DNA of 64,000 nt, taken from contig NZ_CP039695.1 of NCBI RefSeq assembly GCF_005145025.1, positions 2,165,501 through 2,229,500 on the forward strand, given 5' to 3'. Shown one piece after another: positions 1 to 64,000 of this stretch (its first letter is position 1; each line of letters begins with the position of its first letter). The notes beneath the pieces were generated by a model. It was not told the DNA's origin. It did no database searches and was given only the letters and a program-made list of their open reading frames with translations. A program made the translations under genes and the position numbers. The stretch is from Novosphingobium sp. EMRT-2 (GTDB lineage Bacteria > Pseudomonadota > Alphaproteobacteria > Sphingomonadales > Sphingomonadaceae).

Positions 1-76
1 CCCGCTGCGACTAACGCCGCCTGCGGCGGCGCAAGTCTCGCTCCCCTCCCGCTTGCGGGAGGGGTTGGGGGTGGGC
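1..76. repeat. Dual-hairpin intergenic repeat, copy A
   Basis: This stretch aligns without gaps to 42585-42660, with about 71 of 76 bases identical. It has two hairpins. The first is a 7-bp arm CGCCGCC/GGCGGCG around positions 15-31. The second is a 10-bp arm CCCCTCCCGC/GCGGGAGGGG around a TT loop (about 43-64). Changes between the copies in the first hairpin still allow pairing. Similar GC-rich elements are common between genes in sphingomonads (general knowledge). The function is unknown; it could be a REP-like element or act in transcript ends. The left edge may be truncated by the window. Confidence 0.75.
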
Positions 77-99
77 CGCGCCGCGTTCAGACGCGCGCT

Positions 100-600
100 T
101 CAGGCCGGGCGAAATTGCAGCGCGTCGCCGTTCATGCAGTAGCGCAGGCCGGTCGGCGGCGGTCCATCCTCGAACACATGGCCGAGATGCCCGCCGCAGC
201 GCAGGCAGTGCACTTCCGTCCGCACCGTGCCGAACGACCGGTCGACCGAGGTTCCGACGGCGCGCGGCAGGGGGCGCCAGAAGCTGGGCCAGCCCGTGCC
301 GCTATCGAACTTGGTGGTGGAGGCGAACAGCGGGTTACCATCGGCCGCGCAGATGAACGTGCCGCGCCGGTGTTCGCCCAGCAGTGCCGAGGTGAACGGA
401 CGCTCCGTCCCTTCCTGCCGCAGGATGTAGAACTGGGCGGGCGTCAGCAGCCGGCGCCATTCGGCCTCGGTATGCTGGACCGGGAAGGTGCCCTTGGAGC
501 GCGCCGGGGCGGCGCTGCACGCCGAGGTGACCGACATCGCCGCCGTCGCGCCCAGGAAGGTCAGGAACTGGCGACGGGCAACAGCGAAGGGGGCAGCCAT
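100..600 (-). CDS. msrB: Peptide-methionine (R)-S-oxide reductase MsrB, exported
   Basis: This enzyme reduces methionine-R-sulfoxide in proteins. The 166-residue product has the MsrB core: GTGWPSFW at about 101-108, HLGHVF near 138-143 and the catalytic Cys155 in RYCMNG. The N-terminus (ARRQFL at 8-13 followed by a hydrophobic stretch) resembles a twin-arginine signal, so a periplasmic location is likely. A SAC near residue 28 could make it a lipoprotein. The ATG at 600 is chosen because it places the twin-arginine signal at the N-terminus; an in-frame start further upstream would bury it. Of the four zinc cysteines usual in the family, C84, C132 and C135 are visible but the fourth position is Asp87, so the structural zinc site is incomplete. 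A separate msrA lies at 21256-21933. Confidence 0.92.
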   Translation of the reverse strand: MAAPFAVARRQFLTFLGATAAMSVTSACSAAPARSKGTFPVQHTEAEWRRLLTPAQFYILRQEGTERPFTSALLGEHRRGTFICAADGNPLFASTTKFDSGTGWPSFWRPLPRAVGTSVDRSFGTVRTEVHCLRCGGHLGHVFEDGPPPTGLRYCMNGDALQFRPA

Positions 601-628
601 GGTTCGGTTCCGCAGCTTTGGGAAAGCT

Positions 629-684
629 CGTTCCGCCGGGGGCGCCAGAGGGGGGGCAGGGTAGGCGCGCACCCCGGCGGAACG
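629..684 (-). terminator. 13-bp perfect inverted repeat between P450 gene and msrB
   Basis: CGTTCCGCCGGGG (629-641) is matched exactly by its complement at 672-684, with a 30-base loop. It sits 3' of the P450 gene and 5' of msrB, both on the minus strand. It could end the P450 transcript or be a regulatory stem before msrB. There is no T-tract, so termination is inference. Confidence 0.45.
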
Positions 685-735
685 CACGCCTTCTAACCCG
701 CCCCAGATGAACCGCGCGTGAGCGCGATCACACTT

Positions 736-2070
736 TCACCAGCGCTCGACTTCCACTTCCATGCGGCGGAAGCCATGGACGAAGTTCGCGCGGACGCGTT
801 CGACCGCGCCGGTGACATGAACGCGCAGGCGGCGCTTGTGCATTTCCTCCAGCAGGATGCGCAGTTGCAGTTCGGCCAGGCGCGCGCCGACGCAGCGGTG
901 GATGCCGTAGCCGAACGCCAGGTGGCGGCGGGCATTCTCGCGCGTGACGATCAGCTTGTCCGGGTTCTCGAACACCGTCTCGTCGCGGTTGGCGGAGATG
1001 TACCACATCACCACCTTGTCACCCGCCTTCACCTCGTGCCCGAACAGTTCGGCATCGGCGGTGGCGGTGCGGCGCATATGCGCCAGCGGGGTGACGAAGC
1101 GGATGCATTCCTGCACCGCGTTGGGGATGATCGACGGGTCCTTTTCCAGGACATCGCGCTGATCGGGAAACTGGTCGAGCGCATGGACGATGCCCGACAT
1201 GGTGTTGCGCGTGGTATCGTTGCCGCCCACAATCAGCAGCACCAGATTGCCCATGAACTCCTGCGGGCTCATGTGCTTCATCGCCTCGGAATGGATCATC
1301 ATCGAGATCAGGTCGGGCGTCGGCTCGGCGTTGACGCGCTCCATCCACAGGCGCTGGAAGTAGTGCGCCATCTCGCGCAGGATGTCGAAGCGCATGTCTT
1401 CCATGCCCTTCGCCAGCGCGATCTCGAGATCGCCCGCCCAGTCCGACCAGAACGTCAGCAGGCGGCGGTCGTCCCACGGGAAGCCGAACAGAATCGCCAG
1501 CATGCCCGTGGTCAATTCGATCGAGACCTTGTCCACCCAGTCGAATTTCTCGCCGATCGGCAGCGTATCGAGCACGCTGGCGGTGCGCTGGCGAATCTCG
1601 GTTTCCATGCGCACCATTTCCGCGGGCGTGAACGCGGGCGCGACGGTGCGGCGCTGTCCGGTGTGTTCGGGCCGGTCCATGGCGATGAACATCGGCATCT
1701 GCCGTTCGGCGAGCTTCGCCGGATCGATGTCGGCCGGCGGATCGCCGATGGTGATGCCGCCGTGCTGCCACGACGAGGAGAACAGTTCCGGCAGCGATTC
1801 GACGTGGCTGATCGCCTTGTGCGAGACCACGTTCCAGTAATCGCCATAGGGCGTGCCGGTCACCTTGTTGACCGGGGCTTGCGCGCGCATTTCCGCGAAG
1901 ATCGGCTGCCAGCGGTCCTCGGCATAGATGTCGGACCGGCTGACGTCCCAGGGGTGGGTATGCACCGGCCGTTCCAGCGGATGCTGACGCTGCCATTCGC
2001 GGTGCGCCTCCTCCACGGTGGGCGAGCGGCGGTAGGTGAACGGCGCTTCGGGCGCGAGCTGGGTAGCCAT
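736..2070 (-). CDS. Cytochrome P450, CYP153-like alkane/fatty acid hydroxylase
   Basis: This is a soluble class I bacterial P450 of 444 residues. The I-helix reads GGNDTTRNTMSG (about 282-293), a hallmark of the CYP153 family. The ExxR pair is E321/R324, and the heme loop FGYGIHRC places the axial thiolate at C393. CYP153 enzymes hydroxylate the terminal carbon of medium-chain alkanes or acids, taking electrons from a ferredoxin and a ferredoxin reductase (known for the family). GGAGG lies 6 bases before the chosen ATG. No ferredoxin gene is adjacent; a fitting reductase lies 3.4 kb away at 5484-6710. Substrate is inferred from family only. Confidence 0.88.
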   Translation of the reverse strand: MATQLAPEAPFTYRRSPTVEEAHREWQRQHPLERPVHTHPWDVSRSDIYAEDRWQPIFAEMRAQAPVNKVTGTPYGDYWNVVSHKAISHVESLPELFSSSWQHGGITIGDPPADIDPAKLAERQMPMFIAMDRPEHTGQRRTVAPAFTPAEMVRMETEIRQRTASVLDTLPIGEKFDWVDKVSIELTTGMLAILFGFPWDDRRLLTFWSDWAGDLEIALAKGMEDMRFDILREMAHYFQRLWMERVNAEPTPDLISMMIHSEAMKHMSPQEFMGNLVLLIVGGNDTTRNTMSGIVHALDQFPDQRDVLEKDPSIIPNAVQECIRFVTPLAHMRRTATADAELFGHEVKAGDKVVMWYISANRDETVFENPDKLIVTRENARRHLAFGYGIHRCVGARLAELQLRILLEEMHKRRLRVHVTGAVERVRANFVHGFRRMEVEVERW

Positions 2071-2118
2071 GGCAATCCTCCGTTGCGGTCCCTTGCGGAC
2101 GGGACTCTGCGCAATGGT

Positions 2119-2147
2119 ACTATCCCTGCAACCTACACTTGTGTCAA
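2119..2147 (-). promoter_or_regulatory. Candidate promoter of the P450 gene
   Basis: Reading the minus strand, a consensus -35 TTGACA (2147-2142) is followed after 17 bases by GATAGT (2124-2119), about 50 bases upstream of the P450 ATG. The -35 overlaps the stop codon of the upstream permease gene. ACAC/GTGT arms around 2135-2144 form a small imperfect inverted repeat over the -35 that a repressor could use. Confidence 0.4.
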
Positions 2148-3394
2148 TAAGCGTTCGTCACCGGCGCCTCACGCTTCGTCGCAACCCGCGCGAACAGCCT
2201 GGAAACCAGGCCGCCGCCCTTGCGCGCGCCGCCCGATTTCATCACGTTGCGCCGGAACAGCCGCGCCCCCATGCGCACGATCGCCAGCACCCACGCGCCC
2301 TGCCAGGCGAGCGCCACCAGATGCGGCCACAGCGCCGGCCCCTGCGCCGCCCGCGCCAGCATGGCGAAGGGCGAACTCAGCGGGAAGACCACCGCGCTCC
2401 ATTCGATCGCGCTGCCGGGATGGGCCAGCGCGTAGCTGGCGAAGAAGAACACCATCAGCTGCATCATCGTGACGGGCATCGACAGCGTCTGCACTTCGCG
2501 CACGGTGCTGGCCATGCCGCCGATCGTCAGGAACACCGATCCCAGGAGCAGGTAGGCCATCGCGAAGCAGAGGAAGCCCAGCAGCAGGAACACCGCCCAG
2601 CCGACCGCCGGCGTCGCCAGCAGCGGCAGATGCTTCGCGCCGGTCAGCACCAGCACGCCGCCGGCCATGCCCCACACCGCGATGCCGACAAGGCTGAACG
2701 CCAGCATGGCGAACAGCTTGCCCAGGAACAACGCGTCCATCGGGATCGCCGCCGCCAGCACCTCGATGATCTTGTTGCTCTTTTCCTCCACGAGGTTGGA
2801 CAGGACCATGCCCGCCAGCAGCATCGTCAGCAGGAACAGCAGCGTCTGCCCGGCCTGCGCGGTCGCGACCTGGCCGTTGCGCGTCTGGTCGGCGCTGGTG
2901 GCCACGACTTCGGCCTGCACCGCCGGGAACGTGCCCGGATGGGCTTCTCGCGCGCGGGCGGCGAAGGTGGAGACAATGCCCTGCCACATGTCCACCCGCT
3001 CGGGCGTGCCGGTCAGCACAGGGTGTTCGAGCGTGCCGGTCACCACGGCCGCGAGCCGGTCCGGCCCCTGGCGCAGCGCGGCGCGGCCATCGAAGCGCTC
3101 GCCGGGCACAAGCCGCTTCAGCTCCACGAAATCGGGCACGCCGCCGGCCATGCGATCGGCCATCGCGTTGCGCGCGGCGATCAGCGCCTGCCCCTGCACG
3201 CCTTCCATCGCCACGCCGATTTCGGGACGATCGAGATCCTTCTGCACTTGCGCGCCGATGCTGCCGGCCATCACGCCGATCACGATCGGGAACAGCGGCC
3301 CCAGCAGGAACAGCAGGAACGTCTTGGAGAAGATCACCGCGGTGAAATCGCGACGGGCGACGACGAAGGCCGCGCGCACCTTTTCTGCCATCAT
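2144..3394 (-). CDS. ABC-2 type transporter permease (NatB/EcsB-like)
   Basis: This is the membrane subunit of an ABC exporter, 416 residues. One helix lies near the N-terminus (FLLFLLGPLFPIVIGVMAG), then a soluble extracytoplasmic domain of about 150 residues, then five to six helices in the C-terminal half. That is the ABC-2 topology seen in the NatB family. Its start codon overlaps the stop of the ATPase gene (ATGA at 3391-3394), so the two are translationally coupled. NatAB systems export sodium or small toxic compounds in other bacteria; the substrate here cannot be told from sequence. Confidence 0.88.
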   Translation of the reverse strand: MMAEKVRAAFVVARRDFTAVIFSKTFLLFLLGPLFPIVIGVMAGSIGAQVQKDLDRPEIGVAMEGVQGQALIAARNAMADRMAGGVPDFVELKRLVPGERFDGRAALRQGPDRLAAVVTGTLEHPVLTGTPERVDMWQGIVSTFAARAREAHPGTFPAVQAEVVATSADQTRNGQVATAQAGQTLLFLLTMLLAGMVLSNLVEEKSNKIIEVLAAAIPMDALFLGKLFAMLAFSLVGIAVWGMAGGVLVLTGAKHLPLLATPAVGWAVFLLLGFLCFAMAYLLLGSVFLTIGGMASTVREVQTLSMPVTMMQLMVFFFASYALAHPGSAIEWSAVVFPLSSPFAMLARAAQGPALWPHLVALAWQGAWVLAIVRMGARLFRRNVMKSGGARKGGGLVSRLFARVATKREAPVTNAY

Positions 3395-4386
3395 CGGCGG
3401 CGTTCCTCTTCCTTGTCCTGTTCCAGCGCCCGCGCGGCGGCTTCGCCGGCAATGGCGACAAAGGCATCGTGCAGGCCCGCCCGCTCGATCGACAGGCTGA
3501 GAATGCCCGCATCGCCCTCGATCAGCGCGCGCAGCAGCGGCTCGACCCCGCTGGCCGGCAGGTTGAAATACCAGAACGCGCCTTCGTGGCGCGCATCGGC
3601 GGGCAGCGCGGCGCGCCACGGCCCGTCCTGCGCGCGGGTTTCCAGCCGCACCTGCGGCGCCAGCCGGTCGCGCGCCACGTCCACCGGCCCCGCGAAGGGC
3701 ACCTTGCCGCCGGCGATGATCGCCACCTGATCGCACAGGCGTTCGGCATGGGCGATGACGTGGGTGGAGAAAATCACCGTCTTGCCGCGTTCCGCCAGCC
3801 CGCGCATCATGCGTTCGAGCTTGCCCTGGTTGAGCGCGTCGAGGCCCGAAAACGGTTCGTCGAACACCACCAGATCGGGATCGTGGACGAGCGTGCCGAG
3901 CAGTTGCACCTGCTGCGCCATGCCCTTGGAGAGCTGGCGGATCTGGCGATCGGCGGCATAGCCCAGCCCGTGCGCCTCCAGCAATTCACGGCCGCGCCGG
4001 CGCCCCTCCTTCAGCGGCACGCCGCGCAGCGAGGCCAGGAACGCGATCGCCTCGGTCGCCTTCATCGCGGGATAGAGGCCGCGCTCCTCGGGCAGGTAGC
4101 CGATTCGCCGCGCGGCGTCGGTGGGATGATCACAGCCCAGCACGCGGCGATGGCCGGCGTCGGGATCGATGATGCCCAGCAGCATCCGCAGCGTGGTGGT
4201 CTTGCCCGCGCCGTTCGGCCCGAGAATGCCGTAGATCGCGCCTTTCGGCACGGAAATGTCCACGCCATCGACGGCGGTGAAGCCATCGAACCGCTTGACC
4301 AGTCCGCGCGCCTCGATCGCCAGTTCCACGCCCGAGGCGTCAACCTCATTGCCCGCCACGGGCCATTCGCCTAGCTCCATCCGCAT
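3391..4386 (-). CDS. ABC transporter ATP-binding protein (NatA-like)
   Basis: This is the ATPase partner of the permease downstream, 331 residues. Walker A GPNGAGKT is at about 56-63, the signature LSKGMAQQ follows, and Walker B ends in VVFDEP. The C-terminal extension resembles the DUF4162 tail of NatA/CcmA-type exporters. The start is uncertain: ATGs at 4386 and 4380 are both possible, and neither has a strong Shine-Dalgarno sequence. It is divergent from queG with only 46 bases between them, so both promoters must be compact or overlap. Confidence 0.88.
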   Translation of the reverse strand: MRMELGEWPVAGNEVDASGVELAIEARGLVKRFDGFTAVDGVDISVPKGAIYGILGPNGAGKTTTLRMLLGIIDPDAGHRRVLGCDHPTDAARRIGYLPEERGLYPAMKATEAIAFLASLRGVPLKEGRRRGRELLEAHGLGYAADRQIRQLSKGMAQQVQLLGTLVHDPDLVVFDEPFSGLDALNQGKLERMMRGLAERGKTVIFSTHVIAHAERLCDQVAIIAGGKVPFAGPVDVARDRLAPQVRLETRAQDGPWRAALPADARHEGAFWYFNLPASGVEPLLRALIEGDAGILSLSIERAGLHDAFVAIAGEAAARALEQDKEEERRR

Positions 4387-4432
4387 GGGACGCGGCCTAG
4401 ACGGTAAGCGATGAACGAGCGGGACAGCAAGC

Positions 4433-5500
4433 ATGGTTAACGCCGATGCAATCCTGCTGGCGCAAAGGCTGCGCGCCGAAGCCGCCCGCATCGGCTTCGC
4501 GGCCACGGGCATCGCTCCGGCCACGGACGATCCGCTGCGCGCGCGCCGGCTGGAACAATGGCTGGCCGATGGCTGCCACGGCACGATGGAGTGGATGGAG
4601 ACCCGGCTCGATCACCGGCGCGGCCCGCAGGCGCTGTGGCCGGCGGCGCGCAGCGTGATCGCGCTGGGGATGAGCTATGCCCCGGCGGCCGATCCGCTGG
4701 CGCTGGCGGACCATCCGGAGCGCGCGCGCATCTCGGTCTATGCGCAGGGCGGCGACTATCACGATACGGTGAAAAAGGCGCTGAAGGCGTTGGCGCGCTG
4801 GCTGGTGGCCGAAGCTCCCGGCGCGGAAGTGAAAGTCTTCGTCGATACCGCGCCGGTGATGGAAAAGCCGCTGGGCCAGGCCGCCGGCATCGGCTGGCAG
4901 GGCAAGCACACCAACCTCGTCAGCCGTCGCCATGGTTCGTGGCTGTTCCTGGGCGCGATCTACACCACGCTGGACCTGCCGACTGATGCGCCGCACGCCG
5001 ACCGCTGCGGATCGTGCCGTGCCTGCCAGGACGCCTGCCCGACGCAAGCCTTCCCCGCGCCCTACCGGCTCGATGCGCGGCGCTGCGTGTCCTACCTGAC
5101 GATCGAGCACAAGGGGCCGATCCCGCACGATCTGCGCGCAGGCATCGGCAACCGCATCTACGGCTGCGACGATTGCCTGGCCGTCTGCCCGTGGAACAGC
5201 TTCGCGCAGGCCGCGTCGGCCAACCGCGCGTTTCTGCCGCGCGCCGAGCTGGCCGCGCCGCGCCTCGCCGATCTGCTGGCGCTGGACGATGCGGGATTCC
5301 GCCGCCTGTTCGCGGGATCGCCGATCAAGCGGATCGGGCGCGACCGCTTCGTGCGCAATTGCCTGATCGCGGCGGGCAACAGCGGCGACGTGGCCCTGTT
5401 CGGCCCGGTGGCCGCGCTGGTCAACGATCCCGACCCGGTGGTGGCCGAGGCGGCGAGCTGGGCGCTCGACCGCCTCGTGTCGGTTATGCCAGTTCCTTGA
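4433..5500 (+). CDS. queG: Epoxyqueuosine reductase QueG
   Basis: This cytosolic enzyme catalyses the last step of queuosine synthesis, reducing epoxyqueuosine to queuosine in the tRNA wobble position. It uses cobalamin and two 4Fe-4S clusters (family knowledge). At 355 residues it has the normal length. Cysteines 192, 195, 198 and 202 ([12 protein letters not shown]) and 218, 245, 248 and 252 (CDDCLAVCP) supply the clusters. Asp138 in [11 protein letters not shown] matches the catalytic acid position. A HEAT-like tail follows. The last 17 bases overlap the 3' end of the convergent ferredoxin reductase gene. Confidence 0.95.
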
Positions 5501-6710
5501 GCGGCGTACCGGCGTCCGCGAGCCGTTCGGGCGCGATTTCGGCGCGGGCTTCCACCAGCTTGCGGCCCTGGACGTAGTCCTTGACCATGTTCACGCAATC
5601 GAGCGCGACGATGCGGCCCTGCTTGAGGTAGATCACCGAGAAGCTGCGCGTTGCCGGATCGCCACGCAGCACGGTGGCGTCGTGCCCGGCGGAGAGGCCG
5701 ACGGTCTGGAGCCGCAGGTCGTACTGGTTCGACCAGAACCACGGCGTCGCCTTGTAAGGTTGCGGATCGCCGAGGATCGACTTCACCGCCGTCGTCGCCA
5801 TGTCGTTGGCGTTCTGCACGGATTCGAGGCGGATCACCGCGCCTTCCGCGAAACCGTTGGCGTGGGCCGCGCAATCGCCGATCGCATAGACATCGGGCAG
5901 CGAGGTGCGGCAGAATTCGTCCACGTCCACACCGTTGCCGCCGGCCGCGCCCGCCGCCAGCAGCGGACCGACCGAGGGGATGATGCCGATGCCGACGATG
6001 ACGAGGTCCGCCGGCAGCACGCTGCCATCAGCCAGCTTCACGCCGGTCACCTTGGTCCCGTCGCCTTCCAGGCAATCGACAGCCACGCCCGTGCGCAGAT
6101 CCACACCGTGCGCGCGGTGTTCGTTCTGGTAGAATTCCGAAAGCGCCTCGCCCGCCACGCGCGCCAGCACGCGCGACAGCGCTTCCAGCAGCGTGACATG
6201 GCAATCGAGCTTGGTCAGCACCGCCGCCGCTTCCAGCCCGATATAGCCGCCGCCGATCACCACCGCGCGGCGCGCGCCGGCATCGAGTTCGCCCATCAGC
6301 CGGTCCACGTCCTCGCGCGTGCGGACCGCGTGGACGCCCGCCAGATCGGCGCCAGTGCACGACAGCCGGCGCGGATCGCCGCCGGCGGCCCAGATCAGCG
6401 TGCCGTAGCCGACCTTGCCCCCATCGCCGAGCGTGAGGACTTTCGCGGCGGGATCGACCGCCGTCACTTCGTGGCCCAGCATCAGCGTGACGGCCTTGTC
6501 GTCCCAGAACTGCGCCGGCCGGATGTAGAGGCGTTCGAAGGTCTTTTCGCGGGCGAGGTATTCCTTGGACAGCGGCGGACGCTCGTAGGGCGGCTCGGGC
6601 TCGCGCCCGATCATCAGGATCGTGCCTTCGAACCCGTGCTGGCGCAGCGCGATCGCGGCCTGCGCCCCGCCATGACCCGCACCCACAATGACGACGTCTG
6701 CCTGATCCAT
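5484..6710 (-). CDS. NADH:ferredoxin reductase (putidaredoxin-reductase/ArR-like flavoprotein)
   Basis: This FAD-dependent pyridine nucleotide reductase has 408 residues. It carries an FAD-binding GAGHGG near residue 10, an NAD-binding [10 protein letters not shown] near 150 and an ATG-like YAIGDCA motif. It resembles reductases that pass electrons from NADH to 2Fe-2S ferredoxins feeding P450s or ring-hydroxylating oxygenases, such as ArR of Novosphingobium aromaticivorans (family knowledge). GGAGG precedes the ATG at 6710 with 6-base spacing, which decides this start over upstream ones. It is a plausible partner of the CYP153-like P450 at 736-2070, though no ferredoxin gene is seen nearby. 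Its 3' end overlaps queG. Confidence 0.88.
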
Positions 6711-6824
6711 CCGAATCCTCCCGGTTGTCCGGGGGGATTTGGCGAAAAGACCGACCGCGTCAACCACTCCGGCGCAAACTTGGCCCCATTTGCGCAGTCT
6801 TCGTCGCAGTCTCCCTTCTCACGC

Positions 6825-9800
6825 CTATCGCGCGAGCAGCCCGCGTGCCTGCCCCGCGATCTGCGCCAGCATGGCCGCGCCGACCAGCGGAGCGGCCTGC
6901 GCACGGGCGACGAGCGCCCGGAAACTGGCAACCGGCGCGGCATTGCGCCCGGCCCATTCGGCAACCGCTGTCCCCGGTGCGGCAGCCCCCGCGCGCGCCA
7001 GGAAATCGAGGCGCATCTGCTGGAAATCGCGCGCCAGTCCGGCGGCGAGCAGGCGCTCCCACGGATCGGACGGATTGAGCCGGCTGGCCGCCTGCTGCGC
7101 CCAGTCCAGCCCCAGCCGTTCGCCCAGATCGGTGAAGGCGCGGGTCAGCGCGGCCGCGTCGATCCCGCTGTCCGCCGCCAGTTCGGCAAGCCCGATCCCG
7201 CCGTCCATGTCGGCCAGAAAGCGCACGCGCTCGGCCACGTCGGCGGGCGCGCCCGCCTCGGCCAGTTCCGCCGCGATGCGCAGCGATTGCGCGCGCGCCT
7301 CGGCATGGAGCAGATCGGCGATATCGCGCGTCAGGGCTTCGACCCCGCCCGCAAGCCGCGCCACCAGCACGCCGGGCCGTTCCTCGCCCTTGCCCGCGCG
7401 CAGCAGGTCGGCGACATGGCCGCGCAGCGCGCGCGCCACGCGTTCGAACAGCATCAGCCGCACGTCTTCCGCCATCGGCGCGCTATCCAGCTGTGCCCAA
7501 GTCGCGGGCAGGTCGAGCAGACGTTCGGCGGCGACGAAAGCCGCGGCCACCTGCGCCAGCGTGACGCCTTCCTCCTCGACCAGCTCGAACGGATTGACCG
7601 GACCCAGCCGGTTGACCAACCGGTTGGCCAGCTTGGTGGCGATGATCTCGCGCCGCAGGCGGTGGCCGGTGATGTCCTCGCGGAAGCGCTCGCGCATCGG
7701 CGTGGGGAACGCGGCGAGAAGCTGGTCCTCAAGCGCCGGGTCATCGACCACAGTGCTTTCCTCCAGCGCGCGCTGGAGCACGAGCTTGGTGCTGGACAGC
7801 AGCACGGCGAGCTCGGGCCGGGTCAGCCCCTGCCCGCCGGTGGCGCGCCGCGCGAAGTCCTCGGCGCTGGCCAGCCCTTCGGTCTTGCGGTCCAGGTCGC
7901 CGGCTTCCTCCAGCACGTCCATCAGCCGCGCGAACGAAGGCACGGCCGACGCGCCTGCGCGCTGTGCGATCGAGAGCGCCAGCGCCTGCAGGCGGTTGTC
8001 CTCCAGCACCAGATGCGCGACCTCGTCGGTCATCGAGGAGAGCAGCGCAACGCGCTCCTCCTCGGTCAGCCGCGCGGCGCGCTTGGCGGAGGCCAGCGCG
8101 ATCTTGATGTTGACCTCGTTGTCCGAACAATCGACGCCGGCCGAATTGTCGATGAAGTCGGTATTGATGCGGCCACCCTGAAGCGCGAACTCGATGCGCC
8201 CGGCCTGCGTGGTGCCCAGGTTGGCGCCTTCGCCCACCACCTTCACGCGCAAGTCCGCGCCGTTCACCCGCAACGCGTCGTTGGCGTGATCGCCCACGTC
8301 GGCGTTGTTTTCGGTCGCCGCCTTCACATAGGTGCCGATGCCGCCGAACCACAGCAGATCGGCCGGCGCCTTGAGAATCGCGGCGATCAGCGCCTCGGGA
8401 TCGAGTTCCTCGGCCTCCACGCCCAGCGCCGCGCGCACCTGGGGCGAAAGCGGGATCGCCTTCATCGTGCGCGGGAACACGCCACCGCCTTCGGAGATCA
8501 ACGCGGAGTCATAGTCCGCCCAGCTCGACCGGGGCAGCGCGAACAGGCGCGACCGCTCGGCCCAGCTTGCCGCGGGATCGGGATCGGGATCGAGGAACAC
8601 GTGGCGGTGGTCGAACGCGGCCACCAGCTTGAGCGCCTTCGACAGCAGCATGCCGTTGCCGAACACGTCACCCGACATGTCGCCGCAGCCGACCACGCGG
8701 ACCGGATCGGCCTGCACGTCCACGCCCATTTCCAGGAAATGGCGCTGCACCGAAAGCCACGCCCCGCGCGCGGTGATGCCCATCGCCTTGTGGTCATAAC
8801 CCTTGGAGCCGCCGCTGGCGAAGGCATCGTCGAGCCAGAAGTCCTTCGATTCGGCGATGGCGTTGGCGACGTCGGAGAACGTGGCCGTGCCCTTGTCCGC
8901 CGCGACCACGAAGTACGGGTCTTCGCCGTCAAGGATCACCACGCCCTTGGGGTGGACCACCTTGCCGCCGACGATGTTGTCGGTGAGCGAGAGCAGCGTG
9001 CGGATGAACACCTGGTAGCTGGCCTTGCCTTCGGCCAGCCAGCCATCGCGATCGCGCGCGGGATCGGGCAACTGCTTGGGATAGAACCCGCCCTTGGCGC
9101 CGGTCGGCACGATCACCGCGTTCTTCACGCGCTGCGCCTTCATCAGCCCCAGGATTTCAGTGCGGAAATCGTCGCGCCGGTCGGACCAGCGCAGGCCGCC
9201 GCGCGCCACCGGCCCGGCGCGCAAGTGAATGCCTTCCACGCGCGGGCTGTACACGAAGATTTCGCGCCATGGCACGGGCCGGGGCAGGCCCGGCACCAGC
9301 GCCGAATCGAGCTTGAACGCCAGCGCCTCGGTGGCCGCCGGGGCGAACGCGTTGGTCCGCAGCATGGCATCGACCAGCGCGCGGAACTGGCGCAGCAGGC
9401 GATCGTCATTGATCGCGGCCACGCCGGCCAGGCCGGTGCGGATGCGCTCGGCCGCCGCATCCGCCGCCGCCGCGCGATCGCCGGCAAAGGCGGGATCGTG
9501 CCGCGCGACGAACGCCGCGATTAGCCCGTGCGTCACGTCGGGCGCGTTCTTCAGCGCATCGACCACGGTGGCGATGCCGAAGGTCATGCCGCCCTGCCGC
9601 AGATAGCGGAACCAGGCGCGCAGCCAGTTCGCCTCGCGCGCGGACAGCCCGGTGGCGACGATCAGCCGGTTGAACGCATCGTCCTCGGCCGCGCCGTTGA
9701 GCACGGCCGCCAGCGACGTCTCGATGGCCTCGGCCCGCTCCAGCAGCGCCTCGGGCGTCACGTCCGCCGGGTGCGCGACCAGGAAATCGTGGATGTAGCC

Positions 9801-11534
9801 CAGCCGGCCCTTGTCGAGCGGGGTCGGCACTTCCTCCAGCACGCGGAATCCGAAGTTCTCCAGCACCGGCACCGCATCCGACAGGATGATCGCGCCCTCG
9901 CGCTGGTAAAGCTTGAGCCGCACCCCGCTTTCGCCCGGCTGGCGATAGAGGCGCGCGGCGCGGCGCGGCGCGTTCTCGCCGCCCAGCGTGCGCAGCACGC
10001 GGATGTCGCGCGCCGCCTCGCCCGCGCCATAGGCGCCGCGATAGCCGACCGGAAAGGCATCGGCGAAGCGGGCGGCGATGGCCGCGGCGCGCGATGGCTC
10101 CTCGCCCTTGGCCAGCTCGGCCTCGACCGCGCCTTCCCACCCGCGCACCAGCGCCTGCACCGCGGCATCGAGCGCGGCCTCGTCGGGATCGGCATCGCCA
10201 TCGCGGATGTCGAGCACGAAACGGATCAGCGCGAGCGTGCTGCCCTCGACCTGCAGGCTCCAGTCCAGCACTTGCGCGCCGGCGGCCGCTTCCAGCAGAT
10301 CCTGCACCTGCATCCGCATCGCGGTCGACTGCGCATCGCGCGGCAGCCACACGAAGGCGTAGAGGTGGCGGGCCAGCGGCGCGCGAACCAGCGCGAGACG
10401 CGGACGCGGCCGATCGACCAGGCTCATCATCGCGGTGGCGATGCGTTCGATGTCGGTATCGGAAAAGCTGATGAGCAGGTCGTGCGGCAGCGCCGTCAGC
10501 GCATGGACCAGCGACTTGCCGGCATGGCCGCTGGGATCGAAGCCGAATTTCTCGGTCAGCGCGGCCAGCTGGCTGCGCATCCGGGGCACGCGATCGGGCG
10601 GAGTCGCCAGCGCGGCGCTGGTCCAGACGCCGGCATGGATCGACAGCGCGACAACCCTGCCGTCCTCGACCTCCGGCACGATGAACAAGTCCAGCGGCAC
10701 GCGGCGGTGCACGTTGGCGATGCGGTTGGCCTTGACCACGAGCGGCGCGCGCACCGCGTCCTCGTCCTTGCGGCCCGCGCGATCGAACCACGCAAAGGCG
10801 CGGTCATAGGAAGCGTCCGCCAGCAGCTTGGCGGCGCTGGCGCGGCAGATGCCGAGCGGCGCGGTCTGGCTGCCATCGCGATGGCGCACGACATGCCCAA
10901 GCTGGGTCAGCATCCCGTCGGCCAGCCAGCGAAGCAGCGCCGCGCCTTCCTGATCGGGCAGCCCGCGCGCATCGCGCTGCATCGCCGCCTGCATCAGCGG
11001 CCAGTCGGCCACGGCGGCGTGGACATCGGCCAGCGTCGCCTTCAGCGCTTCGGCCAGTTCGCGGCGCTGGCGCGCGTCGGCGCGTTCGGTTTCCAGGTAG
11101 ATCACCGATTCGCGCCGTTCGCCCACCGCCTCGCCTTCGGGCAGTGCCAACAGCGTGCCCTCGGGATCGCGGCGCACCGCAACGACGGGATGGACCAGCC
11201 GGTCGATCGTCAACCCCTGCGCGGTGATCGTCGCGCTGATCGAATCGACCAGGAACGGCATGTCATCGTTGATCACGGCAATCCGCAGGTGGCGCTCGCC
11301 CGATGCGCCGCCGACGCTTTCGATGGCGACTGCCGGTTCGGCGCCGGGCCGCCGGCTGGCCGTCGCCAGCGTGAAACGGACCGCTTCCGCCAGACGCGCG
11401 CCGTCGAAATCGCCGATCTCGCCGGGGAGCAGCGAAGCCATGAAGCGGGCGGCCAGCGCGCTTTCAAGCGGGCCGCCGGTCGCGGCGGAAGGAGAAGAAG
11501 CGTCAGGGGCGGACTTGGTGGCCATTGCTGTCAT
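6825..11534 (-). CDS. NAD-specific glutamate dehydrogenase, large (GdhB/GDH-180 type)
   Basis: This is a 1569-residue member of the large NAD-GDH class, which deaminates glutamate to 2-oxoglutarate and ammonia and mainly works in amino acid catabolism. An ACT-like regulatory N-terminal region of about 700 residues precedes the catalytic domain. The domain has the conserved GAKGGFYPKQLP, GDMSGDVFGNGML, WFGGIGTYVK and VVGEGANLG segments. The alternative start at 11525 (MATK) is equally possible. The promoter region upstream contains TATAAT and a perfect palindrome (11568-11598). It is a single-gene transcription unit as far as can be seen. Confidence 0.95.
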   Translation of the reverse strand: MTAMATKSAPDASSPSAATGGPLESALAARFMASLLPGEIGDFDGARLAEAVRFTLATASRRPGAEPAVAIESVGGASGERHLRIAVINDDMPFLVDSISATITAQGLTIDRLVHPVVAVRRDPEGTLLALPEGEAVGERRESVIYLETERADARQRRELAEALKATLADVHAAVADWPLMQAAMQRDARGLPDQEGAALLRWLADGMLTQLGHVVRHRDGSQTAPLGICRASAAKLLADASYDRAFAWFDRAGRKDEDAVRAPLVVKANRIANVHRRVPLDLFIVPEVEDGRVVALSIHAGVWTSAALATPPDRVPRMRSQLAALTEKFGFDPSGHAGKSLVHALTALPHDLLISFSDTDIERIATAMMSLVDRPRPRLALVRAPLARHLYAFVWLPRDAQSTAMRMQVQDLLEAAAGAQVLDWSLQVEGSTLALIRFVLDIRDGDADPDEAALDAAVQALVRGWEGAVEAELAKGEEPSRAAAIAARFADAFPVGYRGAYGAGEAARDIRVLRTLGGENAPRRAARLYRQPGESGVRLKLYQREGAIILSDAVPVLENFGFRVLEEVPTPLDKGRLGYIHDFLVAHPADVTPEALLERAEAIETSLAAVLNGAAEDDAFNRLIVATGLSAREANWLRAWFRYLRQGGMTFGIATVVDALKNAPDVTHGLIAAFVARHDPAFAGDRAAAADAAAERIRTGLAGVAAINDDRLLRQFRALVDAMLRTNAFAPAATEALAFKLDSALVPGLPRPVPWREIFVYSPRVEGIHLRAGPVARGGLRWSDRRDDFRTEILGLMKAQRVKNAVIVPTGAKGGFYPKQLPDPARDRDGWLAEGKASYQVFIRTLLSLTDNIVGGKVVHPKGVVILDGEDPYFVVAADKGTATFSDVANAIAESKDFWLDDAFASGGSKGYDHKAMGITARGAWLSVQRHFLEMGVDVQADPVRVVGCGDMSGDVFGNGMLLSKALKLVAAFDHRHVFLDPDPDPAASWAERSRLFALPRSSWADYDSALISEGGGVFPRTMKAIPLSPQVRAALGVEAEELDPEALIAAILKAPADLLWFGGIGTYVKAATENNADVGDHANDALRVNGADLRVKVVGEGANLGTTQAGRIEFALQGGRINTDFIDNSAGVDCSDNEVNIKIALASAKRAARLTEEERVALLSSMTDEVAHLVLEDNRLQALALSIAQRAGASAVPSFARLMDVLEEAGDLDRKTEGLASAEDFARRATGGQGLTRPELAVLLSSTKLVLQRALEESTVVDDPALEDQLLAAFPTPMRERFREDITGHRLRREIIATKLANRLVNRLGPVNPFELVEEEGVTLAQVAAAFVAAERLLDLPATWAQLDSAPMAEDVRLMLFERVARALRGHVADLLRAGKGEERPGVLVARLAGGVEALTRDIADLLHAEARAQSLRIAAELAEAGAPADVAERVRFLADMDGGIGLAELAADSGIDAAALTRAFTDLGERLGLDWAQQAASRLNPSDPWERLLAAGLARDFQQMRLDFLARAGAAAPGTAVAEWAGRNAAPVASFRALVARAQAAPLVGAAMLAQIAGQARGLLAR

Positions 11535-11567
11535 CCCGCGAGTGGCGGCGTCTGATAATGTTGCCGC

Positions 11568-11598
11568 ATTATAATTTTATATCCGTTCGTTGAACGAA
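11568..11598 (-). promoter_or_regulatory. Candidate gdh promoter with palindromic operator
   Basis: On the minus strand a perfect -10 TATAAT occupies 11573-11568, 34 bases before the GdhB start. The 13-bp palindrome TTCGTTCAACGAA lies at 11598-11586 and covers the expected -35 position, where no good -35 hexamer is visible. The layout suits a repressor or activator dyad. The regulator is unknown. Confidence 0.5.
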
Positions 11599-11660
11599 TA
11601 ATACCAATGCTACTCCGGCCAACGCCGCAGGGCAAGGCTGATGGTTTCGCTTGATACCGG

Positions 11661-12656
11661 TCAGGCCGGTTCTGCCAAACTTTCGGCCGCCTGCATCGTC
11701 AGCTCGAGCGAGCGGCGGCGCAAGGCCGGATCGAAGGTGGAGCCGGACACGATCAGTTCGTCTGCCCGCGTCCGCCGCTGGAACGCGGCCAGCCTCTCGC
11801 GCACGGTGGCGACACTGCCGATCGCGCTGACCTGCCGCATGTGCTCCAGCATGGCGAGCGCGGGGGCAGGCAGCGTATCGCGGTAGCCGGGCACGGGCGG
11901 CGGCAGCTTGCCCGGATTGCCGCTGCGCAGCCGCACGAACGACTGGTCCATGGAGGATGCCAGCAACGCGGCCTCCTCGTCGGTATCGGCGGCGATCGCG
12001 TTGATCGCGGCCATGACATACGGCTTGTCGAGCGCTTCGGACGGCTGGAAGCGATCGCGATAGAGCGACAAGGCCGCGTCGAGATGGTCGGGCGCGAAGT
12101 GCGAGGCGAAGGCATAGGGCAGCCCCAGCGCCGCCGCGAGCTGCGCGCCGAACAGGCTGGACCCCAGAATCCACAGGTGCGGCTTTGCGCCTGCGCCCGG
12201 CGTCGCCTGCAAGGGCACCTGGCGATCGCCGGCGAACTGGGCCTGCAGTTCCACCACGTCCTGCGGGAAGTCCTCCGCCGCGCGGTTCACTTCCTTGCGC
12301 AAGGCGCGCACGATGCGCTGGTCCGCCCCCGGCGCGCGCCCCAGGCCAAGATCGATCCGCCCCGGATAGAGCGCATCCAGCGTGCCGAACTGTTCGGCGA
12401 TCACCAGCGGGTTGTGGTTGGGCAGCATGATCCCGCCCGCGCCCAGCCGGATCGTGGAGGTATAGTGGCCCACATGGGCAAGCGTGACCGCCACGGCCGC
12501 GCCGGCGATCCCTTCCATGCCGTGGTGTTCGGCCACCCAGTAGCGCTGGTAACCGCAGCGCTCGGCCACTTGCGCGAGCAGCGCCGCCTCGGCGAGCGCC
12601 TGGCCTACCGTTCCGCCCTCGACCACGGGCACGAGATCGAGGACGGACAGTTTCAT
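11661..12656 (-). CDS. LLM class flavin-dependent oxidoreductase (luciferase-like)
   Basis: This 331-residue bacterial luciferase-family monooxygenase is of the MsnO8/YhbW-like subgroup. The N-terminus [11 protein letters not shown] is typical, followed by [48 protein letters not shown] (seen as consecutive conserved blocks) and a conserved C-terminal helix. The family uses reduced flavin and oxygen, but the substrate is not predictable. Its start overlaps the stop of the TPR gene by 4 bases, and the hydrolase gene lies just upstream, so the three genes look co-transcribed. Confidence 0.9.
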
Positions 12657-13618
12657 GACGGTTTCTTCTCCGGCTGCGTCGCCCCGGAAGAGGGGCTGGC
12701 GGAAGGCGTGGCCCCTGATGTGGGCGCTGGCCCCAGTTGTTCAAGGTAACTTTTGGCCGTCTTCGCCTCGTCGCTGTCGGGCGCGGTCCGCACCACCGAT
12801 TCCCAGCTCTTGCGCGCGGCCTCGTCGCGGCCATCCAGAACCGCGATCACGCCGGCCTCCAGCCCGATCGCCGGATCGGTCGCGTCGAGATGCGCCGCCA
12901 CCTCGATATCGCGCTGCGCGCGCGGCATGTCCTTGTTGCGGCGGGCAAGCGTGGCGGACAGCAGCCAGCCCTCGGCCAGATCGGGGGAGAGCCGGTGCGC
13001 CTCGTCCAGCGCGGTCGCCGCTTCGGCCGGGCGGTCGAGCGCCACCAGCGCCCGCGCGCGATCGGTCTGGATGTCGCCCAGCGCGGCGTTGTCGGCATAG
13101 CCGCGCACCGCCACCGCCTTGTCCAGCCACACCAGCGCGCGATCGGGATGCCCGCCCGCCAGCGCCGCGTTGCCGGCCATCGCCATCAGCGGCACCGCCG
13201 CCACTTCCTGCAGCATGGGAACGCCGGCGATGGCATCGGCGAAGGCCTGCTCCGCTTCGTCGAACTGTCCCTGCTGGGTCAGGACGATGCCAAGGCACTG
13301 GTTGGCGCGCACGCGCTGTTCGGGCTTCTGCCCTTCCGCCAGCCAGCCGCGCGCCTCGGCCAGCCCCATCGCCGGATCGTGCAGCGCCTTGGCAAGGCAC
13401 ACTGCAAGCCGGTCTGGCGCGCGCGGCTGCGGCGGGCTGGCGGGCGCGGGCGAAGGCGCGGGATCGGCGGGGCGGTGACGGCGGGGAATCGGCAAGGCGG
13501 CGCCTTCCTGGGGCGAGGGGTTGGGGCCGATCTGCATCAGCGCGGCGACCGGCATAGGAAACCCGGCAGAAGCGGGAACAATCTGCGGAGTGAGCATCAG
13601 GATCGGCAGGACCAGCAT
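12653..13618 (-). CDS. TPR-repeat protein, probably exported
   Basis: A hydrophobic N-terminus (MLVLPILML) is consistent with a signal peptide. A Pro-rich linker (about 28-68) follows, then several TPR-like helical repeats through about residue 290 and a low-complexity Ser/Pro tail. TPR proteins act as protein-binding scaffolds, and no specific partner can be named. It sits between an alpha/beta hydrolase (10 bases upstream) and a luciferase-like oxidoreductase (4-base overlap downstream). The 321-residue length and the start are reasonable, but no strong ribosome site was seen. Confidence 0.8.
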
Positions 13619-13628
13619 CGCGCTTCCT

Positions 13629-14393
13629 TCAGGGGGCTTCCGCCACGCCCGCCCCCAACGCCGACAGCGTATCCAGCAGGATCGCGATATCGGCGGGGCG
13701 CGACAGGCGGTGGTCTCCGTCCTTGATAAGATGCACCTGCACGTCGGCTGAACGCAAGGCCGCCGCCAGCTTCAGCGAAAGCTCCCACGGCACGTCGGGA
13801 TCGCGCTGACCGTGCAGCAGGCGCACCGCACCGTCGAAAGCGATGGGGCCGTCCAGCATCCGCCGCGCCTGCCCGTCGGCCCAGAACGCGGGATGGGTCG
13901 GCGTGGGTTCGGGGCCATAGGGATTGTCCTCGAACACCGGCCGCCCCGCCGCCAGTTCCGCCTTCTGCGCGGCATCGTATCCCCAGTCGGTGAAGTCCGG
14001 CGCGGCGGCGATGCCGATCAGCGCCTCGACCATGCCGGGCAGCGCCTGGGCCACCAGCAGCATCAGCCAACCGCCCATGCTGGACCCGATCACCACGGCG
14101 CGGCCGATCGCGTGCGCGCGGATCAGCGCCACCACCTCGTCCCGCCAGCGCGACAGCGTGCCATCGGCGAAATCGCCTTCGCTTTCCCCGCAACCCGAAT
14201 AGTCGAGCAGCAGGCAGGCCCGCCCCGCCCCGCGCGCCCAAGCCAGCACCGCCTGCGCCTTGCCGCCGGCCATGTCCGACATATAGCCCGGCAGGAACAC
14301 CAGCGCCGGCTCGGCACCGGGCAGGAAGCGACAGGCGATGCGGCGGCCTTCCGGGCCATCGACCCTGGCGAGCGGAGCGGTATCCTCGGTCAT
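13629..14393 (-). CDS. Alpha/beta hydrolase (acyl-glucuronide esterase/ABHD10-like)
   Basis: This 254-residue serine hydrolase has its nucleophile elbow GSSMGG at Ser105, an acid in QRDPDVPW and a histidine in DGDHRLSR. A short FLPGYMSDM oxyanion segment lies near 33-41. The pattern matches small hydrolases related to ABHD10, which cleave thioester or acyl bonds (family knowledge). The true substrate is unknown. The ATG at 14393 is preferred to a GTG 30 bases upstream. It is the first gene of a probable three-gene operon with the TPR and luciferase-like genes. Confidence 0.8.
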   Translation of the reverse strand: MTEDTAPLARVDGPEGRRIACRFLPGAEPALVFLPGYMSDMAGGKAQAVLAWARGAGRACLLLDYSGCGESEGDFADGTLSRWRDEVVALIRAHAIGRAVVIGSSMGGWLMLLVAQALPGMVEALIGIAAAPDFTDWGYDAAQKAELAAGRPVFEDNPYGPEPTPTHPAFWADGQARRMLDGPIAFDGAVRLLHGQRDPDVPWELSLKLAAALRSADVQVHLIKDGDHRLSRPADIAILLDTLSALGAGVAEAP

Positions 14394-14459
14394 CGGCGGC
14401 AGGGTTAGCCGGAAAGGTCCCACAACGCCATCTTAACCCGGCCCTGCTAGCGCCGGATC

Positions 14460-15782
14460 ATGACCGAATCCCGGACCATCGCGCTGCGGCGCTTCGCGGA
14501 AAGCCGCGCGGCGCTGGTGCTGCTCCTCGCGCTGTTCCTGGTGCCGCGCGCGCTGCTGATCCTGCTGGCGGTGGAGCCGACATCGGACGCGGCCTGGTAC
14601 TATTCGCGCGCCGACATGCTGGCGCGCGGACTCGGCTACCTCGGCGATCACGGCGAACCGACCGCCTACTGGCCGGTGGGCTGGCCGCTGACGCTGTCGC
14701 TGGCGTTCCGCGCGTTCGGCACCTCGATCTGGACGGTCGGCCTGTTCAATCTCGCCTGCGCCGCCGCCACCGCCTGGCTCACGCTCGACCTTGGCCGTCG
14801 CCTTTCGGGTTCGGAGCTGGCGGGCCGCGCCGCGCTGCTGCTGCTGGCTCTCTACCCAAACAGCGCGTTCTACGTGCCGCTGGCGCTCACCGAGGTGTTC
14901 TACACCATGCTGCTGCTCGCGGGATGCCGCCTGCTGATCGCGCGGACGCCGCTGGCGCTGATCGCGGCGGGGCTGGTGTTCGGCGTGGCGACGCTGGTCA
15001 AGGCGCAGACGCTGGTGGTCGTGCCGCTGGTCTTCGCCATCGCGCTGGGACGCGCGCCGGGCTTCTGGAAGCGCCTGCCCGCCGCTATGGCCCAGGCCGC
15101 GCTGGTTATCGCGCTGGCCGCCGCCGTGGTCGCGCCGTGGACGGTGCGCAACCACCGCGTGCTGGGCGAATGGGTGGCGATCTCCACCAACGGCGGCATC
15201 ACCCTGCTGACCGGCAACAACGATAGCGCGCGCGGCGGGTTCACGCCCGAAGACCCGGTGGTGAAGGCGCTCGACGCGCGCACCGACCTGTCCGAAACCG
15301 CCTATGACGCCGAAGCCAAACGGCTGGGCGTGGCATGGATCAAGGCCCATCCCGGCGCCTTCGTCACGCTGATGCCGCGCAAGCTGGCAAAGCTGTGGGG
15401 GCCGGACGGCGAAGGGCTGTGGGCCTACGAGACCGGATCGAAGGCCTGGGCGCGCGCGCCGTTGGCCTTCCTCGCGCTCAGGGCCATCAACCAGCTGTGG
15501 TAATTCGCCCTGCTCGGCCTGTTCGCCGCCGCCGCCGTGATCGAGCTGCGCCGGCGCGCGCGCGCCGGGCTGCGCCCGATCGACTGGTGGGTGCTGCCCT
15601 ATGGCATCGCGCTCTATCCCAGCGCGATCGCCATGGTGTTCTCGGGGCAATCGCGCTTCCACTATCCTGTGATGCCGTTCGTCTGCGTCACCGCCGGGTG
15701 GCTGCTGGCCCGCTGGTTTGAGCGCCGCGCCAATCCGCCCGCCGTCAATTCCGCGCATGACTTTGCGCCCGCGGCCCGCTAA
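14460..15782 (+). pseudogene. GT39-family glycosyltransferase interrupted by in-frame TAA
   Basis: The gene encodes a multi-pass membrane transferase of the ArnT/dolichyl-phosphate-mannose type. SDAAWYYSRADML near residue 40 carries the expected catalytic Asp, and YWPVGWPL follows. After codon 347 the frame hits TAA at 15501-15503, yet the same frame runs on to 15782 with clear family-like C-terminal membrane segments (IDWWVLPYGIALYPSA, FHYPVMPFVCVTAGWLLA). One base change from a Tyr codon (TAC or TAT) explains it: the local reading is LW-stop-FALLGLF. It is therefore a recent nonsense mutation, a sequencing error or, less likely, a readthrough site. The intact length would be about 440 residues. 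Confidence 0.82.
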
Positions 15783-15792
15783 GAAGCGGCGC

Positions 15793-15867
15793 ATGACGAC
15801 GCTTCGCGCCATCACCACGACTACCACCACCCCGGGCAACCGGGGGCGGTTTCGCCTGCGCGCCTGA
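15793..15867 (+). CDS. Threonine-rich leader peptide upstream of thrS
   Basis: This 24-codon frame begins at ATG 15793, 10 bases after the glycosyltransferase frame stops, and ends at TGA 15865-15867. Eight of 24 residues are Thr, including six Thr codons in a row at 15814-15831 (ACC, ACG, ACT and three ACC). It ends 135 bases before the thrS start. Poly-cognate-codon leaders let ribosomes sense charged tRNA, as in the enteric thr operon leader (known). Here the cognate synthetase gene follows directly. Its Shine-Dalgarno is weak (AAGAAG at 15781-15786). Translation is inferred, not shown. Confidence 0.8.
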   Translation: MTTLRAITTTTTTPGNRGRFRLRA

Positions 15868-15953
15868 CGCCGCAGCGATGCCGCCGCCCGGTTCGGGCGG
15901 ATGGCGTCTCCTCCCGGACCGGCCTAAAGTTCCTGACGCCGCCCCTTCCGGCG
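15830..15953 (+). promoter_or_regulatory. Candidate attenuator of thrS: competing hairpins
   Basis: Directly after the Thr codons is CCCCGG-GCAA-CCGGGG (15830-15845), a stem with a GNRA tetraloop. Next is CCGCCCG/CGGGCGG (15884-15900). GACGCC occurs twice (15866-15871 and 15935-15940) around a single complement GGCGTC (15903-15908), so the two pairings exclude each other. The second GACGCC can also pair in CGCCG/CGGCG (15937-15953). That is the 1:2, 2:3, 3:4 logic of attenuators. No T-tract follows, so control may be Rho-dependent or translational. Which form is permissive cannot be judged by eye. Confidence 0.55.
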
Positions 15954-16002
15954 CGCGCGGCCTTGTGCCAAAGCGCCAGACGCTGACAGCCAGAGAGTGC
16001 CC

Positions 16003-17994
16003 ATGTCCGAGCTTCTGAAGATCACCCTGCCCGACGGTTCCGTGCGCGAAGTGGCGCCGGGCACCACCCCGGCGGACATCGCCGCCGCGATCGGGCCGGG
16101 CCTTGCCAAGGCGGCCCTCGCCGCGCGCGTCGATGGCGAGCTGCGCGACATCACGCGCCCGCTGGAAGCCGACGCGCAGCTCGCGCTCGTCACCGCGAGG
16201 GACGAGGCGGACGCGCTCGAACTGGTCCGGCACGATTACGCGCACCTGCTGGCGGAAGCGGTGCAGGCGCTGTTCCCGGGCACGCAGATCACCTTCGGCC
16301 CGGCGACCGACGACGGTTTCTACTACGACTTCGCGCCAAAGGATCGGCCCTTCACCGAGGAGGACCTGCCCGCGATCGAGGCGAAGATGCGCGCGCTGAT
16401 CGCCGCCGACAAGCCGCTGCGCCGCGAGGTGTGGAGCCGCGAACAGCTGATCAGCCGCTGGAAGCAGCAGGGCGAGACGTTCAAGGCCGAATGGGCCGCC
16501 GAGCTGCCGGGCGACGAGCCACTGACGGTCTACTGGTCGGGCGACGACTGGCTCGACATGTGCCGGGGGCCGCACCTCGCCTCCACCGGCAAGCTTGATC
16601 CGCAGGCCTTCAAGCTGACGCGCGTGTCCGGCGCCTACTGGCGCGGCGACCAGAAAAACGCGATGCTGAGCCGCATCTACGGCACCGGCTGGCTGAACAA
16701 GAAGCAGCTCGATGCCCACCTGACGCGGCTGGAGGAAGCCGCCAAGCGCGATCACCGCAAGCTGGGCGGGGAAATGGACCTGTTCCATCTCCAGCAGGAA
16801 GCGCACGGCAGCGTGTTCTGGCACCCCAAGGGCTTCCGCGTGTGGCGCGAACTTGAAGCCTACATGCGCCGCGCGATCGACGCCGCCGGCTATCGCGAGG
16901 TCAAGACCCCGCAGGTGATGGACGCGCGCCAGTGGGAGCAGTCCGGCCACTGGGGCAAGTATCGCGAAAACATGTTCGTGATCCCCGACGAGGTGCCCAA
17001 CACCGAGGACGACGGCCCGGTGATCTCGGGCGAGGCCGACTGGATGGCGCTCAAGCCGATGAACTGCCCGGCGCACGTGCTGATCTTCCGCCAGGGCATC
17101 AAGTCCTACCGCGATCTGCCGCTGCGGCTCTACGAGAACGGCTGCTGCCACCGCAACGAGCCGCACGGCGCGCTCCACGGGCTGATGCGCGTGCGCCAGT
17201 TCACGCAGGACGATGCCCACATCTTCTGCCGCGAAGACCAGATCGTCGACGAAGTTCGCGCGTTCTGCGCGCTGGCCGACCGCATCTACAAGGACTTCGG
17301 CTTCACGTATGCGATCAAGCTGGCGCTGCGCCCGGAAAAGCGCTTCGGCACCGAGGCGATGTGGGACCAGGCCGAAAGCGAGCTGCGCGACGCGGTCGTG
17401 CGCGCGGGCCTCGCCACCGAGGAATACGGCTGGGAGGAACTGCCCGGCGAGGGCGCGTTCTATGCGCCCAAGCTGGAATGGCACCTGACCGACGCGATCG
17501 GCCGCACCTGGCAGGTCGGCACGATCCAGTCGGACCGCGTGCTGCCCGAACGGCTGGACGCGAGCTACATCGCCGAGGACGGCGAGAAGCACCGCCCGGT
17601 CATGCTGCACCGCGCGATCTTCGGCTCCTACGAGCGCTTCATCGGCATCCTGATCGAACATTTCGCCGGCCGCCTGCCGGCATGGCTCGCCCCGGTGCAG
17701 GCCGTGGTCGCCACGATCGTTTCGGAAGCCGACGACTATGCCCGCGATGCGCTGGCGCAGTTGCAGGCAGCCGGCATCCGCGCCGAAATCGACCTGCGCA
17801 ACGAGAAGATCAACTACAAGGTGCGCGAACACTCGCTGCAGAAGGTCCCGTACCTGCTCGTCGTGGGCAAGCGCGAGGCCGAGGAAGGCACCGTCGCCAT
17901 CCGCACGCTGGGCGAACAGCAGCAGAAGGTGATGCCGCTGGCGGAAGCCATCGCCCTGCTGAAGGGCGAAGCGACGCCGCCCGATTTGCGGTAG
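16003..17994 (+). CDS. thrS: Threonyl-tRNA synthetase
   Basis: This enzyme charges tRNA-Thr with threonine and edits mischarged serine. The 663-residue product has the full domain order: TGS (about 1-60), the editing SAD domain with H77-xxx-H81 and C187-xxx-H191, the class II core with zinc ligands C355, H406 and H536, and the anticodon-binding domain from about 560. The ATG at 16003 follows GAGAG; a GTG at 15997 is also in frame. The threonine-rich leader and competing hairpins upstream suggest control by Thr-tRNA charging. Confidence 0.97.
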
Positions 17995-18004
17995 GAATGA
18001 GGCT

Positions 18005-18032
18005 GGTCCCGGGGGCCATCGGCCCCCGGACC
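18005..18032 (+). terminator. Terminator-like hairpin after thrS
   Basis: GGTCC-C-GGGGGCC pairs with GGCCCCC-GGACC around an ATC loop, with one bulged base, 10 bases after the thrS stop. The stem is strong but there is no T-tract. Confidence 0.55.
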
Positions 18033-18091
18033 GCCTTGAGCTTGGCAAGCACCATATTTGTGGACGCCGGCCCGGATGCTATACCCGCGCG

Positions 18092-18544
18092 ATGCGGTGG
18101 ATCATTCTCTGCGTTGGGCTCCTGACGGCCTGCACAGCCACACCCAAGACGGGCGATGAACTCGTGGACGCCGTCGTTGCGCGACAATTGCTTACGGCAG
18201 AAAGTCCATGCGTAGCCGTTGGCGGCCCAACGGCTATTATGAAGCCAGTAGCAGAAGCTGGCCCACCAGCCATGCTTACCGCGCAAGCCGTGAAGAACCC
18301 AGATGCCCGCCGTGCGGCCCAAGCCATCGCCATGAACTGGCGCGACATGCAAGCCGAAACAGCCAAGCTCTACGGCATTGCGCGCGGTCAGGATTGCGCG
18401 ATGCATGTGAACGGACCGGCCTATTCGGAAAATTTCGCGTTCGTGTCCTACGCCTCGCCGAACGGTGAAATCGGCGCTTATGTCTTTCGCAAAACCGAGA
18501 GCCGCTGGGATGCCATCGAGCAGGTCAAGCTCGGGTATTGGTGA
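18092..18544 (+). CDS. Uncharacterised lipoprotein
   Basis: The 150-residue product begins with a short hydrophobic signal and a lipobox LTAC ending at Cys14, so it is probably lipid-anchored in the envelope. I do not recognise a family. Two further cysteines lie in the mature part (SPCVAV and GQDCAMH) and might form a disulfide. Its base composition is visibly lower in G+C than thrS and dxs on either side, which may mean acquisition or relaxed selection. It is convergent with dxs and shares a terminator with it. Confidence 0.65.
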   Translation: MRWIILCVGLLTACTATPKTGDELVDAVVARQLLTAESPCVAVGGPTAIMKPVAEAGPPAMLTAQAVKNPDARRAAQAIAMNWRDMQAETAKLYGIARGQDCAMHVNGPAYSENFAFVSYASPNGEIGAYVFRKTESRWDAIEQVKLGYW

Positions 18545-18565
18545 AACCAGACAAGGACGGGGAGC

Positions 18566-18585
18566 GCGAGGGGTATGCCCCTCGC
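18566..18585. terminator. Bidirectional terminator between lipoprotein gene and dxs
   Basis: GCGAGGGG/CCCCTCGC with a TATG loop lies between the two convergent stop codons. On the plus strand it is followed by ACTATTTCCCCC. Confidence 0.65.
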
Positions 18586-18603
18586 ACTATTTCCCCCGTT
18601 TCC

Positions 18604-20550
18604 TCAGGCTCTAGCCTCGAGCGTATCGTGCTCGACGCCTGTAGAGTTGTGTCGGAGGGCGGTGAGGACGGTATCGACGATCTGGGGGGCGTTGAGGCCG
18701 GCTTCGTCGTACTGTTTGTCGGGGTTGTCCTGGTCCTGGAACACGTCCGGCAGGCGCATGGTGCGGATCTTGAGGCCCGCATCGGTCAGCCCCTGGTCGC
18801 TCGCCATGGTCAGCACGTGCGCGCCGAACCCGCCGATCGCGCCTTCCTCGATCGTCACGATGACCTCGTGGCTCGCCATCAGCCGCCGGATCAGGTCCTC
18901 GTCGAGCGGCTTGGCGAAGCGCAGGTCGGCGACCGTGGTGGCAAGGCCCTTGGCTTCGAGCTGGTCCGCCGCCTTCAACGCCTCAGCGAGGCGCGTGCCC
19001 AGCGAGAGCAGAGCAACCTTGCCGTGCGGCTTGTCACCGCCGCGCACGATCCGGCCCTTGCCGATCTCCAGCCGCTCCGGAACCGCGGGCAGCGCCACGC
19101 CGGTGCCGTTGCCGCGCGGATAGCGGAACGCGATCGGACCCGTGTCATGCAGCGCGGCGGTGTGCGTCATGTGCACCAGTTCCGCCTCGTCCGCCGCCGC
19201 CATCACCACCATGTTGGGCAGCGTGGCGAGGTAGGTCACGTCGAAGCTGCCGGCATGCGTCGCCCCGTCGGCACCCACCAGACCCGCACGGTCGATCGCG
19301 AAGCGCACCGGCAGGTTCTGGATCGCCACGTCGTGCACCACCTGGTCATAGGCGCGCTGCAGGAACGTGGAATAGATCGCGCAGAACGGCCGCATCCCCT
19401 GCGCGGCAAGCCCCGCCGCGAAGGTTACCGCGTGCTGTTCGGCAATGCCGACGTCGAAGCTGCGTTCGGGGAACGCCTGCTGGAACTTGTCGAGCCCCGT
19501 GCCCGAAGGCATCGCCGCGGTGATCGCGCAGATCGCCGGATCGCGCCGCGCTTCGGCCAGCAGGGCCTGCGCGAACACGCCGGTATAGCTCGGCGGTCCC
19601 GGCGGGGCCTTGGCCTGTTCGCCGGTGACGACGTTGAACTTCTGCACCCCGTGGTACTTGTCCGCCGCCGCCTCGGCCGGGGCATAGCCCTTGCCCTTCT
19701 GCGTCACGACATGGACCAGGCACGGCCCCTCGGCCGCGTCGCGCACGTTCTCCAGCACCGGGATCAGCTGGTCCAGATTGTGCCCGTCGATCGGGCCGAC
19801 GTAGTAGAACCCCAGCTCCTCGAACAGCGTACCGCCCATCGCCATGCCGCGCGCGAACTCGTCGGTCTTGCGCGCGGCCTCGTGCAGCGGGCGCGGCAGC
19901 TTGCGCGACAGCCGCTTGGCCAGCTCGCGCAGCTCCAGGAACGGGCGCGACGACACCAGCCGCGCGAGATAGGCCGAAAGCCCGCCTACCGGCGGCGCGA
20001 TCGACATGTCGTTGTCGTTGAGGATCACCACCAGCCGGTTGCCGGCGGCCTGCGCGTTGTTCATCGCCTCGTAGGCCATGCCCGCCGACATCGCGCCATC
20101 GCCGATCACCGCGATGCCCTTGCCCGGCGCGCCCGACAGCTTGTTGGCCACGGCAAAGCCCAGCGCCGCCGAGATCGACGTCGACGAATGCGCCGTGCCG
20201 AACGGGTCGTATTCGCTCTCCGACCGCTTGGTGAAGCCCGAAAGGCCACCACCCTGGCGCAGCGTGCGCATCCGCTCGCGCCGGCCGGTCAGGATCTTGT
20301 GCGGATAGGCCTGGTGCCCCACGTCCCACACCAGCCGGTCACGCGGCGTGTCGAACACGTAGTGCAGCGCCACCGTCAGCTCCACCACCCCAAGGCCAGA
20401 CCCCAGGTGACCGCCCGTCTGCCCCACCGCCGCGATCATCTCCGCCCGGACCTCGTCCGCCAATGCCCGCAAACGCGGCAACGGCCAGCCCCGAAAATCA
20501 ACCGGCGTCTCTACTCCCTCCAGCAAGGGACGGTCTCGTTCTAACGACAT
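18604..20550 (-). CDS. dxs: 1-deoxy-D-xylulose-5-phosphate synthase
   Basis: This is the first enzyme of the MEP isoprenoid pathway. It condenses pyruvate and glyceraldehyde 3-phosphate with thiamine diphosphate in the cytosol. The 648-residue length is normal. Visible family segments are the N-terminal [27 protein letters not shown], the ThDP motif [17 protein letters not shown] (about 155-170) and the transketolase-type pyrimidine domain with [11 protein letters not shown]. The gene stands alone, with 170 bases upstream to the zur-like gene and a shared terminator downstream. Confidence 0.97.
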
Positions 20551-20720
20551 CCCTGCGCCTTACACCCTTGCCCCCGGCCTGTCGATTGTGACAAGCCGGC
20601 AACGCCCGACGGAAAATACGATAAATGGCGCGGGCATGGCCGGCCGCGCCGCGCTCAAACGAACCACCGACGGGGCCAATGGGACGCGGCGATCCGCGCT
20701 GTGCGCGCGTGCCCGGCCGA

Positions 20721-21191
20721 TCAGGAAGGGGCTTGGCCGCAATCCCCGCAGCGGCCGCGGATTTCCACCACCGGCCGCACATCGGCGAAGCCCGCATCCT
20801 GCGCCGCCTGGCGCAAGGCACCGGTCAGGCGATCGTCATCGATATGGATCGTATGCCCGCACGAATCGCAGATCAGGAAGATGCAATCGTGGCGGCAGCC
20901 GGGATGGCTGTTGGCGACATAGGCGTTGGCGCTTTCCACACGCCGGGCCAGGTTGGTGCGCACGAACAGGTCGAGGATGCGATAGACGCTGTTGGCGGCC
21001 ACGCGCTTGCCCCGCCGCGCGCCCACGGTTTCGGCGATGTCATAGGCCGAGGCGGGCTTTTCCCGTTCGGCCAGCGCTTCGAACACGTCGGCGCGCATGT
21101 CGGTCCATTGTTCGCCCGAGGCGACGAGCACGTCGCGCGCGGCGCCGACCAGCGTGTCTCCGACGTGTTCGTGATGATGATGCCCCGGCAT
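20721..21191 (-). CDS. Fur-family transcriptional regulator, Zur-like
   Basis: This 156-residue metal-responsive repressor has a winged helix (about 40-95) followed by a dimerisation region. HPGCRHDCIFLICDSCGH and RCGDCG supply two CxxC-type zinc pairs and nearby histidines. That arrangement fits Zur, the zinc-uptake regulator, better than Fur. The N-terminus is a His-rich GHHHHEH, an additional possible metal site. No zinc transporter genes are in the window, so targets must lie elsewhere. Confidence 0.82.
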   Translation of the reverse strand: MPGHHHHEHVGDTLVGAARDVLVASGEQWTDMRADVFEALAEREKPASAYDIAETVGARRGKRVAANSVYRILDLFVRTNLARRVESANAYVANSHPGCRHDCIFLICDSCGHTIHIDDDRLTGALRQAAQDAGFADVRPVVEIRGRCGDCGQAPS

Positions 21192-21255
21192 GTGCCCTAG
21201 ATAGGAGCGCCATGCGCCCGGTGCAATCGCTCCGGAGCCATTGCGCCAGCCGGCC

Positions 21256-21933
21256 TCAGTTCACCGTGAACGAAGCTTTCCAGAACTGCGGGAACGTGCG
21301 CTTCAGCGCATCGACCTTGGGCACGTCCCAGCGGCGGATATAGCCGTGATCGGGGTTCCGCAGCATGAAGTCCTGGTGATAGGCCTCCGCCGCGTAAAAC
21401 CCGCGGTTGGGCTCGATCGCGGTGACGATCGGCGCGCGCCACAGGTTCGCCCGCCGCAGCTGCGCGATATAGGCGGCGGCTACGCGCGCCTGCTCCGGGC
21501 TCTGCGGCACGATGGCGTTGCGGTACTGCGTGCCGACGTCCGGCCCCTGCCGGTTGAGCTGGGTGGGATCGCTGGCCACGCCGAAGAATATCCGCAGCAG
21601 CTCGTCATAGCGGATGCGCGCCGGATCGTAAGTGATCCGCACCGATTCCGCATGGCCGGTGCGCCCGGTGCTGACGGTTTCGTAGCGCGCGTCGCGCGCG
21701 CCGCCGCCTTCGAAGCCCGATACCACGCTGGTCACGCCCTTCACGTGGCTGAACACCGCCTCCATGCCCCAGAAGCAACCGCCGGCGAACACCGCCGTGC
21801 GCCGTCCAGGCGCCTCGCTGGCCTTCACTGCCGCCTCGGGCGTGGCGACCACGCCTTCGGCCTGCGCGGGCTGCTGGCAGGCGGCCAGAACGAGCGCAAG
21901 CGCGACGGCCAGGCCCGGTGCCCGCCGCGTCAT
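21256..21933 (-). CDS. msrA: Peptide-methionine (S)-S-oxide reductase MsrA, lipoprotein
   Basis: This enzyme reduces methionine-S-sulfoxide, complementing MsrB at 100-600. The 225-residue product starts with a lipoprotein signal (LVLAAC at about 15-20), so it should act in the periplasm on a membrane anchor. The catalytic motif GGCFWG follows near residue 52, and downstream blocks (GVGTQYRN-like DVGTQYRN, YHQDFM) match the family. The ATG at 21933 shares one base with the stop of the small membrane protein gene upstream, suggesting coupled translation. Confidence 0.93.
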   Translation of the reverse strand: MTRRAPGLAVALALVLAACQQPAQAEGVVATPEAAVKASEAPGRRTAVFAGGCFWGMEAVFSHVKGVTSVVSGFEGGGARDARYETVSTGRTGHAESVRITYDPARIRYDELLRIFFGVASDPTQLNRQGPDVGTQYRNAIVPQSPEQARVAAAYIAQLRRANLWRAPIVTAIEPNRGFYAAEAYHQDFMLRNPDHGYIRRWDVPKVDALKRTFPQFWKASFTVN

Positions 21934-22100
21934 CACCGCGCTCCGGGCGCGGGCGCGGCGGCCTGCGCCACGTCTACCGGCGCGCCCGCCTTGGCGCCTT
22001 CCGCCCGCACGTCCGATCCGATCGAAAGCGCCATGCCGGCCGTGCCGATCAGGAAGCCGACGAGGAGAGCGCGGAAGAAGTCAGGCGTGAACAGGCCCAT
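21933..22100 (-). CDS. Small single-pass membrane protein upstream of msrA
   Basis: The 55-residue product has one hydrophobic helix (about 9-26) and an Ala/Pro/Gly-rich tail. I recognise no family. The stop TGA and the msrA ATG overlap (TGATG), so it is most likely co-transcribed and translationally coupled with msrA. The ATG at 22100 is chosen because it begins just before the helix. The coding call rests mainly on the overlap and the clean TM segment. Confidence 0.55.
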   Translation of the reverse strand: MGLFTPDFFRALLVGFLIGTAGMALSIGSDVRAEGAKAGAPVDVAQAAAPAPGAR

Positions 22101-22174
22101 GAGGGGATCTCTTGGTAATGGCGGCAAGGCGCCCTGGGAACGTATGTCGATCATGCCCCGTTCTTCGCCGCCGC

Positions 22175-22194
22175 GCTGTGAAGCGTTACACAGC
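22175..22194 (-). promoter_or_regulatory. Inverted repeat upstream of msrA unit
   Basis: GCTGTG/CACAGC arms spaced by 8 bases lie 75 bases before the small membrane protein start. The core TGTGA-N6-ACACA is one base from a CRP/FNR-type half-site pair. A regulatory role is inference. The rest of 22101-22317 shows nothing I recognise. Confidence 0.3.
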
Positions 22195-22317
22195 CGGCGA
22201 CTTTTTGCGGAGCAACACGGCGCGGCCCACGTAGGGAGCCTTGCCGGCAGGACAAGGGGCATTCGACGATCGACATGGCCGATCCCGCCCAAATGCGACG
22301 AACGGAGGATGCGGGAA

Positions 22318-22335
22318 GCGCGCCTTCAGGCGCGC
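22318..22335 (-). terminator. Hairpin overlapping the xth stop codon
   Basis: GCGCGCC-TTCA-GGCGCGC forms a 7-bp stem over the last codons of xth. It could end transcription, but no T-tract is present. Confidence 0.35.
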
Positions 22336-23108
22336 AGGCTGACCCATACGGGCGCGTGGTCGCTCGCCTTCTCGCGCCCGCGATAGGCCTTGTCGACCCC
22401 GGCCGCCACCAGCCGGTCGGCCAGTTCGGGCGAAAGCAGCGCGTGATCGATGCGGAAGCCATGGTCGCGCTGCCACGCGCCGGCCTGATAGTCCCAGAAG
22501 GTCCACACCCCGCCGCGCGGGTTGTGCAGGTCGATCGCGTCCGTCCAGCCATCGTTGGTCAGCCGGCGATAGGCATCGCGCGATTCGGGCTGCATCAGCG
22601 CGTCGGTGGCCATCGCGCGGACCGAGAACGTGTCCTTGTCCTCGGGAATCACGTTGTAGTCGCCGATCACCAGCGCCGGGATTTCTTGCGCCGCAATCTC
22701 GGCCATGCGGGCGCGCAGGCGTTCCATCCAGCGCAGCTTGTAATCGAACTTCGGCCCCGGCTGCGGATTGCCGTTGGGCAGGTAGATGCACACCACGCGC
22801 AGCCCGAACACGTCGGCTTCCAGATAGCGCGCGTGTTCGTCGTCCGGATCGCCGGGCAGCCCGCGATGCGCCTCCGCCGGCTTCTCGCCATCCGCCAGGA
22901 TCGCCACGCCGTTGAAACCCTTCTGGCCGTGCCAGATGGCGTGGTAACCGATCTTTTCGAACTCCGCGGCGGGGAAACCTTCGTCCTGCGTCTTGATCTC
23001 CTGCAGGCAGGCGACCGCGGGGCGGGTTTCCTCCAGCCATTCGAGCAGGCGCGGCAGGCGCGCCTTGATGCCGTTGATGTTGAAGCTGGCAACCTTGATC
23101 GTGTTCAT
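22326..23108 (-). CDS. xth: Exodeoxyribonuclease III
   Basis: This Mg-dependent AP endonuclease and 3'-5' exonuclease of the EEP family acts in base excision repair. The 260-residue product carries SFNINGIKAR at the N-terminus (metal-binding Asn), LQEIK (metal-binding Glu), GDYNVIPEDKD and the C-terminal SDHAPVWV (catalytic His). It is complete. The start ATG overlaps the erpA stop by 4 bases, so both are probably co-transcribed. Confidence 0.95.
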   Translation of the reverse strand: MNTIKVASFNINGIKARLPRLLEWLEETRPAVACLQEIKTQDEGFPAAEFEKIGYHAIWHGQKGFNGVAILADGEKPAEAHRGLPGDPDDEHARYLEADVFGLRVVCIYLPNGNPQPGPKFDYKLRWMERLRARMAEIAAQEIPALVIGDYNVIPEDKDTFSVRAMATDALMQPESRDAYRRLTNDGWTDAIDLHNPRGGVWTFWDYQAGAWQRDHGFRIDHALLSPELADRLVAAGVDKAYRGREKASDHAPVWVSLRA

Positions 23109-23437
23109 ACCGCGAAAGAGGAGCCGCAACCGCAGCCCGATGCCGCGTTGGGATTGGTCACGCGGAAGGCCGAACCGCCCAGCGATTCGACGTATTCGAC
23201 CACGCTGCCCGCCAGCAGATCGAGGCTGACCGGATCGACCACCAGCCGCACACCGTCGGTCTCCGCGATCGAATCATCGTCTTGCGCGGCTTCGTCCAGC
23301 CCGAAGCGGTACTGGAAGCCCGAACAGCCGCCGCCTTCCACCGAAAGCCGGAGAATGGCGGGCTTGCCCTGCTTCGCGGCGATCGCGGCGACGCGGGTGG
23401 CTGCACTGGGTGCAAGCGAGACGGCGGGTTCTGTCAT
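23105..23437 (-). CDS. erpA: Iron-sulfur cluster insertion protein ErpA (A-type carrier)
   Basis: This A-type carrier receives Fe-S clusters and hands them to apoproteins. The 110-residue product has the three invariant cysteines in GGGCSGFQY and GCGCGSSF. The chosen ATG at 23437 gives a normal-length product; in-frame starts at 23455 and 23473 would only add residues not seen in the family. It is coupled to xth by an ATGA overlap. Confidence 0.9.
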   Translation of the reverse strand: MTEPAVSLAPSAATRVAAIAAKQGKPAILRLSVEGGGCSGFQYRFGLDEAAQDDDSIAETDGVRLVVDPVSLDLLAGSVVEYVESLGGSAFRVTNPNAASGCGCGSSFAV

Positions 23438-23482
23438 GCCCGACAAGATAGGCATGGTCCGCCCGTCACTCAAGCGGCGCCG

Positions 23483-23917
23483 TTAGGCCTGCTGGATATA
23501 GACCCGCATGGCGTCCGCCTCGGCCTCGATGCGGTCGATGCGGTACTTCACGAGATCGCCGATCGAGACGAAGGCGATCATCCGTCCGTTCTCGACCACC
23601 GGCAGATGGCGGAACCGCCGCCGCGTCATCAACGCGAGCGCTTCCATCACCGAGGTTTCCGGCGCGATCGTGATGACCGGCGCGGTCATCACGTCGCGCA
23701 CTTTCATCCGCAGCGCATCGGCCCCGTGGTTCTGCAGCGAATAGAGCACATCGCGTTCCGAGAAGATGCCGGCCACGCCATCCCCGTCGCCATCCTGCAC
23801 CGGAAGCGCGCCGATGCGCTTCTTCGCGAGCACTTCAACCGCATCGGCCACGGTATCCTCGGCGTGGCACCGCCACACCTCCGCTCCGCGCCCGGCAATC
23901 AGCCTGGCAATGGTCAT
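23483..23917 (-). CDS. CBS-domain pair protein
   Basis: The 144-residue product consists of two CBS motifs (about 10-60 and 75-125), a fold that usually binds AMP, ATP or SAM. Family stretches are GALPVQDGDGDGVAGIFSERDVL and RRRFRHLPVVENGRMIAFVSIGDLV (conserved blocks). Such stand-alone CBS proteins are common in Alphaproteobacteria and act as energy or redox sensors; the partner is unknown. GAAGGA lies 6-7 bases before the ATG at 23917 and decides this start. Confidence 0.88.
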   Translation of the reverse strand: MTIARLIAGRGAEVWRCHAEDTVADAVEVLAKKRIGALPVQDGDGDGVAGIFSERDVLYSLQNHGADALRMKVRDVMTAPVITIAPETSVMEALALMTRRRFRHLPVVENGRMIAFVSIGDLVKYRIDRIEAEADAMRVYIQQA

Positions 23918-24103
23918 GACGCTATCCTTCCCCGTTAGGTGCAACCTCTTCCTGATCCGGGCTTGCCGGTCCCCGCCCTGGCTTGCGCCATCGCGGTTCG
24001 CTGCCCGTTCGACCGATCATGCCACCATCGCGGTGACAGTAAAGAGCGTTGACGGCGAAAGCGATTGCCAGCCCCTGCCGCGCGGCGCATGGAGAAGCGC
24101 GAT

Positions 24104-24403
24104 ATGCCCAGAGTATCCCCGCTAGACGACCCCGCGAACGCCCGCTTCGCCTGGGCGCGCTATTTCCGGCTGATGCGCTGGATGGGGCTGGTCACGCTGT
24201 GCGTGATCGCGATGGTCGCGACCTATCTCTACGAGTCGGTCGGCTTCGTCTCCATCCATCTCTACATCGCGATCACCCTGGGCATCGGCCTGACGATGAT
24301 GCTGATGGCGGCGCTGATGGGGCTGGTCTTCCTGTCCAGCGGCACCGGGCACGACGAGGCGATCGAGGACCCGTTCGAACACGACCAGGAGTGGGGCGGA
24401 TAG
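24104..24403 (+). CDS. Two-helix membrane protein of unknown function
   Basis: The 99-residue product has two hydrophobic helices (about 26-46 and 52-79) joined by a short loop and an acidic tail. I recognise no function; similar small proteins are widespread in sphingomonads. GGAGAAG at 24091-24097 is well placed for the ATG at 24104, so in-frame ATGs at 24065 and 24089 are not used. It is convergent with the ferredoxin gene, 3 bases apart. Confidence 0.7.
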   Translation: MPRVSPLDDPANARFAWARYFRLMRWMGLVTLCVIAMVATYLYESVGFVSIHLYIAITLGIGLTMMLMAALMGLVFLSSGTGHDEAIEDPFEHDQEWGG

Positions 24404-24406
24404 GCT

Positions 24407-24781
24407 TCAGCCCGCCGGCGGGTTGAGCCTGTAATCCTCCACCGGCACCCCGCCGATCAGGTGCTCCTGGAGGATCCGTTCCAGCACCGGCGGCGTGCAG
24501 GAATGATACCACACGCCTTCGGGATAGACGACCGCCACCGGCCCCGCGAGGCACACGCGCAGGCATCCCGCCTTGTTACGCAGCACGCCCGACGATCCGC
24601 CCAGCTTCAGTTCTCCCAGCCGCTTCTTGAGGAAGGCCCAGCTTTCCTGCCCCACTTCGCGCGGACAGCACTTGTCCTTTTCCGGATCGACGCAGAGGAA
24701 GATGTGCCGGCGCGGCGCGAAGCCGCCCAGCTTTTCCAGCGCGATTTCCGCCTGCGCCAGTTCTTCGGGCGAAACGGTCAT
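24407..24781 (-). CDS. Thioredoxin-like 2Fe-2S ferredoxin
   Basis: The 124-residue product has the thioredoxin-fold ferredoxin pattern. C30 sits in [12 protein letters not shown], and C73 and C77 sit in [11 protein letters not shown]. The last ligand could be C38 or C39, or a later Cys (SCTPP). The family carries a 2Fe-2S cluster; physiological partners are unclear. It is not the adrenodoxin type that feeds P450s. The ATG at 24781 overlaps the stop of the thioesterase gene (ATGA), which supports this start. Confidence 0.85.
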
Positions 24782-25209
24782 GCGCGGAGCATCCATTGAT
24801 CGATCGCGGCACGCGCCGCATCCGGCAGCGGGTGGGGTCGGTCCCCGTCGACGCAGAAGATCACCGTCCGCGCCGTGGCGACGGCGGCATCGCCCTGCAT
24901 CAGCAATTGCTGCACGGTCCAGCTCGTCCGCCCGAGCGCGACCGCGCCCACGTGGCAGCGCAGCGGCTGCGGATAATGCCCTTGCGCCAGATAGTCGATC
25001 GAAACGCTCGCCACCATCGCGCGCAGCGGCCGGATCACGGTGCGGAAGCCCAGCGCCTCGTTGAAGCGCACGCGCGCATCCTCCAGCACCGCCGCGATGG
25101 CCACGTTGTTGATGTGGTCGTTGGGATCGAGATCGGCGAAGCGGGTCGTGATTTCGAGGTCGAACGGATAGCGCGCGGCATCAAGCAGCGCCGGATCGGG
25201 TTTTGCCAT
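24778..25209 (-). CDS. Acyl-CoA thioesterase, hot-dog fold (4HBT family)
   Basis: The 143-residue product has [24 protein letters not shown] near the N-terminus, the classic 4HBT motif with the catalytic Asp (D-x-N/D-x-H-xNN) region. It probably hydrolyses acyl-CoA thioesters. It lies 3 bases after the S9 peptidase gene and overlaps the ferredoxin gene, so peptidase-thioesterase-ferredoxin appear to form one transcript. Confidence 0.88.
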
Positions 25210-25212
25210 TGT

Positions 25213-27393
25213 TCAGTCCGCCTTGCTGCCGCCCATTGCGCCACCGTGATGCAGCCAGCGGTCCAGCCAGGCGAACACCGTCTGGTGCCATTGCAGCGAA
25301 TTCTTCGCCTTGAGCACCCAGTGGTTCTCGTCGGGGAAGACCAGCAGCTCGGACGGGACCTTGCGCATCTGCAACGCGGTGAAGGCGGCAAGGCCCTGGG
25401 TATAGGGAATGCGGAAGTCCTTCTCGCTCGTCACCACCAGCATCGGCGTCTTCCACTTGGCCACGTGGTTCACCGGGTTCCACTTCTCGAACTCCTCGGG
25501 CGCCTCGTAATAGGGGTGCCCGCCGTGTTCCCATTCGTCGAACCACAGCTCCTCGGTTTCGTAGGCCATGGCACGCGCGTCGAACACGCCATCGTGCTGG
25601 ACGATGCACTTGAACTTGTCGGACCACTGGCCCTCGATCCAGTTCATCATGTACCCGCCATAGGACGCGCCCATCGCGCAGGCGTTGCTCTCGTCGATCT
25701 GGGGATCGCCCGCCGCGGCGGCGGCCAGCCCCTTCTGCAGGTCCTCCAGCGGCTTGCCGCCCCAGTCGCGGTTGATCGCATCGACAAAGGCCTGACCGTA
25801 GCCGGTCGAGCCGTGGAAATCGATCGCGACCACGGCATAGCCCTGGCTCGCCACGACGCGCGCGTTCCAGCGGTTGGACCAGCTGTCGTTGAACGAGCCC
25901 TGCGGTCCGCCATGGACATAGAGGATCGCGGGCAGCTTGCCGGTGGCACCGGCGGGCTTGGTCACCCAGCCCCACACCGTATCGCCATTCGCACCCGTGA
26001 AGCTGAGGCGGCGGGTCACCACCGGCGCGCGTTCGGCCATGGTCGTGGCCGCCGCATCGGTCAGCCGGACCCCCGGCTTGCCCGCCTTGGCCACATAAAG
26101 CTCGGCCGGTGCGTCGATCGTATCGCGCAGGAACACCACCCTCCCGTCTTTGAGCGGCAAGACGTTGCTGATGTGCCCTTCGCGCGCCTTGTCGGGCGAA
26201 AGCGCCAGCCGCGCAACCTTGCCGCTCGCCGCGTCGATGCGGAACGCGGGGGTATCGAGCACGTCCTCGGCCGTGGCGATCAGGGCCTTGCCATCGGGCG
26301 TCCAGGTCAGCGAGGCGACCGAACGGTCCCAGCCGCCGGTCAGCGCGCGATCCTCGCCGGTGGCGAGGTTGCGCAGGTGAACGACCAGCCGGTCGCTTTC
26401 ATAGCCGGGCCGCGCCATCGCGGCATAGGCCAGCCACTTGCCGTCGGGCGAGACCGCCGGCATCGTGTCGGTCGCCGTGTTGGCCGCGGTCAGGTTCTTC
26501 GGGGCGGAACCATCGGCCGGCGCCCACCACAGATCGATGTTGGTCGAATGCGGCTCGTTCCGGTCCGCCTGCCGCGCGGCATAGATCACCGCGCGGCCAT
26601 CGGCGCTCCACGCGATTTCCCCGCCATCGCCGAACGGCTTGGTCGGCGCATCGCCGACAAGGCCACCCTGCGCCGGATCGCCATCGAGCGCGCGGCCGCT
26701 GTCGGTATCGACCCGCCCGTCAGCCCCCAGCGCGAAGGCGAACACGCGGCTGAAGTTGCCCGGCGTCTCCCACGCGTCCCAGTGCCGGACGAAGCCCGTG
26801 CCGTCCTTGTAGAGCCGCCCCGTGCCCGGCCCCGGCAGGCTGGTGTTGCCATCGCCTTCGCACCCGCCGAACGTGGGGCAGTTGCGCGCGATATCGCCCC
26901 ACACCGCCAGCCGCCGGCCATCGGGCGAAAGCTTGAACCCGGCGACATCGGCCTTGAACGCCGTCACCTGCCGCGCGCTGTCGGGCGTGGCCGGCCGCAC
27001 CGACCAGACTTGCGTAGTCGCGGCCGCATCGGCGGCGGCGCCGGCGGGCTTGCGGTCAGACAACAACCACAGCGTGCCGTCCGCCGCGAAGGCCGGATCG
27101 CTGACCGACCCTTCCCACGCCAGCTTCACCGGCGCCGCCTTCGCGTCCGCCAGCGATCTCAGCCAGATTGCCGTGGTGCGCTTGTAGGTGACGGGATCGG
27201 TGGTGGTCAGGGTATAGGCCGCCCACGCCCCGTCGGGCGAGACCGTGGCCGATCCCAGCCGGTTGAGCGTGACCAGATCCTGCGCCGACATCGGCGGCGG
27301 AGCGGCTCCGGCGGCCGCGAAGGCGATCGGAGCGGAAAGCGGCGAAACGAAGCAGGCGGCCAGCAGCGCCGCGCGAAGCGAGAAGGTTTTCAT
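25213..27393 (-). CDS. S9 family prolyl oligopeptidase (acylaminoacyl/dipeptidyl peptidase-like)
   Basis: This exported serine peptidase of 726 residues begins with a signal peptide ending around AFAAAGA (about 24-30). A beta-propeller with many SPDG/SADG-type blades (about 35-460) comes next, then an alpha/beta hydrolase domain. The nucleophile lies in GASYGGY, the acid in SEKDFRIP and the histidine in DENHW. The layout matches DAP2/AARE-type enzymes that trim oligopeptides in the periplasm. It heads a likely operon with the thioesterase and ferredoxin genes. Confidence 0.93.
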   Translation of the reverse strand: MKTFSLRAALLAACFVSPLSAPIAFAAAGAAPPPMSAQDLVTLNRLGSATVSPDGAWAAYTLTTTDPVTYKRTTAIWLRSLADAKAAPVKLAWEGSVSDPAFAADGTLWLLSDRKPAGAAADAAATTQVWSVRPATPDSARQVTAFKADVAGFKLSPDGRRLAVWGDIARNCPTFGGCEGDGNTSLPGPGTGRLYKDGTGFVRHWDAWETPGNFSRVFAFALGADGRVDTDSGRALDGDPAQGGLVGDAPTKPFGDGGEIAWSADGRAVIYAARQADRNEPHSTNIDLWWAPADGSAPKNLTAANTATDTMPAVSPDGKWLAYAAMARPGYESDRLVVHLRNLATGEDRALTGGWDRSVASLTWTPDGKALIATAEDVLDTPAFRIDAASGKVARLALSPDKAREGHISNVLPLKDGRVVFLRDTIDAPAELYVAKAGKPGVRLTDAAATTMAERAPVVTRRLSFTGANGDTVWGWVTKPAGATGKLPAILYVHGGPQGSFNDSWSNRWNARVVASQGYAVVAIDFHGSTGYGQAFVDAINRDWGGKPLEDLQKGLAAAAAGDPQIDESNACAMGASYGGYMMNWIEGQWSDKFKCIVQHDGVFDARAMAYETEELWFDEWEHGGHPYYEAPEEFEKWNPVNHVAKWKTPMLVVTSEKDFRIPYTQGLAAFTALQMRKVPSELLVFPDENHWVLKAKNSLQWHQTVFAWLDRWLHHGGAMGGSKAD

Positions 27394-27487
27394 GGAAACC
27401 GGGTTAGCGGCTCCGCGATCGAAGGCAAAGCGAATCGGACGGAAGGGTATTCCGTTTGCTGCCCGCCCGGCCAGAAGCGGCGGCGGG

Positions 27488-27970
27488 TCAGCCCTTCTTG
27501 CCGACGATCCGCGTGATTTCGGCGGCGACCATCCGTTCGACCATGCCGGGAAGGTTCTTTTCCAGCCATTCGGCCAGCATCGGGCGCAGCATGTCGCGCA
27601 CCATGCCTTCCAGCGAGGTCTCGCCCGAACGGACGATCTGCGGCTGCGCGCCCGGTTGGGACAGCATCGACAGGGCCGCCAGCGAATCGCGCATCGAAAC
27701 CGCGGCGGTTTCCGGAAGCAGCGGTGCGTCGTTCTCGTCCGTCATGGCATCGCCCTCGTCATCGCACGCGTCCCCTGCCAGGAGGACCTCCGCGTCCTCC
27801 TCGGCAAGATCCAGAACATCGGCCGGCCGCGCGGCGGGTGCGGCCGGGGTGGGCGCGGGCGCTTCGCGCCGCGCGCGCGCCTGCGCGGATTCGGCACGGT
27901 TATCCCGTGCGATCACCTTCTTGATCGATTCGAGAATTTCCTCGACCGAAGGTTCACCAGCCTGCCGCAT
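27488..27970 (-). CDS. popZ: Cell pole-organising protein PopZ (DUF2497)
   Basis: The 160-residue product has the N-terminal partner-binding helix (EPSVEEILESIKKVIARD, about 6-23). An Ala/Pro/acid-rich disordered middle follows. The C-terminal oligomerisation helices include TSLEGMVRDMLRPMLAEWLEKNLP. In Caulobacter PopZ forms polar microdomains that anchor the centromere and cell-cycle kinases (known). It is shorter than Caulobacter PopZ in the linker. It lies 43 bases downstream of tolC. Confidence 0.88.
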   Translation of the reverse strand: MRQAGEPSVEEILESIKKVIARDNRAESAQARARREAPAPTPAAPAARPADVLDLAEEDAEVLLAGDACDDEGDAMTDENDAPLLPETAAVSMRDSLAALSMLSQPGAQPQIVRSGETSLEGMVRDMLRPMLAEWLEKNLPGMVERMVAAEITRIVGKKG

Positions 27971-28013
27971 CACCGTTTCGCACCCCTGCAACAGACGCTC
28001 CGAATCCCCACCG

Positions 28014-29516
28014 TTACGGAGCAGTCTGAGAAGGAATTGTCGCATCCTGGGCCGGTGTGTCAACGGTGCGCGTGGATTGGGCGACAGGTGCGGGATCGTG
28101 CGCCCAGTCCCATATGTTGTTCCGGACCCGGTCGTAGTTGACTTCGGGATCGTAGAGCACGCCGCCGTCCAGCCCCAGGTCCTTGGCCTGCGCCTTGCCC
28201 ATGGCGGACAGCAGGTTGAACCCGGCGACATAGGCGTTGCGCCGCGCGGTAACGAGCTGGACCTGCGCGTTGAGCAGTTCCTGCTCGGCGTTGAGGATGT
28301 CGAGAATCGTGCGGTTGCCCACGGTGTTTTCCGCGCGCACGCCTTCCAGGCTCAGCGCCGCCGCGTCGACCGCCGTCTGGTTCATCGTGATCACGTCGTT
28401 CGCCGCCTTCCACGAGGAATAGGCGGCGCGCACGGTGGCGATCACCTGCCGTTCGACGCCGATCTCCTGTTCCAGCGCCGCGCCTTCGCGCGCCTGCGCC
28501 TGGCGGATCTGCGCGGCGGGCAAACCGCCTTGGAACAGCGGAATCGTGGCCCGCACACCGGCCTGCGCCGTGGTGTAGGGCTGGACCGACACGACCTGGT
28601 TATTTTCGGCAAACTTCAGCGAGTTGACGTAGTTGTAGTAATCGCCCGTGGCGAACAGCGAGAGCTTGGGCAGCCGCGATGCGCCGGCCGCCTTGGTATC
28701 GAAGCCGGCGGCCTTGCTCTGTTCTTGCGCGGCCTGGAGATCGGGATTGTTGGCCAGCGCAATCTGCACCGCATCGTCGGGCGTGGCCGGCAGGCCCGGC
28801 AGCGGCGGCGGCGCTTCCAGATCGGCCGGCACCTTGCCCACCACCTGGATGTAGGTTTCGCGGCTGGTGACGAGATTGGCCTCGGCCTGCCGCAACTGCC
28901 CGCGCGCCAGCGCGAGGCGCGAATTCGACTGCGCCACGTCGGTCCGCGTCACGTCGCCGATCTCGAAGCGGTCGCTCGTCGCCTTCAGGTTCACTTCCAG
29001 AACCTGCACGTTGCTGCGGTTGAGCCCGACGATCGCCTGATCGCGGATCACGTCCATATAGGCGGCCACGGTCTGGCTGAAGACGCCCGATTCGGTGCCG
29101 CGCAGGCTGGCCTGGCCGGCGAGCACGCGGGTTTCGGCGGCATGGACCGAATTGCGCACGGACCCGCCCGAATAGACCGGCACGCCGGCGTTGACCTCAC
29201 CCACCAGCACGCGCGCCGGCGCGGTGAACGAGACCGGGCTGTTCTTGACGAATTCGGTATAGGTCGCGGTACCGGCCAGGCTGGGCAGGCCCGGAGCCTT
29301 GGCGGCGGCGACACCCGCGTCGGTGGCGCGCTGGTTGGCGCGCGCGGCCTGCAGCGTCGGGTTGGTGTTATAGGCCCCGACCAGCGCCTCGCGCAGGTCG
29401 TCCGCCAGGGCAGGGGCGGCCGGAACCGCCAGCGCCGACCCGAACGCCGACCCCAGCAGAGCCGCGCGCTGCCACGCGCTTGCTCGTCCGGCCCTGTCCC
29501 TCCCCGTTTTCGTCAT
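28014..29516 (-). CDS. tolC: TolC-family outer membrane efflux protein
   Basis: This is the outer membrane channel for type I secretion or drug efflux, 500 residues. A signal peptide (about 1-37, ending VPAAPALA) is followed by the duplicated outer-membrane-factor domains with coiled-coil helices. Typical segments are LREALVGAYNTNPTL, YMDVIRDQAIVGLN and NAEQELLNAQVQLVTARRNAYVAGFNLL (helical blocks). It starts 5 bases after the stop of the Pcm-like gene, so the two are probably co-transcribed with popZ. Confidence 0.93.
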   Translation of the reverse strand: MTKTGRDRAGRASAWQRAALLGSAFGSALAVPAAPALADDLREALVGAYNTNPTLQAARANQRATDAGVAAAKAPGLPSLAGTATYTEFVKNSPVSFTAPARVLVGEVNAGVPVYSGGSVRNSVHAAETRVLAGQASLRGTESGVFSQTVAAYMDVIRDQAIVGLNRSNVQVLEVNLKATSDRFEIGDVTRTDVAQSNSRLALARGQLRQAEANLVTSRETYIQVVGKVPADLEAPPPLPGLPATPDDAVQIALANNPDLQAAQEQSKAAGFDTKAAGASRLPKLSLFATGDYYNYVNSLKFAENNQVVSVQPYTTAQAGVRATIPLFQGGLPAAQIRQAQAREGAALEQEIGVERQVIATVRAAYSSWKAANDVITMNQTAVDAAALSLEGVRAENTVGNRTILDILNAEQELLNAQVQLVTARRNAYVAGFNLLSAMGKAQAKDLGLDGGVLYDPEVNYDRVRNNIWDWAHDPAPVAQSTRTVDTPAQDATIPSQTAP

Positions 29517-29521
29517 GACGT

Positions 29522-30130
29522 TCAGAAGCTCCACTTCTTCGGCGCGGCATAGTCGGCCAGCGCCGCGAAATCCGCTTCGCCCAGGCTGGCGAAAGCGATT
29601 TCGCCAGCGACCTTGCGGCCGATGGCCAGCCGCGCCACGCCGCGTTCGATCAGGCCGGTCACGACGCGGCCGTCATCGGCAAGCGCCGCCACGAGCGCCG
29701 CGGGCGCCACTTCGATCGCGCCATCGATCAGGATCAGCGAATAGGGGCCGCCGTCCACGGCCGCTCCCGGCGCGGCCAGCGTGACACTACCCACCAGCCT
29801 GCCGACGACGGCGGCGAGATAGGTGCCGGGCTTGCCGATCACCAGCGCCGTGTCCCCGGCCACCGGTTCGGCGGCGGTCAGCATCTGGCCATGCGTCAGC
29901 GCCGGCGCCAACACCGCGCCGTCGCCCAGCGGCACCGCGCGATCGGCATAGGCCACCGCGCGCCGTTCCGCCGGCACGAAATCCTCGCGAGGGATGGCGG
30001 CGAAAGCGGCGAGAATCGCCGGATCGTTGACACCGCTCACCCGGAGCTGGCTGTCGATCATCGCGCGCCGCGCCGGGGCAAGGTCCGCACCGGTCTCGGC
30101 GCCCATCGGCCGATCTTCCACCACTGTCAT
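29522..30130 (-). CDS. Pcm-like protein with degenerate SAM-binding site
   Basis: The 202-residue product aligns by pattern to protein-L-isoaspartate O-methyltransferase: MIDSQLRVSGVND, PREDFVP, YADRAVPLG and the Gln-rich THGQML. However, SAM motif I (usually an IGTGSGY-like loop) reads VIGKPGTY, and the acidic residue expected at the end of strand 2 is missing (VTLAAPG). SAM binding is therefore doubtful. It may have lost activity or changed role. GAGGGAT before the ATG at 30130 fixes the start. It is coupled to tolC, a common sphingomonad arrangement (general knowledge). Confidence 0.8.
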   Translation of the reverse strand: MTVVEDRPMGAETGADLAPARRAMIDSQLRVSGVNDPAILAAFAAIPREDFVPAERRAVAYADRAVPLGDGAVLAPALTHGQMLTAAEPVAGDTALVIGKPGTYLAAVVGRLVGSVTLAAPGAAVDGGPYSLILIDGAIEVAPAALVAALADDGRVVTGLIERGVARLAIGRKVAGEIAFASLGEADFAALADYAAPKKWSF

Positions 30131-30372
30131 GCTATCCCTCGTAACTGGCCTGCAAAAGCGACCCGCCACTGTATTACACCATCAATACACCAGTGCAACG
30201 CCGGTGTCGGGGCATTCCAGTCCGGGCTTCCGGGCACCGCCTGTAGAATATCGCCTTCCCGACGCCAAGCGCTTTGCACGTCGCCCGTCGGCGCGTAAGG
30301 GGCGCCCATCGATTCAATCGGCCAATCGGTCCGGCCGGCGCCGATCAGGCAGCGACGAAGGAGTCAGCGACA

Positions 30373-31896
30373 ATGGCGGAAATGGTGACAATCCGGGAAG
30401 AAGACCTGATCGAAAGCGTCGCCGACGCGCTGCAATACATCAGCTACTTTCATCCGATGGACTATATCCGCGCGCTGGGCGAAGCCTACAAGGCCGAGCA
30501 AGGCCCGGCGGCGAAGGACGCCATCGCCCAGATCCTGACCAACAGCCGCATGTGCGCCGAAGGCCACCGGCCGATCTGCCAGGACACCGGCATCGTCAAC
30601 GTGTTCATCCAGTGGGGGCAGGATTGCCGGCTCGAATCCGACCGGTCGCTGCAGGACGTGGTCGATGAAGGCGTGCGCCGCGCCTACCTGAATCCCGACA
30701 ACAAGCTGCGCGCCTCGGTGCTGGCCGATCCCGCCTTCACCCGCCGCAACACCAAGGACAACACGCCCTGCGTGCTCCATGTCGACATGGTGAAGGGCAG
30801 CAAGGTTTCGGTCGATGTCGCAGCCAAGGGCGGAGGCTCGGAAAACAAGTCCAAGTTCAAGATGATGAACCCCAGCGATTCGATCGTCGACTGGGTGGTG
30901 GACATGCTGCCGCAGATGGGCGCGGGCTGGTGCCCGCCCGGCATGCTCGGCATCGGCATCGGTGGCACCGCGGAACATTGCGTGCTGCTGGCCAAGAAGG
31001 CGCTGATGGAACCGATCGACATGGCCCAGCTCAAGGAGCGCGGTCCGCAGAACGACATCGAGAAGCTGCGCATCGAGATCTTCGACAAGGTCAACGCGCT
31101 CGGCATCGGCGCGCAGGGCCTGGGCGGGCTTTCGACGATCCTCGACGTCAAGATCATGGACGCGCCGTGCCACGCCGCCGGCAAGCCGATCGCGATGATC
31201 CCCAACTGCGCCGCCACGCGCCACGCGCACTTCACGCTCGACGGCTCCGGCCCCAGCTTCCTCGAACGCCCCAAGCTCGACGAATGGCCCGAAGTCCACT
31301 GGGCGCCCGACAGCGCGGCGAAGCGCGTCGATCTCGACAGCCTGACGTCTGAAGAGGTGCAGGGCTGGAAGGCGGGCGATCGCCTGCTGCTCAACGGCCG
31401 GATGCTGACCGGCCGCGATGCCGCGCACAAGCGGATCAAAGACATGCTCGCGAAGGGCGAGGAGCTGCCCGTCGATTTCAAGGGCCGCGTGATCTACTAC
31501 GTCGGCCCGGTCGATCCGGTGCGCGACGAAGTGGTCGGCCCGGCCGGCCCCACCACCGCCACCCGCATGGACAGCTTCTCCGACCAGATGCTCGACCTGG
31601 GCCTGCTGGCCAGCGTGGGCAAGGCGGAGCGCGGCCCTGCGGCCACGCAGTCTATCGCCAACCACAAGTCTGCTTACCTCATGGCGGTCGGCGGCGCGGC
31701 CTACCTTGTCGCGCGCGCGATCAAGGAAGCGAAAGTCGTGGGCTTCGCGGATCTGGGCATGGAAGCGATCTACGAATTCACCGTGCAGGACATGCCGGTG
31801 ACGGTGGCCGTCGACAGCGAAGGCCAGAACGTGCACCAGCTTGCCCCGCTGGTGTGGAAGAAGAAGATCGCCGAGGAAGGCCTGCTGCCCGCCTGA
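30373..31896 (+). CDS. Fumarate hydratase class I
   Basis: This iron-sulfur fumarase interconverts fumarate and malate in the TCA cycle. The 507-residue product has the class I architecture. Its alpha part has RPICQDTGIVNVFI and cluster-binding cysteines (for example NTPCVLHV and GAGWCPPGMLGIGIGG). Its beta part has GPTTATRMDSF and SIANHKSAYLMAVGGAAYL. AGGAG lies about 10 bases before the ATG at 30373. A strong hairpin follows the stop. It is a stand-alone unit divergent from the pcm-tolC cluster across 242 bases. Confidence 0.96.
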   Translation: MAEMVTIREEDLIESVADALQYISYFHPMDYIRALGEAYKAEQGPAAKDAIAQILTNSRMCAEGHRPICQDTGIVNVFIQWGQDCRLESDRSLQDVVDEGVRRAYLNPDNKLRASVLADPAFTRRNTKDNTPCVLHVDMVKGSKVSVDVAAKGGGSENKSKFKMMNPSDSIVDWVVDMLPQMGAGWCPPGMLGIGIGGTAEHCVLLAKKALMEPIDMAQLKERGPQNDIEKLRIEIFDKVNALGIGAQGLGGLSTILDVKIMDAPCHAAGKPIAMIPNCAATRHAHFTLDGSGPSFLERPKLDEWPEVHWAPDSAAKRVDLDSLTSEEVQGWKAGDRLLLNGRMLTGRDAAHKRIKDMLAKGEELPVDFKGRVIYYVGPVDPVRDEVVGPAGPTTATRMDSFSDQMLDLGLLASVGKAERGPAATQSIANHKSAYLMAVGGAAYLVARAIKEAKVVGFADLGMEAIYEFTVQDMPVTVAVDSEGQNVHQLAPLVWKKKIAEEGLLPA

Positions 31897-31922
31897 CCGG
31901 GGCGACCTGACCCGATCCTTCT

Positions 31923-31960
31923 GCCGGAGATGCGCTCCCTGCGGCGCGCGCATCTCCGGC
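31923..31960 (+). terminator. Terminator hairpin after fumarase
   Basis: A 13-bp stem GCCGGAGATGCGC/GCGCATCTCCGGC (31923-31935 with 31948-31960) lies 26 bases after the fumarase stop. It has no T-tract. Confidence 0.6.
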
Positions 31961-32039
31961 CCCATTGCTCGACCAACCGCAGATTCGCGCCGACCAGCCG
32001 CGCTGGCGCGGAGGGCTGAACCCGGTGTAGAAGGCGGCA

Positions 32040-34061
32040 ATGGCTTCAGATTCCGCCTATCCCATCGGAGAAGCAGACGCGCTCTCCGCCCGCCCCCATG
32101 TTCCCGCCCGGCAGGTCGTGCTGTCGGCGGCCGCGCTGTGGCTGTGCTACTTCCTGCTCGTCACCGTGCGCGGCATGGTGGTCGAACTGGGCGAATTCCA
32201 GGAACTGCTGTGGCGGCGCGCGCTGGTGACGCTGGCCGGAATCGTGGTCACGCTGCTCGCCTGGCCACTGCTCCGCCGCTTCGACGGACGCGGCATCGGC
32301 CTGCGCATCGGCGCGTCGCTGGTCATCATGCTTCCGGCCGCGCTGGCGCTGGCGGTCATCAATCAGGAGGCCTTCGCCTCGATCGAACAGCGCATCATGG
32401 AGCGCAAGCTCAACGAGGAAGCGGCGAAGGAAACCGGCGACGCGCACACCACCGCCCCAACCGATGCGGGCAGCGCGTCCCCCGTGCCGGGGCAGACCAC
32501 CGCTGCCGCCCCTTCCGGCCGCATCCGGATGCGGCATGACCTGTCGGGCAACGTCCTGGTCGACCTGCCCGATCCGGTCGCGCCGAAAACGGCCCCGCCG
32601 CCCCCGTCCCCCCCGGAACCGCCAGCCGCGCAGGTTCCCCCCGCACCCCCACCAGCGCCCGATTTCCCGCTGACCGTGCGCCGCAAGGCGGATGGCAGTT
32701 CCGAGATGATCGCGCCGGGCGGCGTGATCGTGCGCCATAACGCGGACGGCACCGCGCAGGTCCGCACCGGCCGGATGACGGCGGATGTCGATGGCGACGA
32801 CGCCGAGGACATCGCCCGCGCCATCGAGAACGCGCGCCGCCAGGTCGGCGATGGCCGCGCGCAGGCGGCCGAAGCCAACCGCATCGCTTCGGCCGAGCGC
32901 CGCAAGGCGATGGAGGAAGGCCGCCGCATCGCCGCCGAGGAGCGGCGCAAGGCGTTCGAGGAAGTCCGCCGCGAACTGGCGGAAGCCGGCATCACGGTTC
33001 CGCCCCCGCCGCCCCCGCCCGCCGCGATGCCGGTACCGCCCGCGCCGCCGGCTCCCGCCCGCGCGGCATCCGCGCCCGCCGGCAAGTCCTCGGCATCGCC
33101 CACGCCAGCCGCCTCGCCGCGCTCGGCAGCGCCGGCGCACAAGCACCATGCGTCTGCCACGCAAACGGCGCCCGCCGCGAGCCCTTCTCCCGCGCCGGCG
33201 GCTTCGGCCCCCGCGTCCGTTTCGACCAGCCCCGCACCGCCGCAGCCGTCCGCGCCGCCTTCCGCAAGCGCCAGCGCCGAACCCTATGAATTCGCCATCG
33301 TGCGCAACGCGATGCACGAGGAAGGGCTGTGGCGGCAGCTCACCGATGTCGCGCTGGGCCGCTATTTCCTGCTGATCGCCTGGGCCGCGCTTTACCTCGC
33401 GCTTGGCAATGGAGAGATGGCGCGCGCCGCCGAATGGCGCGAGGGCGAATACCGCCGCGCCGCCAAGGCGGCGGAGCTGCGCTCGCTGCGCTATCAGGTG
33501 AACCCGCATTTCCTGTTCAACACGCTCAATTCGCTGTCCGCGCTGGTCATGACCGGGCGCGGCGAGCGGGCCGAACGGATGATCCAGACGATCTCCAGCT
33601 TCTACCGCCATAGCCTGGCCGCCGATCCCACGTCAGACGTGCCGCTGGCCGACGAGATCGCCTTGCAGCGCCACTACCTCGAAATCGAGGCGGTGCGCTT
33701 TCCCGACCGGCTGCGTACCGAATTCGACGTGCCGGAAACCCTGGCCCAGGCCTGCGTGCCCGGCATGATCCTGCAGCCGCTGGTCGAAAACTCGATCAAA
33801 TATGCTGTCTCCGCCACCACGCGGCCGGTCACCATCCGCATCAGCGCGCGCGAGGCCGACGGGCTGCTGGTGCTGACCGTGGCCGACGACGGGCCGGGCA
33901 AGGCCAGCGGCAACGGTGGCACCGGCATTGGCCTTGCCAACGTGCGCAACCGGCTGGCCGCGCGCTTCGGCGATTTCGCGCATGTCGATAGCGGCCCGCT
34001 GCCGGCGGGGGGCTATGCCACGGTGCTCACCATCCCCCGCGTGGACGGCGGGAACTGCTGA
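32040..34061 (+). CDS. LytS-type sensor histidine kinase with large Pro/Ala-rich insertion
   Basis: The 673-residue kinase belongs to the His_kinase (PF06580) family. The phosphoacceptor is H490 in NPHFLFNTLN. The ATP lid carries LVENSIKYAV and DDGPGKASGNGGTGIGLANV. Three hydrophobic helices (about 27-105) and one more (about 440-460) flank an insertion of some 320 residues. It contains proline-rich runs, a VIVRHNADGTAQVRTG segment and a charged helical stretch (ERRKAMEEGRRIAAEERRKAF). By topology it should lie outside the cytoplasm. The gene is followed 34 bases later by its LytTR regulator. Confidence 0.88.
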   Translation: MASDSAYPIGEADALSARPHVPARQVVLSAAALWLCYFLLVTVRGMVVELGEFQELLWRRALVTLAGIVVTLLAWPLLRRFDGRGIGLRIGASLVIMLPAALALAVINQEAFASIEQRIMERKLNEEAAKETGDAHTTAPTDAGSASPVPGQTTAAAPSGRIRMRHDLSGNVLVDLPDPVAPKTAPPPPSPPEPPAAQVPPAPPPAPDFPLTVRRKADGSSEMIAPGGVIVRHNADGTAQVRTGRMTADVDGDDAEDIARAIENARRQVGDGRAQAAEANRIASAERRKAMEEGRRIAAEERRKAFEEVRRELAEAGITVPPPPPPPAAMPVPPAPPAPARAASAPAGKSSASPTPAASPRSAAPAHKHHASATQTAPAASPSPAPAASAPASVSTSPAPPQPSAPPSASASAEPYEFAIVRNAMHEEGLWRQLTDVALGRYFLLIAWAALYLALGNGEMARAAEWREGEYRRAAKAAELRSLRYQVNPHFLFNTLNSLSALVMTGRGERAERMIQTISSFYRHSLAADPTSDVPLADEIALQRHYLEIEAVRFPDRLRTEFDVPETLAQACVPGMILQPLVENSIKYAVSATTRPVTIRISAREADGLLVLTVADDGPGKASGNGGTGIGLANVRNRLAARFGDFAHVDSGPLPAGGYATVLTIPRVDGGNC

Positions 34062-34094
34062 ACGGGCATGGAAGAACAGACGGGAGGAAACGGT

Positions 34095-34841
34095 ATGCGA
34101 ACCCTGATCGTGGACGACGAGCCGCTGGCGGTGGAACGGATGCAGATCCTCTGTTCGCGCCTGCCCGCGATCACCGTGGTCGGCACCGCCAGCGATGGCG
34201 CGGCGGCACTGCGGCTGGTCGAGGCGCTGACGCCCGACCTGATCCTGCTCGACATGACGATGCCCGAAGTGGACGGCCTTTCGGTGGCGCGCCAGCTTTC
34301 CGGCCAGGCGCAGCGGCCGGCGGTGATCTTCGTGACCGCGCACGATCACTTCGCCGTGGAAGCCTTCGACCTCGATGCGGTGGACTATGTGCTGAAGCCT
34401 GTTGCGCAGGACCGGCTGGAACGCGCGATCGAGCGCGCGCTGGCCCGGATCGCCAATGGAGCCGCCACCCCCACCACGGAACCATCGGCCGCCGCGCCGT
34501 CCAAGGGTGACTGGATCGAGGAATTCTGGGTGCCGCACCGCTCCGAACTGGTCCGCGTCGCCGCCGCCGACATCGAGCGCATCGATGCCGAGCGCGACTA
34601 TGTGCGGCTGCACGTGGGGCCACGCAGCTACCTGATGCTGCACACGATCCAGGGCCTGGAAAATCGGCTCGATCCCGATCGCTTCATCCGCCTGCACCGC
34701 TCGACGATCGTGCGACGGGACCGGATCAACGGGTTGCGGCATGATGGCCTTGGCGTCTGGTCGGCGGAACTGGCGGATGGCACGCCGCTCCGGATCGGAC
34801 GCACCTATCTGGCCAAGGCCAAGGCGATGGCAGGACGCTGA
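34095..34841 (+). CDS. LytTR-family response regulator
   Basis: This 248-residue regulator pairs with the LytS-type kinase upstream. The receiver domain has the acidic pair D7/D8, phosphoacceptor D53 and a lysine in YVLKPV. After an Ala/Pro linker the LytTR DNA-binding domain follows, with RIDAERDYVRLHV and FIRLHRSTIVRRDRI. GGAGG with 7-base spacing marks the ATG at 34095; the upstream in-frame ATG at 34068 has no such site. Target genes are unknown. LytTR regulators bind repeated short elements, but I did not find a clear pair nearby. Confidence 0.92.
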   Translation: MRTLIVDDEPLAVERMQILCSRLPAITVVGTASDGAAALRLVEALTPDLILLDMTMPEVDGLSVARQLSGQAQRPAVIFVTAHDHFAVEAFDLDAVDYVLKPVAQDRLERAIERALARIANGAATPTTEPSAAAPSKGDWIEEFWVPHRSELVRVAAADIERIDAERDYVRLHVGPRSYLMLHTIQGLENRLDPDRFIRLHRSTIVRRDRINGLRHDGLGVWSAELADGTPLRIGRTYLAKAKAMAGR

Positions 34842-34860
34842 TCCCCGGCGTCCGGGATTC

Positions 34861-35166
34861 TCAGCGTTTCGCTTCCGGCACATGCCGGCCCTTGCAAATC
34901 TCGCAGCGGCGCCAGCAGGTGACGCCCGGCATGGCATCGGCGGGCTTCAATCCCGGTACCGGGCGCAGCCCTTCGAGGATCCATGGCGCCACGCCCTCGG
35001 GCGCGGCCTTGCTGTGGCAGAGCAGGCAGGTCTTGCGGTAGGTTTCGCGGGTGAGGCCCGAATGGTCCTCCTGCGCGCCGACGGGGCCGGACCACAGGGC
35101 GAGCGGCGCGATCGCCAGAGCCGCCATCAGCGATGCCCGAATCCCGTTTCGTCCCAATCCGCGCAC
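34861..35166 (-). CDS. Small c-type cytochrome-like protein
   Basis: The 101-residue product has a signal peptide (about 1-31). Heme motif CLLCH (47-51) is the usual c-type attachment site. A second cysteine cluster lies at C84, C88 and C91, with K92 and H95; C88-EI-C91-K92 has the CXXCK form known from nitrite reductase NrfA. It may bind one heme plus another cofactor or form a disulfide. I do not recognise a named family. It converges on the regulator gene 19 bases away. Confidence 0.7.
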   Translation of the reverse strand: MRGLGRNGIRASLMAALAIAPLALWSGPVGAQEDHSGLTRETYRKTCLLCHSKAAPEGVAPWILEGLRPVPGLKPADAMPGVTCWRRCEICKGRHVPEAKR

Positions 35167-35241
35167 CCTGCCGCTCCTCCGGACAATCGCCAGCGAGAGG
35201 AGAGTTGCCGCAAATTCGGACGATCGTCCAGCTTCAAGACG

Positions 35242-36750
35242 TCACGCGCGCGGCGCCATGCGGCGATAACTGAGCGCTTCGGCGACGTGGACGCGGCCGA
35301 CCGTCTCCGCGCCGCAGAGATCGGCGATCGTGCGCGCCACACGCAGCATCCGGGTATAGCCCCGCGCCGACAGCCGCATCGCTTCCGCCGCCTGCAACAA
35401 CAGCCTGCGGCCCGGCTCGTCCGGGGTGGCGTGGCGATCGAGCAACTCGCCATCGAGCTCAGCATTATTGCGCCGCCCGCTGCCCGCCAGCCGCGCCGTC
35501 TGGATCGCGCGCGCGGCCGTCACACGGGCGGCCACCTCGTCCGATCCTTCCGCCGGCGGCGGCAAGGCGAGATCGGCCGCGGACACCGGATCGACCTCGA
35601 CATGCAGGTCGATCCGGTCGAGCAGCGGGCCGGACACCTTGGACTGATAGTCCGCCGCGCATTTCGGCGCGCGGCTGCACCCGAGCGCCGGATCGCCGAG
35701 ATGGCCGCAGCGGCACGGGTTCATCGCCGCGACCAGCTGGACGCGCGCGGGGAAGGTGACATGGGCATTGGCCCGCGCCACCGAGACTTCGCCCGCTTCC
35801 AGCGGCTGGCGCAGCGAATCGAGCACCGCGCGCTGGAATTCGGGCAGTTCGTCAAGGAACAGCACGCCCAGGTGCGCCAGGCTGACCTCGCCCGGCCGCA
35901 CGCGCAGGCCCCCGCCGGTCAGCGCCGCCATCGAGGCGGAATGGTGCGGGCAGCGGAACGGGCGCGCGCGGCTGATCCGCCCGTCCTCCAGCAGCCCGGC
36001 GACCGAAGCGACCATCGAGACTTCCAGCGCCTCGGCCGGCGTCAGTTCGGGCAGGATGCCGGGCAGGCACGATGCCATCAGCGATTTGCCCGCGCCCGGC
36101 GGGCCGATCATCAGCAGGTTGTGCCCGCCCGCCGCCGCGATCTCCAGCGCGCGCTTGGCGGTTTCCTGGCCTTTCACCTGCCGCAGGTCCGCCATGCGGC
36201 GCGGCGGATCGGCCTCGCCCGGCGTAGGCGGGGGCAAGCGCTGCGTGCCTTTCAGGTGGTTGAGGAGCGAGACGAGATTTGGCGCGGCGATCACGTCGAT
36301 CCCGCTGGCCCAGCGCGCCTCGGTGCCTTGCGCGGCGGGGCAGATCAGGCCCTTGTCCGCCCCGCTGGCATGAAGCGCCGCCAGAAGTACACCGGGGCTG
36401 GCGATGATCCGCCCGTCCAGCGCCAGTTCGCCCACGGCCAGATAGTCCGCGATCTGTTCGCGATCGACCACGCCCATCGCCGCCAGCAGCGCCAGCGCGA
36501 CCGGCAGGTCGTAATGCGAGCCTTCCTTGGGCAGGTCGGCCGGTGAAAGGTTGATGGTGATGCGCTTGGGCGGCAGGGCCAGCCCCAATGCGGCGAGCGC
36601 GGACTGCACCCGCTCGCGGCTTTCGCCCACCGCCTTGTCGGGCAGGCCGACCAGCCGGAACGCGGGCAGGCCCGGCGCGATCTGGCACTGGACTTCCACC
36701 GCGCGGGCGTCCAGCCCCAGATAGGCCACTGTCGAAACCAGCGCGACCAT
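35242..36750 (-). CDS. comM: YifB/ComM family Mg-chelatase-like AAA ATPase
   Basis: ComM is a hexameric helicase that aids branch migration during natural transformation in other bacteria (known). The 502-residue product has an N-terminal Lon-like subdomain (GLPAFRLVGLPDKAVGESRERVQSAL). The AAA core has Walker A GPPGAGKS and Walker B FLDELPEF. MNPCRCGHLGD and the C-terminal SARGYTRMLRVARTIADL complete the family pattern. The ATG at 36750 is chosen over 36777 because MVALVST is the normal N-terminus. Confidence 0.92.
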   Translation of the reverse strand: MVALVSTVAYLGLDARAVEVQCQIAPGLPAFRLVGLPDKAVGESRERVQSALAALGLALPPKRITINLSPADLPKEGSHYDLPVALALLAAMGVVDREQIADYLAVGELALDGRIIASPGVLLAALHASGADKGLICPAAQGTEARWASGIDVIAAPNLVSLLNHLKGTQRLPPPTPGEADPPRRMADLRQVKGQETAKRALEIAAAGGHNLLMIGPPGAGKSLMASCLPGILPELTPAEALEVSMVASVAGLLEDGRISRARPFRCPHHSASMAALTGGGLRVRPGEVSLAHLGVLFLDELPEFQRAVLDSLRQPLEAGEVSVARANAHVTFPARVQLVAAMNPCRCGHLGDPALGCSRAPKCAADYQSKVSGPLLDRIDLHVEVDPVSAADLALPPPAEGSDEVAARVTAARAIQTARLAGSGRRNNAELDGELLDRHATPDEPGRRLLLQAAEAMRLSARGYTRMLRVARTIADLCGAETVGRVHVAEALSYRRMAPRA

Positions 36751-36885
36751 CGGTCCCCCGTCGCTTCCCAACGGCACCGCGTGGCCGGGCGGGAAGCATT
36801 GCGGAGCGCCATGGCGATGCCAAGACGCCAGCGGACGACACCGCCAAATCGGACCCAGTTGTGCCTGTCCGCCCCGCCGGGTGGG

Positions 36886-39030
36886 TCAGCCCGCGTCTTT
36901 CGCGATCGCGCGCGTCATGCCCAGTTCGTTCGCGGGCCGCGCCCGGCCGATCAGGTAGCCCTGCCCCTGCGCACATCCTTCGCCACGCAGGTAATCCAGC
37001 ACCGTTTCCTCCTCGATGCCTTCGGCGGTGACGGTCAGGCCCAGGCTGTGGCCCAGACCGATGATCGCGCGCACCACCGCCTGCGAATTGGGCTCCTGAT
37101 GCAAGTCGCGCACGAAGGACTTGTCGATCTTGATCTTGGTGAAGGGGTAGCTCAGCAGATAGCTGAGCGAGCTGTAGCCGGTCCCGAAATCGTCCATCGA
37201 TATACCCACGCCCAGCGCGCGGATCGATGCGATCATGCCGGAAACCTGCGGCCCCTTTTCCATCAGGACGGCTTCGGTGATTTCCAGCTCCAGCCGCCGC
37301 GGGTCCATGCCCGCCGACGACAGCGCCTGCACCACGATGCCCAGCAGGTTGGGCGAACGGAACTGGATGGGCGAGACATTGACCGCCAGCTTGACGTGCG
37401 CGGGCCACATCATCGCCTCGCGGCAGGCACTCTGCAGCACGAACTGGCCGACCACGTCGATCAGGCCGATTTCCTCGGCCAGGCCGATGAACGCGTCGGG
37501 CATCACCATGCCGCGCACGGGGTGGTGCCAGCGCACCAGCGCCTCGTAGCATTCGACCTCGCCGGTCGCGAGATCGATCAGCGGCTGATAGTGGACCGCC
37601 AGTTCGCCCAGCCGGATCGCCTTGCGGAAATCGGCCTCCAGCAAGCTCTTTTCCTGCGCGGCGACGTCCATGTCGCGCACGAAGCGGCGCATCGTGCCCC
37701 GCCGGTCGGCCTTGGCGGCATAGAGGGCCAGATCGGCGTAGCGCAGCAGCGTTTCCGGGTTGGCGGTATCGTCGGGTGCCGATGCCATGCCGATCGTGGC
37801 GCCGATATGCAGCGAACAGCCGCTGACGCTGAAAGTCTCCTTCATCGCGGTGATGATCGCCTTGGCGACGTAATCGACCGTCGTGCGCGACTGCCTTTCG
37901 AAGATCACCGCGAATTCGTCGCCGCCGATCCGGCACAGCAGGCCATCGTCGGGCACCAGGCTGGCCATGCGCCGCGCCGCCTCCGCCAACAGAGCATCGC
38001 CGACGAGATGGCCGAACGTGTCGTTGATCGGCTTGAAGTGATCGAGATCGATCAGCGCGACGGTCACCGACCGGCCGTTCTGGCGCACCCCGGTCAGCAG
38101 ATCGCGCAGCCGCTCGCGGCAGTGCGCGCGGTTGGCAAGGCCGGTCAGCTCGTCATGCCGCGCCATGTGCGCGATGCGTGCCTCCACCTTGCGCCGCTCG
38201 GTCACGTCGAAGACCGAGGCGATCGTGGCCAGCCGGCCATCGAGCATCGACTGCCGCGTGAACAGGACCGATTCGAGTTCCTGCCCGTCCTTGCGCAGCT
38301 GACGCCAGAAGCGATCCTTCTGCGATCCAGTCGTCGCCAGCAGGCGCTGCGCCTCGCTCCATTCCTCGGCCGCGAACAGGCGTTCCGCCGGCAGCCCCGC
38401 CAGTTCGGCAAGGTCATAGCCGAAGTGGTCGGCGGCGGCGGCGTTGGCCGAAACGATCGCGTCCTCCGCCGGATCATAGACCAGCAGGGGCACCGGATTG
38501 CTTTCGAACAGCAGGCGAAACGATTCCTCGCGCTGCTTCATCTCGGTGATGTCCACGCGCAGGCCGATGGTGCCGCCATCGCTGGTCTTGCGCTCCTCGA
38601 TCATGATGCAGCGGCCGTCGGACAGCCATTGTTCGTGGCGGTCGGCCGCGTGTTCCAGCCGGTCGAGCCGGTCGGCCAGCCATTCCTCCTCGCGCCCGTG
38701 CGCTTCGGGATAGTCGCCCCGGGCAATGCCTTCGCGCAGCGTGTCGACCAGCCGCGCCCCGCGCCGGAACAGGTCGGCAGACCGGTGATAGATGCGCGCG
38801 TATTCCTCGTTCCAGTGGATGTAGCGCCCTTCGGCATCGAGAAAGACGATGCCCTGCGGAAGCGCGTCCAGCGCCTCGCGGAACCGCTGCTCGGCCTGTC
38901 GCGCGGCTTCCTCGGCGGCGGCAACGGCGCGGGTGGCATCAAGCAGGAGGCCGGCTTCCCAAACCTCCTGTCCGCCACCCTCGTCGCCGTCACCCCAGTC
39001 GTTTGCCGGGAAACCACCCATCGCGTCCAT
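36886..39030 (-). CDS. PAS-PAS-GGDEF-EAL cyclic-di-GMP protein
   Basis: The 714-residue protein has an N-terminal coiled coil (about 28-55), two PAS domains (about 50-165 and 170-290), a GGDEF domain and an EAL domain. The cyclase signature is intact (RIGGDEFAVIF), so diguanylate cyclase activity is possible. The phosphodiesterase motifs are also intact: YEALVRW, MDDFGTGYSS and KIDKSFV. No transmembrane segment is visible, so it is likely a cytosolic bifunctional sensor. It is separate from polA by about 100 bases of AT-rich DNA that may hold its promoter. Confidence 0.92.
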   Translation of the reverse strand: MDAMGGFPANDWGDGDEGGGQEVWEAGLLLDATRAVAAAEEAARQAEQRFREALDALPQGIVFLDAEGRYIHWNEEYARIYHRSADLFRRGARLVDTLREGIARGDYPEAHGREEEWLADRLDRLEHAADRHEQWLSDGRCIMIEERKTSDGGTIGLRVDITEMKQREESFRLLFESNPVPLLVYDPAEDAIVSANAAAADHFGYDLAELAGLPAERLFAAEEWSEAQRLLATTGSQKDRFWRQLRKDGQELESVLFTRQSMLDGRLATIASVFDVTERRKVEARIAHMARHDELTGLANRAHCRERLRDLLTGVRQNGRSVTVALIDLDHFKPINDTFGHLVGDALLAEAARRMASLVPDDGLLCRIGGDEFAVIFERQSRTTVDYVAKAIITAMKETFSVSGCSLHIGATIGMASAPDDTANPETLLRYADLALYAAKADRRGTMRRFVRDMDVAAQEKSLLEADFRKAIRLGELAVHYQPLIDLATGEVECYEALVRWHHPVRGMVMPDAFIGLAEEIGLIDVVGQFVLQSACREAMMWPAHVKLAVNVSPIQFRSPNLLGIVVQALSSAGMDPRRLELEITEAVLMEKGPQVSGMIASIRALGVGISMDDFGTGYSSLSYLLSYPFTKIKIDKSFVRDLHQEPNSQAVVRAIIGLGHSLGLTVTAEGIEEETVLDYLRGEGCAQGQGYLIGRARPANELGMTRAIAKDAG

Positions 39031-39129
39031 TCGCCGCCCCTTCGGCCCGTTGCGCCCGGAGCAGGAAAATAGTCCGAAGTGGTTAATTATTTTCGCATTG
39101 CAACAAGCACTTGCAGACCGTTACCGCGA

Positions 39130-41997
39130 TCAGTGCGCCGCGCCCCAACTGGCGCCGGTGCCGATCTCGACGCCCAGCGGAACCGAAAGTTTTACAGCGG
39201 GTTCCGCAGCGCCCGCCATGACCCGCTCGATCACCGGCTTGGCCGCCTCGACATCGCCTTCCGGTACCTCGAACACCAGTTCGTCGTGCACTTGCAGCAG
39301 CATGCGGACGCCGCCCAGCCCGGCCTCCTCCAGCGCGGGCATCATGCGCGCCATGGCCCGCTTGATGATGTCGGCGCTGGTGCCCTGAATCGGCGCGTTG
39401 ATCGCCGCGCGCTCGCTACCTTGCCGTTCCGCCTGGTTCTTCGAATTGATGCGCGGGAACCAGGTCTTGCGACCGAACAGCGTCTCGGAATAGCCGCGCT
39501 CGCGCACGCTCTCCAGCGTCTCGTGGATATAGCGCTGGATGCCGGGGAAGCGCTCGAAATAGCGGTCGATCATCGCCTGCGCCTCTTCGGCCGAGGTGCC
39601 GAGCCGACCGGCCAGGCCCCACCGGCTGATGCCATAGAGAATGGCGAAGTTGATGGTCTTGGCGCGCCCGCGCGTGTCGCGGTCGACATGGCCGAACATC
39701 TCGGTCGCGGTGCGCGCGTGAATGTCCTCGCCCGCTTCGAACGCTTCGCGCAGCGCCGGCACGTCGGCGATGTGCGCGGCCAGCCGCAGTTCGATCTGCG
39801 AATAGTCGGCCGCCAGCAGCACATTGCCCGGTTCCGCCACGAACGCCTCGCGGATCTGGCGGCCGATCTCGGTGCGGATCGGGATGTTCTGGAGATTCGG
39901 CTCGTTCGAGGAAAGCCGGCCGGTCTGCGCGCCGACCAGGCTGTAGCTGGTGTGGACGCGGCCGGTCGCGGGATTGATCGCGGCCTGCAGCGCTTCGGTG
40001 TACGTCGACTTGAGCTTGGACAGCTGGCGCCATTCGAGCACCAGCGTCGCCACTTCGGCGCCCTGCGCGGCCAGCCCTTCCAGCACGGACTGGTCGGTCG
40101 AATACTGCCCGGTCTTGCCCTTCTTGCCGCCCTTGTAGCCCAGCCGGTCGAACAGCACCTCGCCAAGCTGCTTGGGGCTGCCGATCGTGAACGGGCCGCC
40201 CGCCTTGGCGTGGATCACGGTTTCCAGTTCGGCGATGCGGGCGGCAAACTCGGCCGAAAGCGCGGCCAGCCGCTCGCGGTCGACGCGGATGCCGTTGCGC
40301 TCCATCATCGCCACCACCGGAATCAGCGGCCGGTCCACGCGCTGGTAGATGCGCGTGCCGCCCTCGTCCGACAGGCGGGGCTGGAACAGGCGGTGCAGCC
40401 GCCAGGTGACGTCCGCGTCTTCCGCGGCATAGCGCGTGGCGTCCGCCAGCGGCACTTCGGCAAACGAGATCGCCTTCTTGCCGGTGCCGCACAGGTCCTT
40501 GAACTTCATCGTGGCGTGGCCGAGATGCCTTTCCGACAGTTCGTCCATGCCGTGCCCGGCAAGGCCGGTTTCGCTACGCCCGGCATCCAGGCAGAAGCTC
40601 ATCACCATCGTATCGTCGATCGGCGCGACGGCGATCCCGCCGACCGCTTCTCCGGCGCGGGCGAGCACGGTAAGGTCGTACTTGATGTTCTGGCCGACCT
40701 TGAGCACCGCATCGCTTTCCAGCAGCGGCTTGAGCGCGGCCAGCGCCTCGGCCTTGTCCACCTGCACCGGCTTTTCCGCGAACATGTCGGTGCCGCCATG
40801 GCCCAGCGGGATGTAGCAGGCGTCGTTGGGGCCAAGCGCCAGGCTCACCCCGACCAGATCCGCCGCCATCGCATCGAGCGCGCTGGTTTCGGTGTCGATC
40901 GCCACCACGCGCGCCTCCAACGCGCGGGCGATCCATTGCTCCAGCTCGCCGATCGACTGGATGCAGGCATAGCGGCCCAGATCGAGAGCGGGCCATTCGG
41001 GCAAGGGCTGCCGGCTCGCGCTTTCGGGCTGCACCGGCGCCACGCCTCCAGCCCCCGCTCCTTCCCCGGTCGTCGGCGCGGCGGACACCGGAGCCAGCGC
41101 GCCGACGCCCAGCTTGCGCAACAGGCTGGTAAAGCCGTGTTCGCCCAGGAACGCCGCCAGCGGATCGGGCGGGATCGCGCCCAGCGTGAAATCGTCGAGC
41201 GGCAGCGGCAGGTCGCAATCTTCCTTCAGCGCCACCAGTTCGCGCGAAAGGCGCGCCATCGGCGCCTGCTCGATCAGGCTTTCGCGCAACTTGCCCGGCT
41301 TCATCGCCGGCGCGGCGGCCAGCGCGGATTCGAGATCGCCATGCTCCTGGATCAGCTTCGACGCGGTCTTGGGACCGATGCCGCGAATGCCGGGCACGTT
41401 GTCCACCGCATCGCCCATCAGCGCCAGGACGTCGCCGACCTTCTCCGGCGGCACACCGAACTTCTCGATTACTTCGGGCACGTCGATGCGCTGGTTCTTC
41501 ATTGTATCCAGCATGTCGATCCGCGCGCCGTTGGCGGCGGTGCCGACCAGCTGCATCAGGTCCTTGTCGGACGAAACGATCGTCACGTCCCAGCCGCGCG
41601 CCGCAGCCGCGCGCGCATAGGAGGCGATCAGATCGTCCGCCTCCAGCCCGGCCTCCTCGATGCAGGGCAGGCTGAACGCGCGCGTGGCGTCGCGGATCAG
41701 CGGGAACTGCGGCACCAGATCCTCTGGCGGCGGCGGGCGGTTAGCCTTGTAGTCCTCGTAAAGATCATTGCGGAACGAGACCGATCCCTTGTCGAGAATC
41801 ACGCCAAGGTGGGTCGGCCCATCGGCCTTGTGGAGATCGTCGGCCAGCTTCCACAGCATCGTGGTATAGCCATAGACCGCGCCGACCGGCACGCCCTGCG
41901 GGTTGGTGAGCGGGGGCAGGCGGTGATAGGCGCGGAAGATATAGGCCGAGCCATCGACCAGATAGAGATGCTGCCGGGAACTGTTGGTGCCGTCCAT
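39130..41997 (-). CDS. polA: DNA polymerase I
   Basis: This 955-residue repair and Okazaki-processing polymerase has all three activities. The 5' nuclease domain has YIFRAYHRLPPL, EADDLIASYA and DKDLMQLV. The proofreading domain keeps its motifs: DTETS for Exo I, NIKYD for Exo II and YAAEDAD for Exo III, so it should edit. The polymerase domain carries DYSQIELR, RGRAKTINFAILYG and LLQVHDELVFEV. The length and start are normal. Confidence 0.97.
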   Translation of the reverse strand: MDGTNSSRQHLYLVDGSAYIFRAYHRLPPLTNPQGVPVGAVYGYTTMLWKLADDLHKADGPTHLGVILDKGSVSFRNDLYEDYKANRPPPPEDLVPQFPLIRDATRAFSLPCIEEAGLEADDLIASYARAAAARGWDVTIVSSDKDLMQLVGTAANGARIDMLDTMKNQRIDVPEVIEKFGVPPEKVGDVLALMGDAVDNVPGIRGIGPKTASKLIQEHGDLESALAAAPAMKPGKLRESLIEQAPMARLSRELVALKEDCDLPLPLDDFTLGAIPPDPLAAFLGEHGFTSLLRKLGVGALAPVSAAPTTGEGAGAGGVAPVQPESASRQPLPEWPALDLGRYACIQSIGELEQWIARALEARVVAIDTETSALDAMAADLVGVSLALGPNDACYIPLGHGGTDMFAEKPVQVDKAEALAALKPLLESDAVLKVGQNIKYDLTVLARAGEAVGGIAVAPIDDTMVMSFCLDAGRSETGLAGHGMDELSERHLGHATMKFKDLCGTGKKAISFAEVPLADATRYAAEDADVTWRLHRLFQPRLSDEGGTRIYQRVDRPLIPVVAMMERNGIRVDRERLAALSAEFAARIAELETVIHAKAGGPFTIGSPKQLGEVLFDRLGYKGGKKGKTGQYSTDQSVLEGLAAQGAEVATLVLEWRQLSKLKSTYTEALQAAINPATGRVHTSYSLVGAQTGRLSSNEPNLQNIPIRTEIGRQIREAFVAEPGNVLLAADYSQIELRLAAHIADVPALREAFEAGEDIHARTATEMFGHVDRDTRGRAKTINFAILYGISRWGLAGRLGTSAEEAQAMIDRYFERFPGIQRYIHETLESVRERGYSETLFGRKTWFPRINSKNQAERQGSERAAINAPIQGTSADIIKRAMARMMPALEEAGLGGVRMLLQVHDELVFEVPEGDVEAAKPVIERVMAGAAEPAVKLSVPLGVEIGTGASWGAAH

Positions 41998-42199
41998 CGC
42001 GGCGGTGTACCCGCTTGCGCGGCGGAACGGAAGGTGCAGGAGACCGGTGCGGGAAGGAACGGCTCGGCGCTCGTACAGGGCGGACTATCGCACCCGCTAT
42101 CGACGAAAAAAGCCTTCCTCCTCCGCGCGATGCACGGTGAAAGGCATTTCCTGTTCGTCTTATGCTTGCAAGGGAATGAATTGCCGATTAATTGAGGTC

Positions 42200-42245
42200 G
42201 CGAAGTCTACCCCACGAGTAGGCTTTGCGGCGGGCTGCTTGCCCG
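42200..42245 (+). promoter_or_regulatory. Structured leader before the small lipoprotein
   Basis: GCGAAGTCTAC pairs with GTAGGCTTTGC (42200-42210 with 42218-42228; 9 Watson-Crick and 2 G-U pairs), and CGGGC/GCCCG follows at 42231-42245. Both are within 80 bases of the lipoprotein ATG. It could be an mRNA leader structure or a small RNA. The rest of 41998-42199 shows AT-rich patches but no clear feature. Confidence 0.35.
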
Positions 42246-42278
42246 GCGCGGTTCACTTCAATCCAGGGATTGTAACGC

Positions 42279-42476
42279 ATGCGCAAGCTCATCCTCGCCG
42301 CTGTCGCCGGCACCGCTTTCACCCTCGCCGGCTGCGGCGAAAAGGCTCCGGAAGCTACCGAAGCCGCCACCGAAGCCGCTGTTGAATCGTCGGACGTCGC
42401 TGCTGACGCATCGGCTGAAGCCAGCGCTCCGGCTGCTGACGCCTCGGCTGAAGCGAGCGAAGCCGCGAAGATGTAA
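42279..42476 (+). CDS. Small Ala/Glu-rich lipoprotein
   Basis: The 65-residue product has a signal with lipobox LAGC ending at Cys19. A repetitive mature part follows, rich in Ala, Glu, Ser and Asp (EATEAATEAAVES, ADASAEAS repeats). It resembles entericidin-like or coiled-coil spacer lipoproteins of the envelope in size only; I assign no function. A strong terminator follows and a structured leader precedes it, so it forms a compact single-gene unit that may be highly expressed. Confidence 0.8.
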   Translation: MRKLILAAVAGTAFTLAGCGEKAPEATEAATEAAVESSDVAADASAEASAPAADASAEASEAAKM

Positions 42477-42506
42477 TCCCCGCCCGCAAGGGCAGGATAC
42501 AGATAG

Positions 42507-42543
42507 AGGGGCGTGGCCTTACGGCCGCGCCCCTTTCTCTTTG
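42507..42543 (+). terminator. Intrinsic terminator after small lipoprotein
   Basis: A 12-bp stem AGGGGCGTGGCC/GGCCGCGCCCCT with a TTAC loop (42507-42534) is followed by TTCTCTTT. It is the best-formed terminator in the window. Confidence 0.85.
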
Positions 42544-42584
42544 GCGGTTGTATTCTTAGCAGACGCGGCGCGCGGAAAGCCCAC

Positions 42585-42660
42585 CCCGCTGCGACTAGCG
42601 CCGCCTTCGGCGCCGCAAGTCTCGCTCCCCTCCCGCTTGCGGGAGGGGCGGGGGGTGGGC
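42585..42660. repeat. Dual-hairpin intergenic repeat, copy B
   Basis: This is the gapless partner of 1-76, with about 71 of 76 bases identical. The second hairpin arms are unchanged. The first hairpin has changed bases yet still folds (GCGCCG-CCTT-CGGCGC), a pattern of structure-preserving variation. Confidence 0.8.
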
Positions 42661-42745
42661 AGCGCACGACGTCCGCAAACGCCATGACCGCCAACAAAAA
42701 AGGCGCCGCTTGCGCGACGCCTCCCTTGTTTCGCGGTGCGATGCC

Positions 42746-43711
42746 TCAGCGGCGCGCGACTTCCTGCAGCGAGCGGCCCAGCGGCTGGCTATAGCCATCG
42801 TACAGCACCCGCGCGACCTGCGCGATCAGCGTCGACTGCACGGCATGGCCCTCCGGCCCGGCCACGAACACCACCATGGCAAGGTGGCGCCCGTCGGGCA
42901 AGCGTACGATGCCGACGTCGTCGGTCACGCCGGCCAGCGTGCCGGTCTTATGCGCCACCAGCGTCCCTTCGGGCAGGCCGGCGCGAATGCGGTTGCGGCC
43001 GGTGCTGGTGCGCGTCATCGTATCGAGCAGGACGGCGCGGCTTTCGGGATTGAGCGCACCGCCGCGATCGATCGCGGCCAGCAGCGCCAGCATCGCGCGC
43101 GGCGTGCTGCTGGTGCGGGTATCGATCACCGTTGCCGGATTGACCTTGCCGTCATCGCGCACCAGCGTCGCCATCGTGTGGTCGAGCCGCTGGCCGACGA
43201 TGCCCTTGCGCGTCAGCCACTGGTTGACCGGAGAAATCCCCCCGATCGCGGCGATGAGCCCGTCAGTCGCCTGGTTGTTGCTGCGCGTGATCATCAGTTC
43301 CATGAGTTCCTGCGCGGTCATCACCGGCCCGGCGCGCACCGGGGCGATAGGACTGCGCGCGCCCGCGCGTTCCGGCACCGACAGCATCATCGGGAACCGC
43401 TGGTCGAGGCGGAAGCGCCCCTGCTCCACGCCTTCGAGGAACGTGGCGGCCACGGCGATCTTGGCGGTGCTGGCCATCGGGAACGGCATGTCGCCGTTCA
43501 GGAATATCTGTCCGCCGCCATCGAGGTCCATCGCGGCCACGCCGATCCGGCCCCGGCTTTGCGAGGCGATCGCGGCGATCTGTTGCTGGATGATGATGTC
43601 ACGCTGGTCCTGCAGCGTGACGGGCGGACGTGACTGGACCGCCGGCGTGGCGCCCAGCGCCGGCAAGGCAAGCGCAGCGGCGGCCAGAAGCTTGGTGAAG
43701 CGACTCTTCAT
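42746..43711 (-). CDS. Class A beta-lactamase-fold serine hydrolase lacking the omega-loop Glu
   Basis: The 321-residue exported product has the class A motifs S81-T-A-K84, S144-N-N146 and K255-T-G257. A signal peptide covers about 1-22. In the omega loop, where true class A enzymes have Glu166 for deacylation (R-L-D-x-x-E), it reads RLDHTMATLV with Met180. It could therefore acylate with beta-lactams but not turn them over well, or act as a peptidase or sensor. Resistance should not be inferred from this gene alone. The ATG at 43711 precedes the signal. Confidence 0.82.
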   Translation of the reverse strand: MKSRFTKLLAAAALALPALGATPAVQSRPPVTLQDQRDIIIQQQIAAIASQSRGRIGVAAMDLDGGGQIFLNGDMPFPMASTAKIAVAATFLEGVEQGRFRLDQRFPMMLSVPERAGARSPIAPVRAGPVMTAQELMELMITRSNNQATDGLIAAIGGISPVNQWLTRKGIVGQRLDHTMATLVRDDGKVNPATVIDTRTSSTPRAMLALLAAIDRGGALNPESRAVLLDTMTRTSTGRNRIRAGLPEGTLVAHKTGTLAGVTDDVGIVRLPDGRHLAMVVFVAGPEGHAVQSTLIAQVARVLYDGYSQPLGRSLQEVARR

Positions 43712-43892
43712 GTGACCGTTATGACCCCGACCCGATTTACCCATCGTTACCGGAATCTAACTTATTGCAAATGTTAGGCGAAGATCGTTTCAAAACGGTC
43801 CGTCGCCTCTCTCGCCCGGCTTGTCGGCGTTTGACGCCAAAGACTAACGCCGCACCGGGGAATGGTTAGCAATCGACGGTTCTCTCTGGACT

Positions 43893-43908
43893 TTAATCGA
43901 TCGATTAA
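43893..43908 (+). promoter_or_regulatory. Perfect 16-bp palindrome, candidate TetR-type operator
   Basis: TTAATCGATCGATTAA lies 45 bases upstream of the ATG at 43953. Palindromes of this type commonly bind TetR-family repressors, which often control acyl-CoA metabolism genes in related bacteria (general knowledge). The regulator is not in the window. The rest of 43712-43892 shows nothing clear. Confidence 0.5.
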
Positions 43909-43952
43909 GATAATCCTCCCGTGTGGCATGAACCGGGGCGATGGAGAGGGCT

Positions 43953-45335
43953 ATGGCAGGCACGGGTTCAGGCGGCGAAGCCGGAAGCGCCGCGGCCGAT
44001 TTCGTCGCCAGGCTGGGCGCGGTCATGGCGCGCGCAGGGCTGGGCGGTACGATCGTTTCGCCGCAGCGCCTGTCGGGCGGCGCCAATATGGAAAGCTGGC
44101 TGTTCGGCTGCGCGGGGCCGCAGGGCGAAGGACGATTCGTGCTGCGCCGCGCGCCTTCGGCGGAATGGCTCGCCACCCGCGCGCTGCACATGGACGGCGA
44201 GGCCGCGCTGGTCCGCCATGCCCATGCCGGCGGCGTGCCCGCACCGGAAATCATCGCCGAGCTGACGCCCGAGGACGGCTTCGGCATCGGCTTCATCATG
44301 CGCTGCCTGCCCGGCACCGCCAGCCCGCCCGACATTCTTGCCCAGGCCGCGGACGGGTTGATAGACGAGATCGCGGGTGCGCTGGCCGCGATTCACCGGC
44401 TCGATACCGCGCCGCTCGGCTTCCTGCCCCGGCTCGATCCGGCCGAAGGCGTGGAAGGACTGGCCGCGCAGTTCGAACAGGCTGGCGGCGACCGCCCCGT
44501 AATCGCGCTCGGCCTCGCCTGGCTTCGCGCCAACCTTCCGCCGCCATGCCCGGCCCGCGTGGTGCACGGCGACCTGCGACTGGGCAACATCCTGGTCGAC
44601 CGGGGCCATCTGACCGGCGTGCTCGACTGGGAGCTGGCCCATCTTGGCGACAGCCACGAGGACCTTGCCTATGGCTGCATGACGGTGTGGCGCTTCGGCC
44701 GGCTCGACCGGCCCGCCTTCGGCCTCGCCACGCTGGAGCGCTATTTCGCCGCCTATCGCACCGCCAGTGGGGAAGACATCGATCCCGTGCGCTTCCGCTT
44801 CTGGCTGGTCTATCGCACGGTGTGGTGGGCACTCGGCTGCATGGCGATGGCGCAATCGTGGCGCGCGCGCACCGACCGTTCGCTGGAGCGTGTCGTCATA
44901 TCACGCCGCACCAGCGAGCAGGAACTCGACCTGCTGCTGCTGCTCGAAGAGGGCGCGCCCGCGGTCGAACGCGCGCGCGCGCTGCCGCCTTCTCCCGCGC
45001 CCGCCGCCGGTGCCGCTGGCGAGGCGAGCGCCGCCGAAATCCTTACCGCGATTGCCGAATGGCTGGGCGACGCGGTCAAGCCGAAGCTGGACGGGCGCGA
45101 CCGGTTCGATCTGGCCGTCGCGCGCAACGCGCTGGGCATCGTCCAGCGCGAACTGGCCGGACGCCCCGACCCGGCGGACCGCGCGCTGGCAGATGCCGTT
45201 CTGGCGGGAGAAGCCACGCTGGCCACGCCCGGGCTGCTTGCGCGCCTGCGCCGCGCCGCGCTCGACCGGCTCGCCGCCGACATGCCGAAATATCCGGCGC
45301 TGGCCCCGGCCCGCGCGCAATGGGAGCAATGCTGA
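43953..45335 (+). CDS. APH-like phosphotransferase family protein (ACAD10/11 N-terminal domain type)
   Basis: The 460-residue protein has the aminoglycoside/choline-kinase fold. LSGGANMESWLF is the nucleotide loop, HGDLRLGNILV is the catalytic loop (Asp in HGD) and VLDWELAHLGD is the metal-binding motif. In animals this domain is fused to an acyl-CoA dehydrogenase in ACAD10/11, which process 4-hydroxy acyl-CoAs (known). Here the two are separate adjacent genes. The stop overlaps the dehydrogenase start. A helical C-terminal tail is of unknown use. GGAGAGGG fits the ATG at 43953. Confidence 0.86.
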   Translation: MAGTGSGGEAGSAAADFVARLGAVMARAGLGGTIVSPQRLSGGANMESWLFGCAGPQGEGRFVLRRAPSAEWLATRALHMDGEAALVRHAHAGGVPAPEIIAELTPEDGFGIGFIMRCLPGTASPPDILAQAADGLIDEIAGALAAIHRLDTAPLGFLPRLDPAEGVEGLAAQFEQAGGDRPVIALGLAWLRANLPPPCPARVVHGDLRLGNILVDRGHLTGVLDWELAHLGDSHEDLAYGCMTVWRFGRLDRPAFGLATLERYFAAYRTASGEDIDPVRFRFWLVYRTVWWALGCMAMAQSWRARTDRSLERVVISRRTSEQELDLLLLLEEGAPAVERARALPPSPAPAAGAAGEASAAEILTAIAEWLGDAVKPKLDGRDRFDLAVARNALGIVQRELAGRPDPADRALADAVLAGEATLATPGLLARLRRAALDRLAADMPKYPALAPARAQWEQC

Positions 45336-46621
45336 TGGATTTCGATCTCCCGGCCGATCTGGTCGCCTACCTTGCCGAACTCGACGCCTTCATCGCTGCC
45401 GAGATCCGGCCACTGGAGCAGGCGGACGACAATATCCGTTTCTTCGACCATCGCCGCGAATGGGCGCGCACCGATTTCGAGAACGGGGGCCTGCCCCGCC
45501 ACGAATGGGAAGAACTACTGACCGAGGCCACCCGCCGCGCCGACGCCGCCGGCCACTGGCGCTTTTCCGCGCCGAAGAAATACGGCGGCAAGGACGGCTC
45601 CAACCTGTGGATGGCGGTCATCCGCGAACACTTCGCCGCCAAGGGGCTGGGCCTGCACAACGATCTCCAGAACGAACACTCGATCGTCGGCAATTTCCCG
45701 TTCGTCGCCATGTTCGAACACTTCGGCACGCCCGAACAGCAGCAGGAATTCATCTTCGGCGGGTTCGAACGCCGCCGCCGGGTGGCCTTCGGCCTGACCG
45801 AGCCGGAGCACGGTTCCGACGCCACCCACATGGAAACCCGCGCGGTGCGCGAAACGCGCGATGGCGTGCCCGGCTGGCGCATCGATGGCGAGAAGATGTG
45901 GACCACCGGCATGCACGTCGCCACGCATTGCGCCACGTTCGCGCGCACCAGCGGACAGGATGGCGATGCCAAGGGCATCACCTGCTTCCTCGTGCCCAAT
46001 CCCGCCGACGGGCTGGTCATCGAGGAATACCTGTGGACCTTCAACATGCCCACGGACCACCCGCGCGTGTCGTTCACCAACGTCTGGGTGCCCGATAGCG
46101 CGGTGCTCGGGCCGGTCGACGGCGGCCTCGCCATCGCGCAGAGCTTCGTCCACCAGAACCGTATCCGCCAAGCCGCCTCCTCATTGGGTGCGGCCACGTA
46201 CTGCGTCGAGGAAGCGGTCCGCTACGCGCGCGAACGCAAGCCGTTCGGCGAGGACCTAGCCCGCAACCAGGCCATCCAGTTCCCGCTGGTGGAACTTGCC
46301 ACCCAGTGCGAGATGCTGCGCCTGCTGATCCGCAAGACCGCATGGCAGATGGACCGGATGGAACACCGCCAGATCGAGCGCGAACTGTCCGACAAGGTCT
46401 CGATGTGCAACTACTGGGCGAACCGGCTGGTCTGCGAAGCGGCGGATCGCGCGATGCAGGTCCACGGCGGCATCGGCTATTCGCGGCACAAGCCGTTCGA
46501 GCACATCTTCCGCCACCACCGCCGCTATCGCATCACCGAAGGGGCCGAGGAGATCCAGATGCGCAAGGTGGCGGGCTATCTGTTCGGCTACATGGGGCCG
46601 CGCAAGGGCCAGTTCGCCTGA
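45335..46621 (+). CDS. Acyl-CoA dehydrogenase (ACAD10/11-like)
   Basis: This FAD enzyme introduces a double bond into acyl-CoA. The 428-residue product has FGLTEPEHGSDATHMETRA and WTTGMHVA for the flavin and substrate site. Near the C-terminus, AMQVHGGIGYSRHKPFEHIFRHHRRYRITEGAEEIQ carries the terminal family block with Glu residues in the base position region. It overlaps the kinase-like gene (TGATG), and GGGAG gives 8-base spacing for 45335 rather than 45329. Together the pair resembles a 4-hydroxyacyl-CoA catabolic module; this is inference. Confidence 0.9.
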   Translation: MDFDLPADLVAYLAELDAFIAAEIRPLEQADDNIRFFDHRREWARTDFENGGLPRHEWEELLTEATRRADAAGHWRFSAPKKYGGKDGSNLWMAVIREHFAAKGLGLHNDLQNEHSIVGNFPFVAMFEHFGTPEQQQEFIFGGFERRRRVAFGLTEPEHGSDATHMETRAVRETRDGVPGWRIDGEKMWTTGMHVATHCATFARTSGQDGDAKGITCFLVPNPADGLVIEEYLWTFNMPTDHPRVSFTNVWVPDSAVLGPVDGGLAIAQSFVHQNRIRQAASSLGAATYCVEEAVRYARERKPFGEDLARNQAIQFPLVELATQCEMLRLLIRKTAWQMDRMEHRQIERELSDKVSMCNYWANRLVCEAADRAMQVHGGIGYSRHKPFEHIFRHHRRYRITEGAEEIQMRKVAGYLFGYMGPRKGQFA

Positions 46622-46631
46622 GGCCCCTCCA

Positions 46632-47210
46632 TCATGCGGGTGGGACGGCCTCTTCCTGCTCCCCGGCGAACAGCCGCGCGATTGCCGGCGCGATCGCCAC
46701 GCGATTCGCGCCGGCCGGGCGGTAGGCGGGTTTCGCCACGTCATAGACCAGCGCGGTACCGTCGGCGGTCCAGACGCCATCGAAGAACAGCGCCTGTTCG
46801 CGCCGGCGGCGCGGTAGCAGCGCGGCCGGGCGCGCCCAGTCGAGCATCGCCGCGCGGGCACCCGCCGCATCGCCCGCCACGAAGCGCCTGACCCAGTTCG
46901 CCCGCGCGATCGCCCCGGTGTTCCAGTGGAACGACAGCGCCGCGCCCAGCTGCGGCTCGGTCAGCTCCAGCGCGCCGAACGCCGCCAGCACCGTCGGCAG
47001 GTATTTGGTCCGCAGCAACCACAGGAACACCGCCAGGCAATGGTCCAGCGGCTGCGGATTGTCCTTGTAGCGCGGAAAGACCGCGTGCCCCGAAGCCTGG
47101 GTGACCCCCACGCTCCAGGTCCACACGCCCACACTGTCGCGATAGGCTTCGCGCGCCACGCCTTCGTGGGCGATCAGTTCAAGGACAATCCGGGGGGTCA
47201 GGTCGCGCAT
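46632..47210 (-). CDS. Lysozyme-like muramidase, GH24-like
   Basis: The 192-residue product shows the T4-lysozyme triad pattern E-x8-D-x5-T in HEGVAREAYRDSVGVWTWS, followed by a conserved FHWNTGA-type helix. It should cleave peptidoglycan. No signal peptide is visible, and no holin or phage gene is nearby, so it may be a domesticated endolysin or need an unusual export route. The ATG at 47210 is preferred over 47225. Confidence 0.78.
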   Translation of the reverse strand: MRDLTPRIVLELIAHEGVAREAYRDSVGVWTWSVGVTQASGHAVFPRYKDNPQPLDHCLAVFLWLLRTKYLPTVLAAFGALELTEPQLGAALSFHWNTGAIARANWVRRFVAGDAAGARAAMLDWARPAALLPRRRREQALFFDGVWTADGTALVYDVAKPAYRPAGANRVAIAPAIARLFAGEQEEAVPPA

Positions 47211-47302
47211 GGCTCGCTCCGCCAAAAGCCAGGCTCATGGCGCAGGACGGCCCATGTAGGACAGCGCAATTGAAACCCATCACGCCGCGCGGGAAAACGG
47301 GA

Positions 47303-47334
47303 ACGGCCCGCCCCCCGGAAAGGGAGCGGGCCGT
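47303..47334 (-). terminator. Terminator after metK
   Basis: ACGGCCCGC/GCGGGCCGT arms around a 14-base loop lie 29 bases past the metK stop. On the minus strand they are followed by TTCCCGTTTTCCC. Confidence 0.6.
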
Positions 47335-47362
47335 CCGCTATCCGTGCCCTGGCGTTATCCGC

Positions 47363-48568
47363 TCAGGCGAAGGCGGCCTTCAGGTCGTCCACCAGATCGA
47401 GCCGTTCCCACGGGAAGAAATCGCCCTCAGCCTTGCGCCCGAAGTGGCCGTAAGCGGCGGTGGGCTGGTAGATCGGCTTGTTGAGGCCCAGATGCGTGCG
47501 GATCGCGCGCGGAGTCAGGCCGCCCAGCTTGGCGATGCCCTTGATCGCCTGCTCGATCCGGTCGTCGCCCACGGTGCCCGTGTCGTGCGTATCGACATAG
47601 AGCGAGAGCGGTTCGGACACGCCGATGGCATAGGCGATCTGGATCGTGCAGCGCGTGGCAAGGCCCGCCGCGACCACGTTCTTGGCAAGGTAGCGGGTGA
47701 TGTAGGCCGCCGAACGGTCAACCTTGGTCGGGTCCTTGCCCGAGAACGCGCCGCCGCCGTGCGGGCTGGCGCCGCCATAGGTATCGACGATGATCTTGCG
47801 CCCGGTCAGGCCGGCATCGCCATCGGGGCCGCCGATCTCGAACGAGCCGGTCGGGTTGATGTAGTACACCGTCTCGCGCAGCAGCACCGGCGGGATCACG
47901 TCGGCGATCACGCGCTTCACATAGGCGTGCAGTTCGGCTTCCTTGTCGCCCTCGTCATAGCCCGGCGCATGCTGGGTCGAAACGACGACCGCCGTCGCGG
48001 CGACCGGCAGCGAGCCTTCGTAGCGCAGCGTGACCTGGCTCTTGGCGTCGGGTTCCAGGAACGGCGCCGCGCCCGAATGGCGGTCGGCGGCCATGCGCTC
48101 CAGAATCTTGTGGCTGTAGTAGAGCGTCGCCGGCATCAGGTCGGGCGTCTCGTCGGTCGCATAGCCGAACATGATGCCCTGGTCGCCGGCGCCTTCGTCC
48201 TTGTTGTCAGCGGCGTCCACGCCCTGCGCGATGTGGGCGGACTGGCCGTGCAGGCGGTTGATGAACTCGAACTTTTCCCAGTGGAAGCCGTCCTGCTCAT
48301 AACCGATGCGCTTCACCGTATCGCGCACGGTCTTCTCGATCTCCGCCTGCGCGCCCGGCGCCCAGGCGCCGTTTTCATAGACGCCCTTGCAGCGGATTTC
48401 GCCGGCCAGCACGACCAGCTGCGTGGTGGTCAGCGTTTCGCAGGCGATGCGCGCTTCCGGGTCCTTCGACAGGAACAGGTCGACGATGGCGTCGCTGATC
48501 TGGTCCGACACCTTGTCGGGATGGCCTTCGGAGACGCTTTCGGAAGTAAACAGGTAATCGCCGCGCAT
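47363..48568 (-). CDS. metK: S-adenosylmethionine synthetase
   Basis: This enzyme makes SAM from methionine and ATP. The 401-residue product has [17 protein letters not shown] at the N-terminus, [10 protein letters not shown] in the middle and [19 protein letters not shown] for the ATP/metal site. It lies 39 bases after lnt, and the gap contains the palindrome at 48582-48597, so it probably has its own regulated promoter near the end of lnt. A terminator follows. Confidence 0.98.
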
Positions 48569-48581
48569 TGCACCATCCGAT

Positions 48582-48597
48582 ATAAAGGTTTCTTTAT
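48582..48597 (-). promoter_or_regulatory. Palindrome upstream of metK, candidate SahR-type operator
   Basis: On the minus strand, ATAAAG-AAAC-CTTTAT lies 14 bases before the metK ATG. The AT-rich dyad stands out in GC-rich DNA. SahR, an ArsR-family regulator sensing S-adenosylhomocysteine, controls metK in several proteobacteria and binds dyads of this general style (recalled, not checked). It could also form a small hairpin in the mRNA. The gap is too short for a SAM riboswitch. Confidence 0.45.
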
Positions 48598-48607
48598 GTG
48601 TGTGCGT

Positions 48608-50230
48608 CTAGCGCCGCCGGCGGCCGCTGGCAACCAGCGCGATGCAAAGAAGAACTCCGGCCCAGCAAAGCGGAAGCAGATTGCCCATCCGCGCGAACAG
48701 CGTGGGGGGATGCGCGGGCGGCACGAAACCGTCGAGCCGCCCGGCATGGTGCGACGGCAGGAACTGGCGCACCGCCCCGTCGGCATCGATCACCGCACTG
48801 ATGCCGGTGGTGGTGGCGCGCAGCACCGGCACGCCTTCCTCGATCGCGCGCATCCGCGCCTGCGCCAGATGCTGCGGCGGCCCCCAGCTTCCGAACCAGC
48901 CGTCGTTGGTGGGGTTGAACAGGTAATCGGGGCGGTTGCCGCGATCGATCACATGGCCGGAGAAAACGATCTCGTAGCAGATCTGGAAGCCCGCCTTGCC
49001 CCATCCGCCATCCGCCACCGGGCCGAAATCGATCGTGCGCGGGCCGGGGCCGGACAGGAAATCGACACTGCCCGCCACCAGCCGCGAAAGGCCGATCGGC
49101 TCCAGCAGCTCCCGCATCGGCAGGTATTCGCCATAGGGCACCAGATGTGCCTTGGCATAGCTGCCGCGGATCGCGCCGGCGCCATCCAGCGCCGTCACCA
49201 CGTTGTAGGCACCGGTCACCTTGCCCCGGGTAAAGACCAGGTCGGCCGCGCCGGTCAGGAGCAGGCCGCGCGGCCCGATCACGCGCCCGATCCGCTCGCG
49301 CGCCAGCGCGGGATCGGCGGCATAGGTCGTCTCCTCGTACCAGCGGCGGTCGTAGCCCGGCCGCAGATAGTCCGGCACGCCCGATTCCGGCCACAGCACC
49401 AGCCGCGTCCGGCGCGGATCGGGCGCGAGCGAAAGGCCGGCGGTCACGCGGAACTGGTCCTCGAACGTGCGCGGATCGTTGAGGTCTTCCTGCCGCGTAT
49501 TGGGCTGGACCAGCGTGAAGGGCAGCGTGCCCTGTTCCGCCCCGCCGTGCAGCGGCAGCAGGAACAGCACCACCGTCAGCGCGGCGTGCAAGCCCGCCGC
49601 CACCCAGCGCCCCGCCCCCAAGGCCCGGCCCGCGAACAGCCACTGCGCGGCCAGCAGGATCACCAGGGCGGAAAGCCCATACGTGCCGGTCCACGGCGCC
49701 ACCATGGCCAGGCCGGGCCGCGTGAACCCGCCCAGCGCGATCATGCCCAGCGGATTCCATGCGAAGCCGGTGAAGACCCAGCCGCGCAGCCACTCGCTGA
49801 CGATCCAGCACGCGGCGAAAGCCGGAACCAGCGCCGCCCGGCCCAACCAGCGTCGCGAGAGCCACCACGCCGCCAGCGCGCCCAGCGCGGGAAACACGGC
49901 GAGGTAGAGCGCCAGCAGCACGACCGCGATCACGCCCAGCCACGCCGGCATTTCCGCCTGGTAGGTGAACGCCGTGGCGATCCAGTTGTTGCCGAGCGTG
50001 AAATGGCCGACGCCGAAGGCCCAGCCCAGCAGGGCCGCGCGGCGTGCGCTTTTCGCATCGGCCAGCAGGTGCATCAGCCAGGCCAGCCCGGCCAGCGCCA
50101 GCGGCCACAGCGCCAGCGGCTGGAAGCCGGTGGCGGCGACCGCGCCGGCAAGCACCGCGCCTGCCGGACTGTGCGACCAGAGGCCCGGCCATTCCGGCAG
50201 GGAGCGATGAATCGGGGAGCGACGCGTCAT
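48608..50230 (-). CDS. lnt: Apolipoprotein N-acyltransferase
   Basis: Lnt transfers the third acyl chain to lipoproteins in the inner membrane. The 540-residue product has about six N-terminal helices (about 20-200), then a nitrilase-fold periplasmic domain with the catalytic Glu in LWPESGVP, Lys in YAKAHLVPYGEY and Cys in ICYEIVFS, and a last helix. All three catalytic residues are present. The ATG at 50230 is preferred over 50266. Window lipoproteins such as the one at 42279 would be its substrates. Confidence 0.95.
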   Translation of the reverse strand: MTRRSPIHRSLPEWPGLWSHSPAGAVLAGAVAATGFQPLALWPLALAGLAWLMHLLADAKSARRAALLGWAFGVGHFTLGNNWIATAFTYQAEMPAWLGVIAVVLLALYLAVFPALGALAAWWLSRRWLGRAALVPAFAACWIVSEWLRGWVFTGFAWNPLGMIALGGFTRPGLAMVAPWTGTYGLSALVILLAAQWLFAGRALGAGRWVAAGLHAALTVVLFLLPLHGGAEQGTLPFTLVQPNTRQEDLNDPRTFEDQFRVTAGLSLAPDPRRTRLVLWPESGVPDYLRPGYDRRWYEETTYAADPALARERIGRVIGPRGLLLTGAADLVFTRGKVTGAYNVVTALDGAGAIRGSYAKAHLVPYGEYLPMRELLEPIGLSRLVAGSVDFLSGPGPRTIDFGPVADGGWGKAGFQICYEIVFSGHVIDRGNRPDYLFNPTNDGWFGSWGPPQHLAQARMRAIEEGVPVLRATTTGISAVIDADGAVRQFLPSHHAGRLDGFVPPAHPPTLFARMGNLLPLCWAGVLLCIALVASGRRRR

Positions 50231-50311
50231 CGCGCCCGCTATGGCGAGCGCGACGCGCGACCGCAAGCAATCACCCCGCCCGTAGGATTCCGATCACGGG
50301 GATTGCGGTCA

Positions 50312-51274
50312 TCAGGCTTCGGAAACTTCCGGCGTCGCGTTCTTGCGCGGACGGCCGCGGCGCTTCGGCGCAGGGGCGGCATCCTCGGCCGCCGGTGCCT
50401 CGATCGGCAGCTCGGGCTCGCTGCGCGTACCGATCGCGGGCGGCAGGATCGCGGTGTCGAACGTGGGCGCGGCTTCCGCCTTCTTCACCGCCGGTTCGCG
50501 GCGCGGACGGCGTTCGGCGCGCGGACGGGCGACCGGTTCTTCGGCAGCCACCGGCGCTTCCTCGGGCTGCTGCGCCGCGGGCTGTTCCTGCTGGGCGCGG
50601 CGTTCGCCACGCGGGCGCAGGCCGCGCGCCGCGCGGGCATCGCGCACGAACGGGTTGTCGGAAGGGCCGGCCATCGGCTCGCCCTCATCGGCCCGGACGC
50701 CTTCGTCCGTGCGGAAGGGGTCGGCCTGCTGGACATCGGCGGAACGCACCTCGTCCTGCTGCGCCGTCTCGCGCTCGAAGCGGCGGCGCGGTTCGCGATT
50801 GTCGCGCCCGTCCCGGTTATCGCGGCCCTCGCGGTTGTCCCGGCCTTCGCGGTTATCGCGCGGCTCGCGCTGTTCCCGAGGCTCACGGTACTCGCGCTGC
50901 TCGTCGCGGCGCGAAGGCGCGCGATCGAACGCGGGGAAATCGCCTTCCACGCTGAAGTCGAGCGAATCGTCGTCGCCCTCCGGCTCCTGCCAGCGCTCGC
51001 CGTTGCCGCGCTGGCGCTGTTCTTCCTGCCGGACGCGGGTGTCGGCGATCACGCGGAAGTAGTGATCGGCAAACTGAAGATAGTATTCGGCCTGAACGCG
51101 GTCGCCATTGAGGTGGGCGTCCTGCGCCAGCTTGCGATACTTCTCGAGCAGCTGGGGGGCGTTGCCCCGGGCGCGACTGTCAATGCGGTTGAGCTGCTGG
51201 CCGCCACCCTGGGCACGGTTGTTACCGCGACCCCGCCGGCGGTTGTTACCACGATTGTTATTCAACTCAGGCAC
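50312..51274 (-). CDS. DUF4167 protein with low-complexity RG/RE repeats
   Basis: The 320-residue product has an Asn/Arg/Gly-rich start (NNNRGNNRRRGRGNNR). The conserved DUF4167 helical core (about 33-85, LLEKYRKLAQDAHLNGDRVQAEYYLQFADHYFRV blocks) comes next. A charged disordered region follows with repeated DNREGRDN-type units, then an Ala/Pro tail. Function is unknown; the basic composition suggests RNA binding. Its placement after prmC is typical in Alphaproteobacteria (general knowledge). A 195-base gap to prmC holds small hairpins only. Confidence 0.85.
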   Translation of the reverse strand: MPELNNNRGNNRRRGRGNNRAQGGGQQLNRIDSRARGNAPQLLEKYRKLAQDAHLNGDRVQAEYYLQFADHYFRVIADTRVRQEEQRQRGNGERWQEPEGDDDSLDFSVEGDFPAFDRAPSRRDEQREYREPREQREPRDNREGRDNREGRDNRDGRDNREPRRRFERETAQQDEVRSADVQQADPFRTDEGVRADEGEPMAGPSDNPFVRDARAARGLRPRGERRAQQEQPAAQQPEEAPVAAEEPVARPRAERRPRREPAVKKAEAAPTFDTAILPPAIGTRSEPELPIEAPAAEDAAPAPKRRGRPRKNATPEVSEA

Positions 51275-51469
51275 TTCCTTGCTTGGGGCGGCCCCATTGC
51301 AACGTCCGTTGAATCAGAATGCCGCACAACCCTCCGCCACAGTCCCGGCCTTCGGAACGTGGAACCCAGCATCTGCTTTCGGCCGACCCGGAAAGGCCGG
51401 TCTTTCCTGCAAATGGTGGAACTGGCCGGGACGGGAAGCCTTCATCCGTCGCCCTGCCTGACAAGCCTC

Positions 51470-52333
51470 CTAATCGGCGGACGGTGCCTTGCCAAGCGAA
51501 ATCTTGGGTAAAATCGCCATTTCGAGCGCGCGCGGACGGCCGCCCAGATCGCGGTGCAGCCGCGCCGAAAGACCAGCCCCGGCGGCGATCGCCGCCACCG
51601 CTTCGGCCTGCCGCCAGCCGATCTCGACCAGCGCGACGCCGCCGGGCGCCAGCAGCCCCGGCAGTTGCGGCACCAGCACGCGATAGGCATCGAGTCCCTC
51701 CGCCCCCGCGAACAGCGCGCCGGCCGGTTCGTGATCGCGCACCACCGCTTCCAGCTCGGCCGCATCTTCCACATAGGGCGGGTTGGCGAGGATCAGGTCG
51801 AACCGGTCCAGCCCGGATGCCCAGCCGGGCACGTCCCAGTCGCGTTCATGGAACGCGGCCCGCGCCGCCAGCCCGGTGCGCTCCGCATTGCCGGCAGCGA
51901 CGGCCAGCGCGCCGGGCGAACGGTCGATCCCCACCCCTCGCGCCTCGGGCAGCGCGCTCAGCACGGCCAGCAGCAGCGCGCCCGAGCCGGTGCCGCAATC
52001 GAGCACGCGCTGCGCGTCAGGCCGGGCAGCGAGCGCCACTTCCACCAGCGTTTCGGAATCCGCGCGCGGGATCAGCACGGCGGGCGTCACCGCCAGGTCC
52101 AGGCTCCAGAACTCCGCATGGCCCAGGATGTAGGCCACCGGCTCGCTCGCCCGCCGCCGCGCTAACAGCGGCTCGAACGCGGGCGGCGCGGGATCGCGCA
52201 TGTGGCGCAGCAACAGGTCCGATCGCGACACGCCCAGCGCGTGGGCCATCAGCAGTTCCACGTCGAGCCGCGCGGTCGATGCGCCCGGCCCCAGCGCCGC
52301 GGCGGCATCGCGCAGCCGCTCGGCCACGGTCAT
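51470..52333 (-). CDS. prmC: Release-factor glutamine N5-methyltransferase PrmC
   Basis: PrmC methylates the GGQ glutamine of release factors RF1 and RF2. The 287-residue product has an N-terminal helical RF-binding part and the SAM fold with [16 protein letters not shown] and the catalytic NPPYVED. Its start overlaps the prfA stop (ATGA), and prfA encodes its substrate. Confidence 0.96.
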
Positions 52334-53394
52334 GCGTCCATCGCCGCCAGCCGCTTGGCCTGGTCCTCGGCGGTCAGCGCGTCGATCAGCTCGCCCAGCC
52401 CCGGCCCTTCGAGGATCTCGGGCAGGCGGTGCAGCGTCAGATTGATGCGGTGATCGGTCACGCGCCCTTGCGGGAAGTTGTAGGTGCGGATGCGTTCGGA
52501 GCGGTCGCCCGAGCCGACCATGGCCTTGCGCGCTTCGGCCTCCTCGCCCTGCGCGGCTTCGCGCTGCGCCTCGAACAGGCGGGCGCGCAAGACCTGCATC
52601 GCCTTGTCCTTGTTCTTGTGCTGGCTCCGCCCGTCCTGACAGGTGACGACCGTGCCGGTGGGCAGGTGGGTGATGCGCACCGCCGAATCGGTGGTGTTCA
52701 CATGCTGCCCCCCCGCACCGCTGGCGCGATAGACATCGATCTTCAGATCCTTGTCCTCGATGCGGATGTCCACCTCGTCAGGTTCGGGCAAGACGGCAAC
52801 CGTTGCGGCGGAAGTATGGATGCGCCCACCGCTCTCGGTCACAGGCACGCGCTGCACGCGGTGGACGCCGCTTTCGAACTTCAGCTTGGCGAAGACGCCG
52901 CTGCCGGCGACGTTGGCAACGACTTCCTTGTAACCGCCCAGATCGTTGGCGTTGACCGAGACGACTTCCACCCGCCAGCCCTGCTCGGCGGCGTACTTTT
53001 CGTACATGCGGAACAGGTCTGCCGCGAAGAGCGCGGCCTCGTCCCCGCCGGTGCCGGCGCGGATTTCGAGCATGGCGGGGCGGCTGTCCGCCGCATCGCG
53101 CGGCAACATGGCGATGGCCAGGCGATGCTCGGCCTCGGGCAGTTCGGCGTTGATGCGCCGCAGCTCCTCGTCCGCCAGCTCGCGCATGTCGGGATCATCC
53201 AGCGCGGCAAGGCTGGCGAGCTCGCCGCGCATCGCGCCGACGGCGGCGGCAGCCCGCGCCACCGGCTCCAGCTCGGCATAGTCACGGCTGGCGGCGATGA
53301 ACTCCGCGCCTTCGAGCGTGCCTGAAGCCAGCCGCGCCTCCAGCTCCGCGAACCGCGCGCCGATCTGGGCAAGGCGGGTGTCGGAGATGGTCAC
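52330..53394 (-). CDS. prfA: Peptide chain release factor 1
   Basis: RF1 reads UAA and UAG stops and triggers peptide release. The 354-residue product has the codon-recognition tripeptide in [13 protein letters not shown] (PVT, the PxT type of RF1) and [16 protein letters not shown] with the GGQ loop. Its start overlaps the hisS stop by 4 bases. It can be methylated by PrmC encoded next. Confidence 0.97.
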
Positions 53395-54638
53395 CGATCC
53401 ACGAACCCATGAAAGATACTCTGAGCGTCGGCAAATCTTTCATAGAGTGCTCGATCGCATTTGAACGCATTGCCTTTATGACCATCGCGCTGATCCAACG
53501 AGATAATCACTTGAGGCTGACTTTTCTGGGCCTTATCAAAACGCTTGCGAGGGCTGCCGCTGGCAAACAACTCCGCAATAAAGCCCGCCCGGCGATACTC
53601 CGCAGTAAGCGCGAGAGCGTCAATCTCACGTTCTCGGCTCTCCGCAACTATGCAAATCTCAGGCCAGCTGTGCGGCAAATCCCCCACCAGCATCGCCAGC
53701 CGCTCGACGCCCGCCGCCCAGCCGACGGCCGGGGTGTGCGGGCCGCCCAGCGTTTCGATCAGCCCGTCATAGCGGCCGCCGCCCAGCACGGTGCCTTGCG
53801 CACCCAGCCGGTCGGTGACGAATTCGAACGCGGTGTGGCGGTAATAGTCGAGCCCGCGCACCAGCGCCGGCGCGCGCGTCCAGGTCACGCCCGCCGCGTC
53901 CAGCCCGGCGGTCACCTTGCCGAAGAAGTCCTGCGCTTCGGCACCGAGGAACGCGTCGATCTTCGGCGCGTCCGCGACGAAGACCTTGTCGCGCGGGTCC
54001 TTGCTGTCGAGGATGCGCAGCGGGTTCTTTTCCAGCCGCTCCTGCGAATCCTCGCTCAGTTCGCCCTTCACGGCGCGGAAGTAGCCGATCAGCGCGGTGC
54101 GCCACGCCTCGCGGCTTTCGGCATCGCCCAGCGTGTTGAGCTGCAGCGTCACCCCGTCCGCGATGCCCAGTTCCTTCAGCAACTGGTCCGCCATCACCAG
54201 CAGTTCCACGTCGGCCTGCGGCTCGGCCGCGCCGATCACTTCGGCATCGAGCTGGTGGAACTGGCGGTAGCGGCCCTTCTGCGGCCGTTCGTAGCGGAAC
54301 AGCGGCCCGTGCGTCACCACCTTGACCGGCGCATATTGCTGCCAGCCGTTAGTCAGGTAGGCGCGGGCGAGGCCGGCGGTGAATTCCGGGCGCAGCGTCA
54401 GCGATTCCCCGCCGCGATCCTCGAACGAATACATCTCCTTCGAGACGACGTCGGTCGTCTCGCCCAGCGAGCGGCTGAACACGGCGGTCTTTTCGAACAC
54501 CGGCATTTCCGCGCGGCGGAAGCGGTACAGCTTGCGCACGCGTTCGAAGGTTTCGACCACGAAGGCGAAGGCTTCGGCGTCCGCACCGAAAATGTCCTGC
54601 GTGCCGCGAATGGCCTGGGGCGTCTGAATCTGGCTCAT
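53391..54638 (-). CDS. hisS: Histidyl-tRNA synthetase
   Basis: This class II synthetase charges tRNA-His. The 415-residue product has [10 protein letters not shown] near the start, class II motif 2 ([29 protein letters not shown]), the histidine loop [16 protein letters not shown] and motif 3 [13 protein letters not shown]. The C-terminal anticodon-binding domain (about 325-415) is unusual. It has [25 protein letters not shown] and a divergent tail. Its coding DNA (53395-53580) is about 47-53% G+C by hand count, against roughly two thirds around it. The start [12 protein letters not shown] is standard. Confidence 0.94.
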
Positions 54639-54726
54639 GGCCCGCGCGATTAGCCGCATTGTGGTCCCACGAAAAGGGCGCTCGGCAATGGTTGCGGACG
54701 GAACCGGTTCGCGCCATGAAGGCGCC

Positions 54727-56700
54727 ATGGCAAATTCCTTCAAGGCCCCGGCCCTTCTCGCCGCGCTTCTCGTCACCGCTTCCGCCCTTCCGGCCCATGC
54801 CCAGGTCCAGCCGGCCACCAATACCAGGCCGATGGCGGTGCCCATCGTGCGCCAGGTGCCCGATCCCGAGGACAAGCCGTTTCCCGGCACCATCCGGCTC
54901 GACATCGACGCCACCGACGTGACGCGCGGAGCCTACCGCGTGACCGAGACGATCCCGGTTCCGGCGGGCGCGACGCGGCTGACGCTGCTCTATCCGCAAT
55001 GGCTGCCCGGCAACCACGGCCCGCGCGGGCCGCTGTCCGAATTGGCCGACGTGCGCTTCACCGCCGGCGGCAAGGTGCTGACGTGGACGCGCGATCCGGT
55101 CGAGGTCTATGCCTTCCATGTCGACGTGCCGGCCGGCACGAGCGCGATCGAGGCGCGGATGGTCCACACCTCGCCCCTGCGCGATTCCGAAGGCCGCATC
55201 ACGATGACCCGGGAAATGCTGAACCTGCAGTGGGAAAAGATGTCGCTTTATCCCGCCGGGCACTATGTCCGCCAGATCAGGGTGCAGCCCACCGTCGCCG
55301 TGCCCGAAGGCTGGACCGTGTTCACCGCGCTCGACGGCAAGAAGCAGGCGGGCAACCGCGTGAGCTGGGACGTCACCGATTACGAGACGCTGGTCGATTC
55401 CCCGATCTTCGCCGGCCTCTACGCGCAGCGCTTCTTCCTCGGCAATTCGGTCTGGCTCGATGCCATTGCCGACAAGCCCGAGCTGCTGGCGATCAAGCCC
55501 GAGAACCTCGCCACCTACCGCGCGCTGGTGGACGAGGGGCTGGCGCTCTACGGCGCCAAGCATTTCGATCACTACGACCTGCTGCTGGCGCTGACCGACC
55601 GCATGGGCGGGATCGGGCTGGAACACCACCGGTCGAGCGAGAACCAGTACGAGCCGCGCACCTGGATCGACTGGGCCGCCAGCGACTGGGACCGCAACGT
55701 CATCCCGCACGAATTCTCGCACAGCTGGGATGGCAAGTTCCGCCGCCCGGCCAAGCTGTGGACGCCCGATTACCGCCAGCCGATGCAGGACAATCTGCTG
55801 TGGGTCTATGAAGGGCAGGACCAGTTCTGGGGCTATGTGCTGGCCGCGCGATCGGGCGTGCAGACCAAGGATACCGTGCTGGGCATGCTGGCCAACAACG
55901 CCGGCCTGTTCACGCAGTATCCGGGCCGCGAATGGCGATCGGTGGAGGACACCACGCACGATCCGGTCTTCGCCGCGCGCAAGCCCAAGCCCTACACCTC
56001 GCTGGCCCGCAGCGAGGAATACTATACCGAAGGCGCGCTGGTCTGGCTGGAAGCGGACGAGATCATCCGGCAGGGCACCGCCGGCAAGAAGGGGCTGGAC
56101 GATTTCGCCAAGGCCTTCTTCGGCATCCGCGATGGCGATTGGGGCGTGGTGCCCTACGAGTTCGAGGACGTGGTTTCCACGCTCAACGGCGTGTTCCCCT
56201 ATGACTGGGCCACCTTCCTCAAGACCCGCATCCAGACGCCGGGCCAGCCCGCGCCGCTCGGCGGGATCGAACGCGGCGGCTACAAGCTGGTGTGGAAGGC
56301 CGAACCGAACCCTTACGACAAGGCGCGCGCGGCGGACAGCAAGGCGCTTTCGCTCTACCATTCGATCGGCGTGACGATCGACAAGGACGGCAAGGTCACG
56401 TCCTGCCGGTGGGATAGCGCCGCGTTCAAGGCGGGCGTGGTCAGCGGCGTGCAGATCGTCGCGGTCAACGGGCTGGCCTACGATCAGGAGGCGCTGAAGC
56501 AGGCTATCACCGCCGCCAAGGCCGACGCCGCCGGCGGCGCGAAGCCGCTGGAGCTGACGATCCGGCGCGACGATCGCGTCACCGCGGTGTCGATCGATTA
56601 CCATGACGGGCTGCGCTGGCCCTGGCTGGAACGCGCCGCGCCGGGCACCGCGCCCACCGGGCTGGACATCCTGCTCTCGCCCAAGCGGACGACGCGCTAG
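54727..56700 (+). CDS. M61 family metallopeptidase with PDZ domain
   Basis: This exported zinc peptidase, glycyl aminopeptidase-like, has 657 residues. A signal peptide (about 1-27, ending LPAHAQ) is followed by the M61 N-terminal beta domain, the zinc site HEFSH with the downstream Glu in [12 protein letters not shown], and a C-terminal PDZ-like region ([13 protein letters not shown] to about 620). It probably degrades peptides in the periplasm. It is divergent from hisS across 88 bases. The ATG at 54727 is chosen because the signal follows. Confidence 0.93.
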
Positions 56701-56704
56701 CTCC

Positions 56705-57379
56705 ATGGTTTCGGGAACGGGAACACGGTGGGCGCTCGGCCAGCGTTTCGCGCCAGCGCGCTTCGTCCTGTTCCTGATCCTGAGCGTGGGGGGCTTCGCC
56801 GGCTGGCGCCCCCTGTTCGGCGGACATGGCGTGGCCGATTCGCTGGCGATGGGCTTCGATTTCGGCGCCACCGCCTTCCTCGTCTCGCTATGGCCGCTGC
56901 TGCGCGAATGCGATGCCGCCGCGATGCGCCGGCATTCCGAGGAGAACGACGCCAACCGGGTGGTGGTGCTGGCGATCACCACAGTGCTCACGCTGGTGGT
57001 GATGGCGGCGATCGCGGCCGAACTGCCCAGCGCCAGCGCCGGCAACCACATCGGGCTGGTCAAGCTGATCGGCACGCTCGTGCTCACCTGGCTGTTCGCC
57101 AACGTGGTCTATGCGCTGCACTACGCGCATCTCTATTACGTGCGCGGCGTCGATAGCGGGAAGGATACCGGGGGCCTCGATTTTCCTGGCACGGACACGC
57201 CGGACTACTTCGATTTCGCCTATTTTGCCTTTACCCTGGGCATGACGTTCCAGACATCGGACACCGCGATCACCAGCCAGGCGATCCGGCGTATCGTCAC
57301 GCTGCATTCGTTCGCCGCGTTCGTGTTCAACATCGGCGTGATCGCCTTCACCATCAACGCGCTGGGCGGCGGCCACTGA
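56705..57379 (+). CDS. DUF1345 multi-pass membrane protein
   Basis: The 224-residue product has about five hydrophobic helices and the family block DYFDFAYFAFTLGMTFQTSDT. DUF1345 proteins are of unknown function. It starts 4 bases after the peptidase stop, so it is probably co-transcribed with it. Confidence 0.88.
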   Translation: MVSGTGTRWALGQRFAPARFVLFLILSVGGFAGWRPLFGGHGVADSLAMGFDFGATAFLVSLWPLLRECDAAAMRRHSEENDANRVVVLAITTVLTLVVMAAIAAELPSASAGNHIGLVKLIGTLVLTWLFANVVYALHYAHLYYVRGVDSGKDTGGLDFPGTDTPDYFDFAYFAFTLGMTFQTSDTAITSQAIRRIVTLHSFAAFVFNIGVIAFTINALGGGH

Positions 57380-57501
57380 ACCGCCCGATCCTATCGGTTT
57401 CTTGGCGATAAGTCTTGTTGCGGCGCACAACCCGCGCCGCTAGAGGCGGCTCCATCGTGTTCGAACCGGCCGCCGTTCCGGGGCCAAACCATAGGCAAAC
57501 C

Positions 57502-58041
57502 ATGCGCATCGACCTGATTCCGACTGGCGACAACCCGCCCGAGACTCTCAACGTCATCATCGAAGTGCCAACGGGCGGCGAACCCGTGAAGTACGAGTTC
57601 GACAAGGCTTCCGGCGCGCTCTTCGTGGACCGCATCCTGCACACGCCGATGCGCTATCCGGCGAACTACGGCTTCGTGCCGCACACGCTCTCGCCCGATG
57701 GCGATCCGCTGGACGCGCTGGTGATCTCGCGTTCGCCTTTCATCCCCGGCTGCGTCGTGCGCGCCCGCCCCATCGCGGTGCTGAACCTGGAAGACGAAGC
57801 CGGCGGCGACGAGAAGCTGGTCTGCGTCCCCGACGACAAGACCTTCCCCTATTACTCCGACGTCGCCGAGAAGGACGACCTGCCCGGCATCGTCATGGAG
57901 CAGATCGAGCACTTCTTCACCCACTACAAGGATCTGGAAAAGAAGAAGTGGGTGCGCATCGGCACCTGGGGTGGCGCCGACGACGCCAAGCGCATCACGA
58001 TCGAGGCGATCGAGCGCGCCAAGGCCGCCAAGGCGGGCTGA
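57502..58041 (+). CDS. ppa: Inorganic pyrophosphatase (family I)
   Basis: Ppa hydrolyses pyrophosphate and drives biosynthetic reactions. The 179-residue product has the metal and phosphate-binding sequence DGDPLDALVISR, YPANYGFVPHTL and KYEFDK. It is complete and soluble. A 122-base gap precedes it with no clear feature, and it converges on the MscS gene 24 bases away. Confidence 0.97.
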   Translation: MRIDLIPTGDNPPETLNVIIEVPTGGEPVKYEFDKASGALFVDRILHTPMRYPANYGFVPHTLSPDGDPLDALVISRSPFIPGCVVRARPIAVLNLEDEAGGDEKLVCVPDDKTFPYYSDVAEKDDLPGIVMEQIEHFFTHYKDLEKKKWVRIGTWGGADDAKRITIEAIERAKAAKAG

Positions 58042-58065
58042 TCGCCTTCGGACCGACCGGCCGCC

Positions 58066-59430
58066 TCACTCGGTGGGGCGGCTGGCGTCCAGCAGGTCGC
58101 GGCCCTGGGCGTTCCCCGCGCGCTCGCGATCGACCATCGTTTCGATATGGTGCTCGGGCGCCACGCTTTCGGCACCGGCGTTCTCGACCGGCGGCGCCTC
58201 GGCCTTTGGCGCCGCCTTGCCGGCATCCTGCTCCATCCGCACGTGATAGACCGTATCGGGCAGCGCGAAGCCCTGCCCGCGCAGCGCGCGCCGCACCGCC
58301 TCGATCACCAGCGTCCGCGCCTTGCCGAAACCGGTCTGCGTCTGGTCCACCCAGCCGGTGAAGCGCAGCACCTGCGTCGCTCCGTCGATGCTGACCACTT
58401 CGGTCGACGGCTCCGGGGCCGGCAGCACGAAATCCTGCCCGCGCATCGCTTCCAGCGCCACGGCGCGCGCGGCGGAAGGATCGGCTGCGGGATCGATTCC
58501 CACCTCGAACGAGAAGCGCCGAGTGGGGTTGGTGGTGAAATTGACGATCACCGCCTTGAACACCGTGCTGTTGGGGATGCGCAGGTGGTTGCCATCCAGC
58601 GTCATCAGCACGGTGGCGCGGCTGGTCAGGCGCACCACGCGCCCTTCCCAGGAATCGATCTTCACATGGTCGTTGGCGCGGAACGGCTGGCGGATCGAGA
58701 GCATCAGCGACGAAACGTAGTTGTCGATGGTGTCCTTGACCGCGAAGCCCACCGCGATGCCGAATACCCCCGCACCGCCCAGCACCGCGCCAAGCAGCGC
58801 CGTCGCCCCCACGATATCGAGCGCGAGCACGATCCCGGCAACCACGAACGCGAAGCGGATCGCGCTGGCCAGCAGTTCGGCCAGGAACGGATTGGGCGCA
58901 ACGCGGTGCCACAGGTTCTTTCGGCCGGCGATGGTATAGCCCAGCATCCCGATCAGCACCGCCAGCGCGATGGACACGCCGATCAGCGGCAGCGCCGCGA
59001 CCAGCCCCGTGAACTTGCCGCGCACGCCGCTCAGCGCCGGGTCGAGATTGCTGTCCACGGCCAGGTTGCGGGTCACGCGGTTCTGCACGGTGACCACGCC
59101 GGCCACCCGCCCGGCGATCGCCTGGGCCTGCGCGATCGCGTTTTCGTCGGCCACCTGCCCGCTCAACGTGACGACGCCCGCCGCGACGCGCACGTCGATG
59201 CCGTTAAGACTGCCGATCTCCGCGAAGATGCCCCGGATGCGCGCGGCGATCTGCGCGTCGGCATCCGCCGAAACGGTGGAGGCGATCGCGCCGCCGGACG
59301 CGGAGGCCGAGGAACTGGTCGATGGCGAGGCGCTCTGCGCGGAAACCGCCCCAGCGGGCGCCATCAGCGCGATGAGAAACGAAAGAAGCAGGATGCGCGG
59401 CCGACGACGCGAAGCGGAAGAGGCGATCAT
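58066..59430 (-). CDS. Mechanosensitive channel MscS with N-terminal BON domain
   Basis: The 454-residue product has a signal or first helix (about 10-30) and a BON domain (about 65-120; GIDVRVAAGVVTLSGQVADENA). Three or more helices with the pore-lining GAVLGGAGVFGIAVGFAVKD block follow, then the MscS beta domain (FRANDHVKIDSWEGRVVRL). BON plus MscS fusions occur in Proteobacteria and may sit in the inner membrane with a periplasmic BON. It relieves osmotic stress. A Pro/Glu-rich tail follows. The ATG at 59430 is preferred over the upstream in-frame start. Confidence 0.92.
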   Translation of the reverse strand: MIASSASRRRPRILLLSFLIALMAPAGAVSAQSASPSTSSSASASGGAIASTVSADADAQIAARIRGIFAEIGSLNGIDVRVAAGVVTLSGQVADENAIAQAQAIAGRVAGVVTVQNRVTRNLAVDSNLDPALSGVRGKFTGLVAALPLIGVSIALAVLIGMLGYTIAGRKNLWHRVAPNPFLAELLASAIRFAFVVAGIVLALDIVGATALLGAVLGGAGVFGIAVGFAVKDTIDNYVSSLMLSIRQPFRANDHVKIDSWEGRVVRLTSRATVLMTLDGNHLRIPNSTVFKAVIVNFTTNPTRRFSFEVGIDPAADPSAARAVALEAMRGQDFVLPAPEPSTEVVSIDGATQVLRFTGWVDQTQTGFGKARTLVIEAVRRALRGQGFALPDTVYHVRMEQDAGKAAPKAEAPPVENAGAESVAPEHHIETMVDRERAGNAQGRDLLDASRPTE

Positions 59431-59497
59431 ATGCGCATGACGACGCCCCGCTCGCGCGAAAGTTCCCGGCAAGCCCGGTTCCGCCGCCATGCCCGCT

Positions 59498-60844
59498 TCA
59501 ATCCCCCGCGATGCTGAGGCCGTCGATGCGCAGCGTCGGCACATCGATGCCGCGATGAATGTCGAGATCGTCCGCCGCGACCAGCGCCGCGAACATGTCG
59601 ATCAGGTTGCCGGCCACGGTGAATTCGGCCACCGGCCCGGCGATCTCGCCATTGACGATGCGGAAGCCCGACGCGCCCCGGCTGTAGTCGCCAGTCACGC
59701 CGTTCACGCCCTGCCCGATCAGCTCGGTCACATAGACGCCATCGGCAATGTCCGCCATCAGCGCCTGCGGCGTGACCGTGCCGGGCTGGAGCACCACGTT
59801 GCTGGCCGTGACGTGCGGCGGCCCCGAAGTCCCGCGCGAGGCATGGCCCGTCGGTTCCGCGCCCAGCTGGCGGGCCGAGGCCGAATCCATCAGCCAGCCG
59901 GTCAGCCGCCCGGCCTCGACCAGCGCGCGCGGCGCGGTCGGCAGCCCCTCGCCATCGAACGGGCGCGAACGCAACCCGCGCGGCCGCAGCGGATCGTCAA
60001 GAATGGTGATCGCGGAATCGAACAGCTGCGCGCCATCGCGATCGAGCAGGAAGCTGGCGCGCCGCGCGATCGCCGCGCCCGATATCGCGCCCAGCAGGTG
60101 CCCGACGAGTGATCCCCCGACGCGGGGATCGAATACCACCGGCATCGTTCCACTCTTGAGCCTGCCGGGGTTGAGCCGCGCCACGGCGCGGTCTCCGGCG
60201 CGGCGGCCGATTTCGGCAGGCGGCAGCAGGTCGGCGGCATGGCGGCCGCTGCGCCAGCTGTAATCGCGCTGCATCGCGCCGCCTTCGCCGGCCACGACCG
60301 ACGCCGACAAGCCATGGCTGGTCGCGGCATAAGCGCCGGAGAAGCCATGGCTGGTGGCCAGCGCGACCACGCCTCGCCCCGCGCTGGCGCCCGCGCCTTC
60401 GCTGTTGGTCACGCCCGCAACCGCGCGGGCGGCGTCTTCCGCTTCCTCGGCCGCGGCGCGCAGGTCCTGCGGCGAACGCTCGGCGGCGTCTTCCAGATCG
60501 AGGTCCGCGAACGGGCCTTTCGCCAGCCGTTCCCCCGGCGCGAGGCCCGCATACTTGTCCGCGGGCGCCGCCCGCGCCATCGCCACCGCGCGCGTCGCCA
60601 GTTCGTCGAGCGCGGCATCGCCAAGGTCGGTCGATCCGATCGAGGCGGAAGCGCCGCCGACGAACACGCGCAGGCCGATATGTTCGGACTCGGAACGCTC
60701 CACGTCTTCCAGCGCGCCGAGCCGGACCTGCACCGATTCGCTGGCGTTGGCGAGATAGATCGCATCGCCCGCCTCCGCGCCGGCGCGCACGGCGCGTTCA
60801 ATCAGCGCGTGGCAGCGCTCCTGGGCTACGGCGGGGGACAACAT
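59498..60844 (-). CDS. pmbA: PmbA/TldE-type metalloprotease homolog
   Basis: PmbA (TldE) is the non-metal-binding partner of TldD in a heterodimeric protease that matures antibiotic peptides and degrades CcdA-like proteins in other bacteria (known). The 448-residue product has the TldE fold segments (VVFDPRVGGSLVGHLLGAISG, GLPTAPRALVEAGRLTGWLMDS, NLIDMFAALVA) and no HExxxH zinc motif, which fits PmbA rather than TldD. tldD is not in the window. Confidence 0.93.
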   Translation of the reverse strand: MLSPAVAQERCHALIERAVRAGAEAGDAIYLANASESVQVRLGALEDVERSESEHIGLRVFVGGASASIGSTDLGDAALDELATRAVAMARAAPADKYAGLAPGERLAKGPFADLDLEDAAERSPQDLRAAAEEAEDAARAVAGVTNSEGAGASAGRGVVALATSHGFSGAYAATSHGLSASVVAGEGGAMQRDYSWRSGRHAADLLPPAEIGRRAGDRAVARLNPGRLKSGTMPVVFDPRVGGSLVGHLLGAISGAAIARRASFLLDRDGAQLFDSAITILDDPLRPRGLRSRPFDGEGLPTAPRALVEAGRLTGWLMDSASARQLGAEPTGHASRGTSGPPHVTASNVVLQPGTVTPQALMADIADGVYVTELIGQGVNGVTGDYSRGASGFRIVNGEIAGPVAEFTVAGNLIDMFAALVAADDLDIHRGIDVPTLRIDGLSIAGD

Positions 60845-60963
60845 GGTTCGGCCTCTCGGATGGGGCGCGGACGGATGCCGCGCATGCGATCAGGCCATGG
60901 CGTCTAGCCCGCTCGATTCCTGACCGCAATCGCGGGCTTGCCGGCCGGGCGCGGAGGCTTTGT

Positions 60964-61338
60964 TCAGAACAGCGCGGCGATCAGCTTGAACAGGCCGGTC
61001 AACAGAAACGGCAGCCCGATAGCCAGCAGCCAGATCGAAACCTGATCCTTGCGGAACGCCGCGCGCCGGCCCGGATCGGCGGCGGCCGCATCGCCGATAT
61101 GCTCCCAGCGCCGTTCGAAGCGGCGGAACATCGGAATGATCGCCCCCACCAGCACCACCAGCGCCAGCATCGGCAGCGCGGACGCGCTGTCCCCCTCGAT
61201 CGCCTGCATGGTCACGAAAATCTGCAGGCCGGTATAGACCAGCAACGCATAGGCGACCGTGTCACTCATCCGCTTGCGCCAATCCAGTTGGCCCCGGCTC
61301 TGGCCCCGATTGCGCCCGACGGAGAAGGCTTTGCCCAT
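60964..61338 (-). CDS. Uncharacterised membrane protein
   Basis: The 124-residue product has a basic N-terminus (RGQSRGQLDWRKR) and two to three hydrophobic helices (about 30-45, 55-70, 100-122). I do not recognise a family. It lies divergent from lptB; the 247 bases between (61339-61585) show no feature I can name. Confidence 0.7.
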   Translation of the reverse strand: MGKAFSVGRNRGQSRGQLDWRKRMSDTVAYALLVYTGLQIFVTMQAIEGDSASALPMLALVVLVGAIIPMFRRFERRWEHIGDAAAADPGRRAAFRKDQVSIWLLAIGLPFLLTGLFKLIAALF

Positions 61339-61585
61339 TCACCCTTCCTTTTAGGTCCGTTTCCGCGAATAGATCACGCAATCCGGTGTGTTTCAAGGCC
61401 AATCGGGCATTTCTCGCGCAGGGCATACCGCCGGAAGCGGCGACCATGCACAAATCCTGCCAGTTTTGACGGGAGAGCCGGCCAAGTTGCGCGGGAGGGG
61501 TTTGATCGCGCGCCAGACCCGGCTATGGCGGGTCAGCGACCGGAAACGGCAGAACCATAAACAGTTCAGGCGGAACCGCATACAG

Positions 61586-62398
61586 ATGACAGCCCTTGCC
61601 GACACCACGCCCGCCGACAGCGGGCAAACGCCGGGATCGGCCCCACGATCGAACGACACCGCGCCTCCCCCGCCACAGGGCGGGCTGGAAGTGGTGTCGA
61701 TCGCCAAGAGCTACGACAAGCGCGCGGTCCTGACCGATATCTCGCTGTCCGTGGGCAAGGGCGAAGTGTTGGGCCTGCTCGGGCCGAACGGCGCGGGCAA
61801 GACCACCTGCTTCTATTCGATCATGGGGCTGGTACGCCCGGATTCGGGCCGCATCCTGCTGGATGGCGTGGATATCACCCGCCTGCCGATGTACCGCCGC
61901 GCGATCCTGGGCCTGGGCTATCTGCCGCAGGAAACCTCGATCTTCCGGGGCATGACGGTGGAACAGAACATCGCCACCGTGCTGGAGCTGATCGAACCGG
62001 ACAAGGCCACACGCATGGCCGAACTCGATCGCCTGCTCGACGAATTCGGCCTGACGCGCCTGCGTTCCAGCCCGGCCATGGCGCTTTCGGGCGGCGAACG
62101 CCGCCGCTGCGAAATCGCCCGCGCCCTCGCGGCCAAGCCGTCGATCATCCTGCTCGACGAGCCCTTCGCCGGGATCGACCCGCTGTCGATCAGCGACATC
62201 CGCCATCTGGTCAAGGACCTCAAGCGGCGCGGCATCGGCGTGCTCATCACCGACCACAACGTGCGCGAAACGCTCGACATTGTGGACCGCGCCTGCATCA
62301 TCTATGGCGGGCAGGTGCTGTTCGCCGGCAGCCCCGAGGCGCTGGTGGCCGATCCCAACGTGCGCCGCCTCTATCTGGGCGAGGGCTTCACGCTCTGA
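61586..62398 (+). CDS. lptB: LPS export ABC transporter ATPase LptB
   Basis: LptB powers extraction of lipopolysaccharide from the inner membrane with LptFG. The 270-residue product has Walker A GPNGAGKT, the signature LSGGERRRCEIARAL, Walker B IILLDEPFAGIDP and the switch His in ITDHNVRE. An N-terminal Pro/Ser-rich extension of about 35 residues is longer than usual. lptA and lptC, often just upstream, are not seen. rpoN follows 26 bases later, as in many proteobacteria. Confidence 0.95.
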   Translation: MTALADTTPADSGQTPGSAPRSNDTAPPPPQGGLEVVSIAKSYDKRAVLTDISLSVGKGEVLGLLGPNGAGKTTCFYSIMGLVRPDSGRILLDGVDITRLPMYRRAILGLGYLPQETSIFRGMTVEQNIATVLELIEPDKATRMAELDRLLDEFGLTRLRSSPAMALSGGERRRCEIARALAAKPSIILLDEPFAGIDPLSISDIRHLVKDLKRRGIGVLITDHNVRETLDIVDRACIIYGGQVLFAGSPEALVADPNVRRLYLGEGFTL

Positions 62399-62424
62399 TG
62401 CGCGGGGCGGGGGAACACTGAACG

Positions 62425-63936
62425 ATGGCGCTGGGTCCGCGCCTCGACATACGGCAAACCCAGTCGCTGGTGATGACGCCGCAGCTCCAGCAGGCGATCA
62501 AGCTGCTGGCGCTGTCCAATCTCGAAGTGGAAACCTTCATCGGGGAAGCGCTGGACGCCAACCCCCTGCTCGAGATCGGCGAGGCGGCCGCGCCGCCCGA
62601 TCCGCTCGACGGCCTGCCCGAGGAGGCCCGGCGCACCCAGCTTGAAACCTCCCCGGTCGACCAGCTCGTCAGCGAGGGCCGGGTGGAGGAGGATCGCCCG
62701 CTGGACATCGACGTTACCGCGCTCGACCGGGATCGCGATACCGGCGACGTGCCGGATTATGGCCTGGGGAGCGGAGCCGCGGGCGCGGCGGCGGGCGGCG
62801 AAGGCCCCGGCATCGACGAGCGTGGGGATTTCGACGAGACGCTGGCGCAGCACCTCCATGCCCAGATCGGCGCGGCGACGTCCGACGCGCAGCTGCTGTT
62901 CGTCGCGCGCTGGCTGATCGACCAGATCGACGAGGCTGGCTACCTCACCATCACGCTGGCCGAGGCGGCCGCCGACCTGGGCGTTCCCGCGGCCACGGCG
63001 GAAGCGGCGCTGGCGCTGGTGCAATCGCTCGATCCCACCGGCGTCGGCGCGCGCTCGCTGTCCGAATGCCTGGCGCTGCAGGCGCGCGAGGCCGATCGCT
63101 ACGATCCCTGCATGGCGCGGCTGATCGACAACCTCGATCTGGTCGCGCGGGGCGAATTATCCCGGATCAAGCGCATGTGCGGCGTGGACGACGAGGATTT
63201 CGCCGACATGCTGGCCGAACTGCGCGGCTATGATCCCAAGCCCGGCCTTCGCTTCGGCGGCGGCGGCGCGGAAGCCGTGGTGCCGGACATCCTGATCCGC
63301 GCGGTGCCGCGCAAGGATGGCTCGGTCGATTGGGACATCGCGCTCAACCAGGCCACGCTGCCGCGCCTGATCGTCAACCGCAGCTATTACGTGCAAATGC
63401 GCGGCGCCTGCGTCAGCAAGGAAGCGCGCGGCTGGCTGGGGGAAAAGCTGGCCGACGCCAACTGGCTGCTGAAAGCGCTGGACCAGCGGCAGAAGACGAT
63501 CCTGAAAGTGGCGGCCGAGATCGTGAAGCAGCAGGACGGGTTCTTCCGCCACGGCGTCTCGCACCTCCGTCCGCTGACGCTGCGCGCAGTGGCGGAAGCC
63601 ATCTCGATGCACGAATCGACCGTGAGCCGCGTGACCTCGAACAAGTACCTGCACTGCGATCGCGGCACGTTCGAGCTGAAGTATTTCTTCACCTCGGGCG
63701 TCGCTTCGGCCGATGGCGAAGGCGCGGTATCGGCCGAAGCGGTCAAGGCCGCGATCCGGCAACTGATCGACGCCGAAGATCCCAAGGCGATCCTGTCCGA
63801 CGATGCGCTGGTCGATCTGCTGAAGCAGCGCGGCTTCGATCTCGCCCGCCGCACGGTCGCCAAGTATCGCGAGGCGATCGGGCTGGGCAGTTCGGTGCAG
63901 CGCCGCCGCCAGAAGGCGCTCGCCGGGGTGCGCTGA
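62425..63936 (+). CDS. rpoN: RNA polymerase sigma-54 factor
   Basis: Sigma-54 directs transcription from -24/-12 promoters with enhancer-binding activators. The 503-residue product has the N-terminal Gln/Leu-rich activator region (TQSLVMTPQLQQAIKLL), an acidic linker, the core-binding part, and the C-terminal DNA-binding region with the RpoN box ARRTVAKYRE. It is co-oriented with lptB and convergent with a partial gene at the right edge. Confidence 0.96.
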   Translation: MALGPRLDIRQTQSLVMTPQLQQAIKLLALSNLEVETFIGEALDANPLLEIGEAAAPPDPLDGLPEEARRTQLETSPVDQLVSEGRVEEDRPLDIDVTALDRDRDTGDVPDYGLGSGAAGAAAGGEGPGIDERGDFDETLAQHLHAQIGAATSDAQLLFVARWLIDQIDEAGYLTITLAEAAADLGVPAATAEAALALVQSLDPTGVGARSLSECLALQAREADRYDPCMARLIDNLDLVARGELSRIKRMCGVDDEDFADMLAELRGYDPKPGLRFGGGGAEAVVPDILIRAVPRKDGSVDWDIALNQATLPRLIVNRSYYVQMRGACVSKEARGWLGEKLADANWLLKALDQRQKTILKVAAEIVKQQDGFFRHGVSHLRPLTLRAVAEAISMHESTVSRVTSNKYLHCDRGTFELKYFFTSGVASADGEGAVSAEAVKAAIRQLIDAEDPKAILSDDALVDLLKQRGFDLARRTVAKYREAIGLGSSVQRRRQKALAGVR

Positions 63937-63940
63937 GCGG

Positions 63941-64000
63941 TTATTCCGCCGCTGCCATCCCGGTTCCCGCCAGACCAGCGTCCGGGCGCTCGGCCAGCAT
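63941..64000 (-). CDS. 3' end of a minus-strand gene cut by the window edge
   Basis: On the minus strand an open frame enters at 64000 and ends with TAA at 63943-63941, encoding a tail ...GTGMAAAE. It lies 4 bases beyond the rpoN stop. Only about 19 residues are visible, so the product is unknown; an ATG at the edge may or may not be internal. Confidence 0.35.
   Translation of the reverse strand: MLAERPDAGLAGTGMAAAE

Follow-up and report, generated by a model that had tools for sequence, protein, structure and literature searches.

A predicted threonine-responsive leader-peptide attenuator upstream of thrS in Novosphingobium sp. EMRT-2 and its relatives

Why should a very short reading frame with a run of threonine codons stand just ahead of the gene for threonyl-tRNA synthetase (ThrRS)? 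The window analysed here, a 64,000-nucleotide stretch of the Novosphingobium sp. EMRT-2 genome (4.77 Mb in five contigs), contains on its forward strand a 24-amino acid (aa) frame, MTTLRAITTTTTTPGNRGRFRLRA, which begins with ATG at 15793-15795 and ends with TGA at 15865-15867. Eight of its codons specify Thr, and six of these are consecutive (15814-15831). The stop codon lies 135 nucleotides (nt) before the ATG of thrS (16003-17994, forward strand), the proposed regulated gene, whose product is a full ThrRS with TGS, tRNA_SAD, class II core and anticodon-binding domains as identified with Pfam; among 80 named ThrS loci, its nearest relatives are from Novosphingobium (best 92% identity). An earlier reading made from the sequence alone had described this arrangement, and its codon counts and spacing are exact to the base. 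The same sequence-only reading called the glycosyltransferase gene directly upstream (14460-15782) decaying, a description that is fair but mild, since a single in-frame TAA (15501-15503) interrupts a frame that is otherwise open to its end. The first piece of that gene has a PMT_2 domain (E 8.6e-7), while a domain search of its last 81 codons gave no family match.

The simplest answer would be chance: a Thr-coding repeat of GC-rich DNA that happened to fall near thrS. It is true that runs of six Thr codons occur elsewhere in this genome, with nine matches at seven distinct places (three overlap) when both strands are counted. The pattern is not over-represented (9 matches vs 44 for a reversed control pattern), and by arithmetic only about 0.0002 such runs would be expected in the 300 nt preceding any one named gene, counted on the strand of that gene. 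Six of the places, all except the one on contig C3, were compared by eye in the context of their reading frames, and that of the window alone was a short leader-type frame. The significance of the Thr run rests on its place and its conservation, not on its genome-wide frequency. Chance had been judged a poor explanation from the outset, and this was borne out by linkage to thrS across genomes, where there is one match per genome at thrS-linked sites in many genomes, and by the covariation of RNA helices described below. These comparative data rule out the chance reading, to which we assign a negligible probability.

Within 450 nt upstream of thrS, 21 of the 80 named loci have a short frame in which three or more Thr codons follow one another. 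A covariance model built from 20 copies (leaving out of its alignment the deletion variant L070, the Pacificimonas locus L072, and L076, a near copy of L075) adds L072, with the frame TPTTSTSVFRGRPGLA, bringing the loci with the element to 22 of 80. Neither the frame search nor the model detected the element in the other 58, counting L026, which has only 101 nt upstream. At E < 1e-6, the model search of the named loci returned only the window and L070 beyond the loci already known; the remaining six hits, among them one at 40289-40404 of the window, had E values of 0.18 to 0.65 and were taken as chance.

In the window's family, 145 of 397 genomes match the model, at full length and once per genome. 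Sampling of the order gave matches in 147 of 396 genomes, every one within this family, three genomes also giving a marginal second hit (E 7e-4 to 9e-4); sampling of the class gave 4 of 385, all again in this family and including the window's own genome. One hundred copies were aligned (90 family matches, the window's own and nine named loci), the other 54 of the 145 family matches, including the four weakest, being outside this alignment. All 100 have ThrS encoded downstream of the element, on its strand. Ten of these copies (L103, L109, L113, L121, L123, L129, L133, L137, L138 and L164) have a frame of 163-168 aa between the attenuator and thrS, which starts 10-13 nt past the last helix of the element (helix E, see below); the one inserted frame that was scanned is weakly similar to an Rv2179c-type 3'-5' exoribonuclease (E 0.0034, below the Pfam cut-off).

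The sequence-only reading had proposed an alignment across Sphingomonadales, in which conserved Thr runs with synonymous drift would speak for a leader and orthologous upstream regions without a Thr frame would speak against it. Conserved, drifting runs were found, in the 22 named loci and the 145 family genomes given above. Orthologues lacking the frame were found as well (the 58 loci), but these cluster on the ThrS tree: among its 81 rows the leader label needs 8 changes, vs 20 for shuffled labels. The leader is present in 19 of 30 rows of a clade with Novosphingobium and most Erythrobacteraceae and in 4 of the 51 remaining rows, and is missing from the Sphingomonas, Sphingobium and Sphingopyxis rows. 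Such clustering points to clade-wise loss or gain rather than to noise, and the leader element reads as ancient within the order, with several losses, or gains.

Conservation at the leader is that expected of a coding frame. A run of at least four Thr is found in 93 of the 100 aligned copies, the peptide is 21-26 aa long in 99, and the start codon at the aligned position is ATG in 97 and GTG in one (the exceptions are L171, whose model start is out of frame, and L072, without ATG at the aligned place). Across the 93 leaders with runs of at least four Thr, the third bases of the last four Thr codons differ in 58, 54, 50 and 10% of pairs, and the Thr runs of 98 leaders have 73 different spellings; the first two bases are uninformative, since they are fixed by definition in runs selected as Thr. 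Retention of Thr while third bases drift argues that the leader frame is coding. In this respect the element matches what is expected of an attenuator, whose small ORF repeats codons for the very amino acid that the gene behind it is concerned with. Among the run codons of 98 leaders, 23% are ACT, vs 6% in the 5' part of thrS; this excess may reflect tRNA choice or the avoidance of pairing.

Past the Thr run, five regions can be distinguished: region 1 (CCCGG), region 2 (CCGGGGGCGG..GGTCGCG), region 3 (..CCGCCGCCC), region 4 (GGTTCGGGCGG..GGCGTC) and region 5 (CTCCCGAACC), followed by a final GACGCC. Their pairing on the forward strand gives five candidate helices. Hairpin A (regions 1 and 2; 15830-15845, CCCCGG-GCAA-CCGGGG) stands at the end of the Thr run, and helix B (regions 2 and 3; 15842-15889) extends over the codons for RGR and across the stop codon into the bases beyond. 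Hairpin C (regions 3 and 4; 15877-15908, CCGCCC/GGGCGG) is extended in this genome, taking the 5' arm of E. Helix D (regions 4 and 5; 15890-15920) pairs GGTTCGGG with CCCGGACC, and helix E (15903-15940), the proposed OFF structure, pairs GGCGTC (15903-15908) with GACGCC (15935-15940). B and D compete with C, and D excludes E.

Covariation was assessed by a swap test that does not depend on counting aligned pairs, and in which the pairing energy of a region with its own partner is compared with that obtained with partners from other copies (region borders were taken from the model-fitted alignment, and rows L171 and L173-L176 were dropped). Among 65 copies with less than 75% identity, the strongest signals are those of E (z -12.1), D (z -11.1) and B (z -9.9), the other 33 of the 36 region pairs reaching at most -3.6 (leader start with region 3). 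The same three helices lead among 30 copies with less than 65% identity, at -8.8 (E), -8.1 (D) and -6.8 (B), with the next pair at -2.7. The signal for A is weak (z -2.1 and -1.8). Hairpin C varies little, giving z -6.3 with narrow arms and -1.9 with wide arms; at one pair of the stem, G-C (60 copies) alternates with A-U (26) and G-U (13). On the model-fitted alignment, C and E together are paired in 98.8% of 1171 cells, and 94 cells are changed on both sides vs 23.7 in shuffles; when counted by pairs, 7 are changed on both sides vs 5.3 in shuffles, a value reached by 33 of 500 shuffles. Changes on both sides are seen in five of the six pairs of helix E. As naked RNA, the region of the window is only slightly more stable than its shuffles, 23 of 200 of which equal or exceed it (z -1.41), and no Rfam family, the thr leader included, matched at gathering scores in 12000-22000 or at E values up to 1 in 15700-16050. 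In L070, the Thr leader is kept, most of the helix C/D/E region is missing and the leader stop lies 50 nt before thrS; this deletion variant is perhaps a decayed attenuator.

Folding was predicted for 94 copies (rows L171, L173-L176 and L072 were left out) with the ribosome placed by hand so as to cover 15 nt counted from the A-site codon, or either 12 or 15 nt counted from the stop codon. With a stall in mid-run, B is predicted in 91 copies and D in 67, with C in 13 and E in 9. A ribosome at the stop codon gives the opposite set: with 12 nt covered, C in 88 copies, E in 81, D in 6 and B in none, and with 15 nt covered, C in 83, E in 80 and D in 9. The outcome is more mixed if the ribosome stalls at the first Thr codon (B 88, C 31, D 31, E 43) or at the last (B 87, C 41, D 46, E 26), and naked RNA has A in 68 copies, B in 46, C in 55, D in 13 and E in 54. 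In these predictions, clean switching is dependent on the position of the stall and is cleanest for a stall in mid-run. For the window itself, B and D are predicted cleanly in the stalled state, and the extended C (15877-15908) is predicted in the stop state; E is not formed there because the extended C uses its 5' arm. Covariation and predicted folding thus describe mutually exclusive helices, one set of which would be chosen by the stalled ribosome, as in an attenuator.

We consider it likely that this element is a ribosome-operated attenuator that senses the charging of Thr-tRNA and controls thrS. The switch is supported computationally by the conserved leader, third-base drift, the covariation of B, D and E, and predicted switching. 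Counting against it are the lack of a U-tract terminator in the scans below, the dependence of clean switching on the stall position, the stop state of the window with its extended C in place of E, the 58 named loci without the element, the slight stability of the naked RNA and the count of C and E changes by pairs. Transcription from a putative promoter, P1, would begin at the A of the leader ATG, and the leader would be read as a leaderless mRNA. When charged Thr-tRNA is ample, the ribosome would cross the Thr run, which is the proposed sensing (stalling) site, and reach the stop codon, covering region 2; hairpin C would then form, D would be blocked, and E (in this genome, the extended C) would form, giving the OFF state. 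With uncharged Thr-tRNA, by contrast, the ribosome would stall in the Thr run and region 2 would pair with region 3 (B), freeing region 4 to pair with region 5 (D), so that E would be blocked and more ThrRS would be made (the ON state). OFF would correspond to a loss of transcription before thrS, with release by Rho or by termination at a U-poor hairpin occurring at or just after C/E and directly before a further element, P2, which would supply basal, unregulated thrS expression.

P1 (15757-15784, forward strand) was read from the sequence and consists of a -35-like ATGACT (15757-15762), a 16-nt spacer and a -10-like CTAAGA (15779-15784). A P1-like pattern, defined after the sequences had been inspected, is seen in 78 of 98 copies, vs 1.2 in shuffles, and its spacing to the leader ATG hardly varies. 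Its TAx word ends 9-13 nt before the ATG (9-10 nt in 69 of the 78), a spacing that would place +1 at about the A of this codon. As a scan with a strict sigma-70 consensus found no promoter at the leader, the case for P1 is drawn from this comparison. Shine-Dalgarno-like words are rare before the leader (8 of 98 copies, search window of 11 nt) and usual before thrS (91 of 100, search window of 14 nt). Given the position of the putative promoter and the missing Shine-Dalgarno word, the frame probably encodes a leader peptide read from a leaderless transcript. P1 overlaps the glycosyltransferase gene at its 3' end.

The output step would differ from that of a classical attenuator. No terminator with a T-run was found in a scan of 15500-16100. 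In 61 copies (rows L171, L173-L176, L072 and L170 were dropped here and in the region 5 sequestration test below), the next eight bases contain 2-4 T after E and 0-4 after C, and the longest T run before thrS has a mean of 3.1 vs 2.5 in shuffles, with runs of 5 or 6 in 3 of the 61. The intrinsic terminator with a U-tract that defines the classical form was thus not found, so termination would be non-canonical or Rho-dependent, and we class the element as a variant that would work like a classical attenuator. Helix E encloses a loop rich in C and poor in G (C 0.39 and G 0.15; the sequence upstream of the loop has 0.37 and 0.33). In 69 of 94 copies the stop state leaves region 5 more exposed, although the mean change is small (0.42 to 0.52). 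Both features are compatible with Rho loading but do not prove it.

Directly past E is a CTT-N18-TGCCA element (15945-15973, forward strand) with a palindrome between its words, the putative thrS-proximal promoter P2. A fixed 21-nt spacing is seen in 55 of 64 thinned copies (the 10 inserted-gene copies were excluded, 10 of the remaining 90 had no anchor match, and the resulting 80 were thinned to 64). The palindrome gives z -5.8, with shifted controls at -1.7 and +2.4. With a pattern fitted after inspecting the sequences, P2-like elements are found near leader-less thrS in 36 of 58 loci, vs 1.35 expected, and in 20 of 23 leader loci; an earlier, badly set pattern had picked up 9 of the 58 and 1 of the 23. 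By eye, the P2-like word stays beside thrS in several of the inserted-gene copies. We infer that P2 is a second, thrS-proximal promoter or another kind of site; the layout P1 - attenuator - P2 - thrS would combine basal with inducible ThrRS supply. Across much of the order, the CTT-N18-TGCCA/TGGCA element keeps to a narrow range of distances from thrS, and in copies with a leader the palindrome within it covaries.

The leader switch could instead act on translation, freeing or hiding the thrS ribosome-binding site. Pairing of region 5 with the thrS start region gave z -3.6 in the 61 copies at first, and z -3.7 was obtained for -8..+3 in 83 unthinned copies; moreover, in 10 of the 100 copies E abuts the start region of the exonuclease-like ORF, 10-13 nt off. 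With tighter regions and thinned copies, however, z falls to between -1.0 and -1.8, and the idea that region 5 sequesters the thrS start, not being robust to thinning, was dropped. The window itself shows only a 3-base match, and by eye a gap of some 50 nt or more separates E from thrS in most copies without an inserted gene. Translational control therefore seems unlikely to us.

A yet less probable reading, to which we give little credence, is that the peptide is incidental and that the helices form a structured 5' element, bound for example by ThrRS in the manner of the E. coli thrS operator. Strong helix covariation would be expected of such an element, and ThrRS autoregulation in E. coli is mentioned as known in PMC2965389. 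An incidental peptide is at odds with the retention of Thr under third-base drift, with a start codon that 98 of 100 copies share in the alignment and with a length kept at 21-26 aa in 99; nor does the downstream hairpin have a kept anticodon-like loop (by eye). Such a loop had been considered in the downstream palindrome F and was dropped, as its UGU is not kept (by eye).

An attenuator responding to Thr-tRNA charging, the reading that we prefer, has several known counterparts. The attenuator of the enteric thr operon (thrL) has a Thr-rich leader peptide and an intrinsic terminator and controls biosynthesis genes. The window element would resemble it in its short Thr-rich leader peptide and in a stalled ribosome that chooses between RNA folds, but it precedes thrS rather than biosynthesis genes, and neither an intrinsic terminator nor an Rfam match was found for it. 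The E. coli pheM-pheST attenuator, in which a Phe leader precedes synthetase genes and termination is at a U-tract, shares the principle of a leader rich in the cognate amino acid before tRNA synthetase gene(s), and differs in its amino acid (Phe there, Thr here) and in its U-tract terminator. T-boxes act on thrS in Firmicutes, and in E. coli ThrRS autoregulates at the thrS operator. These systems share with the window element the physiological signal or the gene, whereas they use direct binding of tRNA or of protein to operator and a leader peptide would be used here. T-box control of synthetase genes in Firmicutes is described in PMC2494555.

Leaderless leader ORFs have a precedent in another alphaproteobacterium: Sinorhizobium meliloti trpL is described as lying at the 5' end of its transcript and as mediating ribosome-dependent attenuation (PMC7298713, PMC10117765). 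According to these accounts, a Trp biosynthesis gene is controlled there and leaderlessness was shown, whereas it is predicted here. Leader peptides before synthetase or related genes are also mentioned for Caulobacter crescentus, with a small CDS before trpS (PMC4117421), and for bacilli, with His leader peptides before hisS paralogues (PMC2965389); these involve other amino acids, and the likeness is one of description rather than of sequence. S. meliloti SEP5, a small ORF with six Thr codons and a possible leader peptide (PMC10117765), is reported there to precede an aspartate dehydrogenase gene and to have mixed Thr and Lys codons, unlike the element described here.

Our literature search, which covered open-licence papers in PMC, found none on thrS leader-peptide attenuation, in line with the sequence-only reading, which knew of no described Thr leader controlling thrS in sphingomonads; a prediction may have been published elsewhere. 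The element would thus represent charging-sensing control of an essential synthetase gene in a large bacterial group for which we found none described, and would fill the place held by T-boxes in Firmicutes. Being a compact, covarying two-state leader without a U-tract terminator, it also poses the question of how attenuators end transcription in GC-rich alphaproteobacteria.

Sphingomonads are not alone in having Thr leaders before thrS. A survey within the class covered 69 ThrS loci out of 142 genomes searched, 29 as flanked loci and 40 as stretches; the thrS start was set by position in 33 loci where the short stretch gave no alignment. Thr-dense short frames lie upstream of thrS in 3 of the 69, with 3 weaker ones on the opposite strand. 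When these three families were followed up under a looser criterion (four or more Thr in 8), a Thr leader was found in 8 of 10 loci of family f72 (e.g. MTARTTTTATTTRTSCGGP) and 13 of 30 of family f73 (e.g. MERRFSTAPANTTTVRT), with none on the opposite strand in either, and in 2 of 29 of family f58 (one of the two convincing; opposite strand 1), figures that are biased upward because the families were picked by a first hit that was counted again. Seven f72 loci (L260-L266) have CCCTCC..GGAGGGTTTTTT right after the leader and a strong intrinsic terminator with six T past it; judged from its sequence, the f72 arrangement is that of a textbook attenuator in another family, and it speaks in favour of the reading proposed for the window element. 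Rfam gave no match at the thrS leader loci of these other families.

It is possible, at what we judge somewhat less than even odds, that control of thrS by charging through leaderless Thr leaders is widespread in Alphaproteobacteria, having been built more than once or remodelled beyond recognition, and that its output in Sphingomonadales is U-tract-less termination (Rho-dependent, with loading at the C-rich E loop, which would be hidden in D under starvation) before a constitutive thrS promoter. By eye, -10-like words again lie close to the leader ATG in the f72, f73 and f58 leaders.
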